Of a DNA stretch of 32,266 bases, positions 1 to 32,266 are shown in pieces. The DNA is from a virus. The stretch covers positions 1 to 32,266 of the IMG/VR virus record IMGVR_UViG_3300044712_001904, one strand, 5' to 3'. The notes under the pieces were generated by a model that was not told the origin of the DNA, made no database searches, and saw only the letters and a program-made list of their open reading frames with translations. Both the position numbers and the translations under genes were made by a program. How positions within the stretch are numbered: the first letter of the stretch is position 1; the number at the start of each line of letters is the position of its first letter.

Positions 1-72
1 CAGCCTGACGCCGCCCGGCTCGCGCTCTGGGCATCCACCCCCTCGCTCCGCCGGCGGCCTCCGCAGCCTGAC

Positions 73-490
73 GCCGGCATCCATGCCGGCTTTTCCTCCC
101 TGTCCGGTCGGCGGCTGCTCCGGAGCTCGAATCCCCGATCAATGTTCCAATGGGCGGATTCTCGCTCCATGCCGGCTGATCCTCGCTAATCGCCCCCTCG
201 CGTTCGGACATCCCTGTCCTCGCTCCGGGGGCGGCCTCGCCGGCTGACGCCGCCCTCCGTGGCGGCTATTCCTCCCTGATCGGTCGGCGCCGGCTCGGAC
301 TCGCATCCTCCAATGTGGATTTACCGGACAGGATGCTCGTCGGCGCCATGCTTCCTTCTCGTCCCGCCTTCGGCTCGAGTTGAAACGAATCTTTGTGAGG
401 TGGCCTGGGCGGGACTCCCCTCCGCTGCGCGCACATCCTGTGCGCTTGCTCCGGGCCGGGTCGTCCGCCTGCCGCCCGCATCCATGCGGG
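73..490. repeat. Five hairpins with a conserved loop core and variable stems
   Basis: Perfect short inverted repeats occur at 73-90, 206-219, 249-266, 429-445 and 475-490. Each is centred on a variant of CATCCATG or CATCCTG (at 249-266 the loop is CTCCGT). The stem sequences differ completely (GCCGGCAT, GGACA, GCCGCC, GCGCACA, CCCGCAT) but each is exactly complementary to its partner arm. Conserved loop with compensating stems indicates that the fold, or the way the repeats arise, is what is kept. Confidence 0.75.
354..386 (+). repeat. 33-bp direct repeat, copy 1 (second copy 523-555)
   Basis: Bases 354-386 and 523-555 match at 32 of 33 positions. The right part of each copy (GTCCCGCCTTCGGC, four other bases, then GTTGAAAC) resembles the minus-strand 3' end of the tRNA-Leu fragment at 593-619, which reads GTCCCGCCTTCGGC, five bases, GTTGAAAC. 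The copies lie in the opposite orientation to that tRNA fragment. Confidence 0.75.
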
Positions 491-522
491 CTGATCCTCG
501 CTAATCGCTCGGCGGCGGACTC

Positions 523-555
523 CCTTCTCGTCCAGCCTTCGGCTCGAGTTGAAAC
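523..555 (+). repeat. 33-bp direct repeat, copy 2
   Basis: Second copy of the unit at 354-386, with one mismatch (CCAGCC in place of CCCGCC). It ends six bases before the terminator hairpin of the tRNA. Confidence 0.75.
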
Positions 556-560
556 TGAAA

Positions 561-588
561 AGGGCCTCCCGGAAATCCGGAAGGCCCT
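561..588 (-). terminator. Rho-independent terminator of the tRNA-Leu transcript
   Basis: On the minus strand AGGGCCT-T-CCGGA, a two-base loop, then TCCGG-G-AGGCCCT form a long hairpin with one G-T pair, followed by TTTTC. It sits 13 bases downstream of the tRNA 3' end, as expected for the original host tRNA terminator. Confidence 0.85.
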
Positions 589-601
589 AATGGTTTCAAC
601 A

Positions 602-654
602 TGGTGCCGAAGGCGGGACTCGAACCCGCACGGATCGCTCCACCACCCCCTCAA
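602..654 (-). tRNA. tRNA-Leu(GAG) 3' fragment; prophage attachment site
   Basis: Read on the minus strand this is an anticodon loop TTGAGGG (anticodon GAG), a GGTGG half-stem, a long variable arm with GGA-GCGA-TCC hairpin, T-arm GCGGG-TTCGAGT-CCCGC, acceptor strand CTTCGGC, discriminator A and encoded CCA. The long variable arm plus discriminator A points to leucine rather than serine. The bases upstream (CACAC) do not pair with GGTGG and no D-arm or 5' acceptor strand follows, so the gene is broken at the anticodon loop. That is the usual crossover site of tyrosine integrases. The intact tRNA should lie at the other prophage end, outside the window. Confidence 0.8.
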
Positions 655-781
655 GTGTGCGGTTTCAGAATATCCGCCGCGTTTCTTCAACGATAACATA
701 CGCTTGAAGATAGGAGCGTTTCCCCATCTTGCACGAAAACAGCCCGTTTCGTGGCTCAAATCCTTATGGGTATCCCAAGTT
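655..781. other. Noncoding phage end next to the attachment core
   Basis: These 127 bases separate the tRNA fragment from the last late gene. They hold three CGTTTC words (680-685, 717-722, 745-750), an inverted repeat TCTTCAA/TTGAAGA (684-690 and 704-710) and TGGG-TAT-CCCA (767-777). These could be integrase arm-type or IHF-like sites. That is inference from position only. Confidence 0.35.
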
Positions 782-1099
782 TCATCCCGCGTTCTGGCCT
801 CCCTCGGGGGAGTCCTCGCCGCGGCGGTGGACATGGAATCCGCAGCTCAGTTTCATGGCGTCGTGCTCGCCCTTGAGCCGGTTGTGATCCGCCGCCAGTC
901 GCTCGTGCTTATCGTATAGGTCAGAGATTTGCGAGAGAGCGGTCTTTTTCAGGTCGGCGATGGAATCGTGGACCGTCTTGAACCCGGCCTCCATCTTTTT
1001 GTCTATCCCGTCGCGATCGCGATTGAGAAGCGACCACAGGACGGTGCCGATGGCTCCCAGCACTGCCAGCACGATCAGGTAGACCGGGACTTGGACCAC
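782..1099 (-). CDS. Small membrane-anchored coiled-coil phage protein
   Basis: About 105 residues beginning at GTG, which overlaps the stop of the preceding gene (TAGTG) and has a G-rich Shine-Dalgarno seven-G run just upstream. I preferred this to a longer frame because the longer version would run deep into the upstream gene. Residues ~4-23 are a hydrophobic membrane segment. The rest is charged and helical, with heptad-like spacing (DRDGIDKKMEAGFKTV, then ISDLYDKHERL), ending in a His/Arg/Gly tail. It is the last gene of the leftward late operon, after the amidase, holin-like and spanin-like genes, so a lysis accessory role is plausible. I do not recognise a named family. Confidence 0.65.
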   Translation of the reverse strand: MVQVPVYLIVLAVLGAIGTVLWSLLNRDRDGIDKKMEAGFKTVHDSIADLKKTALSQISDLYDKHERLAADHNRLKGEHDAMKLSCGFHVHRRGEDSPEGGQNAG

Positions 1100-1539
1100 T
1101 ACAACCCCCCCACGATCAGAATTTTCCCCACCACGAGCGCGGCCGCACCGATTCCCGCCCAGGTCAGCCGTACCTTGACCCCGTCCCACCACGAACCGGT
1201 CCCGGCCTTCAGGTTCTTTTCAGCCTGCATGATCGCCTCGTCCCGCTCGACGACCACGTTGTCAAGCCGGGCCGCCGTGGCCGTGCACGCCTCGGCGCGG
1301 ACCTGATCCGCCTCGAGATGCTCCTGCTGCCACGTCCTGCAAGCGTCGGCCTCGTTTCGTGCCTTCCTGACGCCCTCGGCGTCGCGCAATAGCCCCTCCG
1401 CATCCGACAGCGGGAAGCAGATTTCGTTAGCCACACGGGCCGCTGGGGCCGCCGTATTGTCCGATCCGAAAGCGGGAGCAGCTTGCCCCCCGCCGCAGAG
1501 TTGCAGGATGAGCAGAAACCCGCAAAGCAGCCGTTTCAT
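1099..1539 (-). CDS. Exported coiled-coil protein with C-terminal membrane segment, lysis region
   Basis: A 146-residue protein starting MKRLL, with a GGGGGGTG ribosome site in front; the start overlaps the upstream stop (ATGA). An N-terminal signal-like segment (residues 1-20) ends near a cysteine (LQLCGG), which is only a poor lipobox because the -1 residue is Leu. The middle (about 45-115) is Ala/Glu/Arg-rich and probably coiled coil. Residues ~122-144 form a hydrophobic segment. Its position directly after an inner-membrane spanin-like gene suggests the outer partner of a spanin pair, but the C-terminal membrane segment is not typical of Rz1-type o-spanins. Function is therefore uncertain; existence as a gene is well supported by translational coupling. 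Confidence 0.65.
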   Translation of the reverse strand: MKRLLCGFLLILQLCGGGQAAPAFGSDNTAAPAARVANEICFPLSDAEGLLRDAEGVRKARNEADACRTWQQEHLEADQVRAEACTATAARLDNVVVERDEAIMQAEKNLKAGTGSWWDGVKVRLTWAGIGAAALVVGKILIVGGL

Positions 1540-1898
1540 CGGCACACCCCCCGATACCCGAGCGTTCGGAACCGGTCGACCATATCGCCGGCGCCGCGCG
1601 GCCGTGCCCACGGTGCTGCCGCAGCACGCCGGGCGGATTCCAGCCGGGCCGAGGAAGCCGCTTCCCTTGCCTCGGCGACCGCAAGACGATTCCGTATCTC
1701 GGTCATTTCCGCGGCGTGCCGGTCATCGCCTGCCTTTGCGGCCTCGGCGATCGCTTCCGTTTCCGCCTTCGCTTCCGCCAGCTTCCCCGCTCGGTGGCAC
1801 GAATCGAGGGCAGAGCCTGCGGCAGCCAGAAAGAGCACCGCAATGACCAGCGCAATCCACGGGTTCGACTTGACCCACGTCCACGATTTCGACAGCAA
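1536..1898 (-). CDS. Rz-like inner-membrane spanin candidate
   Basis: 120 residues: a short basic N-terminus, one membrane helix (residues ~14-31), then a long Ala/Glu-rich helical stretch (about 36-95) and a C-terminal tail ending GYRGVCR. This N-in, one-helix, periplasmic coiled-coil layout is that of i-spanins, which with an outer-membrane partner fuse the envelope in the last step of lysis. It follows the holin-like gene by 3 bases and overlaps the next start by 4. No sequence-level match to Rz is claimed; the call rests on topology and position. Confidence 0.6.
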   Translation of the reverse strand: MLSKSWTWVKSNPWIALVIAVLFLAAAGSALDSCHRAGKLAEAKAETEAIAEAAKAGDDRHAAEMTEIRNRLAVAEAREAASSARLESARRAAAAPWARPRGAGDMVDRFRTLGYRGVCR

Positions 1899-1901
1899 GT
1901 T

Positions 1902-2171
1902 TCACCTTCCTTCGGCGTCGGCTTCGGGCGGTGTTTCCAGCGGAGGCGACCCGAGCGGGGAATTAAAGCGGGAGTTGACGTAATGCTTGGCGACGGCGCC
2001 GCCGGTTTTCGTGACGCCGAAAACGCCGATGATCCCCAGGAAGATCATCGACCACTCCGCGGGGAACTTGAACGCGCCCTTGGTCACGAACGAGACCAGG
2101 CCCATGAGCAGGGTGAGCAGTGAGAACAGACCGGCCCACACCTTGCCGTCGGAAAGCAGCAGCTGCAGCAT
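1902..2171 (-). CDS. Holin-like membrane protein
   Basis: 89 residues with two hydrophobic segments (about 12-30 and 40-58) joined by a short FVTKGAFKFP loop, followed by a polar Pro/Glu-rich C-terminal tail. It sits 2 bases downstream of the amidase gene. Small two-helix proteins next to an endolysin are typically holins or antiholins, which control when the inner membrane is opened. The family cannot be fixed from sequence reading alone. Confidence 0.65.
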   Translation of the reverse strand: MLQLLLSDGKVWAGLFSLLTLLMGLVSFVTKGAFKFPAEWSMIFLGIIGVFGVTKTGGAVAKHYVNSRFNSPLGSPPLETPPEADAEGR

Positions 2172-2173
2172 AA

Positions 2174-2740
2174 CTAAGCCCTCCCGGCCGCCCAGGACAG
2201 GACGCCATTCGCGATCGCCTGCGCGTAGTTCGCCGCCGTGTCAGCGTCGGCCAACCATGCCGCCTCTTCATCGTTGGAAAGAAACCCCGTTTCGATGAGA
2301 ACCGCCGGGGCGCTGGTGTGAACCAGCACGTAGAAGCGGGCCTCCCGGTCGGGATCACCGTCGGCCATGTCCGCGCGAAGCCGACGATCCGGGAACGCTT
2401 GCGCGATCGCCCCGAGCAGCTCGGTTGCGCAAAGATCCGACTCGCTCTGCCCGGGGGAGGTCCAGACCTCGATCCCGGCGGCCTCCCAGTTCTTCGCGCT
2501 GTTGCAATGGATCGACAGGAAGAGGTCGGCTTTCCAGACGTTCGAAATGCAGGCGCGATCCGCCAGATAAACGAACGAGTCTGCGCCACGCGTCATGACC
2601 ACATGGTGCCCGGCGTCGGACAGGATCTGCGCGACGCGCTGTGCGTATTCGAGCGCCACGTCGCATTCTCGAAGGTTGAGGCGCATATTGACCGCGCCGG
2701 GGTCGGTTCCGCCGTGGCCGGCGTCGATGACGATTTTCAT
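2174..2740 (-). CDS. N-acetylmuramoyl-L-alanine amidase (Amidase_3), endolysin
   Basis: 188 residues forming a single zinc amidase domain from the first residue. Signature motifs are VIDAGHGG (metal ligand His9), LRECDV (Glu25), LSIHCN (His78) and VLIETGFLSN (catalytic Glu150). The enzyme cuts the amide bond between N-acetylmuramic acid and the first L-alanine of the stem peptide. There is no signal peptide, so access to the wall probably depends on the adjacent holin-like protein. It starts just after a transcription terminator that separates it from the tail fibre gene, which could give the lysis cassette its own expression level. Confidence 0.93.
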   Translation of the reverse strand: MKIVIDAGHGGTDPGAVNMRLNLRECDVALEYAQRVAQILSDAGHHVVMTRGADSFVYLADRACISNVWKADLFLSIHCNSAKNWEAAGIEVWTSPGQSESDLCATELLGAIAQAFPDRRLRADMADGDPDREARFYVLVHTSAPAVLIETGFLSNDEEAAWLADADTAANYAQAIANGVLSWAAGRA

Positions 2741-2750
2741 GGGACCTCCA

Positions 2751-2778
2751 AAATAAAAAGCCCCGTCGAAACGGGGCT
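2751..2778 (-). terminator. Rho-independent terminator between tail fibre and lysis genes
   Basis: Minus strand AGCCCCGT-TTCG-ACGGGGCT hairpin followed by TTTTATTTT. It lies 26 bases after the collar-fibre gene and 10 bases before the amidase start, so lysis genes need readthrough, antitermination or their own promoter. Confidence 0.88.
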
Positions 2779-2804
2779 CGAGCGAGTTGGTTCCGGCAGG
2801 GGCG

Positions 2805-3446
2805 CTACGTCTTGATGATGAAGTTGACTACCTGATAGGGCTGCATGTTGTTGTGGGCAGCGCCCCCGCCGGCGTCGCCGGTATTCGTCACGCCACCGCC
2901 CGTCCCCGGCTGATAATCGACAGCGCCGGCCTGCGCCGTGCTGGCATAGGTGTGGTGATGCGCCGGGATCTCGTTGACCGTCAGGGTGTGCGTTTCGGCC
3001 CCGGACTTGGCCCCCAGCGCGCGGTCGGAGAGACCACTTCCCTGCCCGGCGCCGATCGGCGTTCGGCCGCGCAGGTCCGGCACATTGAACGTGTCGACGT
3101 TGTTTCCCACCCCGAACGCGACCCCGACCACGCCGAACAGGGCGGCGTACGTCGACCGGTTGACCGCCTGGCCGTTGCACAGCAACCACCCGGCGGGTGC
3201 GGCGGCGCCGCCGTACGGCATGATCGACCCGGTCGGCTGAGTCGCAGCGGCCGCGATCGCCGCAGCGATGACCTGGTAAAGCTGGTTCGGGACTCCCGGA
3301 TCGATCGCTTCTCCGAATCCCTCGATCGCCTGGGCGATCTCTTCCTGTACGGCGTTCAGGCAGGCCGCCGGCACGATCGTCCCCAGTTCGCTCGTTGCCG
3401 GGTTGCCGTCGTGGTACCTCGCGTCGGCGGTATTTATACGCTGCAT
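2805..3446 (-). CDS. Tail fibre protein with phage tail collar domain
   Basis: 213 residues. The N-terminal third (1-70) is a helical attachment region seen in tail fibre tips. Residues ~72-130 carry the collar motif: GSIMPYGGAAAPAGWLLCNG, then TFNVPDLRGRTPIGAG. The C-terminus (VNEIPAHHHTY ... NMQPYQVVNFIIKT) is the standard metal-binding, trimer-forming fibre end in which NMQPY and HHH recur. It should be the distal adhesin that contacts the host surface. It is the last morphogenesis gene before the terminator. Confidence 0.9.
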   Translation of the reverse strand: MQRINTADARYHDGNPATSELGTIVPAACLNAVQEEIAQAIEGFGEAIDPGVPNQLYQVIAAAIAAAATQPTGSIMPYGGAAAPAGWLLCNGQAVNRSTYAALFGVVGVAFGVGNNVDTFNVPDLRGRTPIGAGQGSGLSDRALGAKSGAETHTLTVNEIPAHHHTYASTAQAGAVDYQPGTGGGVTNTGDAGGGAAHNNMQPYQVVNFIIKT

Positions 3447-3458
3447 GGTTTGCGCCTC

Positions 3459-4337
3459 CTATGGCACAGAGAACTGGCACACCGTGTGCGCCGGCTTGAT
3501 GTCGTCGAATATTTCGGCCAGCACGAGGCGCGTGAACGACAGCAGCCGATCCCCAGCAGCCGATTCCCCCGCCCGGAATTGCCGGATTGGCGAGTCGTTT
3601 GTCACACCGTCGACCTGCCAGACGTTGGGCTCAGGCTCCGTGATCGTGATCGTCCAGCCGAGACGGGCCGCGTACTCTATGTAATAGGCCCGGGATAGCC
3701 CGGCTCGCTCGTTGAGCTTGGCCAGGATGGCCGTGCGCCGGTCCGTGAGCGACGCGCCGGCGTCCGGCGCGAGGGAAAGAAGCCGCTCCCACTCTCCCAG
3801 GAGGAAAGTCGCCGAGTCGCCGAACATGTCACGTAAAAGCCCCGTTGCCGCGTCGTGCGCCGCGTCGAGCGCCTTGCCTTCGACGCCCGTATCGCCCAGG
3901 TGTGCCCCTCCGAACTGAGAAAGGGGGAAAAGCAGGCGTAGCACGGTCTCGTGAGCACCCTGCGCCGGTTGGGCGGCCGCGACGGGCGTTGCCGATGCCT
4001 CGGGAGATGGCGCCGACTCGCCGCCGGGCCCCACGGCTGTGACGACGTAGTAGTAGGTCGCCCCGTTGAATAGCCCGCCATGGACGTAGTCGTGAAGGAA
4101 TCCCAGCCCTGCGGTTTCCGCCAGCAGGGTGCCGACCTCCGGGGTGACCCCGGTCTCCTGTCCCACGTAGAGGCGATAGGTGACGGCGTCCTGGACCGGG
4201 GACCAGTGGACTGTGACTACCCCATCCCCCGCGTCTGCCGCGATCGCCGCCGGCGGAGCAGGGGGCAGCACTACGTCCGCGAGTGCGCCCCCCAGCCCGT
4301 CGAGCAGTATCTGTCGGCCAAGCCCCTCGAGCAGCAT
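3459..4337 (-). CDS. Mu gp48/YmfQ-type baseplate protein with N-terminal FN3 domain
   Basis: 292 residues in two parts. Residues ~22-118 look like a fibronectin type III domain (PPAPPAAIAADAGDGVVTVH ... VTYRLYVGQE ... TYYYVVTAVGPGGES). Residues ~130-292 match the Mu gp48/YmfQ (DUF2313) pattern: LLRDMFGDSATFLLGEWERL, LTDRRTAILAKL, YYIEYAARLGWTITI. Gp48 proteins sit at the edge of the Mu-type baseplate near the fibres. The usual family member lacks the FN3 module, which may bind carbohydrate on the host. The gene starts directly after the stop of its upstream neighbour (TAGATG). Confidence 0.85.
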   Translation of the reverse strand: MLLEGLGRQILLDGLGGALADVVLPPAPPAAIAADAGDGVVTVHWSPVQDAVTYRLYVGQETGVTPEVGTLLAETAGLGFLHDYVHGGLFNGATYYYVVTAVGPGGESAPSPEASATPVAAAQPAQGAHETVLRLLFPLSQFGGAHLGDTGVEGKALDAAHDAATGLLRDMFGDSATFLLGEWERLLSLAPDAGASLTDRRTAILAKLNERAGLSRAYYIEYAARLGWTITITEPEPNVWQVDGVTNDSPIRQFRAGESAAGDRLLSFTRLVLAEIFDDIKPAHTVCQFSVP

Positions 4338-4766
4338 CTACGGCCTCGGGACCTTGTCGACCACATCACCCGTCGCGTCGACCGTAAGGTCGAAAACCTT
4401 GGCGGTCGTCCCGTCGACGCGCTTGACCGTCTCGGTCAGCGTACCTTTATCCCAGCTGCGCTGGCCGAGGAGGGCGTTTTCGATCGCCTCGATAGATGCT
4501 GGCTCGGCCTCGATGTTTTCAACCTGGGCAACTGCGGCTCCCGAAGAATCGAACACCCCATAGAACCCTTGTTCAGGGAACGTGCCCGGCTCCCACTCAT
4601 ACCGCGATGTCTCGCTGTCCACCACGATTTCACGGGCCGGAGAAAGCTTGCATGCCGCGGTATTCTCGGCAACGAATTCTCCTGCGACGAAATCCCAATA
4701 AAGCGTGGCGTTCCGTGCTTGGAGTGTGAGATTGGCCCCCGACAGATCCTGAAATGCAAGAAGCAT
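4338..4766 (-). CDS. Hypothetical tail-appendage protein
   Basis: 142 residues with an AGGAGGG ribosome site 3 bases before ATG. The sequence is mixed beta-like (ATLYWDFVAGEFV, YGVFDSSGAAVAQVENI) and ends with a motif reminiscent of fibre-associated proteins (LTETVKRVDGTTAKVFDLTV). No signal peptide or membrane segment. It lies between the GDSL hydrolase and the FN3-gp48 gene, so it is probably a structural part or chaperone of the fibre complex. I do not recognise the family. Confidence 0.75.
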   Translation of the reverse strand: MLLAFQDLSGANLTLQARNATLYWDFVAGEFVAENTAACKLSPAREIVVDSETSRYEWEPGTFPEQGFYGVFDSSGAAVAQVENIEAEPASIEAIENALLGQRSWDKGTLTETVKRVDGTTAKVFDLTVDATGDVVDKVPRP

Positions 4767-4774
4767 GGTCCCTC

Positions 4775-5419
4775 CTATAATCCCGCACCGATAAACGATG
4801 CGCCGGCGAGAATGTTATTGGGGTAAAGCGTTGCGGGAATGGCGGTTACCAACTGCCCGGCGATCCAGTCGTGTCCTTGCTGCGACAAATGGATGCCGTC
4901 CGCCTCAGAGAACCAGTCCGCATATTTCGTCGGATTCCCTGCGTCGGCGATCACCGAGGCAAATACATCGAGCATCGGGAATCCGTACTCTTCCGCGAGA
5001 TCACGCACCACTTGGGCGTAGTTGGTCACCGAAGCCGTTGTGTATCCGTAATGCGTGTTCGCCTCATTGACCGGCGGAGGGGTGACAAGGATTGCCTTGG
5101 ACCCGGCAGCCATGATCCCCGTGATTATCGCCCTCATATTGCTTTCGTAGGCTAAGAGCGGCACACGAGTGGGTGTTTCCCCAGGGATGCCGGATGCGGC
5201 CTGCGCATCGTTCGTGCCCAGAAAGAGAACGACGAGCGTAGGATAGTGGACTTCAATCTTGGAGGCGATCCAGCCGATCCAATCATCCGTGCCCGCTCCG
5301 CCGACACCCTCGTTGTAACAATTCCATGACGGCCAGGTTGCCGTAAGTCTCGCTGCGAACGACGGAGACAGGCCATATCCGAATGTTATCGAATCCCCCG
5401 CGAAGACAATGGTTTCCAT
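4775..5419 (-). CDS. SGNH/GDSL hydrolase, tail-associated
   Basis: 214 residues with all four SGNH blocks: block I FAGDSITFG (nucleophile Ser10), block II EGVGGAG (Gly40 region), block III LGTND (Asn70) and block V DGIHLS (Asp174, His177). Such enzymes are esterases; in phage tails they usually remove O-acetyl groups from capsule or lipopolysaccharide. No signal peptide, so it acts on the virion or in the lysate. Its start overlaps the preceding stop by one base (TAATG), showing co-translation with the appendage gene. It sits among fibre genes rather than with metabolic genes. Confidence 0.9.
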   Translation of the reverse strand: METIVFAGDSITFGYGLSPSFAARLTATWPSWNCYNEGVGGAGTDDWIGWIASKIEVHYPTLVVLFLGTNDAQAASGIPGETPTRVPLLAYESNMRAIITGIMAAGSKAILVTPPPVNEANTHYGYTTASVTNYAQVVRDLAEEYGFPMLDVFASVIADAGNPTKYADWFSEADGIHLSQQGHDWIAGQLVTAIPATLYPNNILAGASFIGAGL

Positions 5420-6246
5420 TACGTTATGCTGCCGGCAACAAAGTTGTCAGACGGGGCGGTCGTGTTAGACCAGACCCCAAACCCAGGGGCTCCGGAACCT
5501 ACTTCTGTATTCTCGGCTGTTGCAGCAACAACATCGTTTACAAGAGCTGTTATTACTCCGTTATATACTCTTAACTCAAGCGTGTCTCCGGGAGCGTAGC
5601 CTCCCAATGTTGTGGATGCAATGATTGTATCCACACCGCTTATTGTTTTATATAGATATACGGATGTAGGATTAAATGACGCGTGATAATTGTTTGCGCC
5701 GTTTACTCTTACATAAACCTGTCTTCCAATACCGTCGCCGGCACCTGCAACGATTCGTGCAAATTGGTTGTCTGGCCACGATGCCGGGGCAGCCGCAACC
5801 CAGTATGCCCCGTTGAGCCCGCTCGGAGAGGTGCCGACTGCCCCCCCATCAACCACCTGCATCGCGCTTTGCCCGGAGATCGTTGCAAAGTGGTCGCCGA
5901 TCGAGCCGGCGAAATCGTCCATTGCTAATGGAGTAAAAATTGGGCCCGTGGAGCCAATAGAAACCAGCGCCCCGTTGATGATCGCTTTCAGTTCCCCGCC
6001 AACTATGGCTAGGCCATATTCCCCCGCCGGGATAATGTCCATCGAAGTATTTGGAAGCAGGACAATTCGCCGGTGACCGTCTCCCGGGTCTGCTGTCGAA
6101 ACAGAGCCAAATGCCACATCGTCCGTGGGCCCGTTTCCCGGGGCGAACGTCCCGTCTGCTTGCTTAACCGGCGATTGCCCGACTGTTGCACCAGACATGT
6201 CCCTCATTTTGGAAATCCGGTCGTACAGTTTGGTCAGCAATTTCAC
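5419..6246 (-). CDS. Tail appendage protein with probable C-terminal jelly-roll (LamG-like) domain
   Basis: 275 residues from a GTG start at 6246, which has a perfect AAGGAGG seven bases before it; upstream codons in the same frame are unlikely to be used. The N-terminal ~110 residues are Gly/Pro/Thr-rich and include IVLLPNTSMDIIPAGEYGLA. Residues ~115-275 are beta-rich (FARIVAGAGDGIGRQVYVRV, TLELRVYNGVITALVND, GFGVWSNTTAP), the pattern of concanavalin-like/LamG sugar-binding folds. The C-terminal half is visibly richer in A+T than neighbours (5480-5760), suggesting recent acquisition. Likely the partner of the GDSL hydrolase it overlaps. Confidence 0.75.
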   Translation of the reverse strand: MKLLTKLYDRISKMRDMSGATVGQSPVKQADGTFAPGNGPTDDVAFGSVSTADPGDGHRRIVLLPNTSMDIIPAGEYGLAIVGGELKAIINGALVSIGSTGPIFTPLAMDDFAGSIGDHFATISGQSAMQVVDGGAVGTSPSGLNGAYWVAAAPASWPDNQFARIVAGAGDGIGRQVYVRVNGANNYHASFNPTSVYLYKTISGVDTIIASTTLGGYAPGDTLELRVYNGVITALVNDVVAATAENTEVGSGAPGFGVWSNTTAPSDNFVAGSIT

Positions 6247-6303
6247 TTCAACCTCCTTCGGATGCCCAGGTCTCTTCGGTGACAATCCGGCTGTGTGCCT
6301 GCA

Positions 6304-7086
6304 TCACGATGTCGTCACCGTGATCGTCCCCGGCCTGAACATCTGGTACACCCCGCCGGCGATCGAGGCCGGGACGTCGGCCGCCGGGGTCGTGATGACT
6401 GCGTTCGTGGCGCCCGCGCGGATCGCGGCGGCGAAGAGCTGCGACAGGTAGAGCGTCTCGCCCGGCTCCATGCCGTTGAGCAGCGCCGAAAGCTGGGCGG
6501 AGACGGCCTCGGGCGTCACCGCGCCGGTAACCGTCATCGCCACGTTCTGGGCGACGATCGTCGGCGGCAGGATCCGCATGACCTGGGCGCCGACAGGCCG
6601 CAGGCCGTCGATGTGCGCCGTGACCGCGTCCAGCAGCGCCTGCGTCGGGATCTCGGAGCCGGTCGAGACCGAGGCCGTGACGACCACGTCGACCGACCCC
6701 GCCCCCTGCGGCACGGGGAAGCACCAGGCGCGCGCCACGTTCGCGACCTCGAGCGCCCATTTGATGTAGTCGTACTTGTTGCCGCCCGCCGGCGGCCGAC
6801 GGATCTGGTCGAGCAGCCGCGCGAGCAGCTCGGAATCAGTCTCGCCGACCCGTCGCGTCACGCCCCGGATCCACGCGTGGTGCTCGAGATTGGCCGCCGC
6901 CGCCGTGTCGGGGAAGATCTGCGCGGCCACGTGGTCCATGTACCGATAGACGCCCCACAGCGCGCTCGCCAGGCAGGCCGACTTCAAGAAGATGAGCGAG
7001 CCCTGCGAGGTATCCGCCTCCGGGAACTGGTTGCGCCAGTCGGTCAGGATGCCGTCGAGCAGCTCGTCGAACGATTTCTGGATCAT
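6304..7086 (-). CDS. Baseplate J-like protein (Mu gp47)
   Basis: 260 residues matching baseplate wedge proteins of Mu gp47/P2 J type. Landmarks are an N-terminal helical region with FPEADTSQGSLIFLKSACLA, DTAAAANLEHHAWIRGVTRR, KWALEVANVARAWCFP and the repeated beta domains ending IAGGVYQMFRPGTITV. These proteins join wedge subunits around the tail hub. It is shorter than Mu gp47 (about 360 residues), so part of the central domain may be reduced. The start overlaps the stop of gp46 by 4 bases. Confidence 0.9.
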   Translation of the reverse strand: MIQKSFDELLDGILTDWRNQFPEADTSQGSLIFLKSACLASALWGVYRYMDHVAAQIFPDTAAAANLEHHAWIRGVTRRVGETDSELLARLLDQIRRPPAGGNKYDYIKWALEVANVARAWCFPVPQGAGSVDVVVTASVSTGSEIPTQALLDAVTAHIDGLRPVGAQVMRILPPTIVAQNVAMTVTGAVTPEAVSAQLSALLNGMEPGETLYLSQLFAAAIRAGATNAVITTPAADVPASIAGGVYQMFRPGTITVTTS

Positions 7087-7448
7087 GCGACCTCCACGAA
7101 ATGCCGGAACGCGACCTGCTTCCCGTTGGCCTGCGTGACCTGAACGTGGAGTAGCATCCGGCCCGCCTGCAGGTTGGCGTCAGAAACCGCGGACACCTCC
7201 ACCTTGGAAGCGCGGCCGCACTCGATCAGCCATTCAAGCGCCTCCTTGGCGTAGGACACGGCCAGGTCGACTACGCGCTGCGTCAGCTTTTCCCGTCGCA
7301 GCAGGTAGAGCCGGCTCCCGAACTTCGGGTTGAAGAACCACGCCCCCCGGTCGACCAGGAGCGAAAGGATCACGTTGTTCCGGATATCGACGGCCTTATC
7401 GAGCGTCTGGACCGGCAACCCGTCGACCATGTCGATGCGGAAATCCAT
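7083..7448 (-). CDS. Baseplate wedge protein (Mu gp46/GP46 family)
   Basis: 121 residues: MDFRIDMVDG, then VDIRNNVILSLLVDRGAWFFNPKFGSR is characteristic of the GP46 family, related to gpW/gp25-type wedge proteins that nucleate the sheath. It sits between gp45- and gp47-like genes in the Mu order and is translationally coupled to gp47. Confidence 0.9.
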   Translation of the reverse strand: MDFRIDMVDGLPVQTLDKAVDIRNNVILSLLVDRGAWFFNPKFGSRLYLLRREKLTQRVVDLAVSYAKEALEWLIECGRASKVEVSAVSDANLQAGRMLLHVQVTQANGKQVAFRHFVEVA

Positions 7449-7451
7449 CGG

Positions 7452-7940
7452 CTACACCATCCCCGGCGTCGGAGCGCCCGAGGCGCCGCCCTGCGGATCC
7501 GAATGCGTGTGCCCGTTGTAGATCGTCCGCATCTCGGCCATCGTCCCGTCCGGATCGGCGACCGAGGTTTCCGACGACAGCGCACCCTTCACGACCAGAT
7601 CGCCCGTGGTCTCGACAAGGGGGGCGTCGATCGTCACCTTGGCGCCGCACACGATCTCGATCTCTCGGCCGCGCTTGAAATGGATCTTGTCGCCTTCGTC
7701 GGTGTAGAGCGCGACCTCGCCTTCCTCGAGCGCGACGCGGTACCGGCGATCCTCGGTCGCGATCATCACCACGAAGTTTCCGCTCTCGATGAAGATCCCC
7801 TCCGCGCCCGGGAGCGGCCGCGACGTGAAGCCGTACTGCTGGAAGAACTCCCGCAACGAGAACGTCTCGAAGGCCCGGCCCGTAGCCGAGACCAGTTGGA
7901 TCGCGCCGCGGGTTACGCTTTGGACAATTGCCCGGATCAT
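7452..7940 (-). CDS. Baseplate spike/assembly protein (Mu gp45, gpV-like)
   Basis: 162 residues. The N-terminal half (FETFSLREFFQQYGFTSRPLPGAEGIFI) is the OB-fold region of the gp45 family, and the C-terminal half contains a short beta-helical run (VTIDAPLVETTGDLVVKG) and the metal-binding-type tip HTH (YNGHTHSDPQGG). It should form the trimeric membrane-piercing tip of the contractile tail. It follows gpP across a small plus-strand insertion. Confidence 0.9.
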   Translation of the reverse strand: MIRAIVQSVTRGAIQLVSATGRAFETFSLREFFQQYGFTSRPLPGAEGIFIESGNFVVMIATEDRRYRVALEEGEVALYTDEGDKIHFKRGREIEIVCGAKVTIDAPLVETTGDLVVKGALSSETSVADPDGTMAEMRTIYNGHTHSDPQGGASGAPTPGMV

Positions 7941-7956
7941 GTGCTACGCTTTCCTC

Positions 7957-8298
7957 ATGAAACGGCTGCTGTTGGCCATGATCCTGATCCTCCCGTTGAG
8001 CGCTTCCGCCGCCCCGAATCCCTGCTACAAAAATCCCGTCGTTCCCGTCACCATCCCGCCGGGCGTGGATCACCCCATCACCCTGGAAGCCAAGCGCGTG
8101 CTCGACATCCAGGGCAAGACGTTCACGTACGATCTCGGGGGCAAGAAAATCACGATCGAGGCGGCCGACTTCGGCGCCGAGCAGCTGCTTCGCGACATCC
8201 ATCGCGGGATGTGCGTTTCGAAAGAAGAGGTCGTCCTCGTTCCCCACTTCCTCGGGAAGGGCAACGACCGCTTCCGGAGCAAATCCCCGCTACGCTGA
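7957..8298 (+). CDS. Secreted hypothetical protein on the opposite strand, moron candidate
   Basis: 113 residues starting MKRLLLAMILILPLSASA, a textbook Sec signal peptide with a cleavage site after ASA, leaving a mature domain of about 93 residues with two cysteines (PCYKN, RGMCVS) that could form a disulfide. The gene is read rightward inside the leftward tail operon, between gpP and gp45, and its 3' end overlaps gpP by 9 bases. An in-frame ATG also exists at 7939. I see no Shine-Dalgarno; a weak promoter-like pair (TTGGAC 7920-7925; TGC-TACGCT ending 7950) would give a nearly leaderless message. I do not recognise the family. Opposite strand plus export suggests expression from the lysogen. 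Confidence 0.7.
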   Translation: MKRLLLAMILILPLSASAAPNPCYKNPVVPVTIPPGVDHPITLEAKRVLDIQGKTFTYDLGGKKITIEAADFGAEQLLRDIHRGMCVSKEEVVLVPHFLGKGNDRFRSKSPLR

Positions 8299-9384
8299 CT
8301 TGAGGACGCCCGGCGGCCCGAGCACAAGCTCGGTCGTCGTACCTTCCGACAGCGACAACTTGAACGTCCTCCCGTAGATCAGGAAAACCCCGTCCACTTC
8401 CAGCGATTCATCGACCACGCGGCACAGCTCGTTGATCCGCCAGTTGTTCTGCCCCTGGCTGTGGCCGGCAGCGGTGTAGGTGAGCGTCTGCGACGCCAGC
8501 CGGGCCTTTTCCATCAGCATCCGGGCGTGGAGCGCCGCCGACTGGTAATCATTGTTGTTGATCGCGACCAGCGTCTTCGGGACCGGCGCCTGGTCGTCGG
8601 TGAGGATCTTGTACGTGTTGTGCTTGCCCGGGACCATCGAATCGTCGCCCTGCTGCTGGCCGACCACGATGATCTTGGAGTAGTACTCCTTCGCGTCGTC
8701 CGCGCGCTCCCCGGATTCGACGTTGTTCGCGGAGCCGTCCGATTTCCGGTTGATCAGGCTGAACGCCGGGTCGCCGCCGGCCACCTTCGGGCGGCCGAAC
8801 ACGAACTTCGCGGCGTTGCCCTGGTAGATCAGGTAGAAAAGGAGCCCGCGGCTTTCGGCGTACTGCTTCAGCACCTCGAAGACGGTCTTGCCCGGCTCGA
8901 TCCGGGCGACCTTCTGCCCCTTGTCGAGCAGGTCGAGCAGCGACGTGGGGGCGGCGCCGCCCGCCGTCTTCTTCTTGTGCTTGAGCGTCCCGCGGATGTT
9001 CTCCTGATACTCGATGTCGGCCCGGTTGATGAACGGCAACGGGCGGATCAGCCGCTCGGCCAGCGTCTTGAGTTTCATCCCCTCAATCGAGATGAACGAC
9101 TCCGCGTAGTTGTCGATCAGGATCCCCATCTTGTCGCGGCCCTGGACGGTGAGCTTCAGGCCGCCCTTATCGTAGCGGCGGATGACCTTGTCGATCAGGC
9201 CGTACAGCTCGAGGTTCCCGTTCACGAACACCTTGCACAGCTGGCCGCCCCGGATCGGCGTTTCCGGGTTCGCCAGTTCGAGCGTGAAGGCGTCCGCTGC
9301 CTGGTACAGGTCCGACGCGAGCGAGTAGGACAGGAAGTTCTCGATCACCCGCCCGTCGACCTCGAGGCGAACGCTATCGAACAT
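8290..9384 (-). CDS. Baseplate hub protein (Mu gp44/gpP, phage protein D type)
   Basis: 364 residues. Features are an N-terminal hub domain (VRLEVDGRVIENFLSYSLAS, LFGLIDKV-like LYGLIDKVIRRYDKGG), IDNYAESFISIEGMKLKTLAERLIRPL, and the LysM-like/lectin-like segment KTVFEVLKQYAESRGLLFYL. These are the marks of Mu gpP and related tail hub proteins that sit above the spike and act as the platform for the tube. Its start overlaps the gpN gene by 11 bases, a conserved Mu-type junction. Confidence 0.9.
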   Translation of the reverse strand: MFDSVRLEVDGRVIENFLSYSLASDLYQAADAFTLELANPETPIRGGQLCKVFVNGNLELYGLIDKVIRRYDKGGLKLTVQGRDKMGILIDNYAESFISIEGMKLKTLAERLIRPLPFINRADIEYQENIRGTLKHKKKTAGGAAPTSLLDLLDKGQKVARIEPGKTVFEVLKQYAESRGLLFYLIYQGNAAKFVFGRPKVAGGDPAFSLINRKSDGSANNVESGERADDAKEYYSKIIVVGQQQGDDSMVPGKHNTYKILTDDQAPVPKTLVAINNNDYQSAALHARMLMEKARLASQTLTYTAAGHSQGQNNWRINELCRVVDESLEVDGVFLIYGRTFKLSLSEGTTTELVLGPPGVLKSA

Positions 9385-10714
9385 AGACGTTGACCGTCCC
9401 CTGGGCGAAGTTCGGCGCGGGGATCCGGTTGATCGCCAGAACCCGGTCGGCGGCGTTGCGCGGCAACCCGTGCCGCAGGCAGAGCAGGTGGACCGGCGTG
9501 GCGTTGTCGAGCGTGAAAGGGGCGATCTTCTCGCGTTCCAGCTTGACCCGGTTCACGTGTTCCAGGAGCGAGGCGGCGATCTGCTTGAGCACGGCGATAT
9601 CCCGGTTCGCGACGACCGCGGCCTGCAGGGCGGTCCGGACCGTGGCGAGGGAATCTTCCAGCTCCGGCAGCGTCATCACCGGCTCGGGGGCTTCGCTCCC
9701 GTGGTAGTAGCCGAGCATGTCGAACGTGTCCGCCTCTTCGGCCTGCTTCGACTCGGCCCGGCGAGACTCATCTTCAGAGTAGGCCGTGGCCGCCTCGAGC
9801 GCGAAGACGGTCGCCGACACGAGAGAGAGGTGCCGGATGACCGTGGCGATACCGGACGACCCGGCCACTCCTGCAGCCGCGGGCAACGATTCGATCTCGG
9901 CCGACAGGCCGGACAGCTCCCGGCCGAGCAGGTCGAGGAACCGGGCCGGGGCCGTCCTCACGCTGTCAAGAGCCCGTGCGTAGCGCTCCACGACCCGCGC
10001 GCAGGTGCCGATGACCCGTCCGGGCAGCGTCAGCCCGAAATCGATCGTTCCGATCAGCGAGTTGGCCGGCTGGGCGACGGCGGACATGAGCGCCTCGAGG
10101 CGACCGACGGCGGCGTCCACCGCGACCACGTATCCCAGCGCCGGCGAGGACAGGCTCGGCATCTGCGACAGTATCGAGGCCTCGGGCAGGATCGGCACCT
10201 CGGCGAGCGACGCCGCTTCGGTCGCCGGGATGCCCAGCGACCCGAAGTCGGACCGTACGTCGAGCGCGAACTTGTCGGCCGCGAGCGAAAGCGTGCGATC
10301 CACCTGCGATTCGACCCGGGAAACGACGTCGGGTCGGACTTCCAACTGCGCGGCCTGGCCCGCGATCGCCCGGTATTGCTCGACGAACTCGATATCGATG
10401 GCGGCGTGGCGCACCTGGTCGTTGTGCACCGCAAGTGCTTTTTCGACGCACCCCGACATCGGCCCGTAGACCGGGTGAATCAGCTCGAACAGCTCTTGGT
10501 TTCCCAGATGGTTCAGGAAATCGATGTGCCGGGAGTAGCTGTCGCCATAAAAATGCGCCGTGAACGCGACCGTGCGAGCCTTCTGCCCGAGGTCCTCGAG
10601 CAGCGCTCCATTGCGAAAAGGGAACTCGTGTTTCGCGATCGACTTCGAAAAGCCGTCCTTGATCTCTTCGACTTCGAGAACGAATCCATCGATCTTGACG
10701 ACACCGGTGGCCAT
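9374..10714 (-). CDS. Tail/DNA circularisation protein (Mu gpN)
   Basis: 446 residues. The N-terminal ~100 residues fit the DNA-circularisation N-terminal domain of Mu gpN: an opening FVLEVEEIKDGFSKSIAKHE, then FRNGALLEDLGQKARTVAFT and DFLNHLGNQELFELIHP. This domain resembles a baseplate/distal-tail protein and contacts the hub. The long middle (150-350) is Ala-rich and helical. The name reflects Mu genetics; in the virion it is a baseplate component. Order tape measure-gpN-gpP is as in Mu. Confidence 0.9.
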   Translation of the reverse strand: MATGVVKIDGFVLEVEEIKDGFSKSIAKHEFPFRNGALLEDLGQKARTVAFTAHFYGDSYSRHIDFLNHLGNQELFELIHPVYGPMSGCVEKALAVHNDQVRHAAIDIEFVEQYRAIAGQAAQLEVRPDVVSRVESQVDRTLSLAADKFALDVRSDFGSLGIPATEAASLAEVPILPEASILSQMPSLSSPALGYVVAVDAAVGRLEALMSAVAQPANSLIGTIDFGLTLPGRVIGTCARVVERYARALDSVRTAPARFLDLLGRELSGLSAEIESLPAAAGVAGSSGIATVIRHLSLVSATVFALEAATAYSEDESRRAESKQAEEADTFDMLGYYHGSEAPEPVMTLPELEDSLATVRTALQAAVVANRDIAVLKQIAASLLEHVNRVKLEREKIAPFTLDNATPVHLLCLRHGLPRNAADRVLAINRIPAPNFAQGTVNVYVR

Positions 10715-12490
10715 CTAGAATCGTCCCCGATTCACGGTCGGCGTCACAGTGGTGTTCGGATCGCTGGAATGCACGTTTGCTGCCTTCCACTTCTCCCCGA
10801 AGGTCATGTTCAGATTGATGTCATTGCGGATTTCGGGCTTTTTTCCCGATACCCCGAGCACTTCCCGCATCGACTCCTGCTGCGACGGGGGAATCGAGTC
10901 TTTCCAGTTGGACTCATAGCCCGACTTGTAGACAAGGGCCGCCGCGGCCGCGAGGGAAACAACAGCACCGATGACGCCCGCCTTTCCCAACGTGGAAAGA
11001 ACAGCCCCCTCGGCATCCCCAGCCGCATTGATGGTCAGCTCGCTTCCCGAAAGGTACCGCTTCAGCCCGCCAGCGCCAGGGGTGTCCGTGCCGCCTGCAC
11101 CGATCCCGCCGGCGGGCCAGTTCGTGACGAATACCGGCGTGACGCCGGTGGCGGCCTGGACACCCAACCCTGCTGTGATCCCGGCGCCGGTACCGCCGAG
11201 GCGCTTCAGAAACGCCATGACCCCGCCCGCGGACTTGACCGTTTTGAGGCCGTAAAGAAGCCCTGCCGCAGTCGCGGCGACGGCAACGACGCCGCCGGCC
11301 ACCACGCCGCCCATCGCCCCCTTCGACACGGTTTCCTGAAACCCGTTGTCGCGCAGGAACTTCCACTTGGTGATCCACTCGTTCATTTTCGCCACGATCG
11401 CGGTCAGTGGGGCGAGCGCGGGGGTGAACATCTCGGCGATCGTCGACGTGGCGGATCCCTTCAGCGACGTCAGCTGTCGGTTAAACCCCTCCATGCTGAT
11501 CGACAGCTTTTCCGTAAGGCTCAGGCTGTCTTCCATGGCCTTGCTGATCGACTCGAACGAGTTGGCGCCTTCTTCCAGGAGCGCCATCGCGGCCGGCATG
11601 CCCTGCTCGCCGAAGATCTTGTTCAGGAAGGTTTCCTTGTCGGCCTTTCCTTTGCCCTTCAGGCTCTCCCGCAGGATGCTGACCATCTTGGCCATTGAAA
11701 CCAGATTGCCGTTGGCATCCTTGAACTGCTTGACGCCGGCGGCCTTGATGAAGAAGTTCTTGATCGCGGTCCCGGCTTCGGTGCCCTTGATGCCCACCTG
11801 GGCCATGAGCGCCGAGAACACGAGCATTTCACGGGAAGATTTCCCGAGCAGCGCCATGTGGAGCGCAGCGTACTTCGCCGTCTCCACGATCTCCTCTGTC
11901 CCGGCGGTAGATGCAGAAGACGCTCGGGAAATCTGGTCGGCGAGCCCCACATACTGGTCTGCCGCGATCTTGAACGGCGTCGCGATCCCGATCAGCGCTT
12001 TCCCGGTCACGACGGGGTCCAGCTTCTCGTAGGTGGCCAGCGCGGCCGCGGCCGCGGCTGCACCCGTTTTGCCCGTCACCTGTTCGACGGTCGCGCCGGC
12101 CTTGACCAGCTCCTTTTGCAACCCCACGATCTGCGTCATGTTGAAAGGGGTGTAGGACTGGACCGTGAACGCCGTGTTCTTGATCGCCGCCAGCTCGTTC
12201 GCCAGCGTGCGCGCTTCTTTCCCCGACCCCGACAATTCCGCCCGGATGCCGAGCATCTCTTCCTGAAGATCGCCCGCAACAGCAACGGCGGGCTTCAGCA
12301 TCCGGTAAGCCGCATACGACGCGGCGGCAGCACCGGCGGCGACCTTGAACGACGTGCTCATCCGCCGGAACGATTGCGCCGTCGCGTCGCTGGTCTTCGA
12401 GACAGCCCGAAGATCCGACTGGACCCGGTTCCATCCTTGACGGGCCAGATCGACAAGGCTTATCGTGAATATGAGAGAGGTGGCGCTCAT
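10715..12490 (-). CDS. Tail tape measure protein
   Basis: 591 residues. The core TP901-type tape measure domain spans ~85-350 with TNAA-like helices, SRASSASTAGTEEIVETAKY, VFSALMAQVGIKGTEAGTAI and FGEQGMPAAMALLEEG. Two hydrophobic stretches (about 385-410 and 505-525) may insert in the host membrane during DNA entry. Length sets tail length at about 0.15 nm per residue, giving roughly 85-90 nm, somewhat shorter than Mu. It follows the frameshifted chaperone gene, the standard position. ATG at 12490 has only a distant GAGG site. Confidence 0.93.
   Translation of the reverse strand: MSATSLIFTISLVDLARQGWNRVQSDLRAVSKTSDATAQSFRRMSTSFKVAAGAAAASYAAYRMLKPAVAVAGDLQEEMLGIRAELSGSGKEARTLANELAAIKNTAFTVQSYTPFNMTQIVGLQKELVKAGATVEQVTGKTGAAAAAAALATYEKLDPVVTGKALIGIATPFKIAADQYVGLADQISRASSASTAGTEEIVETAKYAALHMALLGKSSREMLVFSALMAQVGIKGTEAGTAIKNFFIKAAGVKQFKDANGNLVSMAKMVSILRESLKGKGKADKETFLNKIFGEQGMPAAMALLEEGANSFESISKAMEDSLSLTEKLSISMEGFNRQLTSLKGSATSTIAEMFTPALAPLTAIVAKMNEWITKWKFLRDNGFQETVSKGAMGGVVAGGVVAVAATAAGLLYGLKTVKSAGGVMAFLKRLGGTGAGITAGLGVQAATGVTPVFVTNWPAGGIGAGGTDTPGAGGLKRYLSGSELTINAAGDAEGAVLSTLGKAGVIGAVVSLAAAAALVYKSGYESNWKDSIPPSQQESMREVLGVSGKKPEIRNDINLNMTFGEKWKAANVHSSDPNTTVTPTVNRGRF
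12437..12466 (+). promoter_or_regulatory. Candidate promoter for a plus-strand small ORF
   Basis: TTGACG, 18 bases, TATCGT (matches 5/6 and 4/6 to the sigma70 boxes) lie inside the tape measure gene on the opposite strand, 22 bases upstream of a small membrane-protein frame that has an AGAGAGG ribosome site. Confidence 0.35.
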
Positions 12491-12617
12491 GGACTGGACA
12501 GACCTCGGTTACATCGGCGGCGGATTATTGATGCTTGGCGCTTGCTGGCTCGCATACAGGGTCATCGACGTCGTTTCCCTTCTGCTTTTCGGGCGCCTGA
12601 CGGCACGCCGGTAGCGC
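12489..12617 (+). CDS. Possible 42-residue single-helix membrane protein
   Basis: ATG at 12489 follows AGAGAGG by a good distance and opens 42 codons ending in TAG. The product has a strongly hydrophobic segment (YIGGGLLMLGACWLAYRVID, then VSLLLFG) and a basic end (RLTARR), a plausible small membrane protein. It overlaps the tape measure start head to head and the frameshift extension of the chaperone gene antisense, so chance is a real alternative. It may be another lysogen-expressed gene like that at 7957-8298. Confidence 0.35.
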
Positions 12618-13081
12618 TCTTTCTCGCGACAAACGTCTTCGCTCCGCTCTTTTCGCCTATGATCTCCGAATACGCGTTCAGATACCCTCTCGCATCGGCG
12701 AGCGACAGCCCGAGCGCCTCCTCGTGACGGAACCCGAGCTTCAGAAGCGCCAGGACCAGCTTTCGGGGATCACGTTGCCGGTTCTCGAAACGAGCGCAGG
12801 CGCCCCTCCAGCACCCCCTTGGCCCTTACCAGCGCTTCGGAGTCCACCTCGGTCAGCGACATGACCAGGTCGGGCGTGATCTCGCTCTTCGGGATGTCCC
12901 CCAGGGAAAGAATGGTCTTGGCCATGATGCAGACGCCGCAATAGGCGTCGTTCAGCCGGGCACGGTCTTCTTCCATCGCCTCGACGGAATCCCGGACGAG
13001 CTGGGGGCGAAGCTCGAAGTCGCGATGAACGCGCCCCCCGTGCTCCACCCCCATCAGCAGTTTTCCCTTTTCCGTGATCAT
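12562..13081 (-). CDS. Tail assembly chaperone, frameshifted long form
   Basis: The short chaperone frame ends at 12770, but a second open frame continues to a TGA at 12562-12564 and encodes LVLALLKLGFRHEEALGLSL and RGYLNAYSEIIGEKSG, a typical tail chaperone C-terminal part with no start of its own. The second frame is reached by a -2 (or +1) shift. An in-frame TAA at 12826-12828 limits the shift to 12770-12825, where AAGGGGGTG (G run 12814-12818) and GAGGGGCGC are candidate slip sites. Phage Mu is known to use a -2 frameshift at this gene pair. A -2 product would be 173 residues and wrap the tape measure before tube polymerisation. Confidence 0.7.
12770..13081 (-). CDS. Tail assembly chaperone, short form (Mu gp41-like)
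   Basis: 103 residues: MITEKGKLLMG, GGRVHRDFELRPQLVRDSVE, then DAYCGVCIMAKTILSLGD and ITPDLVMSLTEVDSEALVRA. This is the pattern of the Mu/P2 'G' type tail chaperone, placed between tube and tape measure. It overlaps the tube gene by 4 bases. The unshifted product is normally made in excess over the frameshifted one. Confidence 0.85.
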   Translation of the reverse strand: MITEKGKLLMGVEHGGRVHRDFELRPQLVRDSVEAMEEDRARLNDAYCGVCIMAKTILSLGDIPKSEITPDLVMSLTEVDSEALVRAKGVLEGRLRSFREPAT

Positions 13082-13434
13082 CCCTGCCGTCCTTCCGCCG
13101 AAAGCTCGATGGTCTTGGTGACCTCGTTCTCGCCGTCATACTTCTCGGCGCCGACCTTGGTGACGTAGACCCCGGTGAAGATGATCGGAGCGGCGCCGCC
13201 CTCCGGGATGATCGTGAGCGTGCCGTTCCGAACGTTCAGGAAGTCGATCGCGCCCACGGTCGGCACGACGTATTCGACGTCGACGCCGTGGCGCAGCGTC
13301 TGCTCGATGTGGCCGGTCTTGTGCATGAGCTTGACCACCTTGAACTTCTCGAGTTCCTTGATGGTGGCCGACTTGAAGTCCGTGATGGCCCGGCCGTCGA
13401 TGGCCAGTTCGATGCGTGCGAGGTACGTTCCCAT
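13078..13434 (-). CDS. Tail tube protein (Mu gpM type)
   Basis: 118 residues, beta-rich, with the Mu/P2-type tube pattern: ARIELAIDGRAITDFKSATI, LMHKTGHIEQTLRHGVDVEY and LTIIPEGGAAPIIFTGVYVT. It polymerises into the inner tube around the tape measure. It lies directly between sheath and chaperone genes, as in Mu and P2 relatives. Confidence 0.93.
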   Translation of the reverse strand: MGTYLARIELAIDGRAITDFKSATIKELEKFKVVKLMHKTGHIEQTLRHGVDVEYVVPTVGAIDFLNVRNGTLTIIPEGGAAPIIFTGVYVTKVGAEKYDGENEVTKTIELSAEGRQG

Positions 13435-13461
13435 GTCGATTCGCTCCTCTTCGGTTCGTGG

Positions 13462-14898
13462 TTACAGCAGCAGGTCGAGGCGGCCGGCCGAGATGTGCAT
13501 GCCGTTGACCACGTCGGTCGGGATCTTCCAGTTGATCCGGTTCGGATCCTGCGAATCGCGCTCGACGATCAGCCCGTCGATGTGGTCCATGACGGCCTCG
13601 ACGATTTCCAGCTCCTCGAGCTTCAGGAGCACGTCCAGCAGCTCGGTCCGGACCAGCGTGGGCGTTTTCGCGAACAGCTTCTCCCGGGGGAACCGGAGCG
13701 ACAGCCGTTCCCGGCACGCCTTCCGGACGTAGTCGAGCGTCCGGATGGTGGTCAGGTCGAGCAGGGCGATATCGGGAACGCCGGCGGCATTCTCGACGTA
13801 GGTCGAGATCACGCGGACGAACTGGACGCGCTCGCCGGGGCCGACTTCCAGCGGCGTGACGCCGTTGTAGAGGCAGGATTCCTGCTCCGTGCGGGTGAGC
13901 CGGTCGGCGATCGCCGGGACCGCGATCCCGCGGATTTCGAGCGTGTTGAGCGGCTTGGCGGGGTCCTCTTCGCCGGCGATGACGGCCGCGCAACCGGCGG
14001 CCAGTTCGCACGGAAGGCTCTGCGCCTTGCTGGCCGCGGTGTACCGCAGGAAGGGCAGGGTGATGCGCGGGTAGTTGAGCGTGCCGCCGAGCGTGGTGGC
14101 CGATGCGAGCGCGGCGGTGAACGCCATGACGGCGATTCCGGAACGCTGCTCGATCGCGCCGGAGACGGTTTCCAGGTGCGCCTTCAGGGCGGCGTAGCTG
14201 GTCGCGTCGTTGTAGGGGCTCACGATGACGTGGAACTGCGAGGGGGCGATCGGCGCCAGCGCGGAGGCGAGCACGGGGTCCACCGCGCCCGAAGCCATCG
14301 CCACGACGACGGCGGTGACGCCGGCGGCCGCGACCGAGGCCGAGAGGGCGATCGCGTTGCCCAGCGTGCCCTTGTTGCGGGCGGTGAAGGTCACCACGCC
14401 CGCGTTGTTCGAGCCGGTGGCCGGGAGGTCGGGATACTTGTCCAGCTCCGCGACCAGCGCGGCGCCGATCTCGGTGGCGGTGGCGGCCGACGCGATCCCG
14501 ATCTCGATGCGCTGCGCGCCGACGTAGACGACGAGCGATCCGGATCCGGTCGCGGGGCCCGCGATCGTCACCGTGCCCGAGGCCGCGACGCCCGTGTCGG
14601 AATCGTCCAGGGCGCAGACCGTCAGGTCGAGGTACGGGTTTGCCTTGATGGCGGCCTTCGCCATCAGGTGCGCCATGGAGCCGCGCCCGAAATAGGTTGC
14701 GGCTTCGGCGTCGGAGAACACCGGCGTCGGGACCAGCTCGGCGACCGTGCCGGCGGCGAGGCGCTGACCGATGAGCAGCACGCGCTGCAGGTTGCTCGGC
14801 AACGTGCCGGCGGCGAGCTTGGTATTGAACTCCGCGTAGACCCCCGGCTTGCGGATCGACGAGGGGATCGATTCGAAACTGATGTTGGGGCTGCCCAT
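13462..14898 (-). CDS. Contractile tail sheath protein (Mu gpL type)
   Basis: 478 residues. The N-terminus FESIPSSIRKPGVYAEFNT and RVLLIGQRLAAGT are the Mu-type sheath start; the centre carries an inserted beta domain (GTVTIAGPATGSGSLVVYVG). The C-terminal part RTLDYVRKACRERLSLRFPR and the segment near DPNRINWKIPTDVVNG hold the strands that link neighbouring sheath subunits. This fixes the virion as a myovirus. The start immediately follows the preceding stop (TAGATG). Confidence 0.95.
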   Translation of the reverse strand: MGSPNISFESIPSSIRKPGVYAEFNTKLAAGTLPSNLQRVLLIGQRLAAGTVAELVPTPVFSDAEAATYFGRGSMAHLMAKAAIKANPYLDLTVCALDDSDTGVAASGTVTIAGPATGSGSLVVYVGAQRIEIGIASAATATEIGAALVAELDKYPDLPATGSNNAGVVTFTARNKGTLGNAIALSASVAAAGVTAVVVAMASGAVDPVLASALAPIAPSQFHVIVSPYNDATSYAALKAHLETVSGAIEQRSGIAVMAFTAALASATTLGGTLNYPRITLPFLRYTAASKAQSLPCELAAGCAAVIAGEEDPAKPLNTLEIRGIAVPAIADRLTRTEQESCLYNGVTPLEVGPGERVQFVRVISTYVENAAGVPDIALLDLTTIRTLDYVRKACRERLSLRFPREKLFAKTPTLVRTELLDVLLKLEELEIVEAVMDHIDGLIVERDSQDPNRINWKIPTDVVNGMHISAGRLDLLL

Positions 14899-15072
14899 CT
14901 ACTTCGTCCCTCCTTTTCTCGGGCTTTCGGACACGACGGAAAGCGAGCCGTCGGCGATCAGCCGCAGGTAGTACCCGGTTCCGGGAACCTCGACCGGGGT
15001 TTCGTCGGTGATGAAATCGCGCGGCTTGCCCTCCATCGGGCATTTCCGGCCGGGCGGAGCGATGACTTTCAT
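14899..15072 (-). CDS. Small Mu gp38-like protein (DUF2635)
   Basis: 57 residues, with GGAGG upstream of ATG at 15072 and a stop touching the sheath start. It begins MKVIAPPGRKCPMEGKPRDF and continues VEVPGTGYYLRLIADGSL, the DUF2635 pattern found just before the sheath gene in Mu-like phages. Probable role is tail completion; no biochemistry can be inferred from the sequence. Its KCP motif and Pro-rich start are typical. Confidence 0.85.
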   Translation of the reverse strand: MKVIAPPGRKCPMEGKPRDFITDETPVEVPGTGYYLRLIADGSLSVVSESPRKGGTK

Positions 15073-15084
15073 GGCGTTCCTCCG

Positions 15085-15648
15085 TTATGGTTCGGGCGGT
15101 GGATCCGGTTCCGGGGGCACGTACGGCGTCCCCTCGAACTCGACGACATCCGCCGCGTCCTCGACGTCGTCGCCCGGCTTCAGGTAGTAGGACAGGCCGA
15201 TCCGGATGAGGTCGACCGCTTCTTCAGTTTCGACTTTCTCGACGATCACGGTGGTTCTGAACTCGTGGGCGAAGACCATGACGCCGGCGGCGAGCAGGTT
15301 GTCGTCGGTGACGTTGTGGAACTTCACCGGCGCCAGCGGTTTTTCGAGGGCAAGCCCGAGGTTCTGGAGCGTCAGGAGCCCTTCGATCCCCTCGAGGATG
15401 GGGTAGATGCCCCGGCGGATGGCCTTCGTCCCGTCCGGAGCCTTGAAAACGACCGAGAGGGCGACCGTGACCTCGCGCTTGAATGCGGTCATGGTCGCGC
15501 GGTCGTATTCGCCCTTGTCGATCGCTATGTAGACGACGGGCGCCGCAGCGTAATCGTCCTGGACGCTGTATTTCCCAGGGCTGACGGTCAATCCGGCGGC
15601 GGTGAGCGCCGTCTCGATGGCGACTTCCAACTGTGCGAGCGTGACCAT
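15085..15648 (-). CDS. Tail terminator-like protein (Mu gp37 family)
   Basis: 187 residues from ATG at 15648, chosen over an ATG 12 bases upstream because GAGGG precedes it at the right distance and the previous stop then abuts it (TGATATG). The sequence MVTLAQLEVAIETALTAAG, TVALSVVFKAPDGTKAIRRG, VMVFAHEFRTTVIVEKVE fits the Mu gp37 family, thought to cap the tail or join it to the head. The C-terminus is a Pro/Glu tail (YVPPEPDPPPEP). Confidence 0.8.
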   Translation of the reverse strand: MVTLAQLEVAIETALTAAGLTVSPGKYSVQDDYAAAPVVYIAIDKGEYDRATMTAFKREVTVALSVVFKAPDGTKAIRRGIYPILEGIEGLLTLQNLGLALEKPLAPVKFHNVTDDNLLAAGVMVFAHEFRTTVIVEKVETEEAVDLIRIGLSYYLKPGDDVEDAADVVEFEGTPYVPPEPDPPPEP

Positions 15649-15649
15649 A

Positions 15650-15994
15650 TCAGCCCTCATCCTTCAAGAGCACGGAGACCGACCCTTCGAACTCGGGCGG
15701 GCCGATCTCGGGAAGGATTTCCGACACGCGGTACGTCCGGCCGCCGACGGCGACCACGGCACCGCGCGCCATGTCCGAAACGTCGGACGCACGGAATACC
15801 GCCTCGACGTGGCGGATCTCCAGCCCGACTTCCGGGGGGAAGGACAGCGTTTCGGATCGCCCGAACGCCCGCGGCTCGGTCTCTACCACGCACTGGACCG
15901 GCCGCGACGCCTGCACGACGTCCGCGATCGGGTTCGGCGTGAACGTCGCGGCGACCCCGAACGCGTCAAGGAACGGCTGGAGCGGCATGCTCAC
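15650..15994 (-). CDS. Head-tail joining protein, lambda FII-like
   Basis: 114 residues. The opening LQPFLDAFGVAATFT and the C-terminal strands MARGAVVAVGGRTYRVSEIL and SVSVLLKD match the general layout of lambda gpFII-type joiners, in which a small beta-barrel closes the connector for tail binding. Sequence identity is not judged to be high; the call rests on length, strand pattern and position between capsid and tail genes. Confidence 0.6.
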   Translation of the reverse strand: MSMPLQPFLDAFGVAATFTPNPIADVVQASRPVQCVVETEPRAFGRSETLSFPPEVGLEIRHVEAVFRASDVSDMARGAVVAVGGRTYRVSEILPEIGPPEFEGSVSVLLKDEG

Positions 15995-16000
15995 TGGCGG

Positions 16001-16360
16001 CTACTCTTTCCTGTCTTCCGGGTCGGAGTCGTCGCCTTCTTCGCCTTCGCCGTCTCCGGAAGCCCCTTCGCCGGCGGCGGGGGCGGCGCCCTTCTTCCCC
16101 TTCTTGCCTTTCCCGCCGGAAGCCCCTTCGCCGGCGGCGGGGGCCGGGTCTAGGTCCTGCAGCATCGCCTTGTTGATCTCGCCGTCGAAGCCGATCTCTT
16201 CCCCGCGCTTGAACTGGACCGGGGAGACGATCCGGAACTCGCCCGCCTTCTTGGTCGGGACAAGGCCGAACGACCGGGCGGCGGCCTGCTCTTCGGAAAG
16301 CCGCAGGATGCCGGAGTGGAATGTCGCGGCCGCGGCCGTGACAACGTAGTTGCGGATCAT
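16001..16360 (-). CDS. Hypothetical head protein with acidic repeat tail
   Basis: 119 residues. The first 70 residues (MIRNYVVTAAAATFHSGILR, RIVSPVQFKRGEEIGFDGEI) form a small globular domain; the rest is Gly/Lys/Glu-rich low complexity with a repeated APAAGEGASG and an acidic end (EGEEGDDSDPEDRKE). It lies after the major capsid gene and its terminator, before the FII-like gene, the place of lambda gpFI, and could be its functional counterpart. That is inference from position. Confidence 0.65.
   Translation of the reverse strand: MIRNYVVTAAAATFHSGILRLSEEQAAARSFGLVPTKKAGEFRIVSPVQFKRGEEIGFDGEINKAMLQDLDPAPAAGEGASGGKGKKGKKGAAPAAGEGASGDGEGEEGDDSDPEDRKE
16056..16144. repeat. 29-bp direct repeat, two copies, 60-bp period
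   Basis: Bases 16056-16084 and 16116-16144 are identical. They encode the repeated PAAGEGASG segment of the surrounding protein. The identity at all codon positions indicates recent duplication. Confidence 0.85.
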
Positions 16361-16369
16361 GTTCCCTCC

Positions 16370-16399
16370 AAAGAAAAGGGGGCCGGTCGCCCGGCCCCC
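16370..16399 (-). terminator. Rho-independent terminator after the major capsid gene
   Basis: Minus strand GGGGGCCGG-GCGA-CCGGCCCCC followed by TTTTCTTT. Placed 28 bases after the capsid stop, it probably lowers transcription of connector and tail genes relative to the highly needed capsid proteins. Confidence 0.9.
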
Positions 16400-16426
16400 G
16401 TCAGGATTTGTGTCTCAGCTGGCCGA

Positions 16427-17359
16427 TCAGGTCAGCGTGACGAGGACGCCGTGCTGCCAGAAGCCGTATCCGACGTTCCGGCTCGCCTCGATGCCGTAGT
16501 GGTGCTTCTTCTCCTTGAACTCGAGTTCGGAGCCCTCGGCGATCGCGGAGATCTGGATGCCCTCTTCTTCCTGGCGGATGAAGGGCTTGGCGTTCCCGTC
16601 GGCCCGGAAAACAGCCAGCTTGTTGGTCCAGCTGAGGCGCCCGTTGACGTCGAGGGCGAAGTTGAAGCCGCCCAGGTTGGTGATCGTGTTGGTCCGGGAG
16701 CCGAGCGCGTCGGTGATGATCGGGTTCTTCAGCGCCGAGGCCGCGGAAGCGAGGAACGGCACCGGGACCATGACCCGGAAGTCGGCCGCGCCTTCGTTGA
16801 TCGGCTCGCCCTGATCGTCCTTGAAGCCGAGCATCTGCGTGACGGCCTCGAGGATGATCTTTTCCATCTCGGCGGCCGAGGGCGCCGTCGGGGTCGTGAC
16901 GTCGAAGGAGATGTCGTTGCTCTGCGAGCCCGAATCGCCTTCGACGTGGTCGGTGTCGAAGAAATACTGGCCGTCGTAGCAGACGGTCGACTCGCCGCCC
17001 ACGATGAGGGCGGACAGGAGCTTCGCCCAGTGGCCGTTGGCCCGGTCGGCCAGCTCGTTGATCCGGACGATGAGCTGCCCGGTCTTGTCGCGCTTGAGGT
17101 CCCGGACCAGCACCTCGAGGGTGGCCTCGAAGAGCAGGTTCTTGATCGTGATGCCGTTCTCGCGGAAGCCCTTGGCCTGCCGGCCGCCGATCCACTCCCG
17201 CATGGCCGGGACCATCCCGAGCCACTTGTAGGTTTCCGACTCCTGGTCGGAGCCGAAGTACATCGACAGCGCGTCGATCCACTTGGTTCCGGGGTTGAGC
17301 TGGAGCCGCTCGTAGAATTTCCCGATGATCGCGCGGGAAGAAAGACCCTGTGCACCCAT
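16427..17359 (-). CDS. Major capsid protein (Mu gpT family)
   Basis: 310 residues. Diagnostic gpT segments are YKWLGMVPAMREWIGGRQAK, ITIKNLLFEATLEVLVRDLK, CYDGQYFFDTDHVEGD and the C-terminal YGIEASRNVGYGFWQHGVLV. The fold is the HK97-type shell protein. A lambda gpE-type capsid would be expected beside the lambda-like portal and protease, so this is a mosaic joint. The terminator behind it suggests very high expression. Confidence 0.93.
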   Translation of the reverse strand: MGAQGLSSRAIIGKFYERLQLNPGTKWIDALSMYFGSDQESETYKWLGMVPAMREWIGGRQAKGFRENGITIKNLLFEATLEVLVRDLKRDKTGQLIVRINELADRANGHWAKLLSALIVGGESTVCYDGQYFFDTDHVEGDSGSQSNDISFDVTTPTAPSAAEMEKIILEAVTQMLGFKDDQGEPINEGAADFRVMVPVPFLASAASALKNPIITDALGSRTNTITNLGGFNFALDVNGRLSWTNKLAVFRADGNAKPFIRQEEEGIQISAIAEGSELEFKEKKHHYGIEASRNVGYGFWQHGVLVTLT

Positions 17360-17394
17360 TTATGGAACCCTCCTTGTCTGCTTGTCGTCGTGGA

Positions 17395-17811
17395 TCAGAT
17401 GGAGCGAACGGCCAGCGCCTCGAAGTAGACGAGGCAGGTCGTTCCCGACATGTGCCGGGCGACCTTGCCGATCGCCGTGTTGTTCGTCGAGGTGAGCGTG
17501 AAGGTGTCGTCGTCGGCCGCGTAGACCGCTTCGCCCACGTCGCCCACGCCGGTGGCGCCGACGACCGTCAGGACGGCCTTGCCGCGCTCGCGGACGCGGA
17601 CCCGCTTGTCGCCCGCGGCGCCGGCGGAATTGTCGACCGTCGACTCGGCGAAGCCGAGGAACGGGTCGCCAGCGACGAGCGGGCGGGCGTAGCCGGACGC
17701 GTTGTCGCCGACCGCGGCGCCTTCGTAGATGATGTCGGCCGCGATGACCGGGATTTCGCCGATTTCGCCCAGCTCGATCGGGCGGGGGGAGTCTTTTGCG
17801 AGAGTCGCCAT
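17395..17811 (-). CDS. Capsid cement/decoration protein (DUF2190-like)
   Basis: 138 residues, beta-rich: GEIPVIAADIIYEGAAVGDN, ARPLVAGDPFLGFAESTVDN, RVRVRERGKAVLTV, GKVARHMSGTTCLVYFEA. This is the arrangement of the small trimeric proteins that reinforce the outside of phage shells. It lies between protease/scaffold and capsid genes, the place of lambda gpD. Confidence 0.8.
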   Translation of the reverse strand: MATLAKDSPRPIELGEIGEIPVIAADIIYEGAAVGDNASGYARPLVAGDPFLGFAESTVDNSAGAAGDKRVRVRERGKAVLTVVGATGVGDVGEAVYAADDDTFTLTSTNNTAIGKVARHMSGTTCLVYFEALAVRSI

Positions 17812-17857
17812 GTGCTATTTCCTCCTTCGGGTTGCGGGTTGTCGGTGGATCGGTTCG

Positions 17858-18358
17858 CTACTTCTGACGGCTGAGCAGGCTGACCTTGCCCGCCGCGTTG
17901 GCCGTCTCGAACGCGACGTAGGCCTTGAAGTCGCCGCCGAACTCGGCGCGGAGCTTGCCGTCCTTCTCCCAGGCGGCCTTCGCCAGCGTCTCGATCGGCG
18001 CGTCGGAAGCGTCGGCGTCCGTGCTCTTGGCATCGCCCGGGACGGGCTGCGGGAGCGCGGCGGGGGAGTCGGCCGCGATGTCCGCGAGCACACCGGCCCG
18101 CGTCTTCTTCTCGGCGGCGACGATCGCGAGGGCGGCATCGGCCGCCGTGCTCTTTCCGTCGGCCTTCATCGCGCCGATGATGGCCTCGTGGCCGGGGACG
18201 AGCTGCGCCTCGATGCCCTGGATGCGCTGGCGCTCGGCATCGGCCCCTTCCTTGCGGAACCCTTCCGCGATATCGGGGCAATGCTGCGCGAGAAAAGCGG
18301 CATCCACCACCGTGGTTTCCTCGACGTCGATGGTGTTCTGTCCGAATTTCAACTTCAT
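17858..18358 (-). CDS. Nested in-frame capsid scaffold protein (lambda Nu3-like)
   Basis: Inside the protease gene an ATG at 18358 is preceded by AAGGAGG eight bases upstream, a far better site than expected by chance inside a gene. It would produce a 166-residue protein beginning MKLKFGQNTIDVEETT and consisting only of the helical scaffold part. This mirrors the lambda C/Nu3 arrangement, in which the scaffold is made in excess from its own start. Confidence 0.8.
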   Translation of the reverse strand: MKLKFGQNTIDVEETTVVDAAFLAQHCPDIAEGFRKEGADAERQRIQGIEAQLVPGHEAIIGAMKADGKSTAADAALAIVAAEKKTRAGVLADIAADSPAALPQPVPGDAKSTDADASDAPIETLAKAAWEKDGKLRAEFGGDFKAYVAFETANAAGKVSLLSRQK

Positions 18359-19267
18359 GGGGTTCTCCTCCTTGGTCGGTTCCACCCGCTGCCCGGCATC
18401 ACCGGCCGGTCCGCGCGAGGGTATGGGAGCCGCATCACCGGCGGCGAGCTGCTGGATGAGTTCTTCGAGCGTGCAGACACCGTCGACCAGCCCCGCATCG
18501 AGCGCCTGATGCCCGATGAAGAGACGGCCGTCGGCCATTCCGGAAAGCACCTGATCGACGGAAACGCCGCGGTGCTTTGCCACCGCGTCGACGAAAACGG
18601 AATAGATGTAGTCCACCTGGTCCTGGATCGACTGGCGGCCTTCCTGCGTGAGCGGAGCGTGTTCGGTCGCGACCCGCTTGTACTTCCCGGCGGTGATCTC
18701 GGTCGTCTTCACGCCGACCTGCTGCTCCCAGCCGCTGTAGTCGGTGTGCGACGCCACGACGCCGATGGAGCCGACCCACGTCGTGTTCCCGGAGATGTGG
18801 ATCGCGTCCGTGGCCGAGCCGATCCAGTAGGCGGCCGACGCCATCATGCCGTCGGTGAATGCGACGATCGGTTTGTCGCCGCGGGCCGCGTGGATCGCCG
18901 ACGCCAGTTCCGCCGTGCCGTCCACCGAACCCCCGGGGGAGTCGATGTTGAGGATGAGCGCCTTGACCTTCGGGTCGTCGATCGCTGCCATGATGTTCTG
19001 GCGCACGAACTCGGTCGAGATTCCGCCCGAGATCCGGGAAAAGAGGCTCATCCGCTTGCCGACGACGCCGCAGAGGTCGAACACGGCGACGCCGTTGATC
19101 ACGTCGTACGGCTGGGGATCGTTTTCGAGCGTCTTCCCGATCCTCGCCTCGATGCCGGAGATGTCGATCTTCTCGCCTCGCAGGTGCGTCGCGTAGATCG
19201 CCTGGATCTCCATGAGCCGGTCCGGGACGATCGCCCACGGGGCGGACAGGACGTCGATGATGCGCAT
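17858..19267 (-). CDS. Head maturation protease (S49, lambda gpC-like) with C-terminal scaffold
   Basis: 469 residues. Residues ~55-270 are an SppA/S49 protease: ILNIDSPGGSVDG (oxyanion loop, 106-118), DGMMASAAYWIGSA with nucleophile Ser144, and TAGKYKRVA with general base Lys197. Residues ~300-469 are a helical, Ala/Glu/Lys-rich scaffold region. In lambda the same gene produces both protease and scaffold; the protease digests the scaffold and itself once the procapsid is built. It lies between portal and decoration genes as in lambda. Confidence 0.93.
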   Translation of the reverse strand: MRIIDVLSAPWAIVPDRLMEIQAIYATHLRGEKIDISGIEARIGKTLENDPQPYDVINGVAVFDLCGVVGKRMSLFSRISGGISTEFVRQNIMAAIDDPKVKALILNIDSPGGSVDGTAELASAIHAARGDKPIVAFTDGMMASAAYWIGSATDAIHISGNTTWVGSIGVVASHTDYSGWEQQVGVKTTEITAGKYKRVATEHAPLTQEGRQSIQDQVDYIYSVFVDAVAKHRGVSVDQVLSGMADGRLFIGHQALDAGLVDGVCTLEELIQQLAAGDAAPIPSRGPAGDAGQRVEPTKEENPMKLKFGQNTIDVEETTVVDAAFLAQHCPDIAEGFRKEGADAERQRIQGIEAQLVPGHEAIIGAMKADGKSTAADAALAIVAAEKKTRAGVLADIAADSPAALPQPVPGDAKSTDADASDAPIETLAKAAWEKDGKLRAEFGGDFKAYVAFETANAAGKVSLLSRQK

Positions 19268-19276
19268 GGTTCTCTC

Positions 19277-20926
19277 CTATTCGCCCGGCGGGGGCGTCTC
19301 GGGCCCGTCCGGGTTCGGGTTGTCGTCGGGAGACGGGGGCGGGGGCTGGGCCGCGGCCGGTTTCGGCTCGGGCGTCAGCCCTGCTTCCTTGAGCATCCGC
19401 CGCTCCTTCTTGATCTGCGGGATGTTCTGGTCGAAGTCGCCGCCCGTGCTGGATGCCGTCTCATCGGCGATCGTGCTGATCCCGATGTTGATCCGCTTCT
19501 CGGCGGCGTTGACCTCTTTCAGCGGATCCAGCTGAGTCGGTGCAGGGCCGATCCACGTAGAGCCGAGATAGGCCTGCCGGATCAGCGGGTCGGCGAAGTA
19601 GCCCGGCGCCTTCACGCGGCCCAGGGCGACCGCCTCATCCATCCATGCCTCGTAGATCGGCTGGCAGAAGCCCGCGATCAGCCATTCCCGGCGGCCGAGG
19701 TAAAAGCGCCACGCCTCGTTCAGCGCCGCGCGCGCGGCCGAGTAGCTGGCCGTGAAATGCTTGACCAGCACCTCGAAGGGAAGCTCCAGCGCGACGCCGA
19801 TCTGCCGTAGGATCGCCTGCACGAACGGGTCGAAGGCCGTATTCGGGCGGCCCGGGTTCGCCGTGCTGATGTCCGTCCCGTCAGGCAGGCCGATGATCGC
19901 CCCGGACTCGAGTTTGTAGTCGTCGGTTCCCGTGCTCGACCCGCCCGTGCCGCCGCCTGTCATTTCCCCGAGCGTGGGCGCATCGCCGCCGGGCGCGCTC
20001 TGCTTGATGAACACGGTGAACATCCCGGAGATGACCGCGGCATCGATCTCGGCCTCGGTGTACCGGTCGAGCTGCTTCAGCGTCTCGATGATCGGCGCCA
20101 GGTACGGCACCCCGCGCGGCTGGCCCGGGCGATGCTTCACGAACAGGTGGAGCACGTTTTTCCGGCCGGTCCGAACGCCGTACGCCGGCACGACCGTCCA
20201 GGTCTTGCCGCTCGACCCGAAATAGATCGCGCCGGGGTGCTGGTCCATGACGTGGTAGGCGATCGGGTCGCCGTACTCCCCGCGCTGGACGCCGCCGGCC
20301 AGCTTGTCCGTGTCGCGGGTGTGATCCTTGTTGCAGACCCGGTCGCCCTCGATCAGCTGGACCTTGAGACCGTAGGGGCTCCCCTTGCGCTTGACGTTCG
20401 GCAGCAGCGCGAAGACGTCGCCGTTGAGCAGCGCCTGATGCAGCGCCATGTTCTGCATCCCGACGAAAGAAAGACCGCGCTCTGCGTCGCACTCGGCGGT
20501 TCCGGACCAGAAGCGCCACTCCCGCTCCGTGTTCTTCTGCCAAGCGGTCGCCTGTTCCTCGGTCATCCCGAGGAAATCCCGGTCGATCCGACACTGCATC
20601 TTGAGGCCCACGCCGACGACGTTGGTGCAGACGGTCCGGAACACGCCGCACGCGAGGGGGGCGTTGCGCTCCAGGTCCCGGCTGCGCTCCCGAAGGGTGG
20701 GGAGATCGGGCAGGATCGCCGAATCCGGATCGGTCCCGAGCGGCGTCCACGTCTTCATCGACCGGCGATCGCGCGCAGCACCGGTGTACCCGCCCGCGAT
20801 CGCCCCCATCATCCGGGCCTGCAGCCGCTTCATGCCGCGCACCGGGTCGAGATAGTTCACGATCCTGTCGATCGCGTTCCCCTGGACCTCGACCGGGCCG
20901 CGGCTGGTTCGGAGGACGGCTTTCAT
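19277..20926 (-). CDS. Portal protein (lambda gpB type)
   Basis: 549 residues starting MKAVLRT at 20926; an upstream in-frame start would overlap gpW by 75 bases, whereas this one gives a 4-base ATGA overlap. Lambda-type portal marks are RSRDLERNAPLACGVFRTVC, GDVFALLPNV, LIEGDRVCN, HLFVKHRPGQPRGVPYLAPI, QLDRYTEAEIDAAVISGMF, and LPFEVLVKHFTASYSAARAA. It makes the dodecameric DNA gate at one capsid vertex. The C-terminus is Pro-rich (PAAAQPPPPSPDDNPNPDG). Confidence 0.95.
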   Translation of the reverse strand: MKAVLRTSRGPVEVQGNAIDRIVNYLDPVRGMKRLQARMMGAIAGGYTGAARDRRSMKTWTPLGTDPDSAILPDLPTLRERSRDLERNAPLACGVFRTVCTNVVGVGLKMQCRIDRDFLGMTEEQATAWQKNTEREWRFWSGTAECDAERGLSFVGMQNMALHQALLNGDVFALLPNVKRKGSPYGLKVQLIEGDRVCNKDHTRDTDKLAGGVQRGEYGDPIAYHVMDQHPGAIYFGSSGKTWTVVPAYGVRTGRKNVLHLFVKHRPGQPRGVPYLAPIIETLKQLDRYTEAEIDAAVISGMFTVFIKQSAPGGDAPTLGEMTGGGTGGSSTGTDDYKLESGAIIGLPDGTDISTANPGRPNTAFDPFVQAILRQIGVALELPFEVLVKHFTASYSAARAALNEAWRFYLGRREWLIAGFCQPIYEAWMDEAVALGRVKAPGYFADPLIRQAYLGSTWIGPAPTQLDPLKEVNAAEKRINIGISTIADETASSTGGDFDQNIPQIKKERRMLKEAGLTPEPKPAAAQPPPPSPDDNPNPDGPETPPPGE

Positions 20927-21144
20927 TGCGGGGTCAGGTAGCCGATGGAGATCTTGCGACCACCGTTGCCGGCCAGAGACGATTTTTTCTGCTCCCACAG
21001 GCGGCGTTCCTGCGTGACGCTCTTGAGGTCGGCCCGCGTCAGCGTGCGCCCGCCCATCGAGACGGCTTGCCCGGTCAGGATCGCCTTTTCCGCCGCGAGG
21101 TACAGGTCGTACATCTCCGTCGCCGTTGCCAGATCGTCCGCCAT
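20923..21144 (-). CDS. Head-tail joining protein gpW
   Basis: 73 residues: helical N-terminus (MADDLATATEMYDLYLAAEK), hairpin AVSMGGRTLTRADLKSVTQE and a basic end. Length, layout and position between terminase and portal are those of lambda gpW, which plugs the portal after packaging and provides the site for FII. Confidence 0.85.
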   Translation of the reverse strand: MADDLATATEMYDLYLAAEKAILTGQAVSMGGRTLTRADLKSVTQERRLWEQKKSSLAGNGGRKISIGYLTPQ

Positions 21145-21148
21145 CCCC

Positions 21149-23044
21149 TTACCTCTCCTTCGGTCTGCCGATGCCCCGGCTGATGACCCGCATCCCGCTT
21201 TTCGCCTTCGGCGCCGGAATGCCTTCGGTGCGCTCCCGGATCTGCGCGGCCATCATGTCCGCCAGCTGGTTCAGGTTCACGCCCGTGGCAGCCAGGATGG
21301 CGATGTTGATCACCTCGAGGTCGAGCGCCTCGTTTCGTGGCCGAGTTTTCTTCCAGAACGAGCGGATCGTGTTCTTCTCGCGGATCTTGACCAGCGCTTC
21401 CGATGTGAGCTGGTCGAAGTATTCCTGATCGCACCCCATCGGGAAGTGCATCCGGCCGGGGCCGTCTTCCGTCAGTTTCAGGCGGGACATGATCGTGCGC
21501 TTGATCGTGTCGGTCCCGATCATCCGGAGCGGGACTTTCCCCGAGTTGTTCCGGTTCGGCCGCCCGACGACCGGGTGCGCGAGCTTGCCGGTGCCCTTGG
21601 TCGCCCACACGCGCCGGGCTTCCCGGGGGCGGCAGAAATCGTAGACGGCTTTCGTCGAGTGGCCGCCGGAGTCGATCCCCATGGCGGCGATCTTCATCGT
21701 CATCCCGCTTTCGTGCGGGAAGTTGCGCTCGAGGATCTCGGCCAGCTGCTTCCACGGCGTCGGGTCGGTCTCCGTCCGACCGGGGATCACGATCACCGGC
21801 TCGATAAGCCAGCCTTCCTCGGCGCGGCCCCATCCCTTGATCGCGACTTCGAGCCGGTCGTCCTGGACGTCGACGCTGGCGATCAGGATCACGGCTGCGG
21901 CCGGGACTTCCGGCCCGTACTCTTCACGCTGCTTGAACAGGCCCTCGGCGGTGATCGTCGTCTGATCCTCTTTCCAAACCTCGCCGAGCACCTCGTTGAT
22001 GAACTGCTGGAGCAGCTCCCGGTTCCCGCTGCGCGTAGCCTTGAGGAACTGCCGGACCGATTCCTCCCAGCTCTTCCAGGGCGAGTAGAGCGCCGAGAGC
22101 TGGAACCCGGCCGTGTCCTTGACCCACGGGCAGGTCGCGACCCACTGGCCGTTCCGGACCATCCGGTCCCGGTCGGCCTCTCCGATTGCACCCTTGCAGT
22201 GGATGCACTCGTACCAGACCTTTTCGGGCTCGCCGTGGGCGTCTTTCTCCCACTTGACCTGATTCCACACGAGGCGCTGGTACCCGCCGCAATAGGGGCA
22301 GGGGACCTCGAAATACCGCTGGTCCGACTGCTCCCAGGCGGTCTCGGTCCGGCAGACTTCGTGGATCGTCGGCGTCGAGAAGATGCCGCGCTTCTTGTTC
22401 CAGAACGTGGTGGTTCGGGCCGTTCCCAGCTCGACCGGGTCGCCCGCGGCGCCGGCCGACTGCGGATACTTGCTCGCTTCGTCGAAGAGGACGACCCGGA
22501 TCGGGCGGGAGGCGAGGCCCGCCGGGCTGTTCGCGCCGGCGATCGCGAGGATGCCGCCCTCGAATACCTTCTCGAGGATCGTGTTGCTCGATCCCTTGGT
22601 CCGGACTTCCTTGACCTTGCCCCGCAGGACCGGCGTATCCCGGAGCATCGGCGAGAGTCGCTGCTTGCTCCAGGACTGCGCCATGACCAGGTTGGGCTGG
22701 ATGACCAGAATCGGGGCCGGGTCCTGATGGATGTGGTACCCGATCACGTTGTTGAAGGCCTGCGTCTTGCCGGACTGCGCCGCGAACATCGCGACGATGG
22801 TCGAGACGCCCGGCTCGTTGAACGCGTCCATCAGGCCGCGCAGGTACTCAGCGCGACTTGTGTACCACTGTCCGGGTTCGGCGCTGTCCTCGGGGCTTAG
22901 CTTTCGGTGCTTGTCGGCCCACTGGCTTATCGTCAGCTTCGACGGGGGCCTCAGCAGCCTCATCACCCCGGTCAGCATGCTTCGCAGACTCTGCAACAAT
23001 TCGGGGGACGTCTTTTGCCTCGGCGAGGTCGTCGAGGATCTCAT
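21149..23044 (-). CDS. Terminase large subunit (lambda gpA family)
   Basis: 631 residues. N-terminal ISQWADKHRKLSPEDSAEPG, Walker A-like FAAQSGKT (87-94), Walker B-like VVLFDEASKY, two CxxC pairs forming a zinc site (CPYCGG and CIHCKG), and the nuclease strand LIASVDVQDDRLEVAI. It cuts the concatemer and pumps DNA. The long start at 23044 is kept because residues 16-44 align well with the lambda gpA N-terminus, where WAD also follows about 30 residues, and AGGA precedes it. This makes a 197-base overlap with the small subunit gene; ATGs at 22978 and 22963 are alternatives. Confidence 0.93.
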   Translation of the reverse strand: MRSSTTSPRQKTSPELLQSLRSMLTGVMRLLRPPSKLTISQWADKHRKLSPEDSAEPGQWYTSRAEYLRGLMDAFNEPGVSTIVAMFAAQSGKTQAFNNVIGYHIHQDPAPILVIQPNLVMAQSWSKQRLSPMLRDTPVLRGKVKEVRTKGSSNTILEKVFEGGILAIAGANSPAGLASRPIRVVLFDEASKYPQSAGAAGDPVELGTARTTTFWNKKRGIFSTPTIHEVCRTETAWEQSDQRYFEVPCPYCGGYQRLVWNQVKWEKDAHGEPEKVWYECIHCKGAIGEADRDRMVRNGQWVATCPWVKDTAGFQLSALYSPWKSWEESVRQFLKATRSGNRELLQQFINEVLGEVWKEDQTTITAEGLFKQREEYGPEVPAAAVILIASVDVQDDRLEVAIKGWGRAEEGWLIEPVIVIPGRTETDPTPWKQLAEILERNFPHESGMTMKIAAMGIDSGGHSTKAVYDFCRPREARRVWATKGTGKLAHPVVGRPNRNNSGKVPLRMIGTDTIKRTIMSRLKLTEDGPGRMHFPMGCDQEYFDQLTSEALVKIREKNTIRSFWKKTRPRNEALDLEVINIAILAATGVNLNQLADMMAAQIRERTEGIPAPKAKSGMRVISRGIGRPKER

Positions 23045-23450
23045 AGAGGATCCTGTCTGCGGTGGCGATCGCTTCCGGCCAGAACTTCTGCGGAATCGCG
23101 AGCTGCGGGATCAGCCGCTTCGGGTATCCGACCAGTTTTGCCTGGACCGATGAGAAGATCTGCGAGAGGGAGGCCTCGACCAGCGACCGCGGGATCAGTT
23201 CCCCCCGCGCCTGCGCCAGCTTGATCTCCTTCAGCTCGGCTTCGGCCGTCTTCAGCCGGGTTTCGGCCTCGACCAGCGTTCCGGACCGGCCGCCCGAGTC
23301 CTTGTAGTCCTGATACCAGGCGGTAGCCGCCTCCGGATCGAACTTTCCCGGCCCGAGGGCGGGCATCCCCTTCTTCTCGAGGTTGTGCGTGGTCCTCTCG
23401 GTCACCGCCAGGAGCCGGGCCAGCTTCTGCCTGTCGACCGTTTTCGCCAT
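22848..23450 (-). CDS. Terminase small subunit (lambda Nu1 family)
   Basis: 200 residues. The N-terminal winged helix-turn-helix (VDRQKLARLLAVTERTTHNL, GMPALGPGKFDPEAATAWYQ) recognises cos DNA. A coiled region (LVEAETRLKTAEAELKEIKL) and RGELIPRSLVEASL follow, as in Nu1 proteins. The C-terminus is basic (PRGQRRTRTVVHKSR). It is first of the packaging genes, immediately upstream of the large subunit. Confidence 0.9.
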   Translation of the reverse strand: MAKTVDRQKLARLLAVTERTTHNLEKKGMPALGPGKFDPEAATAWYQDYKDSGGRSGTLVEAETRLKTAEAELKEIKLAQARGELIPRSLVEASLSQIFSSVQAKLVGYPKRLIPQLAIPQKFWPEAIATADRILYEILDDLAEAKDVPRIVAESAKHADRGDEAAEAPVEADDKPVGRQAPKAKPRGQRRTRTVVHKSR

Positions 23451-23626
23451 GCCGGGGAACCGCCTGTGGGCAGAAAATCAGAAAAGGTTGAAAAATGGAG
23501 TGTGTAGAATAACCTTGCGGTTGCGCGTCACCCGCCTGGGTTGCGCTACGGGAGGACCCGCCGCCATATTATTGACGGATGAGGGCCGCTCCGGGCGGGG
23601 ATTCCGCATGTAACGTTGACGTTAGA
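23451..23626. other. Noncoding gap before terminase genes; possible cos site
   Basis: No gene seen. Lambda-like phages carry cos just upstream of the small terminase gene. On the minus strand GGCGGCGGGTCC (within 23556-23570) resembles lambda cosN, GGGCGGCGACCT, but similarity in GC-rich DNA is weak evidence. The stretch also holds an AT-richer segment near 23470-23510 where a late promoter might be found; I see no convincing boxes. Confidence 0.3.
23611..23624. promoter_or_regulatory. Inverted repeat TAACGT-TG-ACGTTA
   Basis: A perfect 6-bp inverted repeat with 2-bp centre lies just after the stop of the leftward gene at 23627 and upstream of the terminase operon. Its size suggests a protein-binding site. 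It is unlike the repressor operators in the immunity region. Confidence 0.4.
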
Positions 23627-24244
23627 TCAGGGGCGAGCTGTGGCTACTGCATGCTGAGCAGCGGCCATCAAGTTCTTCATCCAAACGCGCGCCACAGTGC
23701 TTCGCCCGGTCTCCTCGAACCCCATGTCGGCTTTGATCCTCGCATGGAGAATCATGCGATACAGCGGTTCTACGCCATGTTCTCCCCGACGCCTACGTAT
23801 CATCAAGAGTTCGAGGCCGCTCTTGGTCTTGATGACGAAACCGCGCTTCCCTTCGACTCGTACTGCCCCAGGGCGCTCGGCTTTCTTTATCAGTTCTTTC
23901 CCTGTCCGGCGGATGTTCTGTGTGGGGGAATATCGATGTAGATGCCTCGGGTCCCTTTCTCCTCCCTCTTCGTGCTGGAACAGCCAGGGCGCTCGGCTTT
24001 CGACAACAGCCATCAGGTTGTGTTTCGTCGCGGGTGTAATGCCTACGCCAAATCGGCCGCCCTTACGAAGCCATGTCCCGCGCACCGTAAATTTGTTCGA
24101 GATATTATTCATTTCCGCGTCTTGTATCGCCTGAGCAGTTCTAGTCAGCGCAAGCGCGACAGCAAAAGGAAGTTCTTTCCGTGGGAAAGTCGTCAGAAAC
24201 TTGTCGATCTCCTGATTCCCATGTAGTCCCAGCTTCAGATCCAT
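23627..24244 (-). CDS. Phage structural protein, possibly minor tail protein Z-like
   Basis: 205 residues: FPRKELPFAVALALTRTAQA at the N-terminus, then NNISNKFTVRGTWLRKGGRF, and a basic middle (FVIKTKSGLELLMIRRRRGE). Basic proteins beginning with a helical 'xALTRTA' segment and a KFTVR element occur among minor tail/completion proteins of Z type. I consider this a weak family hint. It lies right upstream of the terminase genes, with lower G+C than its neighbours. Confidence 0.6.
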   Translation of the reverse strand: MDLKLGLHGNQEIDKFLTTFPRKELPFAVALALTRTAQAIQDAEMNNISNKFTVRGTWLRKGGRFGVGITPATKHNLMAVVESRAPWLFQHEEGGERDPRHLHRYSPTQNIRRTGKELIKKAERPGAVRVEGKRGFVIKTKSGLELLMIRRRRGEHGVEPLYRMILHARIKADMGFEETGRSTVARVWMKNLMAAAQHAVATARP

Positions 24245-24257
24245 CGATTCATTCCCT

Positions 24258-24464
24258 TCATGCCGTGGCGAACAGCAGGGCGGCGGTTCTGCGCGTGTTG
24301 GCGGCCAGCGCGCGGGCTCTTCGCGTGCCGATGGGGCAGCAGTCGCAGGGGCGCACGATCGCCCGCGTTTCCTTCGTGGCCGGGCTGATCCGCTTCCGGA
24401 TGCAGGCGTTTTCGCGGTCCTGATTCCGGCAGTTGCGCCACAGGTGCGACAGGGTTACGAGCAC
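24258..24464 (-). CDS. Small cysteine-rich phage protein
   Basis: 68 residues from GTG at 24464, with GGAGGG four bases in front. The sequence holds WRNCRNQDRENAC and VRPCDCCPIGTRR: five cysteines in two groups that could bind zinc. Basic composition suggests nucleic-acid contact. It lies directly after a terminator and 13 bases before the next gene. I do not recognise the family; a transcription activator of late genes is possible from position only. Confidence 0.55.
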   Translation of the reverse strand: MLVTLSHLWRNCRNQDRENACIRKRISPATKETRAIVRPCDCCPIGTRRARALAANTRRTAALLFATA

Positions 24465-24475
24465 CGGCCCTCCAA

Positions 24476-24507
24476 CGAAAAAACCCCGCGACCTTTCGGC
24501 GGCGGGG
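24476..24507 (-). terminator. Rho-independent terminator separating early from late genes
   Basis: Minus strand CCCCGC, a partly paired loop with CC-GAAA-GG, then GCGGGG and TTTTTT. It follows the leftward early genes and precedes the Cys-rich gene and terminase operon by a few bases, so late genes need a separate promoter or antitermination. Confidence 0.85.
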
Positions 24508-24561
24508 CTCAGTGGCAATTCTCACAACTGACACAAATAATGCGCAAAACACCCCCCCCTG

Positions 24562-24864
24562 TCAAACGCATGCGTTACGGTCGTGTGGTCCTACGCATCT
24601 TTCTGCCAGCCACGCCTTGGTTTGCACGGCTCTTCTTCCTCGGCTCCCACGCCCGATATGGGTAGCCACTGCACGCGGGGGAAACAGCGCCCGAAGCCCG
24701 CAGGCCCTGACAACCCGGTACATGCGAACCCTTGAGACGCACAGCTCTTCGGCCGCGTCGGCGATGGTGTAGCCGCTTCGGGCGCAATCGATCACGGCGC
24801 CAGCCGTCACGCCCAGTTTCGGGAACAGCACCACGCAGGGGTCGATCATTACGTCAGTCGACAT
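24562..24864 (-). CDS. Helix-turn-helix regulator candidate
   Basis: 100 residues. ATG at 24864 has GGGAGGG 4 bases before it and overlaps the stop of the preceding gene. Residues ~30-55 (SGYTIADAAEELCVSRVRMY, then RVVRACG) fit a helix-turn-helix: AADAAEEL-like helix, turn, SRVRMYRVV recognition helix. The C-terminus is basic. Last gene of the early leftward operon before its terminator, where phages often place late-gene regulators such as Q. Function is inferred only. Confidence 0.6.
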   Translation of the reverse strand: MSTDVMIDPCVVLFPKLGVTAGAVIDCARSGYTIADAAEELCVSRVRMYRVVRACGLRALFPPRAVATHIGRGSRGRRAVQTKAWLAERCVGPHDRNACV

Positions 24865-25228
24865 TGAACCCTCCCGTGTCCTTGAGTTCTGCCCGATATT
24901 CCTTGATCGCCTGAGAAACGCGCCCGCGCAGGTATTCCGGGATCTGCTCCCATCGGCCGCCCTCGAAAAACACCCGCATGTGGCAGTACGCCTCGGTGTC
25001 GAAGAATCGCCAGCGCTGGAAATAGCCGTCCTTGTTGAGGATCGCCCGCTTCATCGGCGGATCGGCCAGCTCCAGAATGGTCATGGCCATGATCACCTTG
25101 TGGTTCGTGAAGTCGGCCCGGCCGTTCCCGGACGATTCCAGCCGAAACTGGACCGTGCTCGGGCACCTGTTCAGGTCCAAGGTTTCGAGGGCAAGCCAAT
25201 ACCATCCCCGGGGTGCCCTCGGCTTCAT
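24854..25228 (-). CDS. Hypothetical early phage protein
   Basis: 124 residues beginning MKPRAPRGWYWLALETLDLN. Trp/Tyr/Phe-rich (YFQRWRFFDTEAYCHMRVFF) with a C-terminal helix EYLRGRVSQAIKEYRAELKD. Its ATG overlaps the previous stop (ATGA) and its stop overlaps the next start, so it is translated as part of the early operon. I do not recognise the family. Confidence 0.7.
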   Translation of the reverse strand: MKPRAPRGWYWLALETLDLNRCPSTVQFRLESSGNGRADFTNHKVIMAMTILELADPPMKRAILNKDGYFQRWRFFDTEAYCHMRVFFEGGRWEQIPEYLRGRVSQAIKEYRAELKDTGGFNVD

Positions 25229-25428
25229 GCCGGTACCACTTTTCGGAGGGATTTTCGCTCATCGACCGTCACGCAGAAGGGGCACCACACCGAAGGGTCA
25301 GAATCCCGTAAACAATGGGTTTCCCAGGACTCTCCAGGGGTTTTGGGTCGGAGTATCTTTCTGTTTTCGTCGCATCTCGGGCACTTGGGCAATGCAAATA
25401 CCTGTTTTTCTTTAACTATTGGCTCCAC
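25225..25428 (-). CDS. Small zinc-ribbon phage protein
   Basis: 67 residues from GTG at 25428, which has GGGAGG 4 bases upstream; a longer ATG start lacks a ribosome site and would abut the integrase stop. Two CxxC pairs (KCPRCDEN at the start and VWCPFCVT) with a further Cys between form a probable zinc ribbon. Likely nucleic-acid binding or a small protein adaptor. Downstream of the integrase gene. Confidence 0.6.
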   Translation of the reverse strand: MEPIVKEKQVFALPKCPRCDENRKILRPKTPGESWETHCLRDSDPSVWCPFCVTVDERKSLRKVVPA

Positions 25429-25476
25429 ATCGCCTCCCTTGTGTCTAGTACCCTCAATACGCGCCGAATCCAGCAT

Positions 25477-26532
25477 TTACGCGGGTTCCCGGGTTTTTTC
25501 TGCCACATTCTTGACGGAGATTCCGGCTTTTTTTGCCACTTTTTCGACGCCGGCCCGGGTGCGCTGCAAATCGATCTCCAGATAGTCCATCGTCGTGCGC
25601 CAATCCTTGTGCCGCAGGACGGCTTTCAGGTCCTGAATGGGCACCCCGGATTCGGAAAGCATGGTCGCGTAGGTGCCTCTCAGGCGGTGCGGGGTGATGC
25701 CGTGGAGGCCGCAGGCGTCGTTCGCCAGGTGCATGACCGTCCGGACCGCGCGCTGGTCTATCGGCTGGCCGAGTTCGTCGCATGCGATCAGCCCCTTGGC
25801 CTTGCGGACCGGCTCAAGCTCCGAAAGCAGCCAGTCGGGGATCGGAACCGGCTCGGCCTCCTTGCCCTTGGTTATCCCGGGCGTGTAGATCGCACGTTCG
25901 GAATCGATCCATTCCCACCGGGCCGTGGCCGCTTCGGAGATCCGCAGCCCGAGCCCCAGCACCATCCGGACGATCAGCGCCAGCCAGGGCCTATCTTCGG
26001 CGGCCTTGTCCACCTCGGCCAGCCATTCGGTCGTTTTCGACAGCGGCAGGGTGGGGCGGGGCCGCTTCTGGACCTTCAGTGCACGCACCCGCCACGATGC
26101 GGAGGCGATCATGTCCCGACGGACCGCCCACAGCGTGAGCAGGCGCAGGATGCGCAGCCACTTGTTCGCGCTGGTCCGTGCGTGCCCCTTTAGGTGCTTT
26201 GCGCGGGCCTTTTCGACGTCCTCGGTCCGGATCGCCGAGATCGGCATGTCCGCGAGGTGGTAGAGATGCAGCCGCCCGAACGTGTCGACGTTGGCCAGGT
26301 GCCCGTCGCTCGAGATCGGCTCGTGGACCTCAAGCCACTTCGTGACCAGCTCCCGAAGGGTGGGAACCGCCTCTTCGGATCTGGCTTCCATCGCGGCGGC
26401 CTGATACGCCTTTTTCACGACGAGATCGGCTTTTTCCTTGGCGGTCTGCCGGGTGCTCTTGCGAAAGCGGCGCCGGCCGAGCTGGAAATCGTAGTGCCAG
26501 ACTCGGCCGACCTTGAACAGCGTGTAGCTCAA
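25477..26532 (-). CDS. Tyrosine recombinase/integrase
   Basis: 351 residues from TTG at 26532 (TTGA overlaps the previous stop; GAGGA upstream); longer frames into the upstream genes are not credible. Residues 1-25 are an Arg-rich arm-binding start (RRRFRKS), ~57-150 the core-binding domain, ~165-325 the catalytic domain: Arg197 (LGLRISEA), Lys222 or Lys224, His282 and Arg285 (HRLRGT), His308 (LRHKD), Tyr317 (MDYLEI). All are present, so it should be active. It most likely acts at the tRNA-Leu site. Unusually it is 24.9 kb from the visible attachment site and flanked on both sides by other early genes. Confidence 0.93.
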   Translation of the reverse strand: MSYTLFKVGRVWHYDFQLGRRRFRKSTRQTAKEKADLVVKKAYQAAAMEARSEEAVPTLRELVTKWLEVHEPISSDGHLANVDTFGRLHLYHLADMPISAIRTEDVEKARAKHLKGHARTSANKWLRILRLLTLWAVRRDMIASASWRVRALKVQKRPRPTLPLSKTTEWLAEVDKAAEDRPWLALIVRMVLGLGLRISEAATARWEWIDSERAIYTPGITKGKEAEPVPIPDWLLSELEPVRKAKGLIACDELGQPIDQRAVRTVMHLANDACGLHGITPHRLRGTYATMLSESGVPIQDLKAVLRHKDWRTTMDYLEIDLQRTRAGVEKVAKKAGISVKNVAEKTREPA

Positions 26533-26900
26533 CTGCGGCAGTCCTCGTGGTGACGGATCGCGCCCGGCTCGAAAATCGCCTTGAGCTTTTCTTCCTGCGT
26601 CGGCGCTTCGGCCCTGGCCGCCCCGAGCAACCCGTAGCCCCCGATATCCCGCCACGGCGATTCGCCCATCGCGTCCCGATCGGTCGCGACGCGGAACAGC
26701 TTGTCGACCACGCGGACCACGCCGAGCGCATCGTCCATCTGCTCGGGCTTGACCCCGGAGGGGTAGAGAATCCGCATGATCTCGCCGGACCGAGCGAACG
26801 AATCGCCGTACGCCGCGTTCTTCTCGGCGACCAGCCGCCCGATCTCCAGCCCGAGGGCTTCGAACCGACCGAGCGGCACGTCCGGACGCTGCTCGCTCAT
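26529..26900 (-). CDS. Nucleotide modification-associated protein (DUF1599, MazG-like)
   Basis: 123 residues. The signature EKNAAYGDSFARSGEIMRIL, then YPSGVKPEQMDDALGVVRVV, DKLFRVATDR and GESPWRDIGGYGLLG is that of 'nucleotide modification associated domain 1', an all-alpha NTP-pyrophosphohydrolase-like fold with acidic metal-binding residues. In phages it may sanitise or supply nucleotides during replication. It is coupled to both neighbours by 4-base overlaps. Confidence 0.85.
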   Translation of the reverse strand: MSEQRPDVPLGRFEALGLEIGRLVAEKNAAYGDSFARSGEIMRILYPSGVKPEQMDDALGVVRVVDKLFRVATDRDAMGESPWRDIGGYGLLGAARAEAPTQEEKLKAIFEPGAIRHHEDCRS

Positions 26901-27202
26901 GCGTGGTCACCGCGCATGTGCCGGATCCGCGCTTCCCGGCGCTGGGCCATTTCCTCGGCCGTGTAGCGCGTGACCGGCCCCTTGAACCTGGGCAGCGACG
27001 GAACGCCGGATCGGTTGCAGTCCGGGCACTGGACCGATGCGCCCCGCTGGCCGTCGTCGATGCGGATGAACCCGTCGCTGCACTCGACGACCACGCAGTC
27101 GTCGTCGATGAACCGATGCGCCGGGCTTTTGTAGCCATCGGCCTGCGGATTAACGGCGGCCACCGCTCGCTGATAATCTTGCTGCTTCTCTCCGAGCCCC
27201 AT
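26897..27202 (-). CDS. Hypothetical phage protein with one CxxC motif
   Basis: 101 residues from ATG at 27202, with AGGTGG upstream; the preceding replication gene overlaps it by 53 bases. Middle is beta-like (HRFIDDDCVVVECSDGFIRI), followed by VQCPDCNRSG and a Lys/Arg-rich helical end (RREARIRHMRG). A single CxxC pair could be half of a zinc site in a dimer. I do not recognise the family. Confidence 0.65.
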   Translation of the reverse strand: MGLGEKQQDYQRAVAAVNPQADGYKSPAHRFIDDDCVVVECSDGFIRIDDGQRGASVQCPDCNRSGVPSLPRFKGPVTRYTAEEMAQRREARIRHMRGDHA

Positions 27203-28025
27203 TCTCGTTCCACCTCGCTTTGGTTGCGCACCAGTTGCGAAATCCCTGGCGCAGGTTTTTGTGCTGCCTCGACTTCGGCTGCGCGGAAAGCCAGGCCGCG
27301 TAACCGTCGAGCTGCGGGAACAGGTCGAGCGGGGGAGCCAGCGAATCGGACCAGGCAAGGAGCCGTTGCCAGTAGGCGGGGTCGAGCAGATCGGTTTTGT
27401 GCAGTAGCAGCGCCTTGAGCTTTGCAGGCACTGGGGCGATAGCCTCCGGCCATCCTTCCGTCGGCGCAGGCGTGTCCGGCGATTCTGCCGGGCCGCATGC
27501 GATACGATCTTTTTCAGTTCCTGATCCAGTTCCAGTTCCAGTTCCTTGCTTCGGAGCCCCCCCGATGCCCCCATCGATACCCGCATCGATGCCCATTCGA
27601 TGCCCCACCGAAGAGGCATCGAAGGGGGCATCGATGCCGTAGAACTTCGCGAAATCGATGACGACCTGCAATTTCGGGAGCGTCCGAAGGTGACTCGCGG
27701 CCCCTTTCGCCTGCTTGTCGTTCCCGGGAACGTAATTCGGGTCGTTGCGCAGCCCCTTCACGATCCAGAGGACCGGGCGCTCGTAGACGATCCAGCCGGC
27801 GCGGATGAGCGTCTGGACCGCCTCATCGATTCGGTCGCGATCGACGCCCGGCATGCGGTCGTAGATCATGCTCAGGTAGCACACGAAGATGCAGGAGAAG
27901 TGGCAGTCCCGGCACGTGCGAAGCAGCAGGAACACGGATTTTTCGAGCGGGTCGAACGCCTGGAACTCCGGGTCGTCCCATATCGCCGAATAGACGGATC
28001 GGTAGGTTCCCTTGTCGCCAGCCAT
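27150..28025 (-). CDS. Replication initiator, lambda O-like
   Basis: 291 residues from ATG at 28025 (TGATG overlap). Residues ~1-105 form the winged-helix DNA-binding region typical of phage initiators: YRSVYSAIWDDPEFQAFDPL, RDRIDEAVQTLIRAGWIVYE, PVLWIVKGLRNDP. A Gly-rich linker (GIDAGIDGGIGG, GTGTGTGSG) joins it to a C-terminal domain (LDPAYWQRLLAWSDSLAPPL ... FRNWCATKARWNENGARRE) likely to recruit host helicase or loader. The linker DNA carries iterons, as in lambda gene O. No phage helicase or loader is seen in the window. Confidence 0.8.
   Translation of the reverse strand: MAGDKGTYRSVYSAIWDDPEFQAFDPLEKSVFLLLRTCRDCHFSCIFVCYLSMIYDRMPGVDRDRIDEAVQTLIRAGWIVYERPVLWIVKGLRNDPNYVPGNDKQAKGAASHLRTLPKLQVVIDFAKFYGIDAPFDASSVGHRMGIDAGIDGGIGGAPKQGTGTGTGSGTEKDRIACGPAESPDTPAPTEGWPEAIAPVPAKLKALLLHKTDLLDPAYWQRLLAWSDSLAPPLDLFPQLDGYAAWLSAQPKSRQHKNLRQGFRNWCATKARWNENGARREAARLSASGGRR
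27516..27545. repeat. 6-bp tandem repeats AGTTCC beside the iterons
   Basis: Units at 27516-27521, 27528-27533, 27534-27539 and 27540-27545, with a degenerate TGATCC between the first two. They encode the GT/GS linker. The tract is lower in G+C than its surroundings and could be the easily melted part of an origin. Confidence 0.6.
27563..27638. repeat. 12-bp iteron array, probable replication origin
   Basis: Four forward copies of CGATGCCC-like units begin at 27563, 27575, 27587 and 27598, and two inverted GGCATCG copies begin at 27615 and 27627, giving a regular 11-12 bp step. They lie in the linker-coding part of the initiator gene, exactly as the lambda origin lies in gene O. The initiator winged helix is the expected binder. 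Confidence 0.7.
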
Positions 28026-28186
28026 CACGCACCGTCCCTTTTCCGCCGCTTCGCGGCAGCCGCCTCGCGGGCGCGGCCGACCTTGCAGTTGACGCACGAC
28101 GACGGCCGCGCCGGGGTCTCGGCGGCGAACGACTCCCGGCGATGCGCCAGGCAGCGCATCGGGTTTTGCTCGTTTGGGCAGCTCAT
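28025..28186 (-). CDS. Small zinc-finger-like phage protein
   Basis: 53 residues from ATG at 28186, GGAG upstream, overlapping the previous stop (ATGA). Contains MSCPNEQNPMRC and SSCVNCKVGRAREAAA: four cysteines in two pairs, a plausible zinc-binding unit, followed by a Lys/Arg-rich end (AKRRKRDGA). Probably binds nucleic acid. Coupled to the replication gene. Confidence 0.7.
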   Translation of the reverse strand: MSCPNEQNPMRCLAHRRESFAAETPARPSSCVNCKVGRAREAAAAKRRKRDGA

Positions 28187-28422
28187 TCGAACTCCATGAA
28201 CTTCGGTTTCTCGGCCAGGTTGCAGCGGAACTTGGCGAACTTGAGGAAGGTGGAGAGCAGGATCTCGTGCTCGTGGTGCGGCCTCGGGCCCGAGACGACG
28301 CGGTAGATGATTCGGCCCTGCGAGCCCTCGTGCCGTCGCATCCGCGGGAAGATCGCGATCACCTTCCGCGACTCGGTGCCGTCGGAATAGAGGGCGCCCG
28401 TTACGATGTCGCCGCGTTTCAT
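28183..28422 (-). CDS. Hypothetical early phage protein
   Basis: 79 residues, beta-rich: MKRGDIVTGALYSDGTESRK, VIAIFPRMRRHEGSQGRIIY, then HHEHEILLSTFLKFAKFRCN. The opening resembles small SH3-like phage proteins that begin with KRGDIV. It is first of the tightly overlapping leftward genes leading into the replication protein. No function can be assigned. Confidence 0.7.
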   Translation of the reverse strand: MKRGDIVTGALYSDGTESRKVIAIFPRMRRHEGSQGRIIYRVVSGPRPHHEHEILLSTFLKFAKFRCNLAEKPKFMEFE

Positions 28423-28425
28423 GCG

Positions 28426-28453
28426 ATGACACCGCGGGAATAACTGATACGAT
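28426..28453 (+). promoter_or_regulatory. Candidate rightward promoter
   Basis: ATGACA, 16 bases, TACGAT with a TG one base before the -10 box (extended -10). It lies in the 39-base gap between the leftward gene starting at 28422 and the rightward frame at 28462. The predicted transcript starts at or just before that start codon. Confidence 0.35.
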
Positions 28454-28461
28454 TCCGGGTG

Positions 28462-28806
28462 ATGGAAACGTATTCCGCATTCGCGCTGGCGACGGTCCAG
28501 GCCTGGGGCATTTCAGACACGGATATATTCCTGGGCAGCGTCATCGTCTTCCTCGGCTCGATCCTCTGTTATTTGGTTTGGGAGAGGGGAAAGCGCAAAA
28601 GCGCCGACACCGCCGAGGCGAAAACGACGATTGTGATATCCGCCTCATTGCAAGTATGTATTCCCGCTCGGTTTCCCGGGCTCTACGCCGAAGTTCGATC
28701 CCTGAGGCGCAAAAAGACAGGACTACCGCGGACAACAGCGGCGCCATCGTTGCCACCAATGGATCGCGATTCGGGGAGAGGGCGCTGGAAACGGCGTCGA
28801 CCATGA
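28462..28806 (+). CDS. Possible membrane protein, rightward
   Basis: 114 residues (a GTG at 28459 is in frame). The first ~58 look like a real protein: polar start, membrane helix at ~24-42 (FLGSVIVFLGSILCYLVWER) and a basic cytoplasmic stretch. After about codon 58 (near 28635) the composition becomes Arg/Pro-rich and codon use changes, so the true 3' end may have been lost by mutation, or another frame (to 28826) may be used downstream. The other strand in the same place also encodes a convincing protein, so both calls are tentative. Confidence 0.4.
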   Translation: METYSAFALATVQAWGISDTDIFLGSVIVFLGSILCYLVWERGKRKSADTAEAKTTIVISASLQVCIPARFPGLYAEVRSLRRKKTGLPRTTAAPSLPPMDRDSGRGRWKRRRP

Positions 28807-28903
28807 CCAACAGAAAAAAAGCGTAAAGGGAGATATCGATGCACACCGACAAGATCTTCGAAATGGTCCTGATCGGGGCTTCCGTCTTTTTCGTATCGCT
28901 CAT
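28541..28903 (-). CDS. Possible two-helix membrane protein, leftward
   Basis: Up to 120 residues. The part encoded at 28640-28903 shows good codon use and two helices (LYAFFLLVMVDAVSSAL at ~27-43 and MAPLLSAVVLSFCASGI at ~53-69) followed by a charged region (RRRARETEREYILAMRR). The rest is Arg/Ser-rich and looks like chance extension. It fits the direction of the early leftward operon, but its start lies inside the rightward gene at 28839 and it overlaps the rightward frame at 28462. A GTG at 28846 would reduce the overlap. Confidence 0.4.
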   Translation of the reverse strand: MSDTKKTEAPIRTISKILSVCIDISLYAFFLLVMVDAVSSALSPNRDPLVATMAPLLSAVVLSFCASGIELRRRARETEREYILAMRRISQSSFSPRRCRRFCAFPSPKPNNRGSSRGRR

Positions 28904-29201
28904 CCTGTCCTACCTGCACACGAGAAGATGGTCGAAAAAGTACTTGGCACAAATGGATGCCATCAAGGCGGACGTGGAGCAGAGCGCTTCGCGGGACGCC
29001 GCCCTGATGGAATTTGCCGACGAATGCATGACCCTCGTCAGCAACGTGCTGGCCGCGATGAAGACGGACGAGCATGTCCGCGAAAAGCTGCTCCCGGTTC
29101 TCGACCCGCATATGGACCGGCTCATGTCGCTGAAGGAAAAAGCCGAGTCGTTGAGCGGGCCGCTGGCCAGCGCTTCGAAAGCCCCCATCCCCTCGAAATA
29201 A
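28839..29201 (+). CDS. Membrane-anchored coiled-coil protein, rightward
   Basis: 120 residues, AGGGAG ribosome site 8 bases before ATG. Residues ~8-27 form a membrane helix (MVLIGASVFFVSLILSYL), followed by a long charged helical region (YLAQMDAIKADVEQSASRDA, LMSLKEKAESLSG). It runs against the surrounding leftward early operon and converges on the CII-like gene with a 10-base gap. Opposite-strand, membrane-anchored proteins near the immunity region often act in the lysogen, for example in superinfection exclusion. No family recognised. Confidence 0.7.
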   Translation: MHTDKIFEMVLIGASVFFVSLILSYLHTRRWSKKYLAQMDAIKADVEQSASRDAALMEFADECMTLVSNVLAAMKTDEHVREKLLPVLDPHMDRLMSLKEKAESLSGPLASASKAPIPSK

Positions 29202-29211
29202 TCCCCGCGTT

Positions 29212-29664
29212 TCATTCGGCCTCCGCTGGGGGCAGGGCGGCGGCCAGCGTCGAGAGCGCCGTCTGCGCGTGGTGGATTTCTTCCCGGATCCGCTTGGCTT
29301 CCCGGCGGCTGATCGCGCCGTCGATGATCGCGGAGAGGACCTCTTCGGTCACGTGGCCGACCTCGCGCATCGTGATCGCCAGATGGCCGGTCAGCGTCTC
29401 GCGAACGGTGGGCGCGTCGGGATCCGCGATCGGCACGGCGGTCATCCCGCAGGGCTTGAGGATCAGGTCGAGCAGGCGGGTATCGCGCATCGAGAGGAAC
29501 AGCCGGATCAGGAAGGACACGGTCAGCGCGCGCCGGCCTTCCGCGAAATCGTAGATCGTGGACGCCGCGCAGCCGATCTTCTCGGCGACCACGTCCACGC
29601 GGAAGCTCTTCTCGATCAGGAACACGTAGTAGAGCAGGCCTTGGGAGGTGTCCTGGACTCTCAT
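29212..29664 (-). CDS. Phage regulatory protein, CII-like (CP76 family)
   Basis: 150 residues with GGAGGG 6 bases before ATG. N-terminal helix-turn-helix: LIEKSFRVDVVAEKIGCAAS, TIYDFAEGRRALTVSFLIRL. The later part (RETLTGHLAITMREVGHVTE ... SRREAKRIREEIHHAQTALS) is helical and probably forms the oligomer. This is the layout of CP76-type CII proteins, which help choose lysogeny. It follows the Cro-like gene on the leftward transcript, as in lambdoid order. Confidence 0.7.
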   Translation of the reverse strand: MRVQDTSQGLLYYVFLIEKSFRVDVVAEKIGCAASTIYDFAEGRRALTVSFLIRLFLSMRDTRLLDLILKPCGMTAVPIADPDAPTVRETLTGHLAITMREVGHVTEEVLSAIIDGAISRREAKRIREEIHHAQTALSTLAAALPPAEAE

Positions 29665-29710
29665 GCGCGGCCCTCCGGACGCACGAAAGCCGCGGGAACG
29701 TTTCGGTTTA

Positions 29711-29730
29711 CCGGGGCGCCACCCCGGTGC
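29711..29730 (-). other. Hairpin between Cro-like and CII-like genes
   Basis: Minus strand ACCGGGG-TGGC-GCCCCGGT is a strong hairpin without a U-tract. It could be an attenuator or Rho-assisted stop comparable in place to lambda tR1, or a messenger-stability element. Confidence 0.35.
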
Positions 29731-29748
29731 GATTGTGTCGGCATGAGA

Positions 29749-29994
29749 CTACGCGGCCGGCTGCTTGCGGAACTTGGGGTTCTTGAGTTCATACCCGAAA
29801 AGAAGCTCTTCAAGCGAAACCTTGCCGCCGGAAATCGTTACGATTTCACGACATATCTCCGGCGAAAAGCGGCGGCGGCCAGACTTTGCTTTTCTTACCA
29901 TGCTCGCCTTGACCTGATGCCCCCGGCTGCTCAGCACAGTCGCGAGGTCCTCGGGGCTCATAGGGGCGTCAATCATCCACTCGTGCAAAAGCAT
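29749..29994 (-). CDS. Cro-like regulator
   Basis: 81 residues from ATG at 29994, with GGAGG 8 bases upstream; an upstream in-frame start would lie inside the promoter. Residues ~12-65 (MSPEDLATVLSSRGHQVKAS, MVRKAKSGRRRFSPEICREI, VTISGGKVSLEELL) form a helix-turn-helix with the YdaS/Cro-type GGxxSLEELL end. First gene on the leftward early transcript, opposite the repressor, the classic Cro position. Confidence 0.75.
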   Translation of the reverse strand: MLLHEWMIDAPMSPEDLATVLSSRGHQVKASMVRKAKSGRRRFSPEICREIVTISGGKVSLEELLFGYELKNPKFRKQPAA

Positions 29995-30014
29995 GCGAAT
30001 CACCTCCAACCCGA

Positions 30015-30043
30015 ACAATAGGACGCATTGTCCTATTTGTCAA
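30015..30043 (-). promoter_or_regulatory. Leftward early promoter
   Basis: Minus strand TTGACA (30043-30038), 17 bases, TATTGT (30020-30015). The -35 box is consensus. Operator O1 exactly fills the spacer, so bound repressor would occlude RNA polymerase. It drives the Cro-like gene and the leftward early operon. The layout is mirrored at 31619-31647. Confidence 0.9.
30017..30037. promoter_or_regulatory. Repressor operator O1
   Basis: AATAGGAC-GCATT-GTCCTATT, a perfect 8-bp inverted repeat with 5-bp centre, inside the spacer of the leftward promoter. It is the best match to the consensus shared by all five operators. Confidence 0.9.
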
Positions 30044-30048
30044 GATTG

Positions 30049-30069
30049 GATCGGACCCATTGTCGTATT
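30049..30069. promoter_or_regulatory. Repressor operator O2
   Basis: GATCGGAC-CCATT-GTCGTATT. It keeps GGAC-N5-GTC and the ATT of the right arm. Centre lies 32 bp (three helical turns) from O1, upstream of the leftward -35 box, so the two dimers would face the same side. Confidence 0.8.
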
Positions 30070-30077
30070 GCCGTTCA

Positions 30078-30098
30078 GGGGGGACAATATGTCTAATG
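30078..30098. promoter_or_regulatory. Repressor operator O3, over the repressor start
   Basis: GGGGGGAC-AATAT-GTCTAATG, the weakest arm match but with the same GGAC-N5-GTC core. It covers the ribosome site and start codon of the repressor, 29 bp from O2, a layout suited to negative autoregulation. Confidence 0.7.
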
Positions 30099-30790
30099 GC
30101 AGGGTGCTGAGAGATTTTCGAAATGCTGTCATGGAGGCCATGGCTCGACAAAAAATGTCGAAGGCCGCACTTGCGCGTGCAACCAAGATCGATTATTCGT
30201 ACCTATCCCGAATGCTTTCCGGCAAAGCCAGGTTCAATGAAACATACATCGAGAGCATAACCAATGTGTTGGGGATCGCTAGGGCATCCTTGCCACCTCT
30301 TTCCCCCTCCCTGATTGTCCGCGCAAAAAGTTTTAAAGGGGCCGACCTCCCGGATCGGCGGGAAGAACTGCTAGAAGTGCCAGTGATGGGAGATCCCGCG
30401 GCGGCCGGGGCGGGGCGGATCGTCTCCGATGACGACGTGGCGGGCGTGGCGTGGATTCCGCGCGACCAGCTGGCGGGCCGGGACCGGCATACTCTCCGGG
30501 CGATCAGGATCAGCGGGCACTCCATGGAGCCGATGATCCACGACGGCGCCCTGGTCGTGATCGACTGCGACGACCGTGAGAAGATCGATCCGAACGCGGT
30601 CTATGCCGTCCGCGACGATGGTGAAGGCGTGACGTTAAAACATATCGTTTTTAGGGAAAGGGAACACAAACTGATTCTCGTCGCCAACAATAGGAATTTG
30701 CTGCTCTACCCGCCGCGCGAAGTCGACCTGAAACGCGACGCCTCCCCAGTGATCGGGCGCGCGATTTGGGTCGGACAGGGAATCGCATAG
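30089..30790 (+). CDS. CI-like repressor with S24 autoprotease domain
   Basis: 233 residues from ATG at 30089 (AGGGGGG upstream, spaced 5). Residues ~7-62 are an XRE-type helix-turn-helix (QKMSKAALARATKIDYSYLS, RMLSGKARF). Residues ~95-230 are a LexA/S24 peptidase: GHSMEPMIHDGALVVID with Ser145 and GVTLKHIVF with Lys184. AAAGAG at 104-109 offers the Ala-Gly self-cleavage bond. This predicts maintenance of lysogeny and RecA-stimulated induction on DNA damage. No strong promoter lies immediately upstream, as is common for maintenance promoters that need activation. Confidence 0.93.
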   Translation: MSNGRVLRDFRNAVMEAMARQKMSKAALARATKIDYSYLSRMLSGKARFNETYIESITNVLGIARASLPPLSPSLIVRAKSFKGADLPDRREELLEVPVMGDPAAAGAGRIVSDDDVAGVAWIPRDQLAGRDRHTLRAIRISGHSMEPMIHDGALVVIDCDDREKIDPNAVYAVRDDGEGVTLKHIVFREREHKLILVANNRNLLLYPPREVDLKRDASPVIGRAIWVGQGIA

Positions 30791-30809
30791 GGCCACCGGA
30801 GGTTTATAA

Positions 30810-31496
30810 ATGCCAATATTTAAATGCCCTGAATGCGGTTCCAGCGAAAACGACGGGGATGGGAAATGTATCAAATGCGGCGTTCCAATCATAGATGTGT
30901 CTTCTGTGGCGCCTCCAATTGTTTCCGCACCTACCGCCACCCGAGCACATTGGATTGTAATCGTAATGGTATGTTTAATGATGGCTGTAGTTATGTGGTA
31001 TGTCGAAAGCTGTAATAGCAACAAGACTCCGAATCGCACTGATTTAGAACTATTCAAAGAATACTATTCAAAAATAATTGGCAAAACGGCATTAGCTGAT
31101 AAAGTTTATAAGCCATTTGGCCTTTCACTGGATTCAGGTGACAGTTTGTCCTCTATGTCAATAGCAAGACGCATTGAGCGTGATTATCGTAAATGTTGGG
31201 TTGATATAGACCGGGAGTTTTCTCCTAAACTTGAGAATGCTGAAGCTTCTGAGTTGTTAAAGGATGGGCACGAAAAACTATCTGGCGCCTATTATTGCAA
31301 GCTCAATGTGATAGAGGGGTTTGTTAAATTGTCTAAATCTCCATCAATATCTATAGTCGGAGATGTTAAAGAGTCCGCTGAAAGGGTAACCCCCTTGATG
31401 GTTTCCGGCCTTGCAAAACTCTTCGCAGCAGGAGAAAAGTTAGGCATGGCTCCGGAAGATATTGCGAACATTGGGAAAGAGGCGCCATCAAAATAG
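30810..31496 (+). CDS. AT-rich zinc-ribbon membrane protein, lysogen accessory gene
   Basis: 228 residues; GGAGG 8 bases before ATG, 19 bases after the repressor stop. Residues 6-23 form a zinc ribbon (FKCPECGSS, GKCIKCG; Cys6, 9, 20, 23). A membrane helix spans ~46-67 (WIVIVMVCLMMAVVMWYVES). The remaining 160 residues are a soluble domain (LELFKEYYSKIIGK, DSGDSLSSMSIARRIERDYR, SGLAKLFAAGEKLGMAPED). The gene is clearly A+T-rich compared with all its neighbours, marking recent foreign origin. Co-direction with the repressor and a terminator right behind mean it is likely expressed in the lysogen. No family recognised. Confidence 0.85.
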   Translation: MPIFKCPECGSSENDGDGKCIKCGVPIIDVSSVAPPIVSAPTATRAHWIVIVMVCLMMAVVMWYVESCNSNKTPNRTDLELFKEYYSKIIGKTALADKVYKPFGLSLDSGDSLSSMSIARRIERDYRKCWVDIDREFSPKLENAEASELLKDGHEKLSGAYYCKLNVIEGFVKLSKSPSISIVGDVKESAERVTPLMVSGLAKLFAAGEKLGMAPEDIANIGKEAPSK

Positions 31497-31541
31497 AATA
31501 AAGCCTATCACCAAAGAGAAAACCCAACCCCGCCCCTGCTG

Positions 31542-31568
31542 ACGCCCCTCTCCCCGAGGGGCGTTTTC
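31542..31568 (+). terminator. Rho-independent terminator of the repressor operon
   Basis: ACGCCCCTC-TCCCC-GAGGGGCGT followed by TTTCG. It ends the repressor/accessory transcript and insulates the rightward promoter 51 bases downstream. Confidence 0.88.
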
Positions 31569-31592
31569 GTTAGGGGTTTCCGTATGAGCACA

Positions 31593-31613
31593 AAAAGGAC
31601 ATATAGTCCTTTC
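31593..31613. promoter_or_regulatory. Repressor operator O4
   Basis: AAAAGGAC-ATATA-GTCCTTTC, perfect 7-bp arms around the same 5-bp centre. It lies upstream of the rightward promoter -35 box, 32 bp from O5, the same distance as O1-O2. Confidence 0.87.
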
Positions 31614-31618
31614 TGTGC

Positions 31619-31647
31619 TTGACAAATAGGACACCCTGTCCTAGTAT
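31619..31647 (+). promoter_or_regulatory. Rightward early promoter
   Basis: TTGACA (31619-31624), 17 bases, TAGTAT (31642-31647). The -35 box is consensus and O5 fills the spacer. It is the mirror image of the promoter at 30015-30043, with near-identical bases from the -35 box through the first operator arm (TTGACAAATAGGACA). Drives the rightward genes from 31791. Confidence 0.9.
31625..31645. promoter_or_regulatory. Repressor operator O5
   Basis: AATAGGAC-ACCCT-GTCCTAGT; the left arm is identical to O1. It occupies the spacer of the rightward promoter and would block it when bound. Confidence 0.88.
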
Positions 31648-31654
31648 CCCCAAT

Positions 31655-31790
31655 TAGCCGCACCACCTCGGCGACCAACAGCAGCGATGACCTGCTCGGC
31701 TCGGGAGGAAAGGGCGCAAAGTCCCGCCCCTGGCGGTTCGCCGCAGGAAGGCGAGCGGGACACAAAAACCGGTTTCAGAAAGGACAGCGC
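31655..31790 (+). other. Structured leader of the rightward early transcript
   Basis: About 136 bases run from the predicted start to the first gene. Hairpins are AGCAG/CTGCT (31680-31696) and a larger one with outer stem GTCCCGC/GCGGGAC (31721-31727, 31755-31761) enclosing GCGG-TTCG-CCGC. AAAGGGCGCAAAG lies at 31709-31721. It ends with AAAGGA before ATG. An attenuator, antitermination site or riboswitch is possible; no class can be assigned. Confidence 0.4.
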
Positions 31791-31976
31791 ATGTCGGAAA
31801 AGATCAGCCTCGGCGAGAAGGTCAAGGACGGCATCACCGGCTTCACGGGCATCGTCACGTGCCGCACGGAATACCTGCACGACAACCCGAGCCTGGGCAT
31901 CCAGCCGCTCGAGCTGAAGGACGGCAAGCCCGCCGAAACCGTGTGGCTGGCCGAAACGCGGGTCAGCCGGATCTAG
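31791..31976 (+). CDS. Small conserved-type phage protein
   Basis: 61 residues, AAAGGA ribosome site. The pattern VKDGITGFTGIVTCRTEYLH, then IQPLELKDGKPAETVWLAET resembles a recurring small phage protein of the 'D-x-ITGF-x-G' kind that ends in a W-(F/L)-xE-x-R motif. Its function is unknown. It is the first gene behind the rightward early promoter, so it should be made immediately on induction. Confidence 0.75.
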   Translation: MSEKISLGEKVKDGITGFTGIVTCRTEYLHDNPSLGIQPLELKDGKPAETVWLAETRVSRI

Positions 31977-32086
31977 GCGAGCCACCGGGAACCCCCGCCC
32001 GAATCTGCCCTGGGTAAGCCGGAAAAGACGGCTGAAGACGACGTGGCGCAGTGACGGCGGGGGGAACTCAAGGAAGGGAGGGGACG
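31977..32086 (+). other. Structured intergenic RNA candidate
   Basis: A perfect 8-bp outer stem CCCCCGCC (31992-31999) with GGCGGGGG (32056-32063) encloses the hairpin AGCCG/CGGCT (32017-32033) and a short CCC/GGG pairing, giving a possible multi-branch fold. The ribosome site GGGAGGGG of the next gene lies 15 bases after the outer stem. Confidence 0.35.
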
Positions 32087-32266
32087 ATGCCAAGGATCAG
32101 CGCTCGCTACCGCTACATGGGCGTCCAGCGGGACAAGTCGGGTCTCGAATGGTTCCACGAAGAAACGAGCAGCGGGACGCGGGAAGAATCGCAGAAGCTG
32201 GCCGACCGCATCGATTCCCTCTATCCCTTCGTCCGGATCGGCAAGTTCAGGATCACCGAAGTCAAA
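32087..32266 (+). CDS. Phage protein, partial at the window edge
   Basis: 60 residues are visible from ATG at 32087 (GGGAGGGG upstream) with no stop before the end of the window. The start MPRISARYRYMGVQRDKSGL and DRIDSLYPFVRIGKFRITEV show a mixed alpha/beta small protein. No family recognised from this fragment. Second gene of the rightward early operon. Confidence 0.7.
   Translation, partial: MPRISARYRYMGVQRDKSGLEWFHEETSSGTREESQKLADRIDSLYPFVRIGKFRITEVK

Follow-up and report, generated by a model that had tools for sequence, protein, structure and literature searches.

A probable lambda-type immunity region bounded by operator pairs in an uncultivated temperate tailed phage

Published studies describe a two-sided operator layout as common among lambdoid phages, and demonstrate looping between the two sides in three such phages (PMC8053113, PMC3708714). 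In HK022 and phiKO2, the repressor gene is flanked by the operators OL and OR, about 700 bp apart in the former and 630 bp in the latter, and looping between them takes place in vivo. These two phages were also reported to depart from lambda in the arrangement of their operators (PMC8053113), and we therefore treat the possession of three operators per side as a feature of lambda itself rather than of this kind of control region. In CP-933P from E. coli O157:H7, a YdaS-type protein serves as the Cro equivalent, YdaT takes the role of CII, and a toxin-antitoxin pair lies in the place of rexAB (PMC9986795), so that passenger genes inside such regions are already known. Measurement on the annotated lambda record gives a centre-to-centre distance of 24 bp for OL1-OL2 and likewise for OR1-OR2, and a distance of 18 bp between the first base of the -35 element and OL1 on one side or OR1 on the other.

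The DNA analysed here (the window) is a virus record of 32,266 bases, with a control region at its right end. Its remaining genes include a lambda-type terminase and portal, an S49 head protease, a Mu-like head protein, a tape-measure protein, Mu/P2-like baseplate proteins and an integrase. Because terminase, portal, head, tape-measure and baseplate genes are present together with an integrase, the source is a temperate, tailed phage, with lambda-type portal and terminase genes, Mu/P2-like tail genes and a tail that is probably contractile. Within the structural cluster, a reading frame of 635 residues (13136-15043, minus strand) displays no Pfam or PHROG match.

The control region is very probably an immunity region of the lambda type, in which a repressor acts through operator pairs at both ends. 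A preliminary description had recognised it as repressor-controlled, and the gene content bears this out: an S24/CI repressor is accompanied by genes of the Cro position and of the CII type, and operators lie over two outward-facing promoters. The repressor (233 residues; 30089..30790, plus strand) is of the CI/LexA type, with an HTH at its N terminus followed by an S24 peptidase domain at its C terminus (Pfam Peptidase_S24, E=4.7e-12; HTH_31, E=7.8e-7; PHROG 4 repressor, E=6.4e-32), and it is 20% identical to lambda CI. Its Ser145 and Lys184 align with the catalytic region of lambda CI and, from what is established for that protein, we take them to be the catalytic dyad; the same alignment makes Ala106-Gly107 a candidate cleavage site. 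A sequence search of the PDB with the repressor returned no match.

The first gene on the left lytic transcript, as Cro would be, encodes a protein of 81 residues (29749..29994, minus strand), the start of which was inferred from a GGAGGTG upstream of its ATG. This protein appears all-helical, HTH-like and distantly YdaS-like: its family matches are weak (PHROG 35 repressor, E=1.6e-4; YdaS_toxin, E=0.0043, below the Pfam cut-off), and a model of modest confidence contains four helices, for which the best PDB match was YdaS, at a level that was not significant. It is followed, in second place within the left lytic operon, by a CII-type activator of the CP76 family (150 residues; 29212..29664, minus strand), which matches Pfam Phage_CP76 (E=8.6e-15) and the CII-like activators of PHROG 101 (E=7.1e-13); no match to the Pfam family of lambda CII was reported for it, and no relatives in viral contigs were confirmed. 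Past the right promoter, the first clear gene (61 residues; 31791..31976, plus strand) belongs to PHROG 16275 (E=1.4e-10), and its relatives, 33-41% identical, occur mostly in alphaproteobacterial phages. The record ends 290 bp beyond that gene, and the right operon is visible only to that point. The intervening leader (31653-31793) was considered as a structured RNA and set aside, having no Rfam match and a folding energy like that of shuffled sequences (z -0.12).

The two best consensus promoters of the region face outward on either side of the repressor: a left promoter equivalent to PR (TTGACA-17-TATTGT; 30015..30043, minus strand) and a right promoter equivalent to PL (TTGACA-17-TAGTAT; 31619..31647, plus strand), each with 10 of 12 consensus matches. 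Between them, in agreement with the preliminary description, lie the repressor and an AT-rich gene (30810-31496) with a GC content of 0.43, as compared to 0.635 for the window. Also as described there, the sequence places one operator in each of the two 17-bp spacers, 1.6 kb apart. These operators, O1 (30017..30037) and O5 (31625..31645), each span the spacer and extend four bases into the -10 element, and are separated by 1608 bp. Among outward promoter pairs with matching spacers, 13 positions match in the window, as compared to 11 or fewer in 200 simulated sequences.

The five proposed 21-bp sites, beginning at 30017, 30049, 30078, 31593 and 31625, were recovered at exactly those coordinates, with successive centre-to-centre distances of 32, 29, 1515 and 32 bp; O2 (30049..30069) and O4 (31593..31613) thus lie, as claimed, 32 bp from O1 and O5 on the -35 side at both ends. 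When the whole window was scored with a symmetric 21-bp weight matrix in a leave-one-out scheme, no place outside the set outscored O1, O2, O4 or O5, and O1 was the strongest (rank 1 by the matrix and by leave-one-out), whereas the site at 30078 ranked only 23rd. The claim of five matched operators accordingly stands for four strong sites, and is not supported by sequence for the fifth. Similarly, the arms had been called nearly identical, and their self-complementarity (8/10, 5/10, 4/10, 7/10 and 8/10 from O1 to O5) upholds that wording for O1, O4 and O5, half upholds it for O2, and does not for O3. The bare motif GGAC-N5-GTC is itself fairly common, with 13 occurrences in the window where 7.8 would be expected, and 6 of 100 shuffles reach that count of 13, but the four strong sites are unmatched elsewhere, and the longer form AGGAC-N5-GTCCT occurs in the window only at 30020, 31596 and 31628. 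There are consequently two strong sites per side, rather than the three of lambda, with one weak third candidate on the left (O3; 30078..30098), which lies across the repressor start codon. Its assignment as a fifth operator is a guess from position rather than sequence, and is unproven.

On both sides, a distance of 16 bp separates the operator centres from the first -35 base. Two 44-bp modules of operator, -35 element and operator, with identical geometry, bound the 1.6-kb segment. The corresponding string, GAC-N5-GTC-N10-TTGACA-N4-GGAC-N5-GTCC, is found exactly twice in the window, once per strand and facing outward, and in none of 100 shuffles. A promoter scan found no consensus plus-strand promoter upstream of 30089; two weak candidates for transcription of the repressor were read by eye. 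One (TTGTCA-18-TGTCGT; 30037-30066) fits the start at 30089, before which a GGGGGG stretch may act as a ribosome-binding site, but it would be overlapped by O2. The other (TTGCCG-18-TCTAAT; 30068-30097) would carry O3 in its spacer, a situation resembling that of lambda OR3, which covers the repressor promoter, but transcription from it would begin inside the annotated repressor frame and would need a later start codon. Downstream, a likely intrinsic terminator at 31547..31571 on the plus strand (CCTCTCCCCGAGGGG then CGTTTTCGTT) would close the operon of repressor and passenger gene, in a region where the number of terminators is not above that of shuffled sequences.

The mirrored design, with its equal spacing and inner gene, had been regarded as unusual, a judgement that does not survive comparison with known phages, because lambda has the same mirrored geometry and a Fusobacterium phage has mirrored, identical promoters. 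In lambda, as in the window, the spacer of each outward promoter holds one operator and another lies beyond the -35, at the same distance on both sides, and an S24-type repressor is enclosed together with additional genetic material (rexAB in lambda); cro is followed by cII on one lambda transcript, as is the Cro-position gene by the CII-type gene in the window. The two differ in operator spacing (32 bp, or about three turns, in the window versus 24 bp), in the distance from operator centre to -35 (16 versus 18 bp), and in the distance between promoter operators (1.6 versus 2.4 kb, the former also exceeding the distances in HK022 and phiKO2); the window further differs in lacking clear third operators, in its CP76-type CII, which also sets it apart from CP-933P, and in a passenger gene unrelated to those of either.

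A scan for mirrored promoters among phages with homologous repressors, evaluated against 200 simulated sequences, identified Fusobacterium phage vB_FnuS_FNU4, the repressor of which is 24% identical to that of the window. Its outward promoters (TTGACT-TTGTAAAGCAATTGCAT-TATAAT), identical on both sides and 1.7 kb apart, enclose the repressor and three genes, and none of the 200 simulations reached such a pair. The operator sequence of FNU4 is different from that of the window, and its inner genes are unrelated as annotated. The 29-bp promoters lie at 3911-3939 and 5614-5642 of L029, and one inner gene is annotated as Ada-type metal binding. Candidate pairs in AsXd-1 and Klebsiella phage RAH1 were reached by 23 and 17 of the 200 simulations, respectively, and are not counted as support; the same scan found nothing striking in phage OE33PA6. 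The region follows the plan of the lambda switch, of which it is a routine case and not a novel type.

Going beyond the sites, promoters, gene order and protein families, which are directly shown, we infer that a repressor dimer would bind the operator pairs at each end of the 1.6-kb segment, its recognition of the motif being assumed from position. Since O1 occupies the spacer of the leftward (cro-cII) early promoter and O5 that of the rightward one, bound repressor would exclude RNA polymerase from both, and O2 and O4, which are offset from them by some three helical turns and so lie on the same face, may be occupied cooperatively with them. The lysogen would then express the repressor together with the passenger gene behind it, presumably from one transcript, until DNA damage provoked a predicted S24 self-cleavage that would inactivate the repressor and open both operons.

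The sites might instead serve mainly the Cro-position protein or another regulator, with the repressor binding elsewhere: lambda CI and Cro share operators, and a sequence alone cannot name the binder. That reading is nevertheless highly improbable, given that the four strong sites occur in the window only at the two promoters flanking the repressor, as do the CI operators of lambda. For a repressor that does bind them, it is possible, though rather unlikely, that each pair works alone, and that the two ends neither cooperate nor loop over the intervening 1.6 kb. Interaction between the ends is unproven by sequence, a third site was not detected on the right, and lambda strengthens its loop by means of an OL3-OR3 tetramer (PMC3708714); against this stand the near-identical modules at both ends and the looping displayed by all three lambdoid repressors tested (PMC8053113). 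By analogy with lambda, HK022 and phiKO2, looping between the two ends of the repressor-controlled segment is a plausible guess.

The passenger gene (30810..31496, plus strand) encodes 228 residues in the rex position, and its low GC content relative to the window suggests recent acquisition. Four N-terminal cysteines, arranged as two CxxC pairs with sub-threshold Zn-ribbon matches, are suggestive of a zinc ribbon; a transmembrane helix is probable at about residues 45-69; and the C-terminal part is helical in a low-confidence model (pLDDT 50). No relatives were found in phage records or viral contigs, and this orphan gene is a candidate for an exclusion function expressed in the lysogen. A bolder proposal, that two operators per side at three-turn spacing produce a tetramer or loop geometry unlike that of lambda and that the passenger encodes a novel superinfection-exclusion protein, anchored in the membrane and bearing a zinc ribbon, appears quite unlikely. 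Within a known layout, the region has a 32-bp operator spacing and, in the rex position, a passenger gene without known relatives. The region adds a lambda-style switch, readable from sequence alone, from an uncultivated phage with lambda-type portal and terminase and Mu/P2-like tail genes, and provides one more predicted pairing of repressor and operator. It agrees with, and does not alter, the literature in which the two-sided layout is regarded as widespread.

No relatives of the repressor were confirmed in viral or genome contigs, and none appeared among 385 genomes of a single class (that of an Aliiroseovarius genome) at E<=1e-15, an empty answer that proves little. Because no close relative was found, the operators have no confirmation by conservation. 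No other viral contig contained the full operator and promoter module. Exact matches to the promoter-operator string in two of them (L004 and L005) were set aside as chance or parallel cases, since neither contig has a relative of the repressor; L005 contains only one site, and L004 many palindromes of another kind. The latter number about a dozen (TATAGGACA-N-TGACCTATA, at 3089-9163 of L004, a contig unrelated to the window), often form overlapping pairs 17 bp apart, and resemble a repeated regulatory element.
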